A stretch of DNA of 64,000 nucleotides, taken from contig NZ_CP076024.1 of assembly GCF_022788635.1 (NCBI RefSeq), forward strand, positions 558,001-622,000, written 5' to 3'. A program made the position numbers and the translations under genes. Numbering within the stretch: the first letter of the stretch is position 1; the number at the start of each line of letters is the position of its first letter. The notes under the pieces were generated by a model, which saw only the letters and a list, made by a program, of their open reading frames with translations, was not told where the DNA came from and did not search any database. This DNA is from Methylobacter sp. S3L5C. GTDB taxonomy: Bacteria > Pseudomonadota > Gammaproteobacteria > Methylococcales > Methylomonadaceae. Of the stretch, positions 1 through 64,000 are shown piece by piece.

Positions 1-227
1 GCCGCAGCGCCATTAACCGAAAAAATCCCGGAACCGTTTTCTGCACGAATGGCATACGTGGTAAAACGTGCACCGTTATTGACATTGTAAATCTGAATCT
101 GCTCGTATTCTTTGATACCGGACAAGTCAAGAATAGTGCCGTCAATTGCGCAAGAACCCTCGTAACCCAACTCTGAACGAGTCACTGTGGCTCGATGTAA
201 CTTTGCTTTAAGCATCGTAATTTGCAT
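1..227 (-). CDS. panD: Aspartate 1-decarboxylase, partial (C-terminus outside window)
   Basis: This pyruvoyl enzyme makes beta-alanine from aspartate for pantothenate synthesis in the cytosol. The first 75 residues are present and the window edge cuts off the rest. The proenzyme processing site is visible as YEGSCAID, with Gly24-Ser25 as the expected self-cleavage pair, and [11 protein letters not shown] follows further on. I chose the ATG at 225-227 because the resulting N-terminus aligns with the usual form of the family; a second ATG four codons downstream (213-215) is possible. It lies 164 bases beyond panC on the same strand, so it may be the last gene of the pcnB-folK-panB-panC operon or have its own promoter in the gap. 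That gap (228-391) shows nothing else. Confidence 0.93.
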
Positions 228-391
228 AATAAAACACTATAAATACGTTTAGAAACCGGACATTATCCATTAATTGCAACAGTCCATCAACTTTTTAGAT
301 AGCTGACATTAACTGCTTTATAACCCGGTTCAAAAGACAAGAACTGCATTTCTTAAGCCCTGAACCTGATAACACAACCCTCAAACAACAC

Positions 392-1234
392 CTACCTAGA
401 AAAACAAATATTATCAATCAACCGCGTCTTACCCAGCTTTACTGCCGTCAATAAAACCAAATCAACATCTTCAGCAGCGGCTTTTTTTAAATCACTACTA
501 CGACACACAGAAAAATAATCCGTCTGAAAGCCTGCCTGCTGTAAAAACTGCAATGCCTCTTGCTCTATATCTGCATAAGTCTTGTTACCCGCTAAAACAG
601 CATCACGTGCCGCACATAAAACCTGATAAAGCCTTGGAGCAATTCTTTTTTCAGTATTTGTTAAATAACCGTTTCTCGAACTCATAGCCAAACCACTTGG
701 CTCTCTAACGGTATCTATGCCTGTTATCTGAACGGGGATATGCAAATCCCTAGCCATTGTTTTAATTATAGTCAATTGTTGAAAATCTTTGAGACCAAAT
801 AAAGCCCTATCCGGTTGGACTATATTGAATAATTTACAAACAACGGTGGCAACACCACTAAAATGTCCGGGTCTGGATGCGCCACAATACAGGCCTGAAA
901 GGTCGGTTACTGTGACGGTTGTTTTGGCATCGGGCGCGTAAATATCGGTAACAGCGGGTTGAAACAACAAGTCTGTGCCAACAGTTTCCAGCTTTGACCG
1001 GTCTTCACGTTCAGTACGAGGATAAGTCTCAAAATCTTCCCCTACTCCAAATTGAGTCGGATTAACAAAGATACTAACGACGACGCGGTCGGCATTTTTT
1101 TTGGCCGCACTAACCAGTTGGAGATGTCCAGCGTGCAAATTACCCATCGTTGGAACAAAAGCCACGCTTTCACCAGCTAAGCGCCATATTTTAACCGCCT
1201 CACGTAATTCGGATACGGTATTAACTATTTGCAT
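392..1234 (-). CDS. panC: Pantoate--beta-alanine ligase (pantothenate synthetase)
   Basis: Joins pantoate and beta-alanine using ATP to give pantothenate, the last step before the CoA pathway. The 280-residue length is normal. The nucleotidyl-transferase fold shows the HIGH-like motif in PTMGNLHAGH near residues 28-37, the pantoate/ATP region around ALFGLKDFQQL, and the KMSKS-like MSSRNGYL near residue 186. The ATG at 1234 lies five bases after the panB stop, so the two are translated as an operon. Together with panB, panD and folK this gives a compact vitamin-biosynthesis cluster common in gammaproteobacteria. Confidence 0.97.
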   Translation of the reverse strand: MQIVNTVSELREAVKIWRLAGESVAFVPTMGNLHAGHLQLVSAAKKNADRVVVSIFVNPTQFGVGEDFETYPRTEREDRSKLETVGTDLLFQPAVTDIYAPDAKTTVTVTDLSGLYCGASRPGHFSGVATVVCKLFNIVQPDRALFGLKDFQQLTIIKTMARDLHIPVQITGIDTVREPSGLAMSSRNGYLTNTEKRIAPRLYQVLCAARDAVLAGNKTYADIEQEALQFLQQAGFQTDYFSVCRSSDLKKAAAEDVDLVLLTAVKLGKTRLIDNICFSR

Positions 1235-1239
1235 TGGCC

Positions 1240-2055
1240 TTAGAAGCTATGTTCAGCGGTTGGAAATCGTGACTGCTTGACCGCCTGATGATAAGCATTG
1301 ATAGCCTCCTCAATACTCCCGGCGTCACCCATGAAATTTCTGGAAAAACGCGGACGCTTGCCGCTGCCGATATTGAGCATGTCGTAAAGTACCAAAACCT
1401 GACCGTCGCAAGCAACGCCGGCGCCTATACCAATAACAGGAATATCAAGCTGAATGCTTATTTCCCTGGCAAGATCCGCAGGCACACATTCCAATACCAA
1501 CAATCCGGCACCTGCTTGCTGTAATTGATGGGCATCGGCAATAATTTTTGCGGCATCAGCGGGCTCTTTGCCCTGGACTTTATAGCTGCCCAATTGATTA
1601 ATCAACTGAGGTAACAAACCCAAATGTCCACACACAGGAATACCCTGGTCAACTAAAAATCGAACAATTTCAATCCGGGCACCTTCCAGTTTAACCATTT
1701 GCGCACCACCAAGCTGTATTAATTTGGCCGCATTTTTAGCCGCAATAAGAGGCGTGGCATAACTCATGAACGGTAAATCAGCAATAATAAACGCACGATG
1801 CCTGGCAGTGCTAACACAGCGGGTATGATAAACCATATCCCTAATAGTGACAGAAAGCGTTGTCTCATGCCCCTGGATAACCATACCCAACGAATCACCC
1901 ACCAACATCATATCGACACCCACTTTGTCGATTAAGGTACTAAAACCGGCATCGTAAGCCGTTAAACAGCTTATTTTTTCACCTCGCTGTTTCATGGCAA
2001 GCAGATCATTAACCGTCAAGGGCTTTACTTTAGAATCGTAAACATATTGGTTCAT
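1240..2055 (-). CDS. panB: 3-methyl-2-oxobutanoate hydroxymethyltransferase
   Basis: Makes ketopantoate from 2-oxoisovalerate and methylene-tetrahydrofolate, the first committed pantothenate step. The 271 residues cover the full TIM-barrel enzyme. The motif LVGDSLGMV (metal-binding Asp, about residues 52-60) and the KLEGA segment are present, as is GIGAGVACDGQVLVLYDML near the C-terminus. The start codon lies one base beyond the folK stop, so translation is probably coupled. Its folate co-substrate gives a functional link with the adjacent folK. Confidence 0.97.
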   Translation of the reverse strand: MNQYVYDSKVKPLTVNDLLAMKQRGEKISCLTAYDAGFSTLIDKVGVDMMLVGDSLGMVIQGHETTLSVTIRDMVYHTRCVSTARHRAFIIADLPFMSYATPLIAAKNAAKLIQLGGAQMVKLEGARIEIVRFLVDQGIPVCGHLGLLPQLINQLGSYKVQGKEPADAAKIIADAHQLQQAGAGLLVLECVPADLAREISIQLDIPVIGIGAGVACDGQVLVLYDMLNIGSGKRPRFSRNFMGDAGSIEEAINAYHQAVKQSRFPTAEHSF

Positions 2056-2056
2056 A

Positions 2057-2560
2057 TCAATTCATCCGCCTTAATCCAGACAATGGACACTTGGCAATAA
2101 GATCGGCAATAATGCCCTTACCGGGTATAACCAGTTGTGGAGCAATTTCAAACAGCGGATACAAAACAAAAGATCGTTCATCCACGCCTTTATGAGGGAC
2201 GACCAAGTCCGGTAAATCAATAATTTGATCGCCATAAATCAAGACATCCAAATCCAGGGTTCTTGCTCCCCATCGCTCACCTATTCTTACCCGACCCTGA
2301 TCGTTTTCGATATTTTGCAAACAATGCAAAAAATCCATCGGTAATAACTCTGTTGCTACACACATAACCGCATTGACATAGTCAGGTTGATCCTGCGGCC
2401 CCATAGGTAAGCTATGATACAGACTGGAAAACGCCAATTCTTGTAAGCCGGCTATTGAAACTATTGCGGTTCGGGCTGAGATAATTTGTGCAACAGGTTC
2501 GGCAAGGTTACTACCCAAACCGATATAAGCAATAACCGGAGTTACTGGTGAATCTTTCAT
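2057..2560 (-). CDS. folK: 2-amino-4-hydroxy-6-hydroxymethyldihydropteridine pyrophosphokinase
   Basis: HPPK transfers pyrophosphate from ATP to the pterin precursor of dihydropteroate in folate synthesis. The signature segments are YIGLGSNL near the N-terminus and RWGARTLDLDVLIYGD (about residues 105-120 from this start), which carries the Mg-binding Asp pair. I chose the ATG at 2560 (protein MKDSPVTP...), which has a TTGGA-type ribosome site about 7 bases upstream. The open frame can be extended six codons to a TTG at 2578, which I think less likely. It lies between pcnB (about 65 bases upstream) and panB (one-base gap). Confidence 0.95.
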   Translation of the reverse strand: MKDSPVTPVIAYIGLGSNLAEPVAQIISARTAIVSIAGLQELAFSSLYHSLPMGPQDQPDYVNAVMCVATELLPMDFLHCLQNIENDQGRVRIGERWGARTLDLDVLIYGDQIIDLPDLVVPHKGVDERSFVLYPLFEIAPQLVIPGKGIIADLIAKCPLSGLRRMN

Positions 2561-2624
2561 AGTTAATCCAATAAGCAAGCGTTACAAAGCAAAGAGCAAA
2601 AAATAATAAATTTCGCCTTACAAC

Positions 2625-4034
2625 CTAAACCTCTTTCCCTGCATTACTTTCTTTACCATTGCTCCGGGGATTTCTTCTTCGGGATGATTTACCACCGGAT
2701 GCTTTGCGCGGAGGTTGGGTCATTTTTCTTTGTTCGTTATCATTGGCACTCTGATATTTACCCCACCACTGTACTAATTCAGGATCAACTCCACCAGTCT
2801 CTGCACGCAACAGCAGAAAATCATAACCCGCCCTAAAACGAGGATGGGTAATTAACCGACTCGGTTTAGATCCTACCCGGGCATTAAACTTTGGCTGCAA
2901 ACTCCAGACTTCGCGCATAGCCATGGTAATATGGCGCGGTAAAGCAGTACTTTTAACCTGCATCGCAATAACGTCATTGGCGGCTTCCTGGTAGGCCATG
3001 AATTCAACCAGACCATGCGCCATTTTTTCTTTAGCCCGCAACTGAACGGGCTCCCACAAGAAAGCGGCAAACAAAAAATAAGCCGTAACTGTTTTACCAT
3101 CGACTATTCTGTTATCGGAATTTTCAAGCGCTTTAATCAACAGCAATCGTGGAAAACCATTTTCCTCCTCAGACAAACAGTTTTCTGTCGCCGGAAACAA
3201 CACTTGAAACAGCCCGTAATGCCTTAACATTTCGAACGTTTGCAGTGCGTAACCGGACAAGAATAATTTGAGCGCCTCATCATACAACCGGGCAGACGGT
3301 ATGCTCGACAATAGTTCTGCCGCCTTATGCATGGCTTTTTCACAATCAGGATGTAAGTTGAAACTCAGCTTAACGGCAAAACGCACGGCCCTTAACATGC
3401 GCACCGGATCTTCACGAAAACGTGTTTCAGGATCTCCAATAAGCCTTAGCGTTGCCGCTTTATGATCAGCCATGCCGCCGACATAATCTACTACCGAAAA
3501 ATCTTTTATATTGTAGTAAAGCGCATTAACCGTAAAATCCCGACGCCAAACATCTTCTTCAATAGTTCCGTAGACATTATCACGCAACAAACGCCCTTCT
3601 TTATTAAGCACCTGTTTGTCGCTTTGCTCTTCCCCTGCGCCTCGAAAAGTCGCAACTTCAATGACCTCCCTGCCAAAATAGACATGTGCCAGGCGAAACC
3701 TGCGACCAATTAACCGACAATTACGAAATACTTTTCTAACCTGCTCAGGATCCGCATTGGTTGCAACATCAAAATCCTTCGGTTCACGACCCAACAATAA
3801 ATCACGGACGCAACCACCGACCAGGTAGGCATCGAAGCCTTCCTTTTGCAGCTTGTATAAAACCTTCAGCGCGTTTTCACTAATCTGGGCACGCGAAACA
3901 TTATGTTCCGAGCGTTGATATACTCTGACTTTCGTCGCGACTGGTTCAGCTTCATTTCTGGCTGACTTAATCAATTTTTTGAAGAAATTTAAAATGGCCT
4001 TTAACCCGGTTTGTTTTTTATTTATCGCAATCAT
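2625..4034 (-). CDS. pcnB: Poly(A) polymerase I
   Basis: Adds 3' poly(A) tails to RNA and so marks transcripts for decay. The nucleotidyltransferase domain shows VGGCVRDLLLGREPKDFDVATN (residues about 72-93) with the catalytic DFD, then the RNA-binding region RFREDPVRMLRAVRFA near residue 205. The C-terminus is basic and disordered (KASGGKSSRRRNPRSNGK), as in the E. coli protein. At 469 residues it is full length. It is the first gene of the minus-strand cluster and diverges from the small membrane-protein gene at 4202. The pcnB-folK-panB-panC order is conserved in many gammaproteobacteria. Confidence 0.96.
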   Translation of the reverse strand: MIAINKKQTGLKAILNFFKKLIKSARNEAEPVATKVRVYQRSEHNVSRAQISENALKVLYKLQKEGFDAYLVGGCVRDLLLGREPKDFDVATNADPEQVRKVFRNCRLIGRRFRLAHVYFGREVIEVATFRGAGEEQSDKQVLNKEGRLLRDNVYGTIEEDVWRRDFTVNALYYNIKDFSVVDYVGGMADHKAATLRLIGDPETRFREDPVRMLRAVRFAVKLSFNLHPDCEKAMHKAAELLSSIPSARLYDEALKLFLSGYALQTFEMLRHYGLFQVLFPATENCLSEEENGFPRLLLIKALENSDNRIVDGKTVTAYFLFAAFLWEPVQLRAKEKMAHGLVEFMAYQEAANDVIAMQVKSTALPRHITMAMREVWSLQPKFNARVGSKPSRLITHPRFRAGYDFLLLRAETGGVDPELVQWWGKYQSANDNEQRKMTQPPRKASGGKSSRRRNPRSNGKESNAGKEV

Positions 4035-4201
4035 ATCATTTGATACATTCTATCCCACAATCAATCTTCTTTTTTTTACAATACCCTTTTGAATATAGTA
4101 AAATCATTGCACTGATTTTTACAAGCATACCTTGTACATTTAAACAGATAAAAAGATCAGGCAACCATTTTTTAAACATTTGCGTAATTAACGGGATTGT
4201 T

Positions 4202-4381
4202 ATGTTCAAAAAGATTTTTAATGGCTTCATTGACCATCCACTATTAACCAGCCTTTTTGTAACAGATTTTGGCATTCTTCTGTTCCATCGGCCGCCCTTC
4301 TTGTTTTCACTTTTAATGCTGGGGACACTAATGGCGATGTGTCTATATTTTGGTCAGAAACTCGCTTTATTTAAAGTTTAA
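4202..4381 (+). CDS. Small membrane protein of unknown function
   Basis: A 59-residue protein beginning MFKKIFNGF, with one or two hydrophobic stretches (around residues 13-25 and 30-50) and no domain I recognise. I chose the ATG at 4202 over the far-upstream ATG at 4040 because a GGGA ribosome site lies 5 bases before it and the upstream extension covers the pcnB promoter region. Its stop codon TAA (4379-4381) abuts the TTG start of the RDD gene, so the two are almost certainly co-translated. The function is unknown; an accessory role to the RDD membrane protein is a guess from the coupling alone. Confidence 0.6.
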   Translation: MFKKIFNGFIDHPLLTSLFVTDFGILLFHRPPFLFSLLMLGTLMAMCLYFGQKLALFKV

Positions 4382-4846
4382 TTGTCCTCAAAAAAGAAAA
4401 CAATTTTAAAACCAGGTCAGAGCCCAGCCTCTGCACCTGGCTTTTTACGGCGCTTGGCAGCGCTAATTTACGATCTTTTTCTGCTGATTGCACTTTTGTT
4501 CCTCGCAACGGCTCTATTACTGCCATTTACTACCGGCGAAGCCGTTAGTGTCCAACAACTATTAATCTACCGTATTTATTTATTGGTCATCAGCTTCTTT
4601 TTTTATGGCTGGTTTTGGACCCATGGCGGCCAGACATTAGGCTTGCGTGCCTGGAAAATAAAAGTCCTCACGTTCGATCAAAAAACCATCAACTGGTATC
4701 AAGCTTTATTACGATTTGCTACGGCCATCGTCTCATGGAGCTTTTTTGGACTCGGCTTCCTATGGATTCTTATGGATAAGGATCAACGCAGTTGGTACGA
4801 TCATCTATCAAAAACAGCGTTGTTCTTTGATCCTCAAAAAAAGTAG
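4382..4846 (+). CDS. RDD-family membrane protein
   Basis: A 154-residue inner-membrane protein of the RDD family. Three hydrophobic segments are visible (about residues 24-48, 62-82 and 113-130). RRLAALIYDLF at residues 23-33 carries the family Arg and Asp, THGGQTLGLRAWKIKV follows the second segment, and DKDQRSWYDHLSKT closes the domain. Some family members act as cation/proton antiporters, but most are uncharacterised. The start is a TTG directly after the preceding stop, which suggests coupled translation. No substrate can be assigned from the sequence. Confidence 0.85.
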   Translation: MSSKKKTILKPGQSPASAPGFLRRLAALIYDLFLLIALLFLATALLLPFTTGEAVSVQQLLIYRIYLLVISFFFYGWFWTHGGQTLGLRAWKIKVLTFDQKTINWYQALLRFATAIVSWSFFGLGFLWILMDKDQRSWYDHLSKTALFFDPQKK

Positions 4847-4948
4847 CTCTTGACTATAGCAAGATCCGTGGTTTATTTGACAACACCACAAAAGCTTTGG
4901 TTTGTGTTGTAAAATAACTCAACGCAGCCATAAAAAATAATCAATACC

Positions 4949-6988
4949 ATGACTAACCCTTTATTGACCAATCCCACCCTACCCTTATTTTCCCAAATAA
5001 AACCCGAACATATTGAACCCGCCATCACCCAATTACTGGATGAAGCCCGTGCAACTGTAAAACAACAGCTACAAGCAACGACACAGTACACATGGAAAAA
5101 TCTGGTTGAACCACTGGAAAATGCTGAAGACCGACTTAATAAAGCCTGGTCTCCCGTTAGCCACATGAATTCTGTCGTCAATACTGATGAGCTTCGTGAG
5201 GCGTATAACGCCTGCCTGCCCAAACTCAGTGCCTACTCCACTGAAATAGGGCAAAATGAACAACTATTTAAAGCTTATCAAATTATTGCTGAAAGTGATG
5301 AGTTTGCAACGCTTGATAGTGCCCAACAAAAAATCATCCACAATGCGTTAAGAGATTTTAAATTATCAGGCGTCGATCTGGATAGCGAAAAAAAGCAACG
5401 TTACAAGGACATCAGCCAGGAATTATCACGTCTTGCCAGCAACTACGAAGAAAACCTGCTGGATTCGACCAATGCCTGGAGTAAAGTTATAAGAAATGAA
5501 CTGGATTTGGCGGGATTGCCTGATTCCGCTATGGCTCAGGCTAAGCAATCGGCGGCAAGCCAGAATGAAGAAGGCTGGCTGATAACCCTGCAATTTCCCT
5601 CCTATCAAGCGGTTATGACTTACGCCGATAATCGGGAATTACGCCATGAACATTACCAAGCATACTCGACTCGCGCTTCAGACCAAGGCCCACAGGCCGG
5701 AAAATGGGATAACAGTCCACTCATGGAGCAAATCCTGGCACTACGTCATGAAAAAGCCCAGTTGTTGGGTTTTAAAAATTACGCCGAACTGTCTCTTGCT
5801 ACCAAAATGGCCAACAAGCCTGATGAGGTCATGAATTTCCTGGAAGATTTGGCGGATAAATCCTGGCGACCTGCACGTAAAGATCTGGCGGAGTTACGTG
5901 AATTTGCCGAGCAGGAATACGGCATTAACGACCTTCAATCCTGGGACATAGGTTATTATTCGGAGAAAATGCGTCAGCATTTTTACCAGCTTTCACAAGA
6001 AGAAGTTAAAGCGTTCTTTCCCATCACCAGGGTTTTGCTCGGATTATTTGCTGTCGTAGAAAAGCTGTACGACTTAAATATAACCGAAATTGATGATTTT
6101 GACAGTTGGCATCCCGATGTGCGTTTTTTCCAGATACATGACGATACCGATGAACTTCGCGGCCGGTTTTATGTTGATCTTTATGCCCGCGCCAAAAAAC
6201 GAGGCGGTGCCTGGATGGATGATTGCGTCGGTCGTAAAAAAACCGGTGATACCACTCAAACCCCGGTCGCCTTCCTGACTTGCAACTTCACGCCGCCAAC
6301 CAGCGATACCCCGGCCTTGCTTACGCATGACGATGTTATTACCTTATTTCATGAATTTGGTCACGGCTTACACCACATGCTAACCAAGGTTGATCACCTG
6401 GGCGTCTCAGGCATTAACGGTGTTGAATGGGATGCCGTTGAATTACCCAGTCAATTTATGGAAAACTGGTGCTGGGAACAAGCTGCGCAAGGACTAATTT
6501 CAGGCCATTATCAAACCGGCGAAACGCTACCTGACACCTTGTTTAATAAAATGCTGGCGGCAAAAAACTTTCAGGCCGGCATGATTATGGTTAGACAACT
6601 TGAGTTCAGCTTGTTTGATTTTAGAATTCATCGAGATTACGACCCTGAAAAAGGCGGCCGCATCTATGAAATTCTGGAGCAAGTCAGAGACCAGATTGCT
6701 GTTATTAAACCACCCAAATTTAACCGTTTTGCCCACAGTTTTTCACATATTTTTGCCGGTGGCTATGGTGCCGGTTATTACAGCTATAAATGGGCAGAAG
6801 TCTTATCCAGCGATGCTTTTTCCTTATTTGAAGAAAAAGGTATTTTTGACCAGGAAACCGGTAAAGCTTTTTTGCGTAATATTCTTGAACAAGGCGGTAC
6901 CGAGAATGCGATGGACTTGTTTATCAAATTTCGGGGCCGCAAACCAACTATTGATGCCTTACTCAGACATAACGGCATCGCTGCATGA
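4949..6988 (+). CDS. prlC: Oligopeptidase A (M3 family zinc metallopeptidase)
   Basis: A cytosolic zinc endopeptidase that degrades short peptides, including cleaved signal peptides. At 679 residues it matches the E. coli enzyme. The thermolysin-like zinc site is [10 protein letters not shown], with His468, Glu469 and His472, followed by the third ligand region ([13 protein letters not shown]). The downstream [18 protein letters not shown] segment is the substrate-binding motif typical of the family. Its stop overlaps the start of ubiD by four bases (ATGA at 6985-6988), so the two are coupled. The functional link with ubiD is unclear. Confidence 0.96.
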
Positions 6989-8445
6989 AATACCGCGATC
7001 TGCGTGACTTTATTAAACAGTTGGAAAAACAAGGTGAACTAAAACGGGTTATCATTCCTGTTGATCCCTATCTGGAAATGACAGAAATTTGTGACCGCAC
7101 TTTAAAGCAAGCCGGCCCCGCCTTGTTGTTTGAAAATCCAATCGGTCACAACATCCCGGTACTGGCCAACCTATTTGGTACGCCACGCCGCGTTGCCATG
7201 GGTATGGGTGCGGAATCAGTCACCGAACTGCGCGGCATTGGCCAGTTACTGGCTTACTTAAAAGAACCAGAACCACCTAAAGGCCTGAAAGACGCATGGG
7301 AGAAGTTTCCGGTATTCAAGCAAGTACTGAATATGGCCCCCAAACTGGTTTCATCACCGCCTTGCCAAGAACTGATTCGAGAAGGCGATGAAATTGATCT
7401 CGGCGATTATCCCATTCAGACTTGCTGGCCCGAAGATGCGGCACCGTTAATTACCTGGCCGCTAGTGATTACCAAAGGTCCCCATAAAGACCGGCAAAAT
7501 TTGGGCATTTATCGCATGCAAGTCATTGCAAAAAACAAAGTCATCATGCGTTGGCTGGCACATCGGGGCGGGGCGCTGGATTTTAAAGAATTCCAGGCGG
7601 CCTATCCCGGCCAGCCTTTCCCTGTTTCGGTAGCCTTAGGTGCAGATCCTGCAACCATACTTGCCGCCGTCACACCGGTACCAGACTCGCTGTCTGAATA
7701 CGCATTTGCCGGTTTATTGCGCGGCAGTAAAACAGAAGTTGCCAAATCGCTGCTTAATGATTTACGAGTACCAGCCAGTGCTGAAATTGTTCTGGAAGGA
7801 TTTATTTACCCTGATGAATTTGCCGCAGAAGGGCCTTATGGCGACCACACCGGTTATTACAACGAAGTCGCTGACTTTCCGGTATTCACTATCGAAAGAA
7901 TCACCCAGCGTCAGGCACCCATCTATCACAGCACCTATACCGGCAAGCCACCGGATGAACCTGCAATTCTGGGGCTTGCTTTAAACGAGGTATTTATACC
8001 TATCTTACAAAAACAATTTCCGGAAATTATCGATTTTTACCTGCCTCCGGAAGGCTGCTCTTACCGTATGGCGGTTATCAGCATGAAAAAGCAGTATCCA
8101 GGCCACGCCAAACGCATTATGCTGGGTACTTGGTCATATTTGCGACAATTTATGTACACCAAGTTTGTCATCGTCGTCGATGACGATATCGATGTCCGTA
8201 ACTGGCAAGATGTGATCTGGGCGATGACTACCCGTATGGATCCTGCCAGAGATTTAACCATACTGGAAAACACCCCGATTGATTACCTTGACTTTGCTTC
8301 ACCGGTTTCAGGTTTGGGCTCTAAAGTGGGCTTTGATGCGACTAATAAATGGCCGGGAGAAACCAATCGGGAATGGGGTACAACGATTGCAATGTCACCG
8401 GAAGTGATCAAAAAAGTGGATGCTATGTGGGATAAATTATTTTAA
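6985..8445 (+). CDS. ubiD: 3-octaprenyl-4-hydroxybenzoate carboxy-lyase (prFMN-dependent)
   Basis: Decarboxylates 3-polyprenyl-4-hydroxybenzoate in ubiquinone synthesis, using the prenylated flavin made by UbiX. The 486 residues cover the full UbiD fold: [21 protein letters not shown] at the N-terminus, the prFMN/metal-binding region around residues 160-190 ([17 protein letters not shown]), and the catalytic Glu segment [18 protein letters not shown] near residue 275. It starts inside the prlC stop (ATGA overlap). ubiX is not in the window. A ten-C run lies about 90 bases downstream, with no clear terminator between. Confidence 0.96.
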
Positions 8446-8535
8446 AGAAAACAGCCGGTTATTGGTAATCATGGAGTGCCAGGATAATAAAACTGCCTTG
8501 TACTCCATTAAATTGCAGGCCGAACAATTAAAATA

Positions 8536-8545
8536 CCCCCCCCCC
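8536..8545. repeat. Homopolymer run of ten C
   Basis: Ten consecutive C residues lie between the convergent ubiD and CNNM-transporter genes, four bases beyond the transporter stop. Such runs are slippage-prone, but this one is outside both coding regions. Confidence 0.9.
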
Positions 8546-8549
8546 GTAT

Positions 8550-9809
8550 TTAAACAGCTTTTTTTCTCGGCACAAACTTAACCAACTTCACGGAATGATC
8601 ATCACGTTTTATTATTTCCAAAGGGTGCCCATGCAGCTTGATACTGGTTCCTGATTCAGGAATTGTTTCCATAAACTCAAGGATAAGCCCGTTAAGTGTC
8701 TTTGGCCCTTCCGTTGGTAACGTCCATTGCATAACACGGTTTAATTCTCTAACCGTAATAGTGGCATCGACCAGATAACTACCGTCACTTTGCTTTCTGG
8801 CCGTCACATCGTCGGTGATCAATTCTCCTACTATTTCTTGTAGCAAATCATCCAGGGTAACCAATCCCTGAACATCACCATATTCATCAACAGCCAGACC
8901 TATGCGGATTTTCTCGCTTTTAAACCTGAGCATTTGTGCATGCACGGGCGTACTTTCAGGAATAAATGAAGGTTTTGTCAGTAAATTTATAATAGCTTGC
9001 TTGTCAAAATCATCCTGATTAACCAGCAACAAAACCTTTCTTAAATGTAAAAAACCCACTACCCGATCAATGCTTTTTTTATATACCGCTAACTGCGTAT
9101 GCGGACTGCTTTTGATTTGTGTAATGATGTCTTCAATGGAATCTTCCAGATTAATACCGACAATTTCATTACGGGGAGTCATAATATCTTCAACTGTCGC
9201 TGACTCAAGTTCCAGTATGCCCAATAGCATTTTTTGATAGCGCACCGGCATTAAACTTTCAGCTTCAGTAATAATGCTTTTTAATTCTTCTTTATTCAGT
9301 GAGTCATGCCGATTTTTATTAACATCAACGCCAACCAACCGCAGTAACAAGCTGACCAATAAATTAACAATCCAAACGATAGGATAAAGTATTTTCAGTA
9401 ACGGCGTATAAATCCAGGCCGCCGGGAATGCCAATAATTCCGGCTTCATTGCCGCAATAGTCTTCGGCGTCACCTCTGAGAAAATAAGCATGACAATGGT
9501 TAAAATGGCGGCGGCAATCGCTACAATCGATTCTTCATCAGCATAAAGCTTAATGGCAATGACCGTGGCAATTGAAGAGGCGAAATTATTAACAAAATTA
9601 TTACATAACAAAATCAGGCCTAACAAGCGATCCGGTCTTTTTAACAGCTTTTGTGTCTTTATTGCACCAGCATGTCTGAGTTTAACCAGATGTCTTAACC
9701 GGTAACGGTTTATCGTCATTAAAGACGTTTCTGAACCCGAAAAAAAAGCGGAAAGAATAAGCATAAGGACAAGTATGCCAAACAGCATACTAAGGGACAT
9801 ATCGTTCAA
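8550..9809 (-). CDS. CNNM/HlyC-CorC family membrane protein (DUF21-CBS pair-CorC_HlyC)
   Basis: A 419-residue inner-membrane protein resembling E. coli YfjD/CorB. The N-terminal DUF21 membrane domain (about residues 1-190) contains FFSGSETSLM near residue 23 and the conserved IFSEVTPKT near residue 114. Two CBS modules follow (about 200-330; DIMTPRNEIVGI and GDVQGLVTLDDLLQEIVGE), then a C-terminal CorC_HlyC domain (about 340-410). Family members are linked to Mg2+ or Co2+ efflux and divalent-cation homeostasis. The gene is monocistronic here, convergent with ubiD. The exact ion cannot be read from the sequence. Confidence 0.9.
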   Translation of the reverse strand: MNDMSLSMLFGILVLMLILSAFFSGSETSLMTINRYRLRHLVKLRHAGAIKTQKLLKRPDRLLGLILLCNNFVNNFASSIATVIAIKLYADEESIVAIAAAILTIVMLIFSEVTPKTIAAMKPELLAFPAAWIYTPLLKILYPIVWIVNLLVSLLLRLVGVDVNKNRHDSLNKEELKSIITEAESLMPVRYQKMLLGILELESATVEDIMTPRNEIVGINLEDSIEDIITQIKSSPHTQLAVYKKSIDRVVGFLHLRKVLLLVNQDDFDKQAIINLLTKPSFIPESTPVHAQMLRFKSEKIRIGLAVDEYGDVQGLVTLDDLLQEIVGELITDDVTARKQSDGSYLVDATITVRELNRVMQWTLPTEGPKTLNGLILEFMETIPESGTSIKLHGHPLEIIKRDDHSVKLVKFVPRKKAV

Positions 9810-9984
9810 AGAAAGTTTACTCTAGGTTATGAAAACAGTTCTAGTGTCTATGATGAGAATTTTTTGTCAAGTCTCAATCTGAAATATAGGCTAATTTATA
9901 CTTGGTAGAGCATAAATAACGCAGTAAATAACCGACCGAAGTAGCGTTTTTTGTTATTAAAAGTAACACTCCTTGCTTGCTGAT

Positions 9985-10045
9985 CTTTTTATTCATTCGC
10001 TACATTATCAAAATAACTACGTAGCCAGCTACGTGCCTGTTTTGC
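9985..10045 (-). repeat. Core copy of a dispersed palindromic repeat
   Basis: Reads CTTTTTATTCATT, then AAAATAACTACGTAG, loop CCAG, CTACGTGCCTGTTTT. The reverse complement of 32585-32650 has the same blocks in the same order with scattered differences. ACGTAG-CCAG-CTACGT forms the hairpin tip. The rest of the 424-base gap between the CNNM and cryptochrome genes (9810-10233) shows only a short palindrome (AAGCATTAAAAATGCTT near 10134) and the inverted repeat at 10182. Confidence 0.75.
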
Positions 10046-10181
10046 CATCTCACCAACCGCTCCTCCAACACTTTGATTTGTAGTTTTGTTTTTACGGCAG
10101 TAGTATTAAGTTATAGCTGACTTCTCCGAACTCAAGCATTAAAAATGCTTAAGATGGAGTACATAAAAAACGACACTATTC

Positions 10182-10227
10182 AAAGCCGGTTTCGATTAAT
10201 AACACAACATTTGCAAAAACCGGCTTT
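10182..10227 (-). terminator. Inverted repeat downstream of the cryptochrome gene
   Basis: An 11-base perfect stem (AAAGCCGGTTT, 10182-10192, pairing with 10217-10227) around a 24-base loop, seven bases beyond the cryptochrome stop. No U-run follows on the minus strand, so it may be a weak terminator or an mRNA-stabilising hairpin. Confidence 0.5.
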
Positions 10228-10233
10228 ATAGAT

Positions 10234-11574
10234 TTAAGGAGTGATAAGCGGCCAATCAGCAGCATCGACAGAATCCAATGGTAAATTTGGACTTCGCCCC
10301 TGCCACTTGTTAATAAAGCTTCCTTCCTGATCGTATTGCCTGGTTTGCTTGTCCAGATTAAAATGCCGCTTACCCCGGGGATCGGCACCAACGCCAGCCA
10401 GATATTGCCAGTTACCCCAGTTGCTGGCGACATCATAATCCAGCAATTGCTGCTCAAAATAAGCGGCGCCATAACGCCAATCGACTGCCAACTCATTGAC
10501 CAGACAACTGGCGACAATTTGCCGGGCACGATTGGACATAAAGCCGGTGGTATTGAGTTGTTTCATGGCAGCGTTTACCAAAGGATACGGCGTATTACCC
10601 AGACACCACTTCTGAAACCGTTCGGGGTAAAAACTGGTTAAGGGTTTTTGCTGTTTGATACCCTGAAAAACAAACAAGTATTTGCCATGGCGATGGGCAT
10701 ACCATTGAAAATATTCGCGCCATAATAATTCAAAAAATATCCAATACGTCGATTCATTAGCACCAACTTTTTGTTCGAAATCATTTAAATAGTGGCAAAT
10801 TTGCCGGGCAGAGAGATTGCCGTTAGCCAGCCAGGGCGAAAATTTGGTTGAATTATCCCAGCCATCCAGTTCATTGCGAAGCTCTTTATAACGACTAGCA
10901 GAGCCCTTGGCAAAATAATCGGTTAACTGCTGTAAACCGGCTGTTTCACCACCATTAAAAACTATTTCCTGATCAGCGTCAGGAGTAAATTTTAAACAGT
11001 CAGGAAAATCTACTAACCAATCAGTTAATGCTGCAGGACTAGATGGCAGAAAATCGGGCACAGGCAACGGCTTTTCAACGGGTACTTGTTCAACTGCCTG
11101 TCTAAATTGGGTAAACGTATCAGGTAATTTATCCAAAGCAAAAGGTAGTTGCTCCAGGGAATATAAACTATGCGTGTCCGACTCGACCAACTGCAATGAT
11201 GGCAACTGCTTTTGTAAGGCCAGCATTAGTTGATTTTCATAAAAACCGGTTTGGCGACTGCGATAAAGCGACGAAATGCCATGCTCACCAACCAGCGCTG
11301 TAATGGCTTTTACGGGTGATTGATAACACACCACAAGATGCTGGCCAAGTTTATGTAATTGCTTATCGAGATCCAGCAGCGAAGCTTTTAAAAAACGCCA
11401 ACGATTAGCTGACATCATTGCCAAACCATATTGATTCGGCGACAACCACTGCGGATCCAGGCAATAAACACAGAGTAAATAATCCACCTCGGCTGCCGCC
11501 TTTAACAGTGCACCATTATCGTGGATCCGTAAATCATTACCAAACCAATAAAGCCCGACATTACGCATGATCAT
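10234..11574 (-). CDS. DASH-type cryptochrome/photolyase
   Basis: A flavoprotein of the photolyase/cryptochrome family. Cry-DASH proteins repair CPD lesions in single-stranded DNA and may also sense light. The N-terminal photolyase alpha/beta domain (residues 1-140) begins VGLYWFGNDLRIHDN. The FAD domain follows, with ASRYKELRNELDGWDNSTK near residue 227 and MSNRARQIVASCLVNELAVDW near 345. The C-terminal GVGADPRGKRHFNLDKQ is typical of the DASH subgroup. Length is 446 residues. The frame opens ATG-ATC-ATG, with AAGGAT just upstream, so either ATG (11574 or 11568) could be used. It is a single gene between convergent or unrelated neighbours. Confidence 0.9.
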   Translation of the reverse strand: MIMRNVGLYWFGNDLRIHDNGALLKAAAEVDYLLCVYCLDPQWLSPNQYGLAMMSANRWRFLKASLLDLDKQLHKLGQHLVVCYQSPVKAITALVGEHGISSLYRSRQTGFYENQLMLALQKQLPSLQLVESDTHSLYSLEQLPFALDKLPDTFTQFRQAVEQVPVEKPLPVPDFLPSSPAALTDWLVDFPDCLKFTPDADQEIVFNGGETAGLQQLTDYFAKGSASRYKELRNELDGWDNSTKFSPWLANGNLSARQICHYLNDFEQKVGANESTYWIFFELLWREYFQWYAHRHGKYLFVFQGIKQQKPLTSFYPERFQKWCLGNTPYPLVNAAMKQLNTTGFMSNRARQIVASCLVNELAVDWRYGAAYFEQQLLDYDVASNWGNWQYLAGVGADPRGKRHFNLDKQTRQYDQEGSFINKWQGRSPNLPLDSVDAADWPLITP

Positions 11575-11624
11575 TCAATCCTTATATCTAGGAGACTGTC
11601 CGAGAATAAACCAAGGTTCAGCAA

Positions 11625-12167
11625 CTATTTCGCCATTAGCAGTGAGTTAATTTTAGAATCCAGCTGTTCGGGAGTGACATTACTGGCAAACGCCGTAACG
11701 CTTGTACCATCCCGACTAATCAAATATTTATAAAAATTCCATTCTGGCGCTTGACCGGTAGTTTGAATAAGCTTTTTAAAAAAAGCATTAGCCTCTGCTC
11801 CCTTGACTGCGCTTTTTTCCAACATATGAAAAGTCACTCCATAATTGATATAACAGACTTTGGCGGTTTTTTCTGGCTCATCAAATTCTTGGTTAAATTC
11901 ATTAGAGGGGAAACCGACCACAACCAGACCTTGGTCTTTATATTTTTGATACAACGCTTCCAGACCTTTAAATTGTGGCGTGTAACCGCAATTACTGGCA
12001 GTATTGACAGCCAAAATCACCTTACCTTTAAATGCCTGGCAAAAATCAAGCTGTTCACTTGATCTTAACTTGCTCATTTTATAATTCAGCAAATCAGAGC
12101 AAGGTTCTTCCGAGGCTGCTGACTGTGCAAATAACAGCATGCCGGCCAGTAAAATTAGAATTTTCAT
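11625..12167 (-). CDS. Glutathione peroxidase family protein, exported
   Basis: A thiol peroxidase of the GPx family that reduces peroxides with glutathione or thioredoxin. The peroxidatic residue is a cysteine (NTASNCGYTPQFKGLEALY, about residue 60), not selenocysteine; the conserved Gln/Trp partners appear in VVVGFPSNEFNQ and EWNFYKYL. The first 20 residues (MKILILLAGMLLFAQSAAS) form a signal peptide, so the enzyme is likely periplasmic. I chose the ATG at 12167: AAAGG lies seven bases upstream. An ATG two codons earlier and a much longer open frame to 12287 are less likely because they would place residues before the signal sequence. Confidence 0.9.
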   Translation of the reverse strand: MKILILLAGMLLFAQSAASEEPCSDLLNYKMSKLRSSEQLDFCQAFKGKVILAVNTASNCGYTPQFKGLEALYQKYKDQGLVVVGFPSNEFNQEFDEPEKTAKVCYINYGVTFHMLEKSAVKGAEANAFFKKLIQTTGQAPEWNFYKYLISRDGTSVTAFASNVTPEQLDSKINSLLMAK

Positions 12168-12378
12168 GATCATACCTTTTGTGTGGGTTAACCGTAAGCT
12201 TATCAGTTCTGGGTAAAAGTCAACCGTGTCGTTGCCAAGCGAAGTAAAAGAATGAGTAGGATCGACAAAAGGCAACGCCGTGCCCATCTAGCTATAGCTC
12301 TAATCCTGTGTTGATCGGCACGCTCCCGCTTTGCCCATCCCTTATATATTTTTATGACTGAATAGCAGTATGCCACAC

Positions 12379-12420
12379 AAAAAAAATGCCCCGCCAGTTT
12401 CCTGACAGAGCATTTTTTAA
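12379..12420 (-). terminator. Rho-independent terminator of proS
   Basis: On the minus strand an A-rich 5' arm ending AAAAAATGC is followed by GTCAG, a GAAA tetraloop, CTGGC, then GGC and a run of eight T. It lies about 85 bases beyond the proS stop and has the full shape of an intrinsic terminator. Confidence 0.85.
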
Positions 12421-12503
12421 TCATTCAACTTGACTCTCAAGCAATCAGCACATTTTTACAGACGCAAGCGTTAGGCGATTTCCTGCGAAAAAAAACACCC
12501 GAT

Positions 12504-14213
12504 TTAAACCAACTTTGCTTGCAGAAATTCAATGATATTTGCAAATGGGACTTCTTCACTGCCCTGCCCTGTTCTGCCTTTGTATTCAAGCGTACCGGCA
12601 TCCAGACCACGATCACCAATAATAACGCAATGCGGAACACCGATTAACTCCATGTCCGAAAACATAAAGCCTGCACGTACTTTTCTGTCGTCAAACAATA
12701 CGTCGATACCGGCAACCCGTAAGTCTTGATAGAGCTGCTCGGCAGCAACTTTAAGACGCTCGGATTTGTGCATGTTCATGGGGCAAAGCGCAACTTGAAA
12801 AGGTGCCAGATTAGCAGGCCAGATAATGCCTTTATCATCATGGTTTTGCTCAATGGCAGCAGCAACCACGCGAGAAATACCAATACCGTAACAGCCCATG
12901 AGCATAATTTGGTTTTTACCACCTTCATTAATGACGCCAGCTTTCATGGACTCGCTATATTTACTGCCCAATTGAAAGATATGGCCGACTTCAATACCGC
13001 GAGCCAGGGTAATTTCGCCCTGACCATCAGGACTTGGATCACCCTCAACAACCGTGCGAATATCGGCAACACAATCAGGAACCGGTAAATCGCGTTCCCA
13101 ATTGACACCTTGAAAATGCTTGCCATCTTCATTGGCACCACAAACAAAATCGGACATAACCACGACGCTACGATCAGCGATAACCGGTATCGTCAAGCCT
13201 AGTGGACCTATAGATCCTGGTTTGCAGTTGCAGGCACGTTGAATATCGTCTTCACTGGCAAATTCCAGCGGCGAAGCAACGCCCGCTATTTTTTCTGCCT
13301 TGATTTTATTCAGCTCATGATCGCCTCTTAATAACAAAGCCACCAAGCCCTCATCTTCGCCTTTAACAATTAAAGTTTTAAGGCATTGTGTCGCAGAAAT
13401 TGCCAAAAACTGGCTAACTTCTTCGATACTGTGTTGATTTGGCGTATCGATGACTTGCTTATCAGCAGTTGCCGGCGCGCGCGATCCGGCCGGCATCAAC
13501 GCTTCAGCCTTTTCAACGTTAGCCGCATAATCACTCCCGGTTGAGAAGGCAATGGCATCTTCACCGGAATCTGCCAACACATGAAATTCATGCGAAATTG
13601 CCCCGCCGATAGAGCCTGAATCGGCAACAACAGCGCGAAATTTTAAGCCCAATTGATTAAAAATATTGGTATAAGCCTGATACATGACCTCATAAGTTTG
13701 TTGTAACGACTCTTGATCCAGATGAAAGGAATAAGCATCTTTCATAATAAACTCACGCGAACGCATAACACCGAAACGCGGGCGGATTTCATCGCGAAAT
13801 TTGGTCTGTATCTGGTAATAAGTAATGGGCAATTGTTTATAGCTTTTTAATTCATTACGCGCCAGATCGGTAATAATTTCTTCATGCGTTGGCCCTAAGC
13901 AAAACTCACGATCATGACGATCTTTCAACCGTGCCAGCTCGGGGCCATATTGCTCCCAGCGCTTGGTTTCCTGCCAAAGTTCAGCCGGTTGCAAGGCCGG
14001 CATTAACACTTCCAATGCGCCTACTTTTTCCATTTCATCCCGCGTAATTTTTTCTACTTTACGTAGTACACGCAATCCCAACGGGAGCCAGGTATAAAGA
14101 CCGGCAGCCAGTTTGCGAATAAGCCCTGCGCGTATCATCAGTTGATGACTGGTTATTTCGGCGTCAGCAGGTGTTTCTTTTACGGTATTTAGAGGGAATT
14201 GACTAGTACGCAT
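12504..14213 (-). CDS. proS: Prolyl-tRNA synthetase (bacterial type with editing insertion)
   Basis: Charges tRNA-Pro. The 569 residues follow the bacterial ProS plan: class II motif 1 and 2 (residues about 60-170, with GPTHEE and [17 protein letters not shown]), the YbaK-like editing insertion (about 225-400) that clears Ala-tRNA-Pro, motif 3 ([17 protein letters not shown] near 445) and the C-terminal anticodon-binding domain (about 470-569). The ATG at 14213 is followed by the standard [10 protein letters not shown] start. Diverges from aceE across a 490-base gap and ends at a strong terminator. Confidence 0.97.
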
Positions 14214-14703
14214 GATGTATAGGGAAATGAAAAATAAAACGCCTATTTTACAGCTTTTTAGCGTGTTCCCAAGTTCTTGACCTGGAATTACCTCTTTATA
14301 TAAAGTAAAGCCGACTGTTATACCTAGATAAACAAGTCAATACGCCTCAAAAACAAGCACCTAATCGAGCTTCAGAACGCATAAACCGTAGCATCCAAGA
14401 TTGTGGACTCCAAATTGCCTGCCGAAATAACCAGCTTTTGGGATTAGTTAAAATGGCTTATCAATCCGCTTTTATTTCGTGTTTTTGATACCTTTCATGG
14501 ACAATCCGTCACATCACTTACTAAAACGGGTGTATTGCGCACCTTCAATTGTATATACTATGTACCGTTACCAAGTCATTCAGACTGCATTGATACTGAT
14601 ATTTTCTCGGCTGATATTGCAAACCGGGTCAAAATGACCAAATTAAATTTCATAGTAAAATAATTCTTTAAGCCATGCACAACGCGTCCCAACAGGATCA
14701 CTC
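14214..14703. other. Divergent proS-aceE intergenic region
   Basis: These 490 bases must hold the promoters for proS (minus) and aceE (plus). An AGGAT ribosome site lies just before the aceE ATG. I see no convincing ORF, RNA gene or clear operator palindrome. Its length would allow a PdhR-type or small-RNA control region, but nothing in the sequence demonstrates one. Confidence 0.5.
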
Positions 14704-17382
14704 ATGAACAACAGTTTAATTCCAGAGATTACCGGTCAGAATGACATTGATCCGACCGAAACCAAAGAGTGGGTTGAAGCCCTGCAATCAGTATTGGAAC
14801 AAGATGGCAGTGAACGTGCGCATTTTCTGATTGAACAACTCGTTGCTGCAACGCGGCACTCAGGATTTGATATCCCTTTTAGTGCCAACACCGCTTATAT
14901 CAATACCATTCCCGTTTCCAGGCAAGCCAAGTTTCCTGGCGATGCCATTATCGAACAAAAAATCCGCTCTTATGTTCGCTGGAATGCCATGATGATGGTA
15001 TTGCGGGCGAATAAACATACCAATGTCGGCGGACATATTGCCAGTTTTGCTTCAGCCGCGACCCTCTACGATGTTGGTTACAACCATTTTTGGCATGCCG
15101 CTTCCGATCAAAATGACGGCGATTTAATTTTTACCCAGGGCCATTTAACACCAGGTGATTATGCACGTGCCTTCTTGCTGGGAAGACTGACTAAAGAGCA
15201 AATGGATAACTTCCGCCAGGAAGTCGACGGTAATGGCCTGCCTTCTTATCCACATCCTTGGCTAATGCAGGATTTCTGGCAGTTCCCGACAGTTTCGATG
15301 GGACTTGGCCCGATTATGGCCATTTACCAGGCACGTTTCATGCGTTATCTGCAGGATCGTGGTTTTGCCGATACTTCGGAACGTAAGGTCTGGAGTTTTC
15401 TGGGTGATGGTGAAACCGATGAGCCTGAATCATTGGGCGCTATTGGTATGGCCGGGCGTGAAAAACTGGATAATCTCATTTTTGTGATTAACTGTAATCT
15501 ACAGCGCCTGGATGGCCCTGTGCGTGGTAATGGGAAAATCATTCAAGAACTGGAAAGTGAATTTCGCGGTGCCGGTTGGAACGTTATTAAACTGGTTTGG
15601 GGTCAACGCTGGGATGCATTATTGGCTCGTGACAGAGGTGGCTTACTCACAGCTCGCATGATGGCGTGTGCCGATGGCGACTATCAAACCTTTAAAGCAA
15701 AAGATGGCGCTTATGTCCGTGAGCACTTCTTTAATACGCCGGAATTAAAAGAGATGGTTTCCGACTGGTCTGATCGTGATATCTGGGAACTGAACAGAGG
15801 AGGTCATGATCCGGCCAAAACCTATGCGGCTTTTCATGCCGCTGTTCATCATAAAGGTCAACCTACCGTTATTTTAGCCAAAACCATTAAAGGTTATGGC
15901 ATGGGCTCATCCGGAGAAGCCCAGAATATTTCTCATCAACAAAAAAAGATGAGCGACATATCGCTGAGCCATTTTCGGGATCGCTATGATTTACCGGTCA
16001 CCGATGAAGAAATGCAAAAGCTGCCTTATCTGACCTTTGCTGAAGACTCAAAAGAATTGTTGTACATGCAGCAGCGTCGTGCAGAATTGGGCGGTCATTT
16101 ACCGTCCAGAAGATCAAAATCTTATGCGTTGGATGTGCCGGTATTAAGTGATTTTAAATCCTTACTGGAAGCAACCCGTGAAGGCCGTGAGATTTCTACC
16201 ACTATGGCCTTTGTTAATATACTCAATATTTTGGTTAAAGATAAAAATATTGGCAAACGCATTGTACCGATTGTCCCTGACGAATCCCGGACTTTTGGCA
16301 TGGAAGGCATGTTCAGACAGCTGGGTATCTGGTCACAGGTCGGCCAATTGTATACCCCGCAAGATGCCGATCAACTGATGTTCTACAAGGAAGACAAGCA
16401 CGGTCAGGTGTTGCAGGAAGGTATCAATGAAGCGGGTGGTTTGTGTGACTGGATTGCTGCAGGCACGGCCTATTCAACCCATAACGTACCTATGATCCCG
16501 TTTTTTATCTATTACTCCATGTTTGGTTTCCAACGTGTCGGTGATTTAATCTGGGCTGCTGCCGATCAACGTACCCGTGGCTTTTTAATGGGTGGTACTG
16601 CCGGAAGAACGACCCTGAACGGCGAAGGCCTCCAGCACGAGGATGGACACAGTCACTTGATGGCGGCTACCGTCCCCAACTGTGTATCCTATGATCCAAC
16701 CTATGCTTATGAAGTGGCTGTCATCATTCAGGACGGCTTGCGACGTATGTATGTTGATCAGGAAGATATTTTCTATTACATCACCATAATGAACGAAAAT
16801 TATAGTCATCCGGCCATGCCCAAAGGGATAGAACTGGATATACTCAAAGGTATGTATAATTTCCGAACAGGCGCTAAAAACAAGGCACCCCGAGTCCAGT
16901 TATTAGGATCTGGAACCATTTTTCGTGAAGTTGAATTTGCCGCCGATTTGCTCAAAAATGACTGGGCCGTAGAAGCCGATTTATGGAGCTGCCCAAGCTT
17001 TACCGAATTGGCCCGTGATGGCCAATCCTGTGAACGCTGGAACCGACTGCATCCAACCGAGCCTGCCCGACAAGCGCATGTTACCAATTGCCTGGGTAAT
17101 GCGGTGGGTCCTGTCATTGCCGCAACTGACTATACCCGTGCCTTTGCCGAACAAATTCGGGCGTATATTACCTCGCCTTATACCGTATTGGGTACCGATG
17201 GTTTTGGTCGCTCCGATACCCGTGAAAACTTACGACGGTTTTTCGAAGTGGATCGTTTTCATGTCACCATTGCCGCACTGAAGAGTCTGGCTGATCTGGG
17301 TCAATTTGATCCTGCCAAAGTAGAGGTAGCCATCGCTAAATACGGTATAGCGGCGGATGTTAAAGCTCCCTGGCTAATTTAA
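14704..17382 (+). CDS. aceE: Pyruvate dehydrogenase E1 component (homodimeric)
   Basis: Thiamine-diphosphate enzyme that decarboxylates pyruvate and acetylates the E2 lipoyl arm. The 892 residues are typical of the homodimeric gammaproteobacterial E1. The ThDP/Mg motif begins at GDGETDEPES (from about residue 234) and closes with INCNLQRLDGPVRGN. The active-site histidine regions (GGHIASFASAATLYDVGYNHF; THNVPMIPFFIYYSMFGFQR) are present. It is the first gene of aceE-aceF-lpd, with AGGAT just upstream of the ATG. In a methanotroph it would feed C3 units from formaldehyde assimilation into acetyl-CoA. Confidence 0.98.
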   Translation: MNNSLIPEITGQNDIDPTETKEWVEALQSVLEQDGSERAHFLIEQLVAATRHSGFDIPFSANTAYINTIPVSRQAKFPGDAIIEQKIRSYVRWNAMMMVLRANKHTNVGGHIASFASAATLYDVGYNHFWHAASDQNDGDLIFTQGHLTPGDYARAFLLGRLTKEQMDNFRQEVDGNGLPSYPHPWLMQDFWQFPTVSMGLGPIMAIYQARFMRYLQDRGFADTSERKVWSFLGDGETDEPESLGAIGMAGREKLDNLIFVINCNLQRLDGPVRGNGKIIQELESEFRGAGWNVIKLVWGQRWDALLARDRGGLLTARMMACADGDYQTFKAKDGAYVREHFFNTPELKEMVSDWSDRDIWELNRGGHDPAKTYAAFHAAVHHKGQPTVILAKTIKGYGMGSSGEAQNISHQQKKMSDISLSHFRDRYDLPVTDEEMQKLPYLTFAEDSKELLYMQQRRAELGGHLPSRRSKSYALDVPVLSDFKSLLEATREGREISTTMAFVNILNILVKDKNIGKRIVPIVPDESRTFGMEGMFRQLGIWSQVGQLYTPQDADQLMFYKEDKHGQVLQEGINEAGGLCDWIAAGTAYSTHNVPMIPFFIYYSMFGFQRVGDLIWAAADQRTRGFLMGGTAGRTTLNGEGLQHEDGHSHLMAATVPNCVSYDPTYAYEVAVIIQDGLRRMYVDQEDIFYYITIMNENYSHPAMPKGIELDILKGMYNFRTGAKNKAPRVQLLGSGTIFREVEFAADLLKNDWAVEADLWSCPSFTELARDGQSCERWNRLHPTEPARQAHVTNCLGNAVGPVIAATDYTRAFAEQIRAYITSPYTVLGTDGFGRSDTRENLRRFFEVDRFHVTIAALKSLADLGQFDPAKVEVAIAKYGIAADVKAPWLI

Positions 17383-17395
17383 CGAAAGGACATTT

Positions 17396-17479
17396 ATGAC
17401 TGTTTTCATTGAACACCAGCACCTTACAGCTATATCCGGCTGTAAATTGCCTATAGCGACCTTGTCAGGAAGATATTGA
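17396..17479 (+). CDS. Possible 27-residue leader/coupling peptide between aceE and aceF
   Basis: An ATG at 17396 follows AAAGGA at good Shine-Dalgarno spacing, right after the aceE stop. The frame (MTVFIEHQHL...) runs 27 codons and stops with TGA at 17477-17479, one base before the aceF ATG. Its end overlaps the aceF ribosome site (AGGAAG). The placement suggests translational coupling or a leader role rather than a functional enzyme. It could equally be a chance frame; only its ribosome site and position support it. Confidence 0.4.
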   Translation: MTVFIEHQHLTAISGCKLPIATLSGRY

Positions 17480-17480
17480 A

Positions 17481-18791
17481 ATGGCAATATTAATAGAAAT
17501 TAGAGTTCCCGATGTAGGTAATGTTGCTGAAATTGACGTTGTTGAAGTATTGATTCAGGCAGGTGATGTCGTCGCACTGGAGCAGACCGTTGCCACACTG
17601 GAAACGGATAAAGCCAGTATGGATTTGCCTTCCAGTGCATCAGGAACCATACAGCAAGTCTATATTAAGCCTGGCGATAAAGTATCAGAAGGCTCGTTAA
17701 TTGCAACGGTACTGGCAAGCGATGCAGCGGCCAGCAGTACAGAACCCGCTCAACAAGCAGCTACCCCCGTAGCCGCTCCAGTCGTTGATACACCTGTGGC
17801 AGATAAAGCCCCCGAACCTGTCAATCTGCCGGTAAAAGCGGCACCTGCCGTAGCGTCAGTAGAGATTGTAGCAAGCATTGATTCTGCCACTGGAAAAGCG
17901 CATGCATCACCGGCTATACGTCTTTTTGCGCGCGAACTGGGCGTTGATGTCAGCAAGATAAAAACCGGCAGCGGGCGTAAGGGACGCATTTTAAAAGACG
18001 ATGTCAAAAACTTCGTCAAAAAAGTGATTACTGAAGGTATCGTAGCCACCGGATCGGGTATTCCCAGCTTGCCTGCCGTTGATTTTTCTCCGTATGGTGA
18101 AACCCAAATCCAGAAACTCAGCAAGATTAAACGTCTGACAGGGCAAAACCTGACGCGCGTCTGGCTTAATTTGCCGATGGTAACCTACCATGAAGAAGTT
18201 GATATCACCGACATGGAAGCCTTTCGTACTGCACTGAACGCCGAAAAAATCAAAGGTGAATTAAAAATTACCGGCTTGATGTTTATCATTAAAGCACTGG
18301 TTGCCGCCATGCAGCAGTTTCCAGAGTTCAATGCGTCTTTATCGGCCGATGGCGAAAGCTTGATTCTAAAAAAATATTTTAATATCGGCATCGCCGTTGA
18401 TACCCCTAACGGCCTAGTCGTGCCGGTATTGCGCAATGTTAACAACAAAAACATCAATGAACTGGCGCTTGAATTAGCCCAAAAAAGTGACAAAGCCCGT
18501 CTGGGCAAGTTGTTGCCCGGCGACATGCAAGGCGGTTGCATGAGCATTTCCAGTCTTGGCGGTATTGGCGGCACTTCGTTTACCCCCATTGTTAATGCAC
18601 CGGAAGTTGCGATACTCGGTGTTACGCGGGCAAAAATGCAACCGATCTGGAATGGCAAGGAATTTTTGCCTCGCCTGATGCTGCCGCTTGATTTAACCTA
18701 TGACCACCGGGTCATTGATGGTGCGCAGGGTGCCCGTTTTATGGCTACCCTCAAGCAATACTTAAGTGATATTCGTCGTCTGTTACTTTAA
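17481..18791 (+). CDS. aceF: Dihydrolipoamide acetyltransferase (E2 of pyruvate dehydrogenase)
   Basis: Core of the PDH complex: carries acetyl groups on lipoate and passes them to CoA. One lipoyl domain (residues 1-80) has the lipoylated Lys in ETDKASMDL. An Ala/Pro-rich linker (about 85-130), a peripheral-subunit-binding domain (ASPAIRLFARELGVDV..., about 140-175) and the catalytic domain follow, ending in DLTYDHRVIDGAQGARFM with the active His and Asp. At 436 residues it has one lipoyl domain where E. coli has three. The linker is high in Ala and Pro as expected for a swinging arm. Confidence 0.97.
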   Translation: MAILIEIRVPDVGNVAEIDVVEVLIQAGDVVALEQTVATLETDKASMDLPSSASGTIQQVYIKPGDKVSEGSLIATVLASDAAASSTEPAQQAATPVAAPVVDTPVADKAPEPVNLPVKAAPAVASVEIVASIDSATGKAHASPAIRLFARELGVDVSKIKTGSGRKGRILKDDVKNFVKKVITEGIVATGSGIPSLPAVDFSPYGETQIQKLSKIKRLTGQNLTRVWLNLPMVTYHEEVDITDMEAFRTALNAEKIKGELKITGLMFIIKALVAAMQQFPEFNASLSADGESLILKKYFNIGIAVDTPNGLVVPVLRNVNNKNINELALELAQKSDKARLGKLLPGDMQGGCMSISSLGGIGGTSFTPIVNAPEVAILGVTRAKMQPIWNGKEFLPRLMLPLDLTYDHRVIDGAQGARFMATLKQYLSDIRRLLL

Positions 18792-18808
18792 TACGGGAAA
18801 TACCAACA

Positions 18809-20224
18809 ATGAATGAAGCAGTTTTACACGCAGAAGTTTTGGTGCTGGGCGGCGGCCCGGGTGGTTACAGCGCGGCGTTTCGTGCCGCCGATTTAGGCAA
18901 ACAGGTCGTATTAATTGAACGTTATCCAGTCTTGGGCGGCGTGTGCCTTAATGTCGGCTGTATTCCCTCCAAAGCGCTGCTACATACCGCGCAAATAATT
19001 CATGAAGCCGAAGAATTTGCACAACACGGTGTCAGTTATGGTGAACCGACGATTGATATTGATAAAATCAGAAGTTGGAAAGAAAGCATTACCAAATCCT
19101 TAAATGACGGACTGGCTGGCCTGGTCAAACAACGCAAAGTCACCTTGATTCAAGGTACCGGAAAATTCACCTCGCCAGATACCGTGGCTGTGGAAACTGA
19201 AGAGGGCATCCAAACCATCCGCTTTGATCAGGCCATTATTGCCGCCGGTTCACGTCCTACTAAAATACCGATATTTCCGCATGATGATCCACGTTTATGG
19301 GATTCAACGGACGCGCTGGCATTAAAAGAAATCCCTAAAAAGCTGTTGATTGTCGGTGGCGGCATTATCGGTTTGGAAATGGCAACGGTTTACCATGCGA
19401 TGGGTTCAGAAATCAGTGTCGTTGAACTCATGGATCAAATCATTCCCGGTTGCGATAAAGATTTGGTGACGCCGTTATTTCGCCGTATAAAAAAGCAATA
19501 TAAAAATATCTGGCTGGACACCCGTGTAACGTCTATTGAATCCCACAGCGAAGGCCTGAAAGTTTTTTTTGAGGGTAAAGGCGCACCTGAATCAGAGCTG
19601 TTCGATGCCGTTTTGGTTGCGGTAGGCCGCAGGCCTAACGGGCCGTTAATCGGTGCTGATCTGGCTGGAATTACTGTCGATGAACAGGGCTTTATTGCTG
19701 TCGATAAGCAACAACGTACCAATGTCGGACACATTTTTGCCATCGGCGATATCGTCGGCAACCCCATGCTGGCACACAAAGCAGTACACGAAGGCAAAGT
19801 AGCCGCCGAAGTGACTGCGGGACATAAAACCCACTTTGATGCGCTGACGATTCCTTCCGTTGCCTATACCGATCCTGAAATTGCCTGGATGGGACTTACT
19901 GAAAACCAGGCCAAGCAACAAGGTATCGAATACGACAAGGCAGTATTTCCTTGGGCTGCCAGTGGCCGTTCCTTGTGCATCGGTCGAAAAGAAGGTTTAA
20001 CCAAAATACTCTGTGAAAAAGGCACCGGCAAACTGCTGGGTACCGGCATGGTCGGCACCAACGCCGGCGAGTTAATTGCAGAAGCGGTATTGGCACTGGA
20101 AATGGGCGCAGATGCCGAAGATATCAGCTTAACTATTCATGCTCACCCCACTTTGGCCGAAACCTTTGGCTTTGCCGCTGAAATGATCACCGGCACCATC
20201 ACTGATCTTTATATCAAGAAATAA
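18809..20224 (+). CDS. lpd: Dihydrolipoamide dehydrogenase (E3)
   Basis: FAD enzyme that reoxidises the lipoyl group and reduces NAD+. FAD-binding GGGPGGY lies at residues 14-20. The redox disulfide is GGVCLNVGCIPSKALLH with Cys46 and Cys51, the NAD-binding segment is IVGGGIIGLEMATVYHAMGS near residue 178, and the catalytic His-Glu pair is in HAHPTLAE near the C-terminus. The 471 residues are normal length. It starts 17 bases after aceF, so the three PDH subunits form one operon. The same E3 probably also serves other 2-oxoacid dehydrogenases and the glycine cleavage system. Confidence 0.97.
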   Translation: MNEAVLHAEVLVLGGGPGGYSAAFRAADLGKQVVLIERYPVLGGVCLNVGCIPSKALLHTAQIIHEAEEFAQHGVSYGEPTIDIDKIRSWKESITKSLNDGLAGLVKQRKVTLIQGTGKFTSPDTVAVETEEGIQTIRFDQAIIAAGSRPTKIPIFPHDDPRLWDSTDALALKEIPKKLLIVGGGIIGLEMATVYHAMGSEISVVELMDQIIPGCDKDLVTPLFRRIKKQYKNIWLDTRVTSIESHSEGLKVFFEGKGAPESELFDAVLVAVGRRPNGPLIGADLAGITVDEQGFIAVDKQQRTNVGHIFAIGDIVGNPMLAHKAVHEGKVAAEVTAGHKTHFDALTIPSVAYTDPEIAWMGLTENQAKQQGIEYDKAVFPWAASGRSLCIGRKEGLTKILCEKGTGKLLGTGMVGTNAGELIAEAVLALEMGADAEDISLTIHAHPTLAETFGFAAEMITGTITDLYIKK

Positions 20225-20262
20225 CGGTTTTTCACCACGAATAACTGCATAAACAGATATTT

Positions 20263-20311
20263 ACTCCTGCAATATCTGCATTCACCACATCCTTGTGGAT
20301 TATGCAGGAGT
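20263..20311 (+). terminator. Hairpin downstream of lpd
   Basis: ACTCCTGCA (20263-20271) pairs with TGCAGGAGT (20303-20311); an inner CCACA/TGTGG pair extends the fold. It lies 38 bases past the lpd stop. No U-run follows, so it may act as a processing or rho-dependent site rather than an intrinsic terminator. Confidence 0.45.
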
Positions 20312-20364
20312 AGTTGCCAAGACACGAAGAGCACCAAATTTTTGGTTTAAGAATTAATAAAGTC

Positions 20365-20501
20365 GTAGGTTGGGTTAGGCGATAGTCGTAACCCAACACA
20401 TCAAAGCGGTAAATGTTGGATTACGCAATCGCTCGACAATTGCTCATGATTGCTCATGATTGCTCTACCTCCTGCGTCCATGCAGTCGTAATCCAACCTA
20501 C
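20365..20501. repeat. Palindromic intergenic element of the GTAGGTTGGGTTA type
   Basis: GTAGGTTGGGTTA (20365-20377) is inverted at the other end as TAATCCAACCTAC (20489-20501). Inside, GTAACCCAACAC and ATGTTGGATTACG form a second inverted pair, and ATTGCTCATG is repeated in tandem near 20440. It looks like a REP/MITE-type intergenic repeat. It fills most of the lpd-to-exporter gap together with the hairpin. Confidence 0.65.
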
Positions 20502-20560
20502 ACGCTGCTGACAGGTAAAAGTAAAATATATTCTGTACTTCAGAAAAAATAACTTTCGAT

Positions 20561-21505
20561 ATGAAAAATACAACTTTCGTCTTAATGGCAATAGGATTAG
20601 TTTCTGCATTCTTTTTTAGTTCAACTTTTATCTTAAATCGCACCATAGCAGTAGAAGGAGGGCATTGGTTCTGGTCTGCTTCGCTTAGGTATTCGTATAT
20701 GTTGCTGTTCTTAGGCTTAATGATAATCGTATCAAATGGTTTTTTATATTTTAAGAGTCTGGTTTCAGAATTTTTGAAGCATTACATTTTTTGGGTCTTA
20801 TCAGGAAGTATAGGGTTTGGTTGTTTCTATGCCCTTCTTTGTTTTGCCGCAGCAACGTCTCCGGGATGGGTTGTTGCTGCAACTTGGCAGTTAACTATCG
20901 TTGCATCGCTTTTTGTTTTGACAGCCTTTGGGAAAAAAATACCTAAACGTACATGGTTATTTGCGTTAATCATTTTAGCGGGCGTTTCGTTAGTTAATCT
21001 GAGTCAATTTGAACATTCAAATACTGGACAGCTACTTTTTAATGTTCTGTGCATTATTCTTGCTGCCTTTTGTTATCCCCTTGGGAATCAGCTTGTTTGG
21101 GAGGCGAAAAATAATCGAAGTGGGTTACCTAAAATAAGCACGACTATTACCAATAACGCATTTGCAAAGGTATTTTTGTTGTCATTAGGTAGCTTTCCAT
21201 TATGGATTATTTTGTTTTTTTGCTTTGATGTCAGTGTACCTAGTGAAGGGCAATTAATAAATGTCGCAATTGTCGCCATATTGTCGGGAGTATTTGCAAC
21301 ACCAATATTTTTATACGCCAGGAATAAGGCCAATACTCCAAGGAAACTAGCCGCCGTTGATGCAAGTCAATCGGGGGAAGTGATTTTTGCTTTAGGTGGT
21401 GAAGTTTTATTTTTAGGCGCAACTTACCCAAATATGCTTGGCTTTTCAGGTTTATTTCTAATAATTATTGGCCTGAGCGCCATGATATATTTCGACAATA
21501 AATGA
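20561..21505 (+). CDS. DMT-superfamily multidrug exporter-like membrane protein
   Basis: A 314-residue protein with about ten hydrophobic helices. It resembles the multidrug-resistance efflux transporter family within the drug/metabolite superfamily (EmrE-like duplicated fold). Landmarks are FFFSSTFILNRTIAVEGGHWFWSASLRY in the first helices, the AAATSPGWVVAATWQLTIVAS segment near residue 105, and the C-terminal RKLAAVDASQSGEVIFALGGE. Substrate unknown. GC is lower than in the PDH operon and the gene lies between repeat elements, so it may be a later acquisition. Confidence 0.8.
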   Translation: MKNTTFVLMAIGLVSAFFFSSTFILNRTIAVEGGHWFWSASLRYSYMLLFLGLMIIVSNGFLYFKSLVSEFLKHYIFWVLSGSIGFGCFYALLCFAAATSPGWVVAATWQLTIVASLFVLTAFGKKIPKRTWLFALIILAGVSLVNLSQFEHSNTGQLLFNVLCIILAAFCYPLGNQLVWEAKNNRSGLPKISTTITNNAFAKVFLLSLGSFPLWIILFFCFDVSVPSEGQLINVAIVAILSGVFATPIFLYARNKANTPRKLAAVDASQSGEVIFALGGEVLFLGATYPNMLGFSGLFLIIIGLSAMIYFDNK

Positions 21506-21847
21506 GCAGTGGGTCAAACTTGTAACTTGGCATGAACATACCTTGGCTTATTGATAAGCGGCCAAAGACGGTATCGTGCGACCCGTCGCATGATCAATTT
21601 TTGGAGCCACTATAGATAGGGTACGTTTAAACAAACGACAGATTTTTTCATAGGATTTATTTAAAAGCTACAGATGACCTGGCTTTTTAAATTGACTAAG
21701 TACTTGGATATTGGGACTTCAAACAGGATGATTTTATATTTTCGCGGGATTGGTAATATTAGCCAAACAGGCCCAGGTTAAACCGGCATAAACAGCCGTG
21801 CTGAATGGTTTTACAACGCCCCCAGTTATTTCTTTCTATGCTCATTG
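21506..21847. other. Intergenic region with one arm of a 69-base direct repeat
   Basis: No ORF is supported here. It contains the direct repeat at 21698-21766, and near 21625 a short block (AAACAAACGACAGA) that recurs inverted near 22953 beside the second repeat copy. Confidence 0.5.
21698..21766. repeat. 69-70 base direct repeat, copy 1
   Basis: Starts AAGTACTTGGATATTGGG and ends GGTAATATTAGCCAA. Copy 2 at 22977-23046 is nearly identical and in the same orientation. The two copies bracket the csaA-like and CYTH genes. Confidence 0.85.
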
Positions 21848-22207
21848 CTATGCAAGGCGCTCCCCGTTTGTTACTGGTATATTTGGCTGGATTAACACAG
21901 TACCGTTATCATTGCAGACTATAGCCAAGATCAATACTTCTGATTTAACTCCGGCAACTCTACGGGGAGGAAAATTTACAACCGCGCAAATTTGCTTGCC
22001 GATAAGCTCTTCGGCGGTATAGTTTTCGGTTAATTGCGCAGAACTCTTTTTAACACCAAGCGTTGCACCAAAATCTACATCAATTTCGTATGCCGGTAGC
22101 TTCGCTTTTGGATTCAATTTTGCCGATAGAATAATTCCGACACGGACATCTACCTTCAAAAAATCAAAAAATTCAATTTGTTCTGTCAATGGATGGATAA
22201 TGGTCAT
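21848..22207 (-). CDS. CsaA-like tRNA-binding-domain protein
   Basis: A 119-residue stand-alone tRNA-binding (OB-fold) domain like CsaA/YgjH. FFDFLKVDVRVGIILSAKL and the later GKQICAVVNFPPRRVAGVKSEVLIL match the EMAP/MetRS C-terminal pattern. CsaA was first described as an export-related chaperone; its molecular role is thought to be structure-specific tRNA binding, probably as a dimer. It diverges from the CYTH gene and both sit between the two direct repeats. The gene symbol is withheld because CsaA and YgjH are hard to separate by eye. Confidence 0.85.
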   Translation of the reverse strand: MTIIHPLTEQIEFFDFLKVDVRVGIILSAKLNPKAKLPAYEIDVDFGATLGVKKSSAQLTENYTAEELIGKQICAVVNFPPRRVAGVKSEVLILAIVCNDNGTVLIQPNIPVTNGERLA

Positions 22208-22282
22208 GTTTGCTCTATAACGTTAAAAACGGTTGGGCGTAAAACGGGTTAAGTGTAAAAACTAAAACAAGCTGTGAATAAC

Positions 22283-22304
22283 TGTTGGAGGTTGCCCTCC
22301 AACA
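22283..22304. other. Perfect hairpin between csaA-like and CYTH genes
   Basis: TGTTGGAGG, loop TTGC, CCTCCAACA: a nine-base perfect stem in the divergent promoter region. It could be an operator or an mRNA 5' hairpin. No T-run follows. Confidence 0.55.
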
Positions 22305-22350
22305 TTCTACAGGTCTTTGTAAATTCAGACATTAGGTATCTCACTCTCTT

Positions 22351-22875
22351 ATGGCAAGAAATATTGAAATCAAAGCTCGAATTGAAAGCATCGAATCACT
22401 GTTGCCATTGGCTGCGAAGATCGCTAACGAAGGGCCAATCGAAATAGTCCAGGACGATACGTTTTTTGCTTGCCCCAATGGAAGACTGAAACTTCGTTCT
22501 TTCTCCGAGCATGATGGACAGCTAATTTTCTATCAACGTCCAGACAGCGCTGGCCCCAAAGAGTCTTTCTATGTCATTTCGCCGACCTCTTCACCCGACA
22601 CACTCCGTCGGGTTTTGTCGCTTGCCTATGGGGAAAGTGGTCGTGTTCGCAAGCATCGCACATTATTTATGGCGGGGCGAACGCGAATACATCTGGATAA
22701 GGTGGAAGAATTGGGATACTTTTTGGAACTGGAAGTCGTTCTTGCTGAAGGCGAAACCAACGAAGCTGGTATATCGGTTGCCCATGAATTGCTGGAAAAA
22801 CTGTCAGTCTCCATGCATCAAATGGTAGAAGAGGCCTATATAGATCTACTTGCAAAATTGCCTAATGAGGCATAA
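22351..22875 (+). CDS. CYTH-domain protein, class IV adenylate cyclase-like
   Basis: A 174-residue protein of the CYTH superfamily (CyaB/thiamine triphosphatase fold). The start NIEIKARI carries the diagnostic ExExK metal/triphosphate motif. Later charged strands of the tunnel are visible as GRLKLRSF, LIFYQRPD, RTRIHLDKVEELGYFLELEVVL and the C-terminal YIDLL. The pattern HLDKVEELGxFLELEV is closest to class IV adenylate cyclases and thermophilic homologues, so the substrate may be ATP or another organic or inorganic triphosphate. A separate CYTH gene at 42396 is of a different subgroup. Confidence 0.85.
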   Translation: MARNIEIKARIESIESLLPLAAKIANEGPIEIVQDDTFFACPNGRLKLRSFSEHDGQLIFYQRPDSAGPKESFYVISPTSSPDTLRRVLSLAYGESGRVRKHRTLFMAGRTRIHLDKVEELGYFLELEVVLAEGETNEAGISVAHELLEKLSVSMHQMVEEAYIDLLAKLPNEA

Positions 22876-22976
22876 AAAACTGGTGTTTTTTTGGGAAATT
22901 AAAATGAGTTCAAAGCCCACACCGTCTTAAGTGTTGCAAAAACCCTAACAATTCTGTCGTTTGTTTAAATTCACCC

Positions 22977-23046
22977 AAGTACTTGGATATTGGGACTTCA
23001 AACAGGATTATTTTATATTTTCTGGGGATGGGTAATATTAGCCAAT
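22977..23046. repeat. 69-70 base direct repeat, copy 2
   Basis: Nearly identical to 21698-21766 and in the same orientation. The block TCTGTCGTTTGTTT just upstream (about 22954) is the reverse complement of one upstream of copy 1. Confidence 0.85.
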
Positions 23047-23113
23047 TGATTACTTAACGCCTTTTAAAATGTAAAAACGGTGATCTTCATCCGTTCCGTA
23101 AGCTGACTTGGTT

Positions 23114-23389
23114 TCAACTTCCAAGTAGGGGACCCTTATCGCAGGTGAAAAGTTTGATATGCCCCTTTAACTGATCAAGGCTGGCTATATTTTCTTGCAG
23201 TATCGCTTTTTCTGCTTTCAGACTCTCCAGTTCTGAGCGTTCCCACCAAACGGTTGCATAAACCGCCAGCAGAAATGCAAAAAAACCGAAGCGTGACGAG
23301 GTTTGCAAACCCGTTACTAACGTTTTGTTTGTATTGAGATATTCAAACATCGACCGGCTTCGAAAATGACGAAGCTTTCGATAATCCAC
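23114..23389 (-). CDS. Hypothetical small protein with one membrane helix and a coiled coil
   Basis: A 91-residue frame with one hydrophobic segment (FGFFAFLLAVYATVWW, about residues 34-49) followed by a charged heptad-like helix (ELESLKAEKAILQENIASLDQLKG). The start would be GTG at 23389; an ATG 13 codons in (MFEYLNTNKT) is also possible, and neither has a clear ribosome site. The layout resembles small accessory proteins of plasmid mobilisation systems, but I recognise no family and no relaxase is nearby. It may be a remnant. Confidence 0.4.
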   Translation of the reverse strand: MDYRKLRHFRSRSMFEYLNTNKTLVTGLQTSSRFGFFAFLLAVYATVWWERSELESLKAEKAILQENIASLDQLKGHIKLFTCDKGPLLGS

Positions 23390-23511
23390 GTTTTTATAAA
23401 ATTTTAGCGTCAGTCGGATAGTTAAAATGAACGAAATACCTTTGACTTTGAACAGAGTATCTACGCGCTAGTTTTACATACTCTCATTGAGGTTGCCCAC
23501 CGTAAAGATTC

Positions 23512-24420
23512 CTAAGCCTTTAAAAAGGCCAGAACTAAAGGAACAACTGCAATCGCTAAAAGCATACTCGCCATCACAGCTGTCGCTGCTTTTTCAGGAT
23601 GAATATTTAAGTCATTTGCAATGACAACGGTATTGCCAGCCATCGGCACACAAGCCATCAATAATATAATAGACTGCTCCACATTATCCATTTTGGCTGA
23701 AAATAAATGAATCACCAAAAAACCAAGAGATGGCCAAACCACATATTTCCAACCCAAAGCAGCACTTAAAAAGCGCCAATCGACTTCTAGTTTTGTAAAC
23801 CTTGCCATGGTCAAACCAATAACCATCATGCCTAGTACGCTGTATGCTCCCTTAAAATTGGATAGCCCGCTCAAAATAACAGGATGTAAATGCACTCCCA
23901 ACAAACGTAAAGCCATAGCAAGAACAAACGCATATAAAATCGGCATACCAACAATTTTTTTAACACTTTGCGAAACGGTGTAACTACCACGTGACGTAAG
24001 ATAATAACCGTACGAAAACTCGTATAAATTAACTCCTAAAATGATAAATACTGCAATCGCAACTCCTTTAGCATCAAATAAATCCAAAGCCAAAGGTAAC
24101 CCAAAATAGCCTGTATTCCCAGTACCTCCTGCAAAAGCAAAAAGATTTGATGTGCTGTCACGCCACAATAATCGTCCCAGTTGCAGCGCAATAGTTGCCA
24201 TCATGCAACAAATTATAAAAGCACCGAAAGTATAAAATAGATAATTTCTTCCATCTGGCGCTTGTAATACCGATACGAACATTACGGCAGGCGATATGAC
24301 GTAAACCAGTAGCGTTGATATTTCCTTTTGACTAATACTAAATTTTTTCCCAACGCCTAAACCAAGAACCGCAATTGCAACTAGAAACAGCACCCTCATT
24401 AAAAGCTCTAAATTAGTCAT
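23512..24420 (-). CDS. AEC-family (auxin efflux carrier type) permease
   Basis: An integral membrane transporter of the AEC family, about ten helices in 302 residues. Bacterial members often move malonate, malate or other organic acids. Visible features are the N-terminal LGLGVGKKFSISQKEISTLLVYVISPAVMF, the mid-protein GNTGYFGLPLALDLF and the C-terminal CVPMAGNTVVIANDLNIHPEKAATAVM, a hallmark of the family. I chose the ATG at 24420 because GAGGA lies at ideal spacing before it; the longer open frame to 24576 adds a hydrophilic, non-conserved extension. The substrate is unknown. Confidence 0.88.
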   Translation of the reverse strand: MTNLELLMRVLFLVAIAVLGLGVGKKFSISQKEISTLLVYVISPAVMFVSVLQAPDGRNYLFYTFGAFIICCMMATIALQLGRLLWRDSTSNLFAFAGGTGNTGYFGLPLALDLFDAKGVAIAVFIILGVNLYEFSYGYYLTSRGSYTVSQSVKKIVGMPILYAFVLAMALRLLGVHLHPVILSGLSNFKGAYSVLGMMVIGLTMARFTKLEVDWRFLSAALGWKYVVWPSLGFLVIHLFSAKMDNVEQSIILLMACVPMAGNTVVIANDLNIHPEKAATAVMASMLLAIAVVPLVLAFLKA

Positions 24421-24859
24421 GAAATCCTCACGAAAAATGGTACTAAACGTGCCGTTTAAATAAAATTTACTTAATTTGTCCGGGGCCAACCATCCTGCTG
24501 GACTTGTCCTCGCGGTTTTTTTATGCCCGGTTGTTTTTATTGTTGTGTGTGTGGCGGTTTGCTGTCGCGAAACCACCCTACGAAAGACGACAAGTTGTTT
24601 TTGTCTGGGAGTCAGAGCAAGGATTACAACTAAGTATTCGTATTGAGTTGATCGAATAATGTAGGAGAATCAAGAAAATTGTTAACTCTTGCCTTTGCTT
24701 TTTTCGTGCTTTTCGTGCTTTTCGTGTCTTTCGTGGACAAAAAAGTGAACCAAACAGAGGAAATATCGGGTACGAAAGCTTTGCCGTAACAACCCAACAA
24801 AAGTGTATGACGCTTGGCCTATACGCCCCACCAAATCAAGTTTTTTAAGTACTCTTAAC
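24421..24859. other. Intergenic region with short tandem repeat
   Basis: Between the AEC permease and the CysZ-like gene. No gene is supported. Besides the permease ribosome site it holds the 9-base tandem repeat at 24701-24736 and is otherwise unremarkable. Confidence 0.5.
24701..24736. repeat. Four 9-base tandem units (TTTTCGTGC type)
   Basis: Units are TTTTCGTGC twice, then TTTTCGTGT and CTTTCGTGG. It is a short degenerate minisatellite with no spacer structure, so not a CRISPR. Confidence 0.8.
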
Positions 24860-25582
24860 TTAATCCTGCTTCTTAATCTCATTAAAATAAATCGTTGCGC
24901 CAATGACAGCGGCAGGTGCGACAATGATATTTAACAACGGAATAGTCAGTCCCATCGCAGCAATACCGCCAAAGCTTAACGCTCCCAGACGAATACTTTT
25001 AACCAACTGTTTCTGGTCAGAAAATAATACACCGGCATTTTCCAATGGATAAGCCATGTATTCCAGCGCCATACCCCACGCGCCGAATAAAACCCATAAA
25101 AAAGGTGCAATCACGTTAAGGCCGGGAATAAAGGACACGATGACCAACGGCAAGGCTCTGCTTAACAAATAGCCTGCGCGCTTTACTTCAGCCAATATAA
25201 CCTTAATTAAAGGTTGTTCGTCAGTTGCGATGACTTGACCTGTAATAAGCGCCAAGGTTTTTGCGGATAATTTGCCGTAAAAAGGCGCAGCAAGCAGGTT
25301 AGCCAGTACCGTAAAGGTAAAAAAACCGGCGATAAAAAAGCTGATGAAAAATAATGGCCATAAGAACCAGCTTAACCATTGCAGCCAACCCGGAATAAAC
25401 TGATTAATCAAATCAGCAATATAGTAATAACCCAGCGTTAAGGCCACGCTATATAACACGACATTAATTAAAACCGGGATAAGGATAAACGTACGTAATT
25501 GAGAGCTGGTTAATAATTTCAGGCCTTTAAATAAATAACCGACAGCCAAAGCCGGATTGTTACCTTTTTTGTCAAATAGCAT
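24860..25582 (-). CDS. CysZ-like EI24-family membrane protein
   Basis: A 240-residue inner-membrane protein similar to CysZ, the sulfate permease of E. coli. Evidence is GYLFKGLKLLTSSQLRTFILIPVLINVVLY at the N-terminus, ANLLAAPFYGKLSAKTLALITG near residue 92, LPLVIVSFIPGLNVIAPFLWVLFGAWGMALEYMAYPLEN near 140-180 and a GLTIPLLNIIVAPAAVIGAT C-terminal helix. Its start overlaps the mtnA stop by 11 bases, so the two are transcribed together. A link between sulfate uptake and methionine-derived sulfur salvage is plausible but inferred. Confidence 0.82.
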   Translation of the reverse strand: MLFDKKGNNPALAVGYLFKGLKLLTSSQLRTFILIPVLINVVLYSVALTLGYYYIADLINQFIPGWLQWLSWFLWPLFFISFFIAGFFTFTVLANLLAAPFYGKLSAKTLALITGQVIATDEQPLIKVILAEVKRAGYLLSRALPLVIVSFIPGLNVIAPFLWVLFGAWGMALEYMAYPLENAGVLFSDQKQLVKSIRLGALSFGGIAAMGLTIPLLNIIVAPAAVIGATIYFNEIKKQD

Positions 25583-26615
25583 CTTTTAAACCTCTCATAC
25601 CTTGTTCAGTTGGATTTAATACTACACCACGTTCGGTTACCAGTGCTGAAATTAATTCAGCGGGCGTGACATCAAATACCGGATTCCAGGCGCTGACCAA
25701 TGAGCCTTCTTTATGATAACAAGCGGGCAACAACTCACTCTGGTCGCGTTGCTCGATTTCTATCTGATCGCCATTTTCAATCGCCCAATCGATTGTCGTT
25801 ATCGGCGCTACGACCATAAATTTAACGCCATGTTGTTTGGCCAGGACCGCCAAAGAATAGGTGCCTATTTTATTGGCCGTATCGCCATTGGCGGCAATCC
25901 GGTCAGCACCGACAATAACCCAATCGATAGCGCCTGATTTCATTAACCATGCAGCGGCTGAATCAGCCAGTAAAGTAACGGGGATTTTATCTTGAGCCAA
26001 TTCCCAAACGGTTAATCTTGCGCCCTGCAACCAGGGACGGGTTTCTCCGGCATAAACGTTTAATGGCTGTCTTTGGGTGGCACTCCGAATAACGCCGAGA
26101 GCAGTCCCGTAACCACCGGTAGCCAAAGCGCCGGTATTACAATGTGTCATGACACCTTTAACGCCGGTTAAAAGATCGGCACCCAATTCGCCCATTGTGG
26201 TATTGGCGATAATATCATCGGCATGAATTTTCTCGGCACAGGCAATAAATGCAGCTTCGGGATTCGTTAAAGGTTGAGCCAATAAAGCTGTCATTTGCGC
26301 CAACGCCCAAAACAAGTTGACCGCTGTTGGCCTGGACTTTGCCAGCATGGCGATGTCACCGGCTACTTTTTCCTGCCAGTTTGCCGGATTTTCTGCACAA
26401 TGCTGAAGAACGGAAAGTGCGACACCGTAAGCAGCAGTTATACCAATTGCCGGTGCGCCGCGTACCCGCATCGTGGCAATCGCTTCGGTGACACCTGCTG
26501 CATCGCTATAATCATCATAAACAAGCGTTTCCGGTAATTGCCGCTGATCCAGCACTTTTAAGGAAGTGCCTGTCCATTGCAGGGCCTGTACCGTTTTTTT
26601 AGTTTGCAGAATCAT
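25572..26615 (-). CDS. mtnA: S-methyl-5-thioribose-1-phosphate isomerase
   Basis: Converts methylthioribose-1-phosphate to the ribulose form in methionine salvage. The 347-residue eIF2B-like enzyme shows RVRGAPAIGITAAYG near residue 50, the catalytic Cys in THCNTGALATGGYGTALG near 158, and the catalytic Asp in GADRIAANGDTANKIGTY near 237. Diverges from the MTA/SAH deaminase gene across 138 bases and overlaps the CysZ-like gene downstream. The rest of the salvage pathway (mtnB, C, D) is not in the window. Confidence 0.96.
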   Translation of the reverse strand: MILQTKKTVQALQWTGTSLKVLDQRQLPETLVYDDYSDAAGVTEAIATMRVRGAPAIGITAAYGVALSVLQHCAENPANWQEKVAGDIAMLAKSRPTAVNLFWALAQMTALLAQPLTNPEAAFIACAEKIHADDIIANTTMGELGADLLTGVKGVMTHCNTGALATGGYGTALGVIRSATQRQPLNVYAGETRPWLQGARLTVWELAQDKIPVTLLADSAAAWLMKSGAIDWVIVGADRIAANGDTANKIGTYSLAVLAKQHGVKFMVVAPITTIDWAIENGDQIEIEQRDQSELLPACYHKEGSLVSAWNPVFDVTPAELISALVTERGVVLNPTEQGMRGLKDAI

Positions 26616-26753
26616 TATTTAATAAAACCTGAGGGTAAAAAGTTATAATTTGGTTACCGGACATTATAATCGGTTACTTAAGGTAACCCACCAATTGCCA
26701 ATGATTATGTCAGCTTATATTAAGATCAAGCCTACCACACACAGGAACAATTC
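26616..26753. promoter_or_regulatory. Divergent mtnA/deaminase promoter region with GGTTAC palindromes
   Basis: The 138-base gap must hold both promoters. GGTTACTTAAGGTAACC (26672-26688) is a near-perfect palindrome, and another GGTTACC half-site lies at 26652-26658. Spaced half-sites in a divergent promoter suggest a regulator operator, possibly shared. No known regulon consensus is claimed. Confidence 0.45.
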
Positions 26754-28064
26754 ATGATAGTCGATACCCTTATCCATGCCCGCTGGATTATACCCGTTGA
26801 ACCGGAATCCGTAACCTACGAACACCATACCCTGGCGATTGATAACGGCAAAATCATTGATCTGTTACCGACGGAACTTGCCAAACAAAAATATCAAGGT
26901 AAGGCCACAGAAAATCTTGAAAATCATGCCTTACTGCCGGGTTTGATCAATTGCCATACTCATGCCGCGATGACACTAATGCGCGGTATTGCCGATGATT
27001 TGCCGCTGATGGATTGGTTACAAAACCATATCTGGCCATTGGAGCAAAAATGGATGAGTGAAGCTTTCGTCAAAGACGGCACTGATTTAGCGATTGCCGA
27101 AATGATTCGGGGTGGAACTACCTGCTTTAATGATATGTATTTTTTTCCTGATATTACCGCAAAACAGTCTATACACCATGGTATACGCGCAACAGTTGGC
27201 ATGATCGTCATTGATTTTCCCTCGGTCTGGGCACAAAACAGTGATGAATATATTGAAAAAGGCTTAGACCTACATGAGCAACTGCGTCTTTCTGACCTGT
27301 GCTCGACTGCTTTTGCTCCACATGCGCCTTACACGGTATCTGATGAACCTTTGCAAAAAATTAGAGTCCTGGCCGATGAATTAGAGTTGCCGATACATAT
27401 CCATCTTCATGAAACCTTGCACGAAATCGAGCAGGAACAAGCACAAACCGGACAACGGCCCATACAAAGATTACAAGAATTGGGCCTGATCAATCCCTCT
27501 TTAATAGCAGTACACATGACTCAGTTAAACGATGAAGAAATCAGCCTGTTTGCAGAATCCGGTGCTCATATCGTGCATTGCCCCGAGTCCAATCTAAAAC
27601 TTGCCAGCGGCTTTTGCCAAGTTGCCAAGTGTCTTGCCGCAGGTGTTAATGTCGCCTTGGGTACCGATGGTGCAGCCAGTAACAATGATCTGGATATGTT
27701 TGGAGAAATGCGCACGGCGGCTTTGCTGGGTAAAGCGGTTGCCGGTGATGCCAGTGCCATTCCTGCCATGACCGCATTACGCATGGCGACTATTAATGGC
27801 GCCAAAGCACTGGGGCTTGATGCTATTTGTGGCTCACTTAGCATAGGTAAAGCCGCTGATGTCATTGCTGTTGATTTAAACACATTGGAAACCCAACCGT
27901 TATATTGTCCGGTCTCGCAAATTGTTTATGCCGCCAGCAGGCAACAAGTCACCGATGTTTGGGTAGCCGGCAAGCAATTATTAAAACAACGTCAGCTAAC
28001 TACCATTAATATCGATGATTTAAAGGTCAAGATTGCCGAATGGCAGCAGCACTTGTCGACTTGA
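26754..28064 (+). CDS. mtaD: 5-methylthioadenosine/S-adenosylhomocysteine deaminase (TRZ/ATZ family)
   Basis: A 436-residue amidohydrolase. Metal ligands lie in LINCHTHAAMTLMRGIADDLPLMDWL (HxH near residue 67), HIHLHETLHE, FAPHAPYTVSDE and GTDGAASNNDLDMFGEM. The pattern is that of MtaD-type deaminases, which turn methylthioadenosine into methylthioinosine and SAH into S-inosylhomocysteine. Being divergent from mtnA supports a salvage role: deamination, phosphorolysis to methylthioribose-1-P, then MtnA. Other TRZ/ATZ deaminases (guanine or triazine type) have similar motifs, so context carries part of the call. Confidence 0.87.
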   Translation: MIVDTLIHARWIIPVEPESVTYEHHTLAIDNGKIIDLLPTELAKQKYQGKATENLENHALLPGLINCHTHAAMTLMRGIADDLPLMDWLQNHIWPLEQKWMSEAFVKDGTDLAIAEMIRGGTTCFNDMYFFPDITAKQSIHHGIRATVGMIVIDFPSVWAQNSDEYIEKGLDLHEQLRLSDLCSTAFAPHAPYTVSDEPLQKIRVLADELELPIHIHLHETLHEIEQEQAQTGQRPIQRLQELGLINPSLIAVHMTQLNDEEISLFAESGAHIVHCPESNLKLASGFCQVAKCLAAGVNVALGTDGAASNNDLDMFGEMRTAALLGKAVAGDASAIPAMTALRMATINGAKALGLDAICGSLSIGKAADVIAVDLNTLETQPLYCPVSQIVYAASRQQVTDVWVAGKQLLKQRQLTTINIDDLKVKIAEWQQHLST

Positions 28065-28247
28065 TTATAAGCAAATATTAACAACCAAAGCCGCCATATC
28101 TTTATTCTAAAAACAGGATATCTCAACCTTACTCAGCTTTAACCGGCACATTAAAAATAAATAAAAAATTAATTATATTTTTATTTATTTGGCTGTCGCC
28201 AACCAAAGCTACAAGTGTTATAGTTTAAAGATAAAAACTATCGGGTA

Positions 28248-28304
28248 ACTACCAGTTATTCTTGGCAAAAATGGGCATCAATAACGTCTGGTAGTCTCTT
28301 TTTT
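28248..28304 (+). terminator. Hairpin with T-run upstream of the repeat-motif protein gene
   Basis: ACTACCAGTTATT (28248-28260) pairs imperfectly with AATAACGTCTGGTAGT (28280-28295), followed by CTCTTTTTT. It ends about 22 bases before the next ATG. It can terminate mtaD transcripts or work as an attenuator in the leader of the following gene. Confidence 0.6.
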
Positions 28305-28326
28305 AAACAAGGAAAAACGTAATATT

Positions 28327-28926
28327 ATGATTGAACTTTTAATTGCAGCCGTCGCCGTCGTACTTTTTTTTATTTACCTTTCCAGGAGCAAAAAAGCCAA
28401 AAATCAATCACTACAGCCAGCAAGTCAGGCTGGTGAAAATAAATCAGCGACTCATTCCAAGTCCAAGATCGCACCATCTGTAAAATCAAAAGCCGGTTCG
28501 ACCACTATCCTCACCCAGCAAAACAGCAATAACGTTCCTCAAGATTCAACATTGAAACGACATTTTATCGCTCATCTACGCACAATGATTGAGTCCCTTA
28601 AACCTCGCCCAACCGACTCTGCTTTAAGCCGTCATTATGACTCGTTGATCAATGCTGAAGTAGAACAATGTGTAAACGATCAAAACTCACTTGAGCAATT
28701 AATTGCCCAATATGAAGGTCACCCGGAAACTTTCGCTCAAGCAATCGAAGCGCCAAAGACTCTGGCTGAACCGGTATTAAAAACTAAAGTTAGCGCCAAA
28801 AAAGTAAAAAAAGCCAAAGCATCAGCTGCCAAACCTGGGCTGTCACCTCGCCCAACTGATTCTACTTTAAGCCGTCATTACGATACGATGATTAACGCTG
28901 AAGCCAACAAAACATCTAAAGCATAA
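28327..28926 (+). CDS. Membrane-anchored protein with repeated RPTDS-LSRHYD motifs
   Basis: A 199-residue protein I do not recognise. An N-terminal hydrophobic helix (residues 1-18, LLIAAVAVVLFFIYL) is followed by Lys/Ser-rich low-complexity sequence. A motif RPTDSALSRHYDSLINAE occurs near residue 97 and again as RPTDSTLSRHYDTMINAE near 178; a degenerate version (QDSTLKRHFIAHLRTMIE) lies near 76. A Lys/Ala-rich linker separates the repeats. The layout suggests a membrane-tethered protein with tandem short binding motifs facing the cytosol or periplasm. It has its own terminator and a hairpin leader, so it is transcribed independently. Confidence 0.75.
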   Translation: MIELLIAAVAVVLFFIYLSRSKKAKNQSLQPASQAGENKSATHSKSKIAPSVKSKAGSTTILTQQNSNNVPQDSTLKRHFIAHLRTMIESLKPRPTDSALSRHYDSLINAEVEQCVNDQNSLEQLIAQYEGHPETFAQAIEAPKTLAEPVLKTKVSAKKVKKAKASAAKPGLSPRPTDSTLSRHYDTMINAEANKTSKA

Positions 28927-28937
28927 AACAAGTCATT

Positions 28938-28983
28938 AAATTGCCTACTGTTTACATGCGAAAAACAGTAGGCAATTTTTTTA
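28938..28983 (+). terminator. Strong rho-independent terminator
   Basis: A 16-base perfect stem (AAATTGCCTACTGTTT at 28938-28953 with its complement at 28963-28978), a nine-base loop and a T-run to 28982. It lies 12 bases after the upstream stop codon and 20 bases from the convergent stop at 29004, so it may serve both strands. Confidence 0.92.
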
Positions 28984-29003
28984 TACCGTTGTCAATAAAT
29001 CCT

Positions 29004-32000
29004 TTAATGATGTACCCAGTCTGCGCCTAAAGTCCCTTGTAGATTCTCAAGGTAAGACGGATGCGAGACTTCGTCAAGCATCTTCTCTGTCATGGCAAGC
29101 TTGTAAGTCAAATCCTGATTAAAAGAATCGGTTTGCTTGGTTTCACTGATACGTTGAAAAATATAATCACGATGTTGCTGCCAAAGCCTAAGGTCCCTTC
29201 CCTGCTTAATCGTAAGCCGTTCTTGATACCAATCGCTTTCCAGTAAATAATCACGCGTGAACATGAAGCGAATGTCGGGGTCCGTGATGGTTTTACCTTC
29301 AAAGCTGCCATTGGCCATGATATGAATAAGAGCTTTTAGCGGTGGGCAGGCATCATTAATTGAGCCATCCTGAAAATAGATTTGGGCAACCCGTTGCTGT
29401 GCTTCGTATACATTATCAACGCCATCAACATAACTGGCCAGATCCTGGGTTTCCGGCTTTAACATGGCTTCATCAAACACAGCTGTCGGATAATCAAATA
29501 CTTTACCAAAATTAGTATGTACAAAGCGTTCCGTGATGCGATAACCCAATCTGCTGGCATAAACCGTTCGACCCTCATAGTCAAAATCTTCCAGCTTTTC
29601 CAACTGCCCATGCTCGATAAGATAGTAAGGGTCGCGTTGAGCTACCGGTAAACGCGACCAGACTTCAGGTATTAACAGACTGATATCATGATCTATTTTG
29701 CGTTGAGAGCCGATATAACCTGCCGCTGTCGAATAGCCATGATAGCCGCACAAAATGTATGAAACCAGAGCGGAATTAAGATCGGCAGTAGTACTCAGCG
29801 CGTTAAACGGACCTTTAGTCAGCGCACCTTCGGAACCTGCACCGGTAGTCGACGGTGATTTACCGGTCAGACTGCAAATGAAATCCATAAACAGCTCAGG
29901 TAGCTCCTGATAATGGATGGGATTATAAATCGCCAACGGCCTGATTCCAGCGGCACTATCGGCCGGATTGTTGCGACGACCGGGCAATACCGCATTAACC
30001 GGAAAATAAACCGATTGACCAGTGCCAAGACCGCGTACCAAACGCGTAGATACTTCAGAAATATAACGTGTTACCGGATTAACAATATCAGGTCGAAGTT
30101 GCAGATAGCGTACATTAAGACTGGGCTTGCCATCAACCAAACGTGGATGGGCTGACGAGACAAAATACTCGCCTTCCCGGCCTTGCGCTGCCTGACTGAT
30201 CACTTTGCGCATTGGCTTACTGAATTCATCAAAATGAATGACGTCTTCCATCAGTTCACGGGCATCATTTGAGGTTAGCGGTTGGAAATTGGAAATAAAA
30301 TTATCGGTACCCGATAAATCAAGTTCAGTCTGTAAATCCATACCCCGATTAATGGCATCATCGGGACGCTGAAAAAAACTTTGTTCACAGTTATCGACCA
30401 GCTTAACGCTAGGATTTTTATAATCAGGATTAAGTCCTATCAACCTGTTTGACGGCACCACAATAGAGGACGTTATATCATCTTCCATCTGAACTTTAAC
30501 CGAAGCCATAAAGTCCTGTCTTAACTTAAAAACACGCCAGGCACCATTCGTGTCAAAACCTACCCGGAGATAACTAGCGATCAATTTTCGGCCATGAAAT
30601 TTCAATTCGTTACCCGGATAACCATTTACCAGATCAACAGAAAAATGTTCCCGCCAGTTTTGCCCCCACTCCTCTTTGTAAAAACGTTTTATCATCAGCG
30701 CCAGCGCCCAAATATGCTGAGGAATTTGCTTTAACCAATGATTATAGTCATGGCAATACTCGGTGACGGACGGTGTCAGTAACTTGATAACTGAACCCAG
30801 CGTACGTTTATTGCTAAGTAGTCTGCGTTGATCACTACCGTTACGTGCAGTATCCCGAAACCGGCTGGAATAATCATAGTCAAAAATATCGGCAACCATA
30901 TCCATATCTTTATCAAAATTATCGACAAAAACAGCACCGGAAATAATGGCACCGGCAATTGACTTGGATATTTCTGACTTGCCACCGCCTGATACGGTAC
31001 TCGGCTTGTGGCAAAAAGTACCTTCCGTATAAGTGCCTACCAATCGCCAACTAGGTGCGCTGGGATGCCGTTCCATATGGACTCTAAAGCCATTGGAATA
31101 AACATAAGTGTGATTGATTAGCGGTTTTATGGTGACGGTAATATTGTCGCGCTGCCAGCTTATCTGTTGTTGCTGGATATTAATTTGTGCCGTATCTGGA
31201 ATAAAAACAATAGAAGGATGCTTTTTGTCTACCGCATAGCCTTCATCTTTAATGTCTATCGTTGAGCCCAAGAGCTGGCAAAGTTTATCAAAAGAATAGC
31301 CCTCGTTATCATCCGACTCTTTGGGCAAATAAATTTCCCCCAGAATAGCCCTCGGAAAAGCCAGTGCACCACCGGAATGCTCCTCTTCACAGCCACCAAA
31401 CAGATTCGCAGAATAGCTGATCTGGGATTTTATTTCTTTTTTACTGTAACCAAAATAGTTATCGGCAATTAGCGTAACAATCACCCCCTTCATGTTGCGG
31501 CATACCAGTTTAAAGGGCTTACCCTCGTTATAAAGTTCATCCTCATGTTGCCAGCTCATGCCATCTTTACGCTGACGTTCGGTAGCCTCTTTATAATGAG
31601 GCAGACCAAGTGCCTGTTTACGACAGTGCACCAAATGCGGCGCAAGAATAATACAGCCGGTATGGCCCGTCCATTGATCAATATCCAGCGCGGCATCATT
31701 ATCAGGGAGAAAGGGATCACCCGCATTACCAAAAATAGACTCAACAAAATCAAGATTAGCAACCAGGCCACCAGGCGCAAAAAACCGGGTTTCCATGGTT
31801 TTTTTGTGGCTCAAGCCGGCAACCTCAGGTGCCACAATGGGCCTAAGCAATAAAGATAACCAGAGTTTTGCCGAGTTTTCTTGTCTGCTGGTATAAGGCA
31901 GATACAACAGGTCATCTGGCGGTGACAAGGCAATACGCAATAATTGTGCATAAGCCACTACCGGAACTTCGTTCTTGTCAGCCGGAACAGGAAGCCCGCC

Positions 32001-32450
32001 AGCAACAATATGAAAAACACCTTTAGTGGTGCGTCTGTCATTTTGTGGATTATGCAAAACGCCTTGCTGTATTCGGTATGAATCAATATATGCTGAGTGA
32101 AATTCATTGTATTGAAAAGGTAATGACAGCTCTCTGGCCAAGCCTTTACGCTCCAGTACAAAAGTCTCCCCCGGTATGCGAAAGAATGCATCTATGCCAT
32201 TCTCGTGTAGATAAGCATTAAGGAAATCTTGAATACGCTGATCGGCGGGACAACGGTAATTGGCCAGAAGACGGCGTTGCTGGGAATAATTTTTCAACAA
32301 ACCATCAGCTATCTTGAGATATTGCTGATCTCCCTCAACTTCACAAACAGGTTGATCCAGGGCCGCTAATTGCAAATTGATATGTTGTAATTCTTCCAAT
32401 TGTTTTTGACTGGCAAAATTAAGCCCCGTCGGAATAACAGGTGAGTTCAT
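29004..32450 (-). CDS. Probable PPi-type phosphoenolpyruvate carboxykinase
   Basis: A 1148-residue soluble protein. Size and overall character recall the about 130-kDa pyrophosphate-dependent PEP carboxykinases described from Propionibacterium and Entamoeba, which interconvert PEP, CO2 and phosphate with oxaloacetate and PPi. Seen directly: a glycine-rich phosphate-loop-like SGGGKSEISKS with FVDNFDKDMD shortly after (about residues 488-520), GCEEEHSGGALAFPRAILGE near 355, and a conserved-looking GAGSEGALTKGPFNALSTTADLN near 870. No membrane segment or signal peptide is present. Methanotrophs use several PPi-linked glycolytic enzymes, which fits, but the family call is from memory and needs a profile search. 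The gene stands alone. Confidence 0.55.
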   Translation of the reverse strand: MNSPVIPTGLNFASQKQLEELQHINLQLAALDQPVCEVEGDQQYLKIADGLLKNYSQQRRLLANYRCPADQRIQDFLNAYLHENGIDAFFRIPGETFVLERKGLARELSLPFQYNEFHSAYIDSYRIQQGVLHNPQNDRRTTKGVFHIVAGGLPVPADKNEVPVVAYAQLLRIALSPPDDLLYLPYTSRQENSAKLWLSLLLRPIVAPEVAGLSHKKTMETRFFAPGGLVANLDFVESIFGNAGDPFLPDNDAALDIDQWTGHTGCIILAPHLVHCRKQALGLPHYKEATERQRKDGMSWQHEDELYNEGKPFKLVCRNMKGVIVTLIADNYFGYSKKEIKSQISYSANLFGGCEEEHSGGALAFPRAILGEIYLPKESDDNEGYSFDKLCQLLGSTIDIKDEGYAVDKKHPSIVFIPDTAQINIQQQQISWQRDNITVTIKPLINHTYVYSNGFRVHMERHPSAPSWRLVGTYTEGTFCHKPSTVSGGGKSEISKSIAGAIISGAVFVDNFDKDMDMVADIFDYDYSSRFRDTARNGSDQRRLLSNKRTLGSVIKLLTPSVTEYCHDYNHWLKQIPQHIWALALMIKRFYKEEWGQNWREHFSVDLVNGYPGNELKFHGRKLIASYLRVGFDTNGAWRVFKLRQDFMASVKVQMEDDITSSIVVPSNRLIGLNPDYKNPSVKLVDNCEQSFFQRPDDAINRGMDLQTELDLSGTDNFISNFQPLTSNDARELMEDVIHFDEFSKPMRKVISQAAQGREGEYFVSSAHPRLVDGKPSLNVRYLQLRPDIVNPVTRYISEVSTRLVRGLGTGQSVYFPVNAVLPGRRNNPADSAAGIRPLAIYNPIHYQELPELFMDFICSLTGKSPSTTGAGSEGALTKGPFNALSTTADLNSALVSYILCGYHGYSTAAGYIGSQRKIDHDISLLIPEVWSRLPVAQRDPYYLIEHGQLEKLEDFDYEGRTVYASRLGYRITERFVHTNFGKVFDYPTAVFDEAMLKPETQDLASYVDGVDNVYEAQQRVAQIYFQDGSINDACPPLKALIHIMANGSFEGKTITDPDIRFMFTRDYLLESDWYQERLTIKQGRDLRLWQQHRDYIFQRISETKQTDSFNQDLTYKLAMTEKMLDEVSHPSYLENLQGTLGADWVHH

Positions 32451-33012
32451 AAATTGGCTCCAGCAAGCGTTGATTAAAATCTATGGGTGGATATTGATTG
32501 AAGATTATTTTTATTGCAATCAATTAAGGCGATATCCAAGAATGAATATACCTAAGTGGCGCAGGATTTTTGTTCATTTTCAAGGCGGAAAAATAGTCGC
32601 GTAGATGGCTACGTAACTATTTTGACAACGCAGACAATGAATAAAAAGACCAGTGACTTGGGTATATTCTTCGAAGGAAATTGCCTAACGACAGAGCCAA
32701 TTATTGACCGTGACAGAACGGCATACAGCCCCCAAAATAAAATTGGTCAATGATAGTTTTAAGCAGGCAAAGTTGTTCTAACTTTAGATAATAACCTAAG
32801 GAGCAACCATAAAACAAGCGTTTCAAGCTTAGCAATAAAGCGATTACCTTACCGTGAAAAGAACCTCGCTCTTTTGAATGAGCCAGAGCAGTAAATACAA
32901 AATTTACATAACAATACTTCGGACAGTTTTGTTTTGATTAAAAACAGTCTGGAAGCCTCCAGCGTGGTATGTAGTCAACGACGATAACAGCCCAACACAC
33001 CAAAGGCTTCCA
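32451..33012. other. Intergenic region holding a palindromic repeat
   Basis: Between the PPi-PEPCK-like gene and the first transposase remnant. It contains the 126-base palindromic element at 32544-32669; the remainder (32670-33012) shows no supported gene. Confidence 0.5.
32544..32669. repeat. 126-base palindromic MITE-like element
   Basis: Outer arms GAATATACCTAAGT (32544-32557) and ACTTGGGTATATTC (32656-32669) are inverted. Inside, ATTTTTGTTCATT faces AATGAATAAAAAG, and at the centre AAAATAGTCGCGTAG (32590-32604), loop ATGG, pairs with CTACGTAACTATTTT (32609-32623). The whole unit folds as one long hairpin. A core copy lies at 9985-10045, and the left flank plus arm (from 32525) recurs at 42121-42170. 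No reading frame is present, so it is non-autonomous. Confidence 0.82.
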
Positions 33013-33643
33013 TGCACTTAACAGAACCCATTCTGCAGCAAATGTCCAGTGTAGCAAAACCGTAGCGTAAGTTTATATTCATCTTGCTAACAGCCCTGAC
33101 ATATCTGCCGGGGCGGATGAATTTCCGAAACCTTGATCGTTATAGTCCTCTGAATGAAAAAACCTTTTCGAGATGGTTTCGTCACTCGTTCGATTTTGTT
33201 ACCTTCAATTTGCTGAGCTTGAAAGATTTAAAGATTTAACGAATAGGGGTGAATGGATATCAGCAATTGATGCCAGCTTTTTACCCAGAAGCGGTCGCAG
33301 CAGTTACGGCCTGGACTGGTTTTGGAACGGTTCACAGGGACAAGCGGAACGCGGACTGGAAATTTCACTGCTGGCTTTGGTGGATGTAACACACAACACA
33401 GCCTATACACTGTCGGCTTATCAAACGCCCGCTTTGCCCAAAGCACCGAAGGTACCTGAAGTCGTCAAAGAGTCGACCGTAAATAGCGAAACCAAGGTGG
33501 CTCAAGATGTCGAGAAGACACCGAAGAGCAAAGCCGAGAAAACGCCCAAAGAAACCCGGATCACCCGGGTAGATAGCTACCTTGATCATGTCAAACGCGA
33601 GACCAAGGGACTGTTAGGGAAAATCCGTTATCTGGTCGCTGAC
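33013..33643 (+). pseudogene. Transposase remnant (N-terminal two thirds), DDE type
   Basis: An ATG at 33013 opens MHLTEPILQQM; a TAG follows 14 codons later and a frameshift near 33230 splits the rest. The main frame (33173 onward) holds WISAIDASFLPRSGRSSYGLDWFW with the likely first catalytic Asp, a Lys/Pro/Glu-rich insert, and IRYLVADQY with a second Asp. The frame is then cut at 33644 by an IS4-family element. The C-terminal part with the catalytic Glu is missing. Confidence 0.75.
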
Positions 33644-34932
33644 CAATACCGTTCGGCATGATTATTGAATAGCATTAATAATCACCACCAAGTCAGGGGT
33701 TAAAGGTTTAAGCAAGAGATTTTGAATGCACGTTATCCAATGGATACTCATTTTCCAGAATGTTTTGAGTTTTTCGCCTAAAAGTGTAACGATTCCGCGA
33801 GCAGGTGTACGCGATGCGTGTCTTTCCTGGTGTCTAGCAGTGACTTTTTTAGTAGAATTAGCAGATTCTTGTCGTTGATTCAAATTTTGTTTGAAGTGGA
33901 CCATAAGCAAATAAACAATCAGGTAAAGATAAAACTGAATTGCTACACCGCGTTCACTATGAGACCACAGATGTAACGCATTGAAAGTACGCTTGATGCA
34001 ACGAAAAAACAATTCAATCTCCCAACGATAGGCGTAAAGCATGATAATTTCGCCCGTTGTTAAATCCAAACGATTGGTAGTAATCCGATAGATTTCATCG
34101 TAAGCAACAAAAGTGACGAGACGATAAGTCGCCTTCTGTTTATCATTTGAGAAACTGATGATTGAGTCGGATACGTCGGAAAAAAAGAACTGCCAATCAT
34201 CAGGAATAATAACCGCTAAGTTTTCTATAACAGCGTACTTGATGTTGGCTTTGATACGGATGATAACAAAGGCTTGTAAGCTTACAATTTGTTGAAAAAT
34301 TGCAAAGGAGACCGGCAATGTAAGTAACTCCCGCCTCAAGCATAGCGATCAGTGCTTTTTTTTCATTGCTATTAGCATCGGTACTGAAAAACTGCACGGG
34401 AATCATTCGATTTAATTCAAAAGCCAGGTGCATTTTAATGGCATTATTTGTCGACTTATAGCAGGCCCATGTCATTGTTCTGAAGGCAGGAAATATCGAG
34501 CCATCGACTAAAATAAAGCGTCCAAGCGCTTTGATTTCTAGCACATCTAAAAAGGTCAACTGCTCAATCAATGTGATAAAAATTCACTGAAATATCTTGG
34601 GATCATAACGAATCAATGCTTCTGACTACATTGACTTCGAAGCCTGAACTAATTCAAGTTTTAATGCCTCTGGGGAGGTTTTAATCTCTGTTACCAAGAG
34701 GGCAATGGAGGGGATTTTTTTGATAATAGCGTAAATCAAATTCATCGTTAAAAAATACAGCGATAGCTTATAAAGTAAGCTGTCAGCATGCAGTTGATCT
34801 GCCTCTTTTTTAAGTATGGTTTGCAATGGGGCAGTTATATTATTGAATACCGTTTCTGTAGTCATCGTTACGCTAAAATTTACAAGCGTAGCTGATTTTT
34901 AAATATAGCAATATTTATGCCGAACGGTATTG
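33644..34932. mobile_element. IS4-family element 1 (decayed), 9-base target duplication
   Basis: Terminal inverted repeats CAATACCGTTCGGCAT (33644-33659, complement at 34917-34932). GTCGCTGAC occurs directly outside both ends (33635-33643 and 34933-34941), a 9-base target duplication typical of the IS4 family. The length is 1289 bases. The single transposase frame is broken, so the element is not autonomous. Its right flank abuts the left end of IS4-family element 2. Confidence 0.82.
33662..34865 (-). pseudogene. IS4-family transposase, broken
   Basis: The frame starts MTTETVFNNITAPLQTIL at 34865. It has in-frame stops near 34626 and 34584 and a frameshift near 34300, after which it continues to 33662. 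The Y-2-R-3-E-6-K signature of the family is intact in YAYRWEIELFFRCIKR, and the first Asp is in FILVDGSIFPAF. The C-terminal half thus still looks catalytic, but the protein cannot be made in one piece. Confidence 0.85.
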
Positions 34933-35147
34933 GTCGCTGACACTAATACTGCTACCGCAAATGTAATTAATCTATAAGTTACAGTTAGATACGCAAATAA
35001 TAAGATAAAGATCAAGCACTATTCTGGTAGAATTTTGAGTATTACAAAGTCTGATCAATAACTTAACCATGCCAGCTATTAAAAAAAACCGTATTCAGCA
35101 GCAAATTGACCGCTTCAAAAAGTCATTTTTGCAATCCCAAGGACTAG

Positions 35148-35966
35148 GTTCTGTTGACGTTTCACCTCAGCCATAAAAGCACCGAGGAAAATGATAGCAT
35201 CCCCATGTAATTAATAGCTTTTTTCTCATATCGTGTAGCAATTCTGCGATAGTGCTTGAGCTTACCGAACATACATTCAATGGCATGCCGCTCCTTATAA
35301 TGCCAATAATCGCACTCAATATCTTCTTTTCGGTTCGATTTAGGTGGGATAACCGCTTTTATTTCACGACTGGCTAACCACTCCCGCAACTCGTTCGTGT
35401 CGTAGGCTTTGTCTGCTAAAACGGCTGAAGCATTAACATTTTCCAATAAAGATATGGCTTGCTTGCATTCAGCCTCCTGCCCGCCTGTCAGGATAAATTT
35501 GATGGGCATGCCCAAGCCATCACAAAGCGCGTGAATCTTACAACCAAATCCACCTTTGGAGCGCCCAAGTGCTTCATTCTCAGCAGAACTATATGCCGCT
35601 CCAGCTGCGCAGGCATGTGCTCTAATAACTGAACCATCCATGGAAACATCTTGTAAATCAGCGTCTTCAGCAAGATGACAGAGAATTTCACCCCATATGC
35701 CATTGATACACCAACGTGAAAAACGCTTGAAGATGCTATTCCATTTACCATACGTTGACGGTAATACACGCCACTGTGCTCCCGTACGTAATATCCACAA
35801 AATGGCATTAACAAACTGCCTGCAAATATCGGGTAAACCGATATGAACTCCAGGCAATTTTTTTAAGCTTGCCAAAATACGAGTCCACTCTTCATCACTT
35901 AATGTTATCCGCTTCATTTCATTCAAAACGACTTATTCTACCGGATTGGTGAAACGTCAACAGAAC
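35148..35966. mobile_element. Intact IS5-family element (819 bases) with CTAG target duplication
   Basis: Perfect 19-base inverted ends GTTCTGTTGACGTTTCACC, with CTAG directly on both outer sides (35144-35147 and 35967-35970). The CTAG duplication and size fit the IS427 subgroup of IS5. The transposase is complete, so this is the youngest layer of the cluster and possibly still mobile. Confidence 0.93.
35162..35926 (-). CDS. IS5-family transposase
   Basis: A 254-residue DDE transposase in one frame. The N-terminal DUF4096-like part (ITLSDEEWTRILASL ... ILWILRTGAQWRVLP) is followed by catalytic Asp in DVSMDGSVIRAHACAAGA, second Asp in AVLADKAYDTNELREWL, and Glu in RHAIECMFGKLKHYRRIATRYEK. No stop or shift is seen. 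It acts on the inverted ends at 35148 and 35966. Confidence 0.93.
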   Translation of the reverse strand: MNEMKRITLSDEEWTRILASLKKLPGVHIGLPDICRQFVNAILWILRTGAQWRVLPSTYGKWNSIFKRFSRWCINGIWGEILCHLAEDADLQDVSMDGSVIRAHACAAGAAYSSAENEALGRSKGGFGCKIHALCDGLGMPIKFILTGGQEAECKQAISLLENVNASAVLADKAYDTNELREWLASREIKAVIPPKSNRKEDIECDYWHYKERHAIECMFGKLKHYRRIATRYEKKAINYMGMLSFSSVLLWLR

Positions 35967-37330
35967 CTAGGTGTTGAGGATTTTTTTCAGCCGACAGCAT
36001 TACCAACATTATCGCCAATACCCCGCATAAACGCTCCTCGGTGTTCTTGCCCTTAGTCACGCTTAAAGCTTTCATTTTCCAAGTATTAAGTGATGACGGT
36101 TCCTGTAAACAGGCAGTGGCAGGCGTATTGATTGATCGTATCGTCGATGGACAATCAGCCAATACGGTTAACACGGGACCTTACTGTAAAGCCCGACAAC
36201 GCTTACCACTAAAGGAACTCAGAGCAGCCACCACAGCTGCTGGTTTGCGTCTTCATAACCAGTCTCTGGCCGCGTGGCGATGGAAGAGTTATAAAGTTGT
36301 CCTTACTGATGGAGCAACGGTACAAATGCCAGATACACCAAAGAATCAGGCAGACTTTCCTCAGCTGGATAGTCAAAAGCCTGACTTAGGCTTTCCGATT
36401 GCTCGCATGGCTGTGTTGATTTCTTTGGCTGCAGGAACCGTGCTCGACTATAGCTTGGGAGCCTATTAAGGCAAGGGAGCTGGCTAAACATCTTTACTCA
36501 GTCAACTGTTTGGCAGCTTGTCAGCTGGCGACTTGCTGATGGCAGACCGCTATTGCTGTACCTTCGCCATTATTGCGCTCTTGCAGGCTCGTGAAATTCC
36601 TGTGCTATTTCCAATACATGCCCGGAAAAAAGTGGATTTCAGCTTGGATGTCCGCCTGGGTGGAAGAGATCATTTGATTGACTGGACGAAACCCAAACGG
36701 AAACCGGTATGGATGTCCAAGCAGGACTATAGCGACTTGCCGGAATCGATTACCGTCCGGGAGTTTGCGGTAAACGGCAGAATCTATTTGACCACCTTAC
36801 TGAATGCAAAGGGCTTTCATAAGCAAGAGCTGGCTATGCTTTATAAGCAGCGCTGGAAAATTGCGCTGGATTTTCGTTCCATCAAAACCAATATGGGCAT
36901 GGAAATATTACGGTGCAAAAAACCTGACATGGTAAGCAAGGAGATAGCTATCCACTTATTGGCATACAACATCATTCGTGGCAATTTGGCACAGGCAGCC
37001 AGCCTGCATGAGAAGATACCCCGCCAACTGAGTTTCAGGTCAGCAGTGCAACTGGTCATTCAAGCCGCCAAGCAGATGGTAGGCTTGACAGGGAACCAAC
37101 TCATAAGCGCCTTGCGTGAATTATTAAAAGCGATGGCATCAACGGCCATTGGAAAACAAAAACGTAAGAGCCAGCCAAGGGCAGTCAAACGCCGACCAAA
37201 ACCCTTTCCTTTGCTGATGGTGCCAAGAAACGAGGCATGTTTAAGCCTCTGACTTTGTTTTTTATATTTGCGGTAGCAGTATTAGTGTAAAGAGCCTTAA
37301 AGTCATAAAAATAATGACTTAGGGTTTATG

Positions 37331-37720
37331 TTTGCGATTAAGAGCAACCGTACCGTTTCAATTGAAAAAGGCGTTTGGCAGCAAGTTCAAAAGCTCAATA
37401 TCCCGGAAAATGGCTTACTGGCCTGATTGAAGGACTATGGAAACGTTACGCTTTTTCGAACACAGCTAAAAGACCAACTGCGTCATTATGTGGTTTATCT
37501 ACCCAACGAAGAAAAACTCAGCCAGTTTGATCGTCAAGCATTTGACCTTGAACATGAAAAGCATTGGCAAATCGAACAATATCATTGTGATATCAAACAG
37601 GTTTGTAATATCGAAAAGTTTCAAGTACTTGGTAAGTAGGCTACAAAGAATCATTTGTTTGCCGCTATTTATGGTTATGTTCAATTACAAAGACTTACGA
37701 CAAATAAGACCATCATGAAC
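37331..37720 (+). pseudogene. IS701/IS4-like transposase C-terminal remnant
   Basis: Reading FAIKSNRTVSIEKGVWQQ, then a stop, then LKDYGNVTLFRTQLKDQLRH and FDLEHEKHWQIEQYHCDIKQVCNIEKFQV, then KNHLFAAIYGYVQLQRL in the shifted frame. HWQIEQYH-IKQ holds the catalytic Glu of IS701-like transposases. At least one stop and one frameshift are present, and the N-terminal half is lost. Confidence 0.75.
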
Positions 37721-38101
37721 TGTTACCAAATACACCATGAATTGTTCAAAAAGGTCGTCGCTACTTTCATTTCTGAATTTATCATTGGGAATGAAAGTTT
37801 AAACTCCTTTTTTTCATCTGCCGTCAATGCGTAACTTCTAAAAGTCTATAAAAATACTCCAACCTTAATTGAAGAATGTCAACTGTACTGTCGTAACTTC
37901 AAAATAGTTAAATGATAAATATACACTCTTCACTTATTTTTTTATTATAAGTACCTTAATATATTAATCAGGTAATCTTGACGATCTTGCATAGACAAAA
38001 ACATAACAATATTGACATTGTTGAACTATCAAGTCATTTTATTGTAGCTGACACTTCTGAAGACCAAGAAAGCTTAAAATTTTTAATTACGAAGGCATGA
38101 A

Positions 38102-38663
38102 GTGGTTACATGTCAGCACTATCAGGGTCGTGGACGCAAAGAAAAGTTGACTAAAGCCCAGCAAATCCAATTGGTTCAATGGATAAAAGACAGGCCTGAA
38201 GCCAACGACTTTCATTGCGAAATATGGAACTGTGCGATGATTACCGAAGTCATTTGGTTAAAATTTGAGGTTCGTTATAACATGAACTACCTGTCCAGCT
38301 TGTTGAAAAAGTTGGGCTTAAGCTACCAGAAGGCCTGTTTTATCAGTGACCGCCAAGAGGAAGAAGCCTACCAGATAGCGAGAAAAAAGTAGCTGGAAGG
38401 AGCGTTACCGGCCATTTTTAAAAATGGCCAAAAAAGATGGTCGCTTGACGATTGAAAAGCTACCTGCATTTTCTCCTGACTATAATCCCATTGAGAAATC
38501 ATGGAAAAATACCAAACGTGATTCGACCCACATGAAGTATTTTAAAACCTTTGAAGATCTTTATGATTCCGTTATATCGACCTTCAAAACATATCTGCAA
38601 GATGCCAGTGAAGTGTTGTGCGTGATAAAAAAAATGCGCGAGGATTTTGCGATTACTTCGTAA
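38102..38663 (+). pseudogene. IS630-family transposase with internal deletion
   Basis: First part: helix-turn-helix region GRKEKLTKAQQIQLVQWIKDRP ... YLSSLLKKLGLSYQKA. The second part, in another frame from 38424, holds LPAFSPDYNPIEKSWKNTK, the D-E end of the IS630 catalytic domain. The middle with the first catalytic Asp is missing, so the gene is dead. A decayed N-terminal extension may reach to about 38018. Confidence 0.82.
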
Positions 38664-38804
38664 TACATACCGTGGTGGGCTGGAAATTATTTATATGAGA
38701 AACTATAGCTCAATTTTACAACGATTAATTGAACTGAATCGTCTGAATACCACTTTTAAAATCTTTCCGATTCTACCTTCTACTTTAGATACATTGGATG
38801 CAAA

Positions 38805-41800
38805 ATGAAGCCGATTATGCGAGATACGTTGATTGAAAACAGACAAAATACTAGACAATCTAAACTTACTCGTGTGCTTTTAATCGTAAATGAGCCAAAC
38901 CAAGCTCAACGCATACAAATTTGCTTGCGACAATTTAAAGACATCCCTCTTGAAGTAATGAGGTCTGGAGCACCTGGAGAAGCACCCAAGAAATTTATCG
39001 ATACCCGCTCACGAGATATGAGTTTTGAAGTAACATGGGTGATGTCGCTAGATGAGGCATTAAAAAAAATAGCTGAATTTCATTTCGACATCCTGGTTCT
39101 GGACTTATTACAGTTAGATCCACAAGGACTATCGGCTATTCGCCAGGCCAGAGCAGCCAATAATGCTTTACCAATTATTATGTTAATCAATAACGAAGAT
39201 ATTGATAGTAACCAACCAGGTGCCGATGACTACGTAGTAAAAGACGAGTCAGGTTATGAGGGTCTTATTCGTGTTATGCGCAATGTTTTGAATCGCATTA
39301 ATAGTGAAGAAACATTTAACCCATTATTTGTGGCTGCATTAAAGGCGACCTCTAATGCTGTGCTTATTGCCAACAAAGATGCTCGTATCGAATGGATAAA
39401 CCCGGCCTTTACCCAACTGACCGGCTACACTTTTCAGGAATCATTGGGGCAACTCCCTGTCGAGCTATTAAAATCCGATTTACACGATGGCTTATTTTAC
39501 CAGCACATGTGGCAAAAGATTTTAAATGAAGAGCACTGGCAAGGGGAAATCGTTAACAAACGTAAGGATGGGAGTCTTTATAATGCTGATATGACTATAT
39601 CTCCTGTACTTAATAAATATGGTGTATTGGCTGGCTATGTCCAGATTCAACGAGATATCACAGATAGCGTAGTACGCTTGGCAATATCTGAAGCTCTACA
39701 ACAAAACAGTCCGCTTGAGGAACGCTTTAAAAAGGTTCTGAATATTATTTTTGATGTTAAGGCATTTAATTTACAACGTAAAGGCGGCGTATTTCTTCGT
39801 GTAAAAGGTGAAAATCATTTGACCTTGTTTGTAGCACAGGGAGAATTTAGTGCAGAGTTTATCGAAAAAGAAACATGTATTGGTTGTGGATCTTGCCTCT
39901 GCGGACGAGTAGCTATTTCAGGGAAAATACTTGTTTCCGACCATTGCTTCAATGATGCTCGTCATCAGCATAAATTCACTGATATGCAAGCACATGGTCA
40001 TTTCATAATACCCATTACTTCTGGAGAAGAAGTATTGGGGGTATTATTTCTTTATACCGATCCCGATCCTCTGCAATCCGAAAGTCTCCTCGCCATGCTT
40101 AAGCAAGTTGGCGAAATGATGGCGCTCTCATTACGTCAAGAAGAAGCAAAAACAGCTCTGGAAATAGCGAGAGATATGGCCATGAAGACCTCATTGGTAA
40201 AAAGCGAATTTTTAGCCAATATGAGCCATGAAATTCGCACTCCAATGAATGGGGTATTAGGTATGCTGGATTTACTCTGTGAGACAAAAATGACGCCTAC
40301 CCAGCGTGATTGGGCGACCACAGCACATAGCTCTGCGGAGGTTTTACTGGAAATTATTAACGATATTTTAGACTTGTCGAAGCTGGAAGCCGGAAAGTTT
40401 GAAGTAGAACAAGTTGATTTTAACCTGGTTGATCTGGTCGAGGATATTTGTGCTTTATTGGCTGGACGGGCCCATGTTAAAGGACTCGAATTAAACTGTT
40501 TATTACCTGTACCAATGCCATTAACCTGGCGAGGTGATCCCATGCGCATCAGGCAGGTATTGACTAATTTAATTGGCAATGCCGTGAAATTTACCGAACA
40601 GGGTGAGGTTTCTGTAAGAATTATCCTGCCATCCAGCACTGATAGCTTGGATGATCTTCGCTTTGAGGTTTGCGACACCGGCATAGGCGTTTCGATAGAA
40701 GCACAACCAGAATTATTTAAATCTTTTTCTCAGGAGGATAGTTCAACTTCACGTCGCTTCGGCGGTTCTGGCCTTGGACTATTCATCAGTAAAAAATTAG
40801 TAGATCTCATGGGTGGCACCATTGGCATGAACAGCGCTCCAAATTCAGGCTCCTGTTTTTGGTTTACTTTGCCACTGGAGCAGTGTAATAGCCAAGTAAC
40901 GCCGGAATCATCTTACGATCTTTCCGGTAAGCGCACGCTGGTCGTTGACGATAACGCGACCAACCGAAACATACTGGTTAATTATTTAAGTAACTGGGGA
41001 TTGGAGGTAAGCGAGGTCGATAATGGCGGCACGGCACTCATGCAATTACAGACTTCAGCTCTTCAGGGACTGACCTATGATTTAATCGTGCTGGATATGC
41101 ATATGCCGGTGATGGACGGTTTGACCTTGGCAAAATGCCTGGTGCAAATTCCCGCGTTAGCGAGAATACCAATTATTTTATTATCATCAAGTGACCAACT
41201 TGATTTTGCCGACTATCAAAATACCGGGATTGTCCAACGCTTGCTCAAACCTGTTCGCCAACTACAACTCTTTGATGCGATTGCCAATGCCTTACAGCAA
41301 GTCTCAGAAACTACCTTGAAAACTGCGTTACCTGAAATTAAACTACCCAGCTATCACGACAAAAAAGTGCTTGTGGTAGAAGATAACAAAATCAATCAAA
41401 AAGTAATTATAGCGAGGCTGGCCAAATTTAATATTGTTCCTGATCTTGCTGAAAATGGCCAGTTAGCTTTGGTCAAGTTGACACAATGCTCATATGATTT
41501 AATTTTAATGGATTGCCATATGCCGGTTATGGATGGTTATATCGCCACTCGTGAACTACGACTATTGGAAGAAAGTAAAGGTTTACCTCGTCAAACAGTG
41601 ATAGCACTAACCGCCAATGCCTTGGAAGGCGAACGTAAAAAATGCCTGGAGGCAGGAATGGATGACTATTTAACCAAGCCGATTATTTCCAAGCAATTAA
41701 TAGAAATGTTGGCATATCGATTAGGACCACAACCTACGGAAAACACTTCAGCTTTAGGCGAAGAAAACGGGGCTTTGGCAGAGCCTCGGCATTTGGCTTG

Positions 41801-42128
41801 GAACAGAACTGTTACACTAGATCATTTAGAGGGTGATAACGACTTGTTGAATGAATTGATTGCGCTATTTTTAATAGAAAGTCCTAAACAGCTTTATGAA
41901 TTATCACGTTTTCAAGCCGAAGGTAATATCACTGAACTCGCAAATGTTGCACATGCCATTAAAGGTACAATAGCCCATTTTTATGTCGCTACTGCAACAG
42001 ACTGCGTCAGTATGCTGGAAAAAACAGCGCGTCGCGGTCAGGCAGCTGACTATCAAGGCATGATTGAATCAGTGATTAAGGCGGTGACGGATTTAATCAA
42101 TATTCTGCAAACAGAACAAATAAGGTGA
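38805..42128 (+). CDS. Hybrid sensor histidine kinase with PAS, GAF, two receivers and HPt
   Basis: A 1107-residue soluble multi-step phosphorelay kinase. Order: N-terminal receiver-like domain (about 20-140, Asp100 in ILVLDLL but without the usual acidic pair), PAS/PAC (about 170-290), GAF (about 305-440), HisKA with His475 in SHEIRTPMNG, HATPase (about 590-700), receiver (Asp764 in LDMHMPVMDG), receiver (Asp903 in MDCHMPVMDG), and HPt with His1050 in AHAIKGT. The GAF domain carries CIGCGSCLC (Cys358, 361, 364, 366). No membrane helix is visible, so it senses an intracellular signal. No response-regulator gene with a DNA-binding output is adjacent. It is an orphan flanked by transposon debris on both sides. 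Confidence 0.93.
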   Translation: MKPIMRDTLIENRQNTRQSKLTRVLLIVNEPNQAQRIQICLRQFKDIPLEVMRSGAPGEAPKKFIDTRSRDMSFEVTWVMSLDEALKKIAEFHFDILVLDLLQLDPQGLSAIRQARAANNALPIIMLINNEDIDSNQPGADDYVVKDESGYEGLIRVMRNVLNRINSEETFNPLFVAALKATSNAVLIANKDARIEWINPAFTQLTGYTFQESLGQLPVELLKSDLHDGLFYQHMWQKILNEEHWQGEIVNKRKDGSLYNADMTISPVLNKYGVLAGYVQIQRDITDSVVRLAISEALQQNSPLEERFKKVLNIIFDVKAFNLQRKGGVFLRVKGENHLTLFVAQGEFSAEFIEKETCIGCGSCLCGRVAISGKILVSDHCFNDARHQHKFTDMQAHGHFIIPITSGEEVLGVLFLYTDPDPLQSESLLAMLKQVGEMMALSLRQEEAKTALEIARDMAMKTSLVKSEFLANMSHEIRTPMNGVLGMLDLLCETKMTPTQRDWATTAHSSAEVLLEIINDILDLSKLEAGKFEVEQVDFNLVDLVEDICALLAGRAHVKGLELNCLLPVPMPLTWRGDPMRIRQVLTNLIGNAVKFTEQGEVSVRIILPSSTDSLDDLRFEVCDTGIGVSIEAQPELFKSFSQEDSSTSRRFGGSGLGLFISKKLVDLMGGTIGMNSAPNSGSCFWFTLPLEQCNSQVTPESSYDLSGKRTLVVDDNATNRNILVNYLSNWGLEVSEVDNGGTALMQLQTSALQGLTYDLIVLDMHMPVMDGLTLAKCLVQIPALARIPIILLSSSDQLDFADYQNTGIVQRLLKPVRQLQLFDAIANALQQVSETTLKTALPEIKLPSYHDKKVLVVEDNKINQKVIIARLAKFNIVPDLAENGQLALVKLTQCSYDLILMDCHMPVMDGYIATRELRLLEESKGLPRQTVIALTANALEGERKKCLEAGMDDYLTKPIISKQLIEMLAYRLGPQPTENTSALGEENGALAEPRHLAWNRTVTLDHLEGDNDLLNELIALFLIESPKQLYELSRFQAEGNITELANVAHAIKGTIAHFYVATATDCVSMLEKTARRGQAADYQGMIESVIKAVTDLINILQTEQIR

Positions 42129-42170
42129 TATCCAAGAATTAATATACCCAAGTAGCTCAGAATTTATGTT
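42121..42170. repeat. Partial copy of the palindromic element
   Basis: GATATCCAAGAATTAATATACCCAAGT and the following bases match 32525-32574 with few differences. Only the left flank and arm are present. It sits directly after the histidine kinase stop. Confidence 0.75.
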
Positions 42171-42395
42171 TATTAACTACGACTCCACATGAATGGCGAA
42201 AGGTAATCGCATCCTGAATAGCAATTTTTGGCATCAACAGTAGGCACATTATGAGATACAGGAGCAGTTATCGAGGTAAAAAAAATAGGTGCATAACTTG
42301 CTGAACAACTTTTTTGCCAACGCGGTAAATCACTGAAGTTCATCGCAAAAGCAATCCACATACTGTAATGGCAGTAATATCTATAAGGAAATCTA

Positions 42396-42872
42396 ATGGC
42401 TATCGAAATTGAACACAAATTTTTACTTGTCAATAATAATTGGCGTGAACAGATTACTCACTCAGTTAAATATCGACAAGGATATTTAAGCTCTCAAGCA
42501 ACCAGTTCCATCAGAGTCAGGATCAGCAATGATAATGCATGGTTAAATATTAAAAGCGCCACTATTGGGACTCACCGGCACGAATATGAATATGAAATTC
42601 CACTAGAAGATGCAAATGAAATCATCAATGATCTTTGCAAAAAACCTGTCATAGAAAAAACACGCCATTATGTAATTGATGATGGAAATACATGGGAGAT
42701 AGATGAGTTTACTGGTGACAATAAAGGGTTAATCGTCGCTGAAATCGAGTTATCCGAGGTAGGTAAAAATTTTTCAAAACCTAACTGGATAGGTGATGAA
42801 GTTACCTACGATTTACGTTATTACAATAACAATCTTGCGATTTACCCTTACTCGGAATGGCTCGAAAACTAA
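42396..42872 (+). CDS. CYTH/triphosphate-tunnel metalloenzyme, probable inorganic triphosphatase
   Basis: A 158-residue CYTH protein close in pattern to the Nitrosomonas tripolyphosphatase. The motif EIEHKFL at residues 4-10 is the ExExK signature. Also visible are RQGYLSS near residue 30, HEYEYEIPL near 67, VIEKTRHYV near 85, WEIDEFTGDNKGLIVAEIELSEVG near 100-122 and WIGDEVTYDLRYYNNNLA near the end. By homology it would hydrolyse tripolyphosphate with Mg or Mn. An AAGGAAA ribosome site precedes the ATG. It lies alone between the kinase and the IS3 elements. Confidence 0.88.
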   Translation: MAIEIEHKFLLVNNNWREQITHSVKYRQGYLSSQATSSIRVRISNDNAWLNIKSATIGTHRHEYEYEIPLEDANEIINDLCKKPVIEKTRHYVIDDGNTWEIDEFTGDNKGLIVAEIELSEVGKNFSKPNWIGDEVTYDLRYYNNNLAIYPYSEWLEN

Positions 42873-43112
42873 ATATCTGATTGGCCTATTTAAAAGATAA
42901 GCATTTTATCGCTATATTTGTTGTATGAAAAAATAACTTTTGTTACATTATCAATACTACCTAAATCCTGCAAGCCCTAAAAGTCAGGTAGCAATCTCTG
43001 TTTTTTATACTCAAATTTTATTTTTTAAATCCGCCAACGCGGTTTTGCCTATGTATTTATGGCACTTGACCCCTAAAGTGGACCCCATTGTCCAGACAAT
43101 ATTTAAGCCTAA

Positions 43113-43634
43113 TTAAGAGGGCATCGATTCCGTTACAGCAGATTGGCGCTGTCCCACTTCTTCTTTTGAAGAAACCCGTTTGTCACTAAAATGATCAACT
43201 ACTTTTACGCCGCCGCCGATGCCTGTCTGATAAACTTCATTGGGCGTTTTATAGCTCAATGCCTGGTGAAACCGCTCACTGTTATAGAATATAAAGTACG
43301 CGGTCAGACCCAACAACAGTTCAGGCACAATGACATAGTTTTTCGGGTAAATGTCCTCGTATTTGACACTACGCCATAGCCGTTCAACAAAAATATTGTC
43401 CAAGGCACGACCCCAACCGTCCATACTAATCTTACAGCTGTGTTCCAGTAATTTATTGACCCATAAGGTGCTGGTAAACTGCGATCCCTGATCGGTGTTA
43501 AAAATTTCTGGTGCGTCATATTGATTAAGCGCCTCAGTCAAACAGTCCAGGCAAAAACCAACATCCATGGTGTTTGAAACCTTCCACGCCAACACTTTAC
43601 GACTGTACCAATCAATGATTGCGACCAGATACAT
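43113..43634 (-). pseudogene. IS3 element A, orfB 3' part (DDE domain)
   Basis: Reading begins MYLVAIIDWYSRKVLAW. It carries NTDQGSQFTS with the second catalytic Asp and ALDNIFVERLWRSVKYE with the catalytic Glu, and ends in a 40-residue C-terminal tail. Missing its N-terminal part, which lies beyond the inserted element at 45306-45684. Confidence 0.88.
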
Positions 43635-43732
43635 AACGCCACGGTAATTGTCAATGTAGTTGTCGCCTCGACGGTTAAATCTTACTCTGGTTTGTTTTCT
43701 AAATAATCACTTCCTTGGTAGCATTTTTTTGT

Positions 43733-44761
43733 TTAGACCTTGTCTGGGTTAAGGTGGGCTGTCTGGATTTTTTCCCAATTACGGGAACTTCCAGTCCAGC
43801 GTTGCGGATGTTTAGCACGTGCTGCTTCGTAGACGACTTTACGGTTATCCAGAAGCTTGTCGTCCAAGCCTTCATGGCGTTGCGCTGGAGTAATAAACCG
43901 AATAGCGCTGTGACGATGCTCATGGTTGTACCATTCCACTAAGCTTGTGACCCACTGACGCGCTTCCGTAACATCGGCGAACGGCTTTAGCGGATAGTTA
44001 GGACGATATTTCAAGGTCTTAAACAACGATTCTGAGTACGGATTATCGTTGCTAACCGATGGCCGACTAAACGAAGGCATGACACCCAGTTGTTGCAAGG
44101 TCGCCAGCATAGTCGATCCCTTCATCGGACTGCCGTTGTCAGAATGCAGGATAAGCTGTTCTGCCTGTATCCCTTCACGATGACAGAGATCACGTAACAA
44201 TTCGCCAGCCAAGGCGCTGTTTTCTTCTTCATACACCTGCCAACCGACGATCTTTCGGCTGAAAATATCAACAAATAGATACAGATAGAAAAACTGTCCA
44301 CGGATCAGTGATGGCAGATAAGTAATGTCCCAACTGTACAGTTGATTAGGTGCTGTAGCACATGCCGCGCGTGGCTTTGTTCGTGTTTGAGCCGGACGTT
44401 CGCTACGCCGATGGGTAAGCTGTTTTTCCTCGCGCAGGATGCGATAGAAGGTCGACTCAGACGCCAGATAGCTACCTTGGTCGGCCAGTCGTGGCACGAT
44501 CTGACTCGGTGGCAGATGACCAAATTCATCTGAATTAGCGACGATCAGCACCTCGGCACGCTCGATTGCTGTTAGTTTGTGTGGCGGTTGATAGTCACGC
44601 AAGGGGCGTTGATCGCAGTGAATCGTCTCACCTGTCTGCCAGCGTTGTAAGGTACGCTCACTAAGTCCTAATACTTCACAGGCTTTAGCTTGACGTGCTC
44701 CCGCAGTTACTGATTCATTAAGTAAAGCAATCACTTGTTCGCGCTCTTCGTGGCCAGTCAT
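43733..44761 (-). CDS. IS3-family transposase, orfB (element B)
   Basis: A 342-residue integrase-core protein. Catalytic residues are all present: Asp in LYSWDITYLPSLIRG, Asp in LILHSDNGSPMKGS, and Glu in NPYSESLFKTLKYRP. The N-terminus (SERTLQRWQTGE) is a helix-turn-helix. Its ATG overlaps the stop of the upstream frame (44758-44761), as in two-frame IS3 elements. No defects are visible. Confidence 0.9.
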   Translation of the reverse strand: MTGHEEREQVIALLNESVTAGARQAKACEVLGLSERTLQRWQTGETIHCDQRPLRDYQPPHKLTAIERAEVLIVANSDEFGHLPPSQIVPRLADQGSYLASESTFYRILREEKQLTHRRSERPAQTRTKPRAACATAPNQLYSWDITYLPSLIRGQFFYLYLFVDIFSRKIVGWQVYEEENSALAGELLRDLCHREGIQAEQLILHSDNGSPMKGSTMLATLQQLGVMPSFSRPSVSNDNPYSESLFKTLKYRPNYPLKPFADVTEARQWVTSLVEWYNHEHRHSAIRFITPAQRHEGLDDKLLDNRKVVYEAARAKHPQRWTGSSRNWEKIQTAHLNPDKV

Positions 44762-45258
44762 TCGACCTCTCCCCCCAAGAGCGCCCGGAACTTTTTTTGC
44801 AGTACCAACAGCGCTGCGGCTTCTGCTAAGGCTTTGTCTTTACGCAATAAATTGCGCTCAAGGCTTTGGACTTCTTCTTTCAATATACGCAGGACCCGCG
44901 CTTCTTCACGCTTGTCTACTAAGTCATCCTGGCGGCAGAAATCAGCTTTCCATTGTTCCAACTGATGAATAAAAACGCCGCGTTCACGACACCAGGCATT
45001 TAAGTCTTCACCGATCAAATTATAGGTTTTTTGTAAAGCAGTAAAGCGTTCTTCAGAGCTCCAATCTTCGGGACGCTTTGATTTTAGCGGTGCAAGTTTG
45101 ACGTCCTGTTCCTTCTGTTTCATCCAAGCCTTCAAGGTTGTTAAATGGATATTCAATTCGTTTGCGACGGACTGAACTGATTGGTCATTACTACGATTGT
45201 ATACTTTTACCAGGGCCTGCTCTCTGAAGCCTACTGAATACCTTTTATATTTTTTCAT
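44758..45258 (-). CDS. IS3-family orfA-type DNA-binding protein (element B)
   Basis: A 166-residue protein beginning MKKYKRYSVGFREQALVKVY, a transposase helix-turn-helix, then a second HTH-like part and a coiled-coil C-terminus (EARVLRILKEEVQSLERNLLRKDKALAEAAAL) for multimerisation. I chose the ATG at 45258; a TTG four codons upstream is also open. It overlaps orfB by four bases. Confidence 0.85.
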   Translation of the reverse strand: MKKYKRYSVGFREQALVKVYNRSNDQSVQSVANELNIHLTTLKAWMKQKEQDVKLAPLKSKRPEDWSSEERFTALQKTYNLIGEDLNAWCRERGVFIHQLEQWKADFCRQDDLVDKREEARVLRILKEEVQSLERNLLRKDKALAEAAALLVLQKKFRALLGGEVE

Positions 45259-45305
45259 TTCTACTCTCAAATTTTATTTTTTCTTAAAAGTTGAGGCGAC
45301 AACTA

Positions 45306-45684
45306 TTCTGACGCAGGGGGCGCCATGCGCGAGTCGTATATAAGTTATATCCGTACTCCAGACCTGATTCGGTCGGACAATAGCTAATCCTCTGAGTAAA
45401 TACGGATAAACCTTATGTTGCGGATGTTTTTTACTGGTATTAGGACCAGGCACCATGGCAACCAACCCCAGTATTTGCATCAAACGCTGCACTCGTTTTC
45501 GGTTCACGCCATGCCCTTGTCCGCGTAGCCAGACTGTCATTTTCCTGCTGCCATAAAAAGGATGGCGGGTATATTCTTCATCCAGCAAGCGCAGCAATAA
45601 CAGCTCGTATTCATTCACAACTACTGTCTTGTTAGCGTAGACGGTGGATCGGGCAATACTCGCTAATTTACACTGCCGAACCAA
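45306..45684 (-). pseudogene. IS3 element A, orfB 5' part
   Basis: MVRQCKLASIARSTVYANK through RKMTVWLRGQGHGVNRKRVQRLMQ (the HTH_21 region) and QVWSTDITYIRLAHG, which carries the first catalytic Asp. The frame then runs into foreign sequence at the element B junction. It matches the missing N-terminus of 43113-43634. Confidence 0.88.
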
Positions 45685-45750
45685 CGCCAGTTCATCATGG
45701 GGATCGATCCAGCTCTGTCTTTCGCTTAAAAACTGATTCCTGACTTTTTT

Positions 45751-46014
45751 CTAGTGCCCCGTGCGGGTATTAAGCCAGTCCAGTTCCATATTAAGCTGAC
45801 CAATCTTGGCATACAATCGTACCGGATCGCTCTGAGGATCAAGGGGCTTCGAGCCACGCTTTACCTCAAACAGTTGGCTGGCATTTTCTAATAAGGCCTT
45901 CTTCCATAAACCAATTTGGGTAGGATGAACGCCATACTCTTGAGCAATCTCATTTACCGTTTTTTGCTCCTTCAAAGCTTCTAACGCTATTTTAGCTTTT
46001 TGTGCCCCCGTCAA
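45751..46014 (-). pseudogene. IS3 element A, orfA
   Basis: TGAQKAKIALEALKEQKTVNEIAQEYGVHPTQIGLWKK is the leucine-zipper/HTH protein of IS3 elements. The normal MSEKKRK start is shifted by one base in an A-run near 46030. The C-terminus after ELDWL is replaced by a few foreign codons containing CCCG-TG-CGGG just before the A-run where programmed frameshifting to orfB would occur. Confidence 0.8.
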
Positions 46015-46100
46015 AATCTTACGTTTTTTTCACTCATTCCTGTCTACTTTTTTTATGGAAGACACCATCTTAATCGACTGTCCGGATTTTGGGGTCCACT

Positions 46101-46401
46101 ATAAAGCTGGAATTGATGCATGATACGGTCATCGGATTATTAATCAATAAAGTTGAGTTTGGACTTGATATTTACATATGATTACAGATTTCACCCACTA
46201 CCCTTTTTCAATGGTGTTTATTAATGGCAATGTAAAGGCATTATATTTGGGGGGTATCATCCGACATATCAACGCTGATCAAGTACTAGTATTCATATTA
46301 GTTAATTAAATAATAACTTGGTGTTCTATCAGTTATCCCTTTCTGCTAATATAGCGACCTAATTACACAAAAATCCCCTTAACTTTACTTGGTAAAAAAT
46401 T
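46101..46401. other. Intergenic region upstream of fdxA
   Basis: AT-rich; presumably contains the fdxA promoter. GGGGGGTATCATCCGAC near 46252 is notable only for its G-run. No ORF or RNA gene is supported. Confidence 0.4.
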
Positions 46402-46725
46402 ATGGCTTTTGTAGTCACTGAAAACTGTATTAAATGTAGATTTACTGATTGTGTCGATGTTTGCCCTGTCGACTGTTTTCATGAAGGCCCAAACTTCTTG
46501 GTTATAGATCCAGATGAATGCATTGATTGCACATTGTGTGAACCAGAATGTCCAGCTAATGCAATTTATGCAGAAGATGAATTACCTGAAGGACAAGAAA
46601 TATTTATTAGCTTGAATGCTGAATTAGCCAAACAATGGCCTGTTATTACTGAAGTAAAATCACCATTACCTGATGCCGATGAATGGAATGGAAAAGCAGA
46701 TAAATTAAAATTATTAGAAAAATAA
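46402..46725 (+). CDS. fdxA: 7Fe ferredoxin (FdxA type)
   Basis: A 107-residue cytosolic electron carrier with one [3Fe-4S] and one [4Fe-4S] cluster. By the Azotobacter FdI pattern, Cys9, Cys17 and Cys50 bind the 3Fe cluster, and Cys21, Cys40, Cys43 and Cys46 the 4Fe cluster. The C-terminal extension after ELPEGQE is typical of the FdxA subgroup. It is a single chromosomal gene left between two transposon clusters. A partial inverted repeat (GGTCGG ... TTGACCGA near 46770) lies downstream but may belong to an IS end. Confidence 0.95.
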
Positions 46726-46842
46726 TAAAATAGCCTATCAATTGTTCGACGACAATTACCCTGTCCGGTCGGCGACAACTATCTTGATCGGTTGACCGAT
46801 ATGTAGGACAAGGGTGTATTTCAACTTTTTTGGAGTCCACCC

Positions 46843-47091
46843 TTGCCTGGAAAACGTATCACTCAACATCAAGAGAGTTTATATATGAACACACGTAAAT
46901 CAGGAAAAAGCCAAGAAACCGCAGCAGCTAAAGCCGCCATTTCTGAGCGCTCCGGTCGAAGAATAAAAAAAAGTGAGCGACTATCGATTCATGGAGAACG
47001 TCATTGGCGTACTCGTGAAGATCCTTTGGAAAAAAAATTGGTGCCCTTTGCTAGGAGTTTGTCGGACTTAAGGTTGATGTTAGTTTTTTAG
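46843..47091 (+). pseudogene. IS21-family IstA, N-terminal fragment
   Basis: MPGKRITQHQESLY ... AAAKAAISERSGRRIKKSE ... RHWRTREDPLE is the N-terminal helix-turn-helix part of one IstA subgroup, after which the frame runs out. The two catalytic domains and istB are missing. The sequence just upstream (46760-46800) could be the old element end. Confidence 0.8.
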
Positions 47092-47159
47092 CGCTAAAAA
47101 GGCACAAAAGACAAACAGATTAAGTGAAATTACAGGTTTTTTGACATTATTTCCCTTGT

Positions 47160-47873
47160 TTAAGAATTCAAGACGCAAAGACGCTTTAGATTAAACGCCA
47201 GACACACCAGTATCCATTCACCTTGCACAGCGTCCAGACCCCGTAGCATGAAACGACGAAACCACATAATTTCTTTAATAATACCAAACACGGGCTCTAC
47301 GGTAGATTTACGCTGAGCATAAAGTGCTTTGCCAACATCAGTCTTCATCCGGTGTGCCACCGAGTCAGCGTCTTTCTGCGCGTCAGGTGCCTTGGCAAAG
47401 TGTTCCTCCAACGTTGGATTGTGATGTTGGCGGCCATTGGGCATATAAGGTTCAATGCCTGCTTTCTCGAAATGTTGGGTGTTATCTTTGCTGAAATAGC
47501 CACTATCGGCTGCCACTTTGGTGATGGTTCCGAGTCCGTCCGGCAAACCGGCAAGCACTTGCAAGGCAGGTGCAACTTCTTGTTTATCGTTGGTGTTCTG
47601 GCTTACGTGTTGGCCCACGATCAACATCGTCGCCATGTCCACAGAGGCCTGTGCATTGAAAGCCTACTCAAAGCCACTCGCCGTTGGCATAATGCGTGAG
47701 TCACCGTCGGTAAAGTTGGCTTGCTCTTGTGCGTGGCGCTTGGCGGCACGCAATTCCAATTCGCCTTTGACTTCCGTAATCTTTTCTAACCGCTCTTCCC
47801 GCCGTTGTAACCTTGGCCGTTTTCAGACTCGGCGCGATTGATCAACTCCGCAACTTCGGTATGTAGTTGCGCT
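47160..47873 (-). pseudogene. IS1182-family transposase remnant
   Basis: The main frame (47642-47160) reads MDMATMLIVGQHVSQNTNDKQ, VAADSGYFSKDN with a catalytic Asp, and RKSTVEPVFGIIKEIMWFRRFMLRGL with the Glu. Upstream, ASGFE-stop-AFNAQASVD shows an in-frame TAG, and a frameshifted stretch continues to 47873, where IS66 is inserted. The rest of the gene is not found beyond the IS66 right end, so one side was lost. Confidence 0.82.
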
Positions 47874-47900
47874 GTAAGCATCCAGCGCGACCGTCTACTC

Positions 47901-48705
47901 CTAAATTTTATTCTGTGAATTAACCTCTACCGACACAGCAGGAAATGGTAACAATTCATCAATACGGCTATTGGGCCAGGTTGGCAGTTTTTCCAAGGTA
48001 TTTTTTAGCCATGCCTCAGGGTTTAATCCATTGAGTTTCGCGGTGCCCAATAAGCTCTGAATAGCAGCGGCTCTTTGCCCAGCAAGTTCTGAGCCGGCAA
48101 ACAGCCAGTTCTTTTTTCCTAGCGCAATGGGGCGGATGACGTTTTCAACAGGATTATTGTCAATGGGCAGATGTCCTGTTTCAGCATAACGAATGAAACT
48201 CGCCCAACGCCGCAAGGTGTAATCCATCGCTTTGGCAGACGAGCCTCCGTTAGCGGTTTTAGAACGAGTTGAGATCAGCCATTGATGTAGCTCCGTTAAT
48301 ACCGGCAGGCTTTTAGCCTTTCGGTACTGTTTACGGGCAGCACAATCAATATCCATGGTTTCTGCTTCAATCGCATATAGCTGACCAATGCTTCTTTTGC
48401 CATTGGACTCTGATTGGCCTTATGCAAGTCAAAGAATTTCCGATGCGCATGTGCCCAGCACCCCAATTCGATACAGGGCATTACCGTTTGCTTGGCATTA
48501 AACGAGGCCTTATAACCGCTGTAATCATCTACCATCAGGTGACCATTCCATTCACCCAGGAATCGGCGACAATGTATTCCACCTCTGCCGTCCCGATAGT
48601 CGAAGACGATGATGCGCGGCCCCGATTGTAAATCATTACTACGGTAAGCCCACAGATAAGCTTTTTTGGTCTTGCCGCGCCCTGGATCAAGTTGCGATAC
48701 CGAGG
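47901..48705 (-). pseudogene. IS66 tnpC, 3' exon
   Basis: Continues after the intron with TSVSQLDPGRGKTKKAYLWAY, then VDDYSGYKASF and GCWAHAHRKFFDLH. A one-base deletion near 48385 shifts the frame, after which QLYAIEAETMDIDCAARKQYR and NNPVENVIRPIALGKKNWLFAGSE (catalytic Glu) follow. Joined with 50588-51392 it gives a normal-length TnpC apart from the frameshift. Confidence 0.88.
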
Positions 48706-48746
48706 TGTCGAGTCACCCAAGGGATCTTCCCCCTCAGGTGCTCACG

Positions 48747-48780
48747 GAACCGTACGTGAACCTCTCGATTCATACGGCTC
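48747..48780 (-). ncRNA. Group II intron domain V
   Basis: A 34-base hairpin, starting GAGCCGTATG and ending CGTACGGTTC on the minus strand, the hallmark catalytic domain. A domain VI-like stem (AGGGGGAAGATCCCTT) follows before the 3' splice site. Confidence 0.9.
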
Positions 48781-48783
48781 TTC

Positions 48784-50086
48784 CTATCCAGTCAATTTCA
48801 TACCATAAAATAATCGCCAGTGTGCAAACAAATCAGGCTGACTCCGGGCTACGCCCAGCAACCAATTCTCTGCTCGCTGTCGGTGTCCACGAAAGTGTTT
48901 AAACTTCCGCGCTGCCCACAAAACAAGTTTCCGATTCAAATGTCTCCAAACCGGATTTAATGCCGATCGATAGAACACCCCGTAATACGCTATCCAACCG
49001 CGTATCACAGCATTAAACATCCTTGCCAAATCGTGCAGACTCTTATCACTTTTCTTCTGGAGCGCCCACCCTCGAACTTCCTGGCGTATCGCTTTGGCTG
49101 CTTTATTACTGATAGCCGGAACAAAGCCGGTGAATAAGCCACCTTCTTTGCTTTTCGCTCCACGAGGCCTGAAGGTGAACCCTAGAAAATCAAACGAAAC
49201 GTCCGGGTAATCCTCTTTACACCGATAGTTTTTACAGTACACCACACGGGTCTTCAAAGGATGCAGCTCAAGTCCACAGACTGCAAACCGTTCTTGCAAC
49301 ACCTGTTTTAGCCTTTCCGCCTGCTCTCAACTCCGACAATGTAGAACACCATCATCGGCATAGCGCTCAAACGGAATTTCGGGATAGTGCCTCTGCATCC
49401 ACATATCAAATGTGTAATGCAGAAACAAATTAGCCAACAAGGGGCTAGCAACTCCACCTTGCGGGGTTCCCCGGTCTCTAAGGCTGTAGTGTGCCATCCG
49501 CCATCTGCACGGGTGTTTTCAGCCAACGCTCAATATATAGCAACACCCATTTTTCCTGGGTATGCTTACGTACTGCACGCATGAGTAGATCATGGTCGAT
49601 ATTATCAAAATAACCCTTAATATCGAACTCTAGCACCCAATTGTATGTCTAGCAGCGCTTCCGCGTCACAGACAATGCCTGATGTGCTGATCTTCCTGGC
49701 CGGTATCCATAGGAATCAGGATGGAAGTGCTTCTCCAATTCCGGCTCCAGTACCTGCTTGACCACCGTTTGGGCGATTCGATCCGTCACCGTTGGAATGC
49801 CCAAAGGACGGGTTCCTCCATTGGCTTTGGGAATTTCGACGCGCTTGACCGGCGTAGGCTGATAGCTGCCTGATGCCATCCGATTCCATAGCTTATAGAG
49901 ATTGTTACCAAGATCCTGGTCAAACTTCTCCAGTGTCTGTGCATCAACTCCCGCTCCGCCACGGTTTGCTTTTACTCGTTTGTAAGCTTCCCACACCTGA
50001 TGTTTGGTAATAGGAAACGATTTTGCCGGGTTCAATAGAATCCTCCTGTTGCCAGTTGTTTTATCGTTCCAAGCCAGATAGGGCAA
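48784..50086 (-). pseudogene. Group II intron reverse transcriptase/maturase, broken
   Basis: N-terminal part MPYLAWNDKTTG through RVEIPKANGGTRPLGIPTVTDR and DSYGYRPGRSAHQAL (RT blocks 1-2). Then a TAG where Trp is expected near 49649, a one-base insertion near 49495, the intact active site RYADDGVLHC near 49355, and a TGA near 49326. The rest (49302-48784) carries the maturase domain (DFLGFTFRPRG; RGWIAYYGVFYR). Two stops and one frameshift mean the intron cannot make its own maturase. Confidence 0.9.
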
Positions 50087-50587
50087 CCTCTTTGCTCCAG
50101 TGCCATTACAGCCCCTTCATCACTACTACAGGTTGCTCCGTCCCTGTACTCCACATTGGTACTCTCACACTTGGGATGCTCCCCCTTGTGTTTCTCCCTT
50201 AGCATCGGAGTGACAGGTTCCCACGTTCCACACAAGAGCCCGGATCGCACTCTCGCCACCTCCATGCCGGATGCCGAATGCCGACCGGGCCGTCAACAGG
50301 CACCTCCCGGACTTATCCTGCGGTAACGAAACCTCCGCAGTTTTGACATCGTCTCCACGTTTCGACACGTCATCAGTGGTTCACTTGCGTTCGACTTTAC
50401 GACCCATACCTGACCAAATCGAGTTTGGCCTTTTCCTATCTCGCTCACCACAACGCCTCTTAAACGTTGCAGCAGTAGGTGGTTTGAAGCCTCCGCCTGT
50501 ACGGCGACTTCGAGGGACCTACCCTCATCTCTTGTGCAGCATAGCTGCACGGGGGATTTTCACCCCCAATGCGCCTTCGTGGCACAC

Positions 50588-51392
50588 TTTCGTCGGCATG
50601 CAAGGTATTGCCCTGCAACAAATGCCAAGCCAATCGATCAACCAAGGGTTGTAATGTCACTCCCAGCTTACCGACCCAATCAGCCAAGGTTGAGCGTGAT
50701 AAGGTTACTTTTTGCCGACCGGCGATCTGTTCAATGCGGTACAGTGGTAAATGATCAACGTATTTATTAATGAGTACCCACGTCAGCAGACCCACTGTTG
50801 CCATGCCGCCATTAATAACCGCTGCCGGAATCGGTGCAGCGATGATGGTTTCGCAGTTCTTACAAGCATATTGGGGACGGATGTGACGATGAACGGTAAA
50901 TACAGCCGGCACGACGTCTAATTGTTCGGTGACATCTTCACGAATCTTGATTAAGTCACTGCCACATTGCCCACACTGGCAAGAATCGGGCTCGTGCCGA
51001 AACTCAATACGAGGCAAATGCTCGGGTAATGGTTGGCGTCCAGCACGGGGCCGTTTAGGTTTACAATCCGTGTCGACAGGCGCAGTGGCGCTTAACTGTT
51101 CAAGTGCCGCCTCAGCAGCGGCGACGTCTTCGTTCCAAGACTCCTCAAACAGATCCTTTTGTAGCTGACTAAAGGCTTCGGTTTTGGCGCCGTATCTGAT
51201 CCTGCGTAGATAGGACAGCTCATAAGTTAATGCTTGGATTTTATCTTCTTTGCTTTGAAGCTCAACTGTTTTACGTTGAATTTCTTGCGCATCTTTCTTA
51301 GCCTGTTCGAGCAGCGCACGAACCATTTCTGCCACCTGAGTTTTAGAGGCGTTTTCGAGGTCAAACTGTTCAAATTGGCTAAGTGATTTCAA
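50588..51392 (-). pseudogene. IS66 tnpC, 5' exon
   Basis: Starts MKSLSQFEQFDLENAS with a coiled-coil region, then the zinc-finger-like CQCGQCGSDL and YACKNCETI, and ends at NTLHADE, where the group II intron begins. If the intron is spliced from RNA the 3' exon follows in frame. Confidence 0.9.
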
Positions 51393-51476
51393 GGTGGTAT
51401 TATAACAAATAAAGCCATGAAAGCCTCGTTATTGCTGGGCTACAGCGAAAAAAATAGCTTACTGAAGAGTTATTGT

Positions 51477-51660
51477 CTACATCTGTAAATCTGCTGGCAG
51501 GATGGCCGACAAGCGCTGCCAGTTCACCCCGGCAATTAACCATTGCCATTGCTCAAACGTCACCGAAAAACAGGTGTCTGTAGACTTTGGCCAAACGAAA
51601 CCACCTTCATGTAAACGACGTTGACACAGCCACACGCCAGTACCATCCCAGAGTAGCACT
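51477..51660 (-). pseudogene. IS66 tnpB, 3' part
   Basis: Continues VLLWDGTGVWLCQRRLHEGGFVWP ... FEQWQWLIAGVNWQRLS, the C-terminal half of IS66 TnpB. Its N-terminal half lies 6.7 kb away at 58343-58509, on the other side of the Tn3-family transposon. Joined at ATCAA the two give 116 residues, a normal TnpB. This TnpB is unrelated to the RNA-guided TnpB of IS605/IS607. Confidence 0.9.
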
Positions 51661-52431
51661 TTGATGGGGGTGTGCCCAAACCGCCGAAAATTCCGGCGAG
51701 TCTTTAGCAAGCGTAACAACCCCATTATTCCAACTCCAATTTGGCTACAATCGCATCAAGGTCTATGCTCTGCCCACTATCTCTGAAGGCATAGTGGCCG
51801 TTAAAATGAATATTCCGTCAGGCCGCTGGAGAGACTTTCTTGATGAGCGCCAAAATTTTCAGTTTGGGGGACGCTTCATACTTGTCGAGTATCCGTGACA
51901 GGATAGCGGAATTATAATAAATGATCGCGTTTGCGATTAGCCGTCCACATTCGTTACTGATTTCAATATCCAGATCCGTCCTGCCAGTGAGTTCCTTTTT
52001 GCCGCCAACCTGCGCGATTGCTGCTCGCAGTTGGTGATAGGATTCGATCCGGTTTTGCGAACGATGCGAGTTGCGCTCGATTTGTGGGTCGCGCAGGTAA
52101 CGCAATGTGTAGATGCTGCGGATCAGCTTATCGAACTCAAAGACCCCGCTACGGGTTGGGTTTGATTGCGTGTAGGTACATAATTTCCGAATCAGTGTGC
52201 TTTGAGTCATCTCTTTGACCCCCAGAGTGGCCACGATCTGGTCGATATTGGATTTCTCGTCTAGAACCGCCTTCAAGTCGATACTCCCAACAGGCTGAAT
52301 CAGATATTTCTCGTATTGCACAGGATCACCGCAGTAATAAAGATTCTTCAATTGTACCTCAAGGCTGTCAATGACCAACAGAATTGAGCCATTTTCGGCC
52401 ATTAATATGGAGCCACTTTTCCAGAGAAAAA

Positions 52432-53172
52432 TCACTTATTCAGCCTTGATTTCAGTCGATAACTTTCCCCTCCCAACATAAAAATGTGTGAATGATGGAT
52501 AATTCTGTCAACGATAGGCACGGCGATATTGCCATAAAAAAAGAACTCTCCCCAATGGGTAAATTCCTTATTTGTGGTCAAGATGATTGACCGATATTCA
52601 TACAGGGCATTAATCAGCTGAAACAGGTTGTGCATGCCATTTTTATTCATCGGCAGATAGCCTAGTTCGTCGATGATTAACAGGTCAAACTTGAGTAGCT
52701 GATTAATCTTCTTTTTCAGTTCACCTTTTAATTCCGCCAGTTCCAGCACTTCAATCAAGGTCAACGCCGTACTGAAACAGACCTTGTAACCAGCCTCTAT
52801 GGCTTTAACGCCCAGGCCAATTGTCAGGTGTGTCTTGCCGACGCCAGGCGAGCCAATGAACACCACGTTTTCTCGGTTATCAATGAAGCCAAAGTCCAGC
52901 AGACTGTTGATCTCCCGTTTACTGATGGTAGCTTGGAAGTCGTAATCAAAGTTATCCAAACTTTTATGCACGGGAAAGCCTGCCCGCCGTTTATTTTGTT
53001 CAATACGTTTAGTCTTCCCCTCCTGTTGCTCACGTTCAATCAACGTTTCGGCAAAGTGCAGATAAGAGACGGCATTGGTTTCGGCTTTTCCAAGCATCTG
53101 TTCGAGTCCCTGGGCAATCGCCGAAAAATGCAAACCACGATATTTCTGGGCGACGCTATCAATGGACGACAT
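52432..53172 (-). CDS. istB: IS21-family helper ATPase IstB
   Basis: A 246-residue AAA+ ATPase that helps IstA in transposition. Walker A is GSPGVGKTHL, Walker B LLIIDELGYLP, and sensor 1 IILTTNKEF. I chose the ATG at 53172 (MSSIDSVAQKY), with GGGAGAG just upstream; the frame stays open to 53310 but that part overlaps istA. Intact, unlike its partner istA. Confidence 0.93.
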   Translation of the reverse strand: MSSIDSVAQKYRGLHFSAIAQGLEQMLGKAETNAVSYLHFAETLIEREQQEGKTKRIEQNKRRAGFPVHKSLDNFDYDFQATISKREINSLLDFGFIDNRENVVFIGSPGVGKTHLTIGLGVKAIEAGYKVCFSTALTLIEVLELAELKGELKKKINQLLKFDLLIIDELGYLPMNKNGMHNLFQLINALYEYRSIILTTNKEFTHWGEFFFYGNIAVPIVDRIIHHSHIFMLGGESYRLKSRLNK

Positions 53173-54702
53173 AGTGCTCTCCCTGTCCGCCAGACTGGCC
53201 ATTAAGCACCGCATAATGCGCCAACGCACTGACCGAGACTGACGCGGGTTGACTAGTCGTTGTCGCCGCCAAGCGCTCAGGATGTTGTTGATAAGCGTCC
53301 AGGGTGTCACGCAACTGCGTCGCCGTTAAACGGGGCGCGATCAAAATACGTTCTAACAATTCAGTGCTGATATCGCCAAACTACGCGGTATGTGTCGCGA
53401 TGACTTGCTTGGCACCCAATAACTGATCCTTATAGATTTTAGGCGAGGTTGCCTTTAATAGCACACATAAGCGTTGGCTGGCAGGGACTCCCAATTGCTG
53501 TTCCAATGCGGCTTCCAAGGTCTCTATACGCTGCTTCATATCCCGATAATGATGGGTGTACTTAATGATCTGGCCTTTCTCCAGACTGATAACATGTTCG
53601 GCAATCCGATCGCCGCTGGTAAGATCATTAATCAGCAGTTGTCCGGCATCAGCCGATACGCCTACTTTTGCCGATTGATAGGCCATGGGTACCGAGTATT
53701 TATTTGATTGCCAGGAAATCAGACTGGTTTTATCAACCTGTCGGGTTTCCTGTACTATCGACTTAGCCAGTAAGCAAGTAGGCGTTAAATACGGCTGCAT
53801 TTAATTTTTTCTTCGCTGTCATAATGTGTCCATGGTTGCTGACCAGTAGTACCATGCAGACGTTTGTTTGCCACCGTATCGAGCCAATCCGCCATATACA
53901 TTTCCAGGCTTTTCCAGTCTTTAAAGGTTTCACCATAAAGCCCGTTTTGCTTCACGTATTTGACGCCGGACTCGACCTTACCTTTGCTTTCAGGGTCATA
54001 ACCCTCACAGGCGCGAATATGGAACCCTGCGCCAGTAGCGTATTGATGAAAGCGTTGGTTTAGCTCTAATTCACGGAAGATTTCATGGATGACGACCAGT
54101 TTGGTTTGATCGTAAACGCATTCTTGTGGCATGCCGCCAAAATAACGAAAAGCAGCGTCATGCTGGTAAATTAACGCTTGTGTATCAATGGGCTGAGCTG
54201 ATATTGATACATGCATCAGTCGGGAATAAGACAGAACAAATACCATGAAGTACACCGTCGTCTCTTTGCCGCCAATCATTACCCCACGCAATTCACCGCC
54301 ATCAACCTGACATTGCACACCTGGCACCATATCAACCACTGGCTCGTAATAACGCGGTTGCTTAAAGCTGATTTCAGCCTTTAACGCTTCAATATAGCGG
54401 CGCACCGAACGATCAGAAACCGCCAAAGAATCAACCTTGTCCTTTAACTTACGCATGACTTCCACAGCTGACAAGTTCGGATAAGTTTGCAGCAACTGAA
54501 TAATATAGACACGGTAGGCATCCAGCTTTTTGGTTCTGGCCATCTCATCAAGTTGACCGGCTATCTGGGTCTCGGACCTATGCAGATATTTGCTCACGGT
54601 ATTGCGTGACAAACCCAGCTCTTTGGCAATCTTACGCTCGGTCAAGCCGTTGCCGTTATCGTATAACGATTTGATCTTATGGATCACAATCCACTCCTTC
54701 AT
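53159..54702 (-). pseudogene. istA: IS21-family transposase istA, frameshifted
   Basis: Starts MKEWIVIHKIKSLYDNG with the helix-turn-helix KIAKELGLSRNTVSKYL. The integrase core has Asp in CQVDGGELRG, Asp in VYDQTKLVVI, and Glu in ESKGKVESGVKYVKQ. A frameshift near 53795 (KIK/MQPYLT) and an in-frame TAG at 53381 break it, after which TELLERILIAPRL continues to 53159. All catalytic residues lie before the first break, so a truncated catalytic protein might still form. Confidence 0.9.
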
Positions 54703-57100
54703 AGTAGTCCTTGAATAAAAAATTCAGGGACTATCTCAGATTCATTATTTAAAAGAAAATCTGAAAAAGTGGCTCAAAATTAATGGCCATTACTGGCTCA
54801 GTTTAATTGGCCATTAACACTCAAGGCTAGTGAAACGCGGTTCGAACCGCAATCCGAACCAGTACGTGATTGCGAAATTGGCCTTGTTAACGCTATGCTT
54901 GTCACCGGTAATCACCATTGGCACGATGTCTGATGTATTCTGATACCAGATGTCGAAAACAAAATGGGCTTCAAATTCATGGGCGCCGATCAGCCCGCCG
55001 TTCACGGATACATGGTTACATGGCATGGTATAAGCCACCACACCTTTCCCCCTTCCAAAATATTTTCTGGAATACCGAGCTTTGATGGTTGGGTGTTCGA
55101 CCCCAAGTTTTTGCCCATCAACGGCACCGTACAATATCCCCAGATCGAACGAGTAATGTGGAAAAATAGACAGCCCTGCGATAGCATTGCTGATGGCGTC
55201 ATTTGCTTTTTTCAGAGTAGCCCGCCGTAAGTATTGCTGATGCGTGGTCCCCAGGATGTGATAGGGAATATCGCTGGCCTGTGCCATTTTAAGATTGCCA
55301 TAATTCATCGCTTGAGCGATGATAACCGCAAACAGACTGTCCTTGTCGGTGATTTACTTGGCGTAACGCGGCTGCAACGGTGTCATTGCCGATAAAAAGT
55401 GGCATTGCTTATTAACAAAACGAAGTACATCGGCAACATCGCAGAAGCCCATCTTGCTGTAGAAACTTTCCTGGAGTGCTTTATCGTTGCTGGCTTTGTA
55501 TTTATGCCATGTGAGTGTTTTTAGCTGACTATCGTATTCAAGGTGTTTTAGCTTTCCTTGGCGGAGGTCGCTGTCGAATGCCAGCCAAAGGCTATGAAGT
55601 TCATCGGTCAAAACTTTAAGTTGAGCTTCTATAGACTGACGTACTCAGGAAATGTCTAATTGCTGAAGCACAGTCGGCGTCTTCTCCAAGGAAACGAGTT
55701 CATGCGTGAAACATTGATGCTGGACGCTGTCTGCCAGGTAGAGCTCACCTGACTTGAAGCGTTTCCTGATTTGCCTATAAATCCAAAATTCGTACCGGTC
55801 AGCCTGCACGCAGTGGTTTTTCCCTCCGTATCAATGACCAGCAGATAGCATCGCAATCGCGGCGAGACGGTTTTTTCTAAGCACTCGTTCATCGGTTGCA
55901 GCGACAAGCGTTGTTGTTTGGCAAACACGCCCTTCATTAAAGTTAGCGCCCCCAACCACGGGTTATCCGGCACCGTACTGGAAAAATCGAGTGCACAGTA
56001 AAGCGGACGCAAGTGCTTGCGACAATAAGTAGTCAACTGCTCTACCACTTGCCACCGCAGTTCCATTTTGCTCAACGGTTGCTCGCATAAGCGTTGGCCA
56101 GTGATTTGTAATGTATCTTTAGGCATGATGGCAAAGGCCTGCTGACGGACTTCGCCGAAAGAAGTGTCATCGATTACCTGCTCATCGACATAGATCAGCA
56201 ACAAGCGCCCAATCTGAGAGGTTTCCTATTGTCTATTAGCCTGATTCTGGGCAATGAGCTTGTTCGCCTTGAGCTTGGTGCCGTCTTCGAGCCGCTTCAT
56301 TCGGTAACCCAAGGCGTCAACCAGATTATCGGTCAGTTGCCGATAGCGAAGCCAGACGTAACATAATAAGTATAGATGGGGCTGTTCCTGCTTCAGGCGG
56401 CGAAGATCGTAGATCGTGTAAAAATGCGCGAGACTCGCGTAATAGTTAAGGTTCTGCTGAGAAATTGCCAATTTTGGCAAGAGTGCTTTAGCCAGTTTAT
56501 ATAAGGGTTCCAAGGCGGTACGCTTCTGCCGCTCCAAAACCATCATGCGGTAACCAAAGTGTTTGGCGTCTTGTTTGAGAGCGGCCAATCCGGACAAAGT
56601 ATCATCGCGCACAAGAAGTTGCTGGAGCGCCGTTTTTGCTGAATCGTCTAGCATCTCGGTGAGTAACATTCCCAGTCGCTTACGTTCGTTGGACAGTGTT
56701 TCGCTGATGAGAGACTGTAATGTCGTATAGTCTGGTCGAACGATCTTCTGATCATTTAAATAGCCGATAAGCTCAACCAAGATAAAACTGGGCGTGACAT
56801 CGCGTGAAACAACCTGAGTAGCTCGTTCGACAAGTGACGGTAAAAAATCCGTCGCCGATAGCCGATAGCCAAACAAGTCAACGATCAACGCGCGTTGTGC
56901 GTAATATTCATGCTTGGCGGTACCGGAAGAAAAGCCAAATCATTGAAGTAGTGTGTCAGAATAAAAGTACAGTCATCTTCCACTTCATCCCAGGAAAATT
57001 GGAAAAATGCCTGTTTGGCCTTGAAACAACCAATTTGCAATGAGCAGTAAACTTGAGCATACACATTCCGTTGGTCGAGTACCAGTGCCATCTCCTGTTC

Positions 57101-57351
57101 CAGCAATTCTCATTATGGAAAGATAAATAAAATCAAAAAAGATAGCGCTTAGGTTTTGAAAGTACGTGTGTATTCTACCGCAATACTTGCAAAGTAACCG
57201 AAGAGCCGAATTGGTAATAATATTAGCGCCCCTGTTTTATAAGGCTTTACGGCATCTGTGAAAAATAGGATTCTGTAGAAATTAAAACAAGCTTGTAAAT
57301 TTAAATCATAACATCATGATTTAAAACTATTTTCCATAATGAGAATTGCAG
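57101..57351. mobile_element. 251-base MITE-like element in the Tn3 tnpA
   Basis: 21-base inverted ends with one mismatch: CAGCAATTCTCATTATGG (57101) and, inverted, CTGCAATTCTCATTATGG (57351). CTCCTGTTC flanks both sides (57092-57100 and 57352-57360), a 9-base target duplication. Removing it and one duplication joins FIFTEQE to MALVLDQRN and restores the tnpA frame. No ORF of note is inside. I do not recognise the parent transposon. Confidence 0.88.
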
Positions 57352-57610
57352 CTCCTGTTCGGTAAATATAAAATATTCCATCCGTTGGCTGTCGTCAAAA
57401 TCAGGCAGCCCATACAAGGCGAATTGCTCCTGGCTGGACAGTAATGTTAAGTCTTTCGCTTTTAGTCAGCATAGATCACATGCAAATTGTATAGGTAAAA
57501 ACGAGCGTTAATATAGCACCATAATTACCATGTAAAATATAATGAAAGACCTATCCATTTTGGATTGTTTTAAGGCATATTTTAGTTTAATACTTAACAG
57601 GCGCTATTTT

Positions 57611-58234
57611 ATGGGAAAAATCGTCGCTTATTTACGTGCATCTACCGACAAGCAAGATTTGAATAATCAAAATCTGGAAATTTTGGAATTTGCGCGCAAA
57701 AAGGAGATTCGTATTGATGAATTTGTCGAAATCACTATTTCATCGCGTAAAACCAGCAAACAACGAAGGATAGATGAATTGATGGGAATGCTGATTGAGA
57801 CTGATACGCTGGTTGTTACTGAACTCAGTAGACTGGGGCGCAGCACGGCGGAGGTCATTACGTTGGTTAATGCCTTAGTACTACGCAATATCCGCGTCAT
57901 TACCATCAAGCAAAATCTGGATATTGCGAATCAGGATATGAATGCCAAGTTCATTATTACGCTGTTCTCGCTGTTCGGCGAATTGGAGAGGGATTTGATC
58001 AATTTGCGCACCAAAGAAGCTTTAGCCGCAAAAAAAGCTAGTGGTCAGCAACTCGGTAAGCCAAAAGGCACTTTACAGAAAAGTAAATTCGATAATAGCT
58101 TGGATCGTATCAAGGAATTGCTCGGATATGGCATTTCCGTCCGGAAGATTGCAAAAGTGTTGGGCTATTCGAGTCACATCGCACTCAATACTTATATCAA
58201 TAAACGCGGTCTACAACAGTCGATTAAGAGTTAG
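57611..58234 (+). CDS. tnpR: Serine resolvase of the Tn3-family transposon
   Basis: A 207-residue site-specific recombinase that would resolve cointegrates at a res site. Catalytic Ser lies in VAYLRASTDKQ (about residue 10) and the essential Arg in VVTELSRLGRSTAEV; the C-terminal helix-turn-helix is ISVRKIAKVLGYSSHIAL. I chose the ATG at 57611; the frame opens at 57542. It diverges from tnpA, so res should lie in 57473-57610. It looks intact although tnpA is dead. Confidence 0.9.
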   Translation: MGKIVAYLRASTDKQDLNNQNLEILEFARKKEIRIDEFVEITISSRKTSKQRRIDELMGMLIETDTLVVTELSRLGRSTAEVITLVNALVLRNIRVITIKQNLDIANQDMNAKFIITLFSLFGELERDLINLRTKEALAAKKASGQQLGKPKGTLQKSKFDNSLDRIKELLGYGISVRKIAKVLGYSSHIALNTYINKRGLQQSIKS

Positions 58235-58342
58235 CCTACCACCGATGTTAACGCGATTTATGGCAAGTTGGCCTTAAAATAAGGGCTGGAGATATTTACT
58301 AAGGTCTCTCCGGTATTTTCGGCGGTTTGGGCTTACACCCCC

Positions 58343-58509
58343 TTGATGCGATTACCGAGGCGGTTACGAAAGACAATGGAGACACCTGAGCAAGGCACCT
58401 TACCCAAAGCTTCTTGGGCAATCATCGACAAGCCATCAATGCCACGCCGCATGTCCACCGGCTCGACCGCCAACCAAATAGCGATAGGATCTGTTATTAA
58501 CCCAGGCAT
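58343..58509 (-). pseudogene. IS66 tnpB, 5' part
   Basis: MPGLITDPIAIWLAVEPVDM ... SGVSIVFRNRLGNRIK, the N-terminal half of TnpB, cut by the Tn3-family transposon after ATCAA. It continues at 51660. Its ATG overlaps the tnpA stop by 13 bases, as usual in IS66. Confidence 0.9.
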
Positions 58510-58802
58510 TGTAATAGCTCCGCAAGCCAGCTCGGCGAGCTGGTAACGGGCAGTTCCAATGAGAGTCCATTGACTAACCGTAGTCGCAAGGGTTCATTTA
58601 TCGCCGGCGGAGTTGTAATCGATTGTGTAACGTCAATTGCAATTAAGGAAGGTGCCATTGCTTGGGAAAGTGCTTGATAATTGCTAAACCATCTTGAAAA
58701 CGTTTTTTTATTCAATCCATGTGTTTGGCAATAAGCTGCTTGCGAAGAATCACACGCTTGCCATGTTTTTATATGTTTTAGTTGCTGTTCAGTTAATGCC
58801 AT
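58497..58802 (-). CDS. IS66-family accessory protein TnpA
   Basis: A 101-residue protein. MALTEQQLKHIKTWQACDSS and QAAYCQTHGLNKKTFSRWFSNY form the helix-turn-helix of IS66 OrfA, which is needed for transposition together with TnpB and TnpC. Intact and first in the IS66 operon. Confidence 0.88.
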   Translation of the reverse strand: MALTEQQLKHIKTWQACDSSQAAYCQTHGLNKKTFSRWFSNYQALSQAMAPSLIAIDVTQSITTPPAINEPLRLRLVNGLSLELPVTSSPSWLAELLQCLG

Positions 58803-59033
58803 GAGATATCCTCAGAAAAAAACTAAAGGATACCAGTGCCTTTAGAATGTTTTAAGATGGTGGCGCTACGCGCTTACACACTATCAATAATAGTATGAAG
58901 ATATTTATATCAAACACACACAACCTTTCGATATGTTGGTAGTATTAAGTAATGATTATTTTTTATTACAAAAGAAAATCAACTTTAATAGCTTAATTTT
59001 GCAAAGTATCCGAATATCGGTTACAGCTTAATT

Positions 59034-59078
59034 AAAGACATAAAAAAAGCCGGTTTAACCGGCTTTTTTTATGTCTTT
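59034..59078. terminator. Perfect palindromic terminator after rplQ
   Basis: A 45-base perfect palindrome centred on GCCGGTTTAACCGGC, with A7 and T7 flanking the GC core and AAAGACAT/ATGTCTTT outside. It starts 12 bases past the rplQ stop and can terminate from either side, shielding the ribosomal operon from the IS66 cluster. Confidence 0.95.
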
Positions 59079-59090
59079 AATATTTAACTG

Positions 59091-59453
59091 TTATTCTGGT
59101 CTATCAACCAATTCGACATAAGCCATAGGTGCGTCATCACCAGGCCTAAATCCACATTTCATGATGCGTAAATAACCACCTGCTCTATTTTTATAACGTG
59201 GACCTAACTCATTAAAAAGTTTGGTTACAACTTCACGATCGCGTAATCTTGCAAATGCAAGACGTCTTTTTGCTACACTATCCTCTTTGGATAAAGTAAT
59301 CAAAGGCTCGGCAAAACTCCTTAATTCTTTAGCTTTAGGTAAAGTTGTTTTAATTAATTCGTGCTTGAATAACGAACTAACCATATTGCTGAATAACGCC
59401 TTACGATGGCTGCTATTCATATTGAATTTTCTACCTGATTTACGATGTCTCAT
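59091..59453 (-). CDS. rplQ: 50S ribosomal protein L17
   Basis: 120 residues, [20 protein letters not shown] at the start and the conserved [24 protein letters not shown] near the end. Lies on the large subunit near the exit tunnel. Last gene of the alpha operon, 17 bases after rpoA and directly before the terminator. Confidence 0.98.
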
Positions 59454-59470
59454 TATAAGAAGACCTAATG

Positions 59471-60487
59471 TTAATGTGTTGATATTGCATGTGATTGATC
59501 AGCTAGGTTATCCGGCGGCCAATTTTCTAATCGCATACCTAGTGATAAACCCTTAAGTGCAAGTATATCTTTAATTTCTGTTAAAGATTTTTTTCCAAGA
59601 TTGGGTGTTTTTAATAGCTCAACTTCAGTACGCTGAATTAAATCACCAATATAAAAAATATTCTCGGCTTTTAAACAATTAGCAGAACGAACGGTTAACT
59701 CAAGATCATCAACAGGACGAAGTAACACAGGATCAAACACCTCCTCTATTTCTACTTCTTCTTCAGCTTCTTTTTCGTTAACTTTTTCGAAGTCAACAAA
59801 AACAGAAAGCTGATCATGAAGGATTGTAGCAGCCATTTTTATCGTTTCTTCTGGATCAACAGTTCCGTTTGTTTCCAGTTCAATGACTAATTTATCCAAA
59901 TTAGTACGCTGCTCTACACGGGTACTTTCAACCTGATAAGCTACTTTTACAATTGGACTATACGATGCATCTAACTGAAGTGCACCAACGGCCAAACTGT
60001 GTTCAGAGTTTAATTTACGAACACTGACTGGTTCGTAACCTCTTCCGCGACGTACTCTAATTTTCATATTCAGCGAGCCAGTTTGTGTTAAATTGGCAAT
60101 AACTAAATCTGGGTTAATAATCTCAACATCATGTGGGAGAATTATATCTGCTGCAGTAACACAACCTGCACCATTTTTTGTCAGCGTAAGTTCAACTTCG
60201 TCCTTAGAATGAAGCATAACTGCTAATTTTTTGAGGTTCAACAAGATATCAATTACATCTTCCTGAACACCCTCTATTGTTGTGTACTCATGGAGAACAC
60301 CGTCAATTTCCACATCTGTAACTGCACAGCCTGGAATCGTCGATAACAATACACGCCTCAAGGCATTGCCAAGAGAATGACCAAAACCACGCTCAAGCGG
60401 CTCTATAACAATCCTGGAATGATTAGGTGTTTTACTAACAACCTCAACTAATCGAGGCTTTAATAAGCCAGAAATAGAACTCTGCAT
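59471..60487 (-). CDS. rpoA: DNA-directed RNA polymerase alpha subunit
   Basis: 338 residues. The N-terminal domain (1-235) dimerises and scaffolds beta/beta' assembly, with [27 protein letters not shown] near residue 33. An acidic linker ([15 protein letters not shown], about 238-252) leads to the C-terminal domain with [16 protein letters not shown] and [16 protein letters not shown], which binds UP elements and activators. Normal length and position between rpsD and rplQ. Confidence 0.98.
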
Positions 60488-60508
60488 TTATATCCCTCAG
60501 AACTGCAA

Positions 60509-61129
60509 TTATTTAGAGTAAAGCTCGACAACTAGCTGCTCGTTAATGTCACTACCTAAATCAACACGATCAGGTAAAGAACTAAACGTTCCAGTCATAG
60601 CTTTTGAGTTAACCTCGACCCAATTAGGAAATCCATATTGCTCAGTTACAGTTAAGGCATCAACTATACGTTGTTGCTTCTTTGCTTTCTCTCTAACTGT
60701 TAAAATATCACCAGGAGCTACCTGATAAGATGGTACATTAATCAATGAACCATTTACCTGAATAGATTTGTGACCAACAAGCTGACGAGCTTCTGCACGT
60801 GTACAAGCAAATCCCATGCGATAAACAACATTGTCTAATCTTGATTCTAGTAGATTCAAAAGATTTTCGCCTGTAGCACCTTTCTTCATATCAGCAGACT
60901 TATAATAATTTCTAAATTGCTTCTCTAGAATGCCATAAATTCTGCGTAATCTCTGCTTTGCTCTCAACTGGAGAGCATAATCAGAACTTCTGGTACGCTT
61001 GGTTCCGTGCTGACCAGGTCTTTGATCTAACTTACATTTGTTTTCTAAAGACTTTCCTCTGCTTTTTAAAAACAGGTCAGTCCCTTCTCTTCGACTTAAC
61101 TTACAAGTGGGTCCAAGATATCTTGCCAT
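60509..61129 (-). CDS. rpsD: 30S ribosomal protein S4
   Basis: 206 residues, [20 protein letters not shown] at the start and an S4 RNA-binding domain ([32 protein letters not shown]). Binds 16S rRNA early in assembly and in E. coli represses the alpha operon by binding its leader. The N-terminal Cys zinc knuckle of some S4 proteins is absent, as in E. coli. Confidence 0.98.
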
Positions 61130-61147
61130 GATACTACTCCAGATTCT

Positions 61148-61534
61148 TTATACGCGGCGTTTCTTAGGCGGACGACATCCATTATGTGGAATAGGCGTCA
61201 CATCAACGATATTATTAATTTTAAAACCGAGATTGTTCAATGAACGCACTGCGGATTCACGACCCGGACCGGGACCTTTGATCATAACATCAAGATTTTT
61301 CATACCGAATTCTTGTGCAACAATACCAGCTTTTTCAGCTGCAACTTGGGCAGCAAAAGGAGTACTTTTTCTTGATCCACGGAAGCCTGAACCACCAGAT
61401 GTTGCCCAAGACAAGGCATTTCCTTTTCTATCAGTTATAGTTATTATTGTGTTATTGAAAGAAGCGTGAACGTGGACAATACCATCGGCAACTTCTTTTT
61501 TAATACGTTTTCTTGAACGGTTTGGACTAGCCAT
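61148..61534 (-). CDS. rpsK: 30S ribosomal protein S11
   Basis: 128 residues, with [22 protein letters not shown] and the C-terminal [17 protein letters not shown], the family signature. Platform protein contacting the mRNA exit channel. 24 bases downstream of rpsM. Confidence 0.98.
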
Positions 61535-61558
61535 TACTACGACCTCTTAAGGGATATC

Positions 61559-61915
61559 TTATTTTCTAATAGGTTTGCGTGGACCTTTACGAGTACGAGC
61601 ATTTGTTCTCGTTCTCTGTCCTCTTAATGGCAAACCTCGGCGATGCCTTATTCCGCGATAGCAACCTAGATCCATCAAACGCTTGATATTCATAGAAACT
61701 TCACGACGCAGATCACCTTCCACTGTCATCTTCGAAACCACATTACGAATAGCTTCTAATTGCTCTTCAGTTAGTTCTTTAATTTTTACGGAAGGTAAAA
61801 TACCAACCTTTACGCAAATTTCACTTGCAGTTTGACGACCAACACCATATATTGCAGTCAATGCTATGACTGAATGCTTATGATCTGGTATGTTTATCCC
61901 GGCAATACGTGCCAT
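61559..61915 (-). CDS. rpsM: 30S ribosomal protein S13
   Basis: 118 residues, [20 protein letters not shown] at the start, the basic [16 protein letters not shown] and a Lys/Arg-rich tail. Head protein that contacts the P-site tRNA and L5. Follows rpmJ as usual. Confidence 0.98.
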
Positions 61916-61992
61916 CTAGATACTCCCCTGAGTAGTACTCTAAAGTTAAGCGCCGAATTATAGCATTGCAATAATTGAGGCGCAACAATTTT

Positions 61993-62106
61993 TTAGCCTT
62001 GTCGTTGTTTGTGCCTTCCATCAACACATATAACTCTAACAACACCGTTTCTTTTTACAATTTTACAATTTCTACAAATTGTTTTTACAGAAGCACGAAC
62101 TTTCAC
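61993..62106 (-). CDS. rpmJ: 50S ribosomal protein L36 (GTG start)
   Basis: 37 residues reading [20 protein letters not shown] then [17 protein letters not shown]. The four zinc ligands Cys-x2-Cys ... Cys ... His are present (zinc-binding form). The start is GTG at 62104-62106, with GGAG (GTTTTCT side) upstream, in place of the usual ATG. Sits between secY and rpsM as in most Gammaproteobacteria. Confidence 0.95.
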
Positions 62107-62136
62107 AGAAAACTCCTAAATTATCTTGCGTATTAA

Positions 62137-63459
62137 TTATTTTTTTAGATTGGCTTTTTTCATTAAGCCTTCATATTGTTGTGACATTACGTGGGTTTGC
62201 ATTTGCGAAATAAAATCCATCACGACTACAACAATAATCAACAAAGAAGTCCCACCAAAATAAAATGGTACATTCCAGTATACTATTAAAAACTCAGGCA
62301 ACAGGCAAACCAAAGTAATATAGAATGCACCAATGAGAGTCAACCTAGTCATTACCTTATCAATGTAAGAAGCCGTTTGCAATCCAGGCCTTATACCAGG
62401 CAAAAAAGCTCCTGATTTCTTAAGATTATCAGCTGTTTCCTTAGAGTTGAAAACTAACGCAGTATAAAAGAAACAAAAGAAGATGATTGCCGCAGCGTAA
62501 AACATTACGTATACCGGCTGCCCAGGGGACAACATTGTCGCCACGTCTTGAAGCCAGGTAAAACCTTCACTATTTCCGAACCAGCCAGCAATCGTTGCAG
62601 GAAACAAAATTATACTTGAAGCAAAAATAGGAGGTATTACACCAGCCATATTTAACTTCAAAGGCAAAAAACTACTTTGACCACCATATAACTTGCGACC
62701 TTGTTGCCTTTTTGGATAGTTAATAAGAATTCTTCTCTGCCCTCTTTCGACAAAAACAACAAGTGCAGTAACAGAAAGCGACAACAAAAATAATAATATT
62801 ATAAACGCCCCATTCATCTCACCAGTTCTAGCTAACTCCAAGGTACCGCCTATCGCTTTGGGTAATCCCGAAACAATACCAGCGAAAATAATCAATGAAA
62901 TTCCATTACCAATTCCCCTCTCTGTCACTTGCTCGCCAAGCCACATCAAGAAAACAGTACCAGTAACAAGGGTTATTGCTGTAATAGCAACAAATCCAAT
63001 CCCAGGAGTCAAAACAACAGAAAGACCACCTGCTGTTTGATTTTGCAAAGCGAGCGATATTCCGATAGCTTGAAATGTCGCTAAAACAACTGTTCCATAA
63101 CGAGTAAATTGAGATATTTTACGTCTTCCTGACTCTCCCTCTTTTTTCATTTGCTCCATGGAAGGTATAACAACCGTCATTAACTGCATAATAATAGACG
63201 CAGAAATATAGGGCATTATACCAAGCGCAAAAAGACTTAACCTCATCAAAGCACCACCAGAAAACATATTGAACATATCCAATATGGATCCACTTTGCTG
63301 CTCAAACATAACTGCAAGCGCTTTCGGATCTATCCCCGGAACAGGGATATGTGAACCGATTCTATAAACAAATAGAGCGCCCAAAACAAAAATCAATCTT
63401 GACTTAAGCTCTGAGAAATTACCTGATTTGTTAGCCATTTGTGCCGTTGAAGTACTCAC
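62137..63459 (-). CDS. secY: Protein translocase subunit SecY
   Basis: 440 residues with ten membrane helices, the channel of the Sec translocon. Plug region near [14 protein letters not shown] (about 38-51), [18 protein letters not shown] in helix 2, and cytoplasmic loop [24 protein letters not shown] near 245-268 for SecA/ribosome contact. The start is GTG at 63459, directly adjoining the rplO stop (TAA-GTG) with GAGG upstream, so translation is coupled. Confidence 0.97.
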
Positions 63460-63894
63460 TTAAGCCTCTACTTTGCCGCCAGCAGCTTCTATAGATTCTC
63501 TAGCACCAGGCGTTACTTTAATACCTTTAATATTAACAGCCTTCGTAACTAAGCCTGACTGGATAACTTTAGCAGTTTTTGTAAATGCAGGGACAATATT
63601 AGCTTCGATAAGAACTTTTAAATCTATTACGTCAGCAACTAAAGCATTTAGTTCACCCAAGCGTACTTCAGCTGAGTATTTGCTTTTAAGTGAGGTGAAT
63701 CCTACTTTTGGTAATCGGCGCTGCAATGGCATTTGCCCACCCTCAAAACCAACTTTATGAAAACCACCACTACGTGACTTTTGGCCTTTATGACCTCTTC
63801 CACAAGTCTTACCAAGAGTACAACCTATACCACGACCAACACGCTTTGATTTTTTTCGGGCACCTACGGCAGCCTGAATAGTATTTAGATACAT
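63460..63894 (-). CDS. rplO: 50S ribosomal protein L15
   Basis: 144 residues; the basic, Gly-rich N-terminal extension ([28 protein letters not shown]) winds through the 23S core. The C-terminus [10 protein letters not shown] is the L15 end. Its ATG shares one base with the rpmD stop (TAATG). Confidence 0.98.
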
Positions 63895-64000
63895 TACACT
63901 TCCTCAACTTTTAGCATGTATGATATTTTGTTTATCATACCTCTGTTTTCGGGCGTATTAAGCACCTCAACTGTTTGGTTGATTTTTCGCAGGCCCAAGC
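63894..64000 (-). CDS. rpmD: 50S ribosomal protein L30, partial
   Basis: C-terminal 34 or so residues, reading [18 protein letters not shown] then [16 protein letters not shown], followed by a stop that overlaps the rplO start. The N-terminus lies beyond the window end. Position between rpsE and rplO is standard for the spc operon. Confidence 0.95.

Follow-up and report, generated by a model that had tools for sequence, protein, structure and literature searches.

Nested insertion sequences and transposons are common in bacterial chromosomes, and the homing of group II introns into insertion sequence (IS) elements and intron open reading frames (ORFs) is likewise known. The group II introns of Thermosynechococcus elongatus are described as homing to conserved positions within IS elements or within other group II introns, and those among them without a protein of their own as being moved by that of another (PMC2882425). 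The introns of Methanosarcina acetivorans home into conserved IS or intron sites, as described in PMC4424553, and the account of the c-Ha.de.I1 introns in PMC3522654 has this one family recur at set positions, both inside IS elements and inside copies of itself, and gives a consensus for the homing site.

Here we analyse a window of 64,000 nt from the methanotroph Methylobacter sp. S3L5C (NZ_CP076024.1, 558,001–622,000, forward strand), the whole stretch of DNA under study, to which all coordinates refer. It contains what we read, with a probability of about 93%, as a decayed nest of mobile elements that arose by separate insertions of IS66, a group II intron, a Tn3-family transposon and, finally, IS21 and a MITE into the gap between two genes. 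We take these to be fdxA, judging by sequence and position, and rplQ, judging by its position beside rpoA. The boundaries, target duplications and broken genes of the nest are observed directly (Table 1), as are unoccupied sites in related DNA.

Table 1. Coordinates of the elements, host genes and intron motifs at the locus
Feature	Position	Strand	Basis or remark
Ferredoxin gene (presumably fdxA)	46402..46725	+	ORF; left host neighbour, convergent with rplQ
IS1182-type (presumed family) transposase remnant, C-terminal part	47160..47873	-	PF13751 and PF01609 on 47160-47642; left flank of IS66
IS66-family element, imperfect terminal inverted repeats GTAAGC...	47874..58877	-	Pfam, sequence comparison; without 8-bp duplication
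IS66 tnpC 3' exon	47901..48706	-	PF03050, PF13817; frame change near 48386
Group II intron of 1881 nt; RT ORF broken	48707..50587	-	Rfam RF00029 and RF01999; unoccupied sites L105, L135
EBS1 loop, TTTCGT (intron nt 257-262)	50326..50331	-	pairs and covaries with 5' exon in relatives
IS66 tnpC 5' exon	50588..51428	-	PF03050, PF13005, PF13007
IBS1, ACGAAA	50588..50593	-	inside HADE motif codons plus one base
IS66 tnpB, segment left of Tn3	51480..51665	-	PF05717; continues at 58348-58590
Tn3 target duplication TTGAT, exact	51661..51665 left, 58343-58347 right	.
Tn3-family transposon, inverted repeats starting GGGGGTGT	51666..58342	.	Pfam, repeats, duplication; in IS66 tnpB
Tn3 tnpA pseudogene, split by IS21 and MITE	51728..57461	-	PF01526; stops, frame changes
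IS21 target duplication CTCAAGGC, exact	52358..52365 left, 54820-54827 right	.
IS21-family element, 2454 bp	52366..54819	-	istB open ORF, istA broken; in Tn3 tnpA
MITE target duplication CTCCTGTTC, 9 bases, exact	57092..57100 left, 57352-57360 right	.
MITE, 251 bp, ends CAGCAATTCTC...	57101..57351	.	in Tn3 tnpA
Tn3 serine resolvase (tnpR)	57611..58234	+	PF00239; open frame
IS66 tnpB, segment right of Tn3	58348..58590	-	rebuilt protein comparison
IS66 tnpA (ORF1)	58503..58811	-	73% identical to TnpA of relative L105
Perfect hairpin adjoining rplQ	59031..59081	.	inverted repeat
rplQ (presumed name)	59091..59453	-	ORF; last ribosomal operon gene; product matched in 80/80 rpoA loci

Composition of the nest

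Pfam matches above cut-off were obtained for IS66 TnpC and TnpB, the Tn3 DDE transposase, IstB, the resolvase and the intron reverse transcriptase (RT). IS66 elements have terminal inverted repeats that start GTAAGC, and their insertion produces an 8-bp target duplication. The ends of the outer element, GTAAGCATCC and GTAAGCGCGT, carry repeats of the GTAAGC type; tnpA, tnpB and tnpC are all recognizable, with TnpC belonging to the IS66 DDE family and the TnpA ORF (58497–58802) giving no Pfam match. Membership was judged on genes and ends, because the duplication is only a trace of insertion that a later deletion can erase. No 8-bp duplication surrounds the element, the bases that flank its two ends being different, and the sole intron-free IS66 copy with both flanks readable (L105) likewise has none.

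Tn3-family transposons have inverted repeats of about 38 bp and generate a 5-bp duplication, whereas IS21 elements encode istA and istB, end in TG...CA and generate a duplication of 4–8 bp. The transposon in tnpB combines a Tn3-type DDE transposase with a serine resolvase, inverted repeats and a 5-bp duplication, and the larger of its two inserts conforms to the IS21 pattern, with ends TGTCAATG/CATTAACA, IstB (PF01695) above cut-off and PF00665 (rve) at 32.0 bits, just below the cut-off of 32.6. The smaller insert has the features of a MITE, being short, non-coding, bounded by inverted repeats, associated with a duplication of constant length and present in several copies. Full-length copies measure 193–271 bp, 7 of 10 examined have an exact 9-bp duplication, and 5 of 10 have little beyond the ends in common with the copy in the window. 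No autonomous partner with the same ends was seen by eye at 30 loci (35 places), with ORFs listed for one; L160 was rejected as such a partner on the basis of a degenerate right end, which by eye sits some 240 bases away from the left one and beyond which a long ORF follows.

The preliminary description had placed the intron in tnpC, the Tn3 transposon in tnpB, and IS21 and the MITE within Tn3, and each of these places is borne out by Pfam, Rfam and sequence comparison; the three target duplications it reported (TTGAT, CTCAAGGC and CTCCTGTTC) are exact. It counted five elements inside one IS66, which is right as to the nesting but one too many, as there are four inserts plus IS66 itself. It also suggested comparing the rebuilt proteins with full-length relatives and held that the reading frames are restored. 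This applies to TnpB, which aligns unbroken across the Tn3 join (143 residues, 86% identical), and to the Tn3 TnpA, which reads in a single frame across both the IS21 and the MITE joins, but not to TnpC, which shifts frame at the intron join and again near 48386.

Genomic setting and the left junction

Among 80 rpoA loci, 19 have rplQ and fdxA convergent and less than 400 bp apart, in 17 cases at 70–157 bp. The gap, about 100 bp in relatives, is occupied in S3L5C by the nested array. L002, the closest relative, lacks fdxA within 9 kb of rplQ, so its gap is no guide to the ancestral state. The hairpin beside rplQ is a putative terminator of that gene. A disturbed ribosomal operon was considered and ruled out, given that the array lies behind this hairpin in a convergent gap; the neighbourhood of an essential operon, earlier singled out as unusual, amounts to no more than this position.

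On its left, IS66 is flanked by the remnant of a transposase for which we adopt the family name IS1182 from the earlier account. Insertion of IS66 into this element, the first step of the order previously proposed, is half supported: the remnant is present at the left, but no 8-bp duplication exists, the end bases differ and no second IS1182 half was found to the right of IS66. We give even odds to the alternative that IS66 did not transpose into the remnant, and that the junction at 47873/47874 derives from recombination or a deletion adjoining IS66. The missing duplication speaks for this, as do an IS1182-type relative (L110), whose ORFs match the window at 47221–47600 only, and the right flank at 58878–59030, which has no match in any other locus compared. 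Missing duplications are often caused by adjacent deletions and by recombination between IS copies, as PMC11708052 describes. The left terminus of IS66 is nevertheless complete and abuts the transposase reading, as insertion would give. If IS66 did arrive by insertion beside the IS1182-type element, the other half of that element and the IS66 duplication would have been lost by an adjacent deletion or rearrangement.

Order of the insertions

Each of the four inner inserts is absent from its site in some independent, related DNA; a search for such empty sites had been suggested earlier. The Tn3 site is unoccupied in five IS66 copies, namely L102 of M. psychrophilus (G002), L132 and L133 (same genome), L105 and L135; the intron site is unoccupied in two (L105 and L135), and the IS21 and MITE sites in one Tn3 copy (L131, a single contig). 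Duplications and unoccupied sites agree with the proposed succession of IS66, Tn3 and then IS21 and the MITE, and the step that had joined Tn3 and the intron can be divided. M. psychrophilus has an IS66 with the intron (98.9% identical to that of the window over 1735 intron bases, with a tnpC 5' exon 98.8% identical) and without Tn3, and because its Tn3 site is unoccupied while the intron is present, the intron probably preceded Tn3. Following the arrival of IS66, the intron would have retrohomed into tnpC at the HADE codons; Tn3 would next have landed in tnpB, and IS21 and the MITE would have entered the Tn3 tnpA last, in either order.

The part of IS66 to the right of Tn3 is 95.7% identical to L102, compared with 98.4–98.8% for the left parts, which may reflect recombination among IS66 copies. 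Furthermore, the IS66 exons are nearer to M. psychrophilus than the genome average of 92.9%, pointing to transfer or recent spread and weakening a simple vertical order.

Decay and copies of the intron

Group II introns consist of an RNA with domains D1–D4 and V–VI, start with GUGYG, end with AY and carry an RT ORF. The intron of the window has the RNA domains and the ends of this class (start GTGTG, end GAC), both ends being fixed by a relative (L298) whose exon join is in frame; its RT ORF is broken. A second copy in the same genome (L134) has three RT-breaking lesions in common with it (stops at 49650 and 49329 and, between them, an insertion of one base at 49481), none of which is found in L102. 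The two copies have exact intron ends and occupy different host genes, and other RT matches in the S3L5C genome are without internal stops. These observations would fit a dead intron mobilized in trans by the RT of another intron, an explanation that we advance tentatively and rate somewhat below even, as gene conversion between the copies would look alike: the stretch from 50041 to 48707 is identical in both, and every difference falls in the first 546 nt.

That the nest as a whole was stitched together from repeated elements during assembly is highly improbable: IS66, the intron and IS21 do have additional full or partial copies elsewhere in the genome, the usual cause of short-read assembly failure, but the assembly is a PacBio and Illumina hybrid, 1101 bases of the Tn3 tnpA, used as a probe, match one place only in the genome, and exact duplications or splice sites delimit every inner element, features that a chimera would not produce.

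Insertion sites of the intron lineage

The intron would choose its site through pairing of EBS1 with IBS1, a mechanism supported by covariation: at least five of the six pairs form in 32 of 43 introns, compared with a mean of 4.4 and a maximum of 11 in 2000 shuffles. Nine of the 14 closest intron relatives examined, the window included, have an in-frame site at A-D-(E/D) plus one base; these counts leave out plasmid records with related introns (616 and 291 in two listings, many from Shigella). The host genes at A-D-(E/D) encode IS66 transposases (HADE) or RTs (YADD); the host of L253 has no family match. In a tree, the four IS66-site introns form one clade (100/100) adjoining L233, and the RT-site introns are not resolved. 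A class-wide search with the intron-start pattern matched 40 of 369 genomes, and among 30 loci examined no more than two, L229 and L233, align as introns besides the copy in the window (L236).

From these sequences, the lineage may have specialized on the catalytic-aspartate codons of enzymes of other mobile elements, with roughly two base changes in EBS1 (AGTCGT to TTTCGT) allowing a switch of enzyme family; we consider the case for and against this evenly balanced. So small a change would be enough because YADD/YVDD in RTs and HADE/HVDE in IS66 share the near-identical DNA string TGYNGAYGA. As a catalytic target cannot mutate without killing the host element, the site would always be on offer. 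Literature searches on the targeting of this intron, on nesting and on MITEs in methanotrophs, outside which most subscription papers lay, gave no report of a single intron lineage that targets the catalytic strings of the two enzymes, which is weak evidence that none exists.

Discussion

The nest provides a clean stratigraphy, checked against related copies, of how mobile elements pile up and decay in an intergenic gap. No hint that the array serves any function today was noticed. Nested IS remnants are ordinary, and the intron is the more notable part. For it, we put forward a testable rule for host change, in which one and the same DNA word encodes two unrelated catalytic motifs and is tracked by the guide loop; the rule predicts the sites of further introns in the lineage, together with loop changes at a host switch.

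Like nested elements in general, those described here are inserted in one another with intact target duplications. The nest differs in that, at every inner level, related DNA holds a copy with the site unoccupied; the order is thereby tested, not just read off. As for the intron, the inner introns of T. elongatus are described as lying between two start codons (PMC2882425), whereas the lineage in the window lies at the aspartate codons of HADE or YADD. The hosts of c-Ha.de.I1 are ISPlu15-like and IS427-like elements, and the description of their sites in PMC3522654 does not present them as catalytic codons, whereas the lineage found here spans two unrelated enzymes, the IS66 transposase and the RT.

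Boundaries, empty sites and insertion order

The preliminary description read this stretch as a nest of mobile elements within one IS66 element, and in its main lines that reading is right, as judged by element boundaries, target duplications and empty sites in related copies.

Mobile elements of the nest (window coordinates)
Element	Position	Strand	Location	Flanks
IS66	47874-58877	minus		
Group II intron	48707-50587		within tnpC of IS66	
Tn3-family transposon	51666-58342		within tnpB of IS66	two TTGAT copies
IS21-family element	52366-54819		within tnpA of Tn3	two CTCAAGGC copies
MITE, 251 bp	57101-57351		within tnpA of Tn3	two CTCCTGTTC copies

The Tn3 site is empty in five IS66 copies, one from M. 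psychrophilus (L102), two from S3L5C itself (L132 and L133) and two from further Methylobacter genomes (L105 and L135), the last two of which also have an empty intron site. The IS21 and MITE sites are both empty in L131, an M. psychrophilus copy of Tn3 that is 98.6%, 96.2% and 98.1% identical to the window transposon in three parts; this match ends at 57573, with the right end of L131 outside the comparison.

L102 carries the intron without Tn3, and its tnpC 5′ exon and intron are 98.8% and 98.9% identical to those of the window (L102 stops at 48853, within the intron, the 3′ end of which falls outside this comparison). A single entry of the intron that preceded Tn3 would give this pattern, and on these grounds the two events probably took place in that order. 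Alternatively, two near-identical IS66 copies may each have received the intron by independent homing. To the right of Tn3, IS66 identity between the window and L102 is only 95.7%, so IS66 copies may have recombined.

The window spans 558001-622000 of a single 4,815,745-bp contig, and excerpts of the genome report describe S3L5C as a lake methanotroph assembled with Unicycler from PacBio and Illumina reads (PMC9723741). M. psychrophilus Z-0021 is its nearest RpoA relative among the matches listed (98%), and an average nucleotide identity of 92.9% between S3L5C and M. psychrophilus is given in an excerpt of PMC9679665.

State of the interrupted genes

Reading frames had also been described as restored at the joins. 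This holds for TnpB, which when rebuilt across the Tn3 join aligns over 143 residues to a relative at 86%, and for Tn3 TnpA, which keeps a single frame across both the IS21 and the MITE joins, but not for TnpC, whose frame shifts at the intron join and a second time near 48386. With intron ends set from L298, a locus of another genus where the exons join in frame, the window tnpC exons are one base out of frame.

Elsewhere, Tn3 TnpA is interrupted by stops at 57449, 56228, 55647, 55356 and 51820 and shifts frame at least three times; its gene shows five length differences that are not multiples of three from that of L131, itself broken into two ORFs, and the change may lie in either row. The IstB ORF is open, and IstA is broken in the window and likewise in its relative L136. 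Compared with L102, the reverse transcriptase (RT) of the window intron is broken by two stops and a single frame change; the L102 frame is open as far as the contig end, with YADY at the YADD position.

MITE copies

The end pattern of the MITE is present in 8 of 35 Methylobacter genomes. Full-length copies measure 193-271 bp, and an exact 9-bp duplication flanks seven of the ten examined; L140, L152 and L167 are without it, and 10 bp would suit L152. Four of the nine other copies resemble the window copy throughout their length (72-95%), and five have little beyond the ends in common with it. No transposase-bearing partner was seen among the MITE-end loci examined. In L144 and L156 (both G026), the ends form 45-bp palindromes with almost no interior and no duplication.

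Intron movement

At L298 the intron occupies the identical HADE site. It is 94.5% identical to the window intron across 1881 columns, whereas identity in the exons is only 73.5% over 570 aligned columns from 1078 bases and 66.5% over 614 columns from 833 bases, so the intron has moved independently of its host elements. The L298 RT is an open frame of 445 residues with YADD present. The four introns at IS66 sites group together as a single clade (100/100) in a tree of 18 rows, with L233 next to it (99/98) and RT-site introns around it in no resolved branching order.

The window intron shares three RT-breaking lesions with a second S3L5C copy, L134 (G000:C1:3345000-3350500), in a different host gene. 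Either a dead intron was mobilised in trans, yielding two copies with the same lesions, as has precedent in the T. elongatus introns without an ORF that move in trans (excerpts of PMC2882425), or gene conversion homogenised the two copies, with which it agrees that all their differences lie within the first 546 nt.

Intron target choice

Searches with the first 208 or 350 intron bases gave matches in 25 of 237 genomes of the family, 40 of 311 of the order, 18 of 369 of the class and 8 of 398 of the phylum, in overlapping sets. For target sites we used 14 introns including that of the window (L244, L209, L245, L246, L187, L188, L210, L189, L229, L233, L247, L250, L251 and L253), each with its 5′ end readable, an alignment of 119 bases or more and identity of at least 73%, a limit chosen after the list had been viewed; counts leave out related introns on 291 plasmid records. 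The 5′ exon ends in TGYNGAYGA plus two bases in 11 of the 14; L187 has a near match, and L250 and L251 lie at a different site.

Nine of the 14 introns lie in frame within an enzyme gene, representing eight host genes, since a single insertion probably accounts for both the window and the L245 introns. Four of the nine lie in IS66-type TnpC, with HADE in the window, L245 and L246 and HVDE in L209; family scores fall just short for the host piece of L246 (179.3 bits, cut-off 180) and short for that of L209 (18.1, cut-off 23.1). The other five lie in RTs, with YADD in L210, L189, L229 and L247 and YVDD in L188, all scoring above the RVT_1 cut-off. In both enzymes the insertion point is one base past the codon following the first aspartate. 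We take the aspartate of HADE to be catalytic. YADD is the RT active site (excerpts of PMC4424553).

Six intron bases (nt 257-262, EBS1) pair with the six that close the 5′ exon (IBS1) and covary with them: TTTCGT pairs with ACGAAA or ATGAAA in IS66 hosts, AGTCGT with ATGACT or ATGATT in RT hosts, CGTTGT with ATAATG and TAGTGG with CTACTA. At least five of six pairs form in 11 of 12 rows, L254 having only three. Ten rows selected afterwards, without L254 and L245, form 57 of 60 pairs, a figure matched by 6 of 20000 permutations. A wider set comprised 43 introns from 62 loci (13 dropped because no GTGYG start lay close to where it was expected, 6 as too short; L204-L208, L212, L213 and L249, eight places, are left out). 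At least five pairs form in 32 of these 43, against a mean of 4.4 and a maximum of 11 in 2000 shuffles of partners; the rows include relatives and so are not independent of each other, which makes the shuffle results indicative. The TGYNGAYGA string occurs in only 8 of the 43, more distant introns lying at other sites.

Genomic setting

Immediately left of IS66, and on that side only, lies the C-terminal remnant of an IS1182-type transposase, matching ORFs of the IS1182-type relative L110 only at 47221-47600. IS66 had been proposed to have inserted into this element. The remnant agrees with that, but the 8 bases flanking each IS66 end differ from one another, and the right flank, 58878-59030, which separates IS66 from the rplQ hairpin by about 150 bp, has no match in the other comparison loci at E 0.001. 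Duplications are known to disappear when DNA next to an IS is deleted or when IS copies recombine (excerpts of PMC11708052), so the insertion is plausible, though no more than that. With a longer query, the closest relative matches the right flank only from about 58997 onward.

Beside rplQ lies a perfect hairpin with 25-bp arms, and the array lies beyond it. Among 80 rpoA loci, fdxA converges on rplQ at less than 400 bp in 19 (17 of them at 70-157 bp), is farther away in 5 and was not found in 48, including the closest relative L002, despite more than 1500 bp of following sequence; in 8 the contig is too short beyond rplQ to judge. The gap is 12.4 kb in the window. Nor was fdxA found in the remainder of the L002 locus. 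Behind the rplQ hairpin of L002, which is from M. psychrophilus, 11380-11700 includes a domain V-like stretch, read by eye, and so resembles a different group II intron at its 3′ end. Beside fdxA, 46743-47030 is 85% identical to L007:12815-13104 of M. luteus, about 1 kb past fdxA there, and is either another shared insert or a short gene.

Comparison with described systems

In the literature searched, seen in excerpts and with the 2002 and 2003 surveys outside the search, we met no statement that a single intron lineage uses catalytic codons in RT as well as in IS66 transposase. Homing of introns into IS elements, and into other introns, has been described before (excerpts of PMC2882425, PMC4424553 and PMC3522654). 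The nest is ordinary in kind and the evidence for its insertion order is unusually good; the target choice of the intron is the part worth following.
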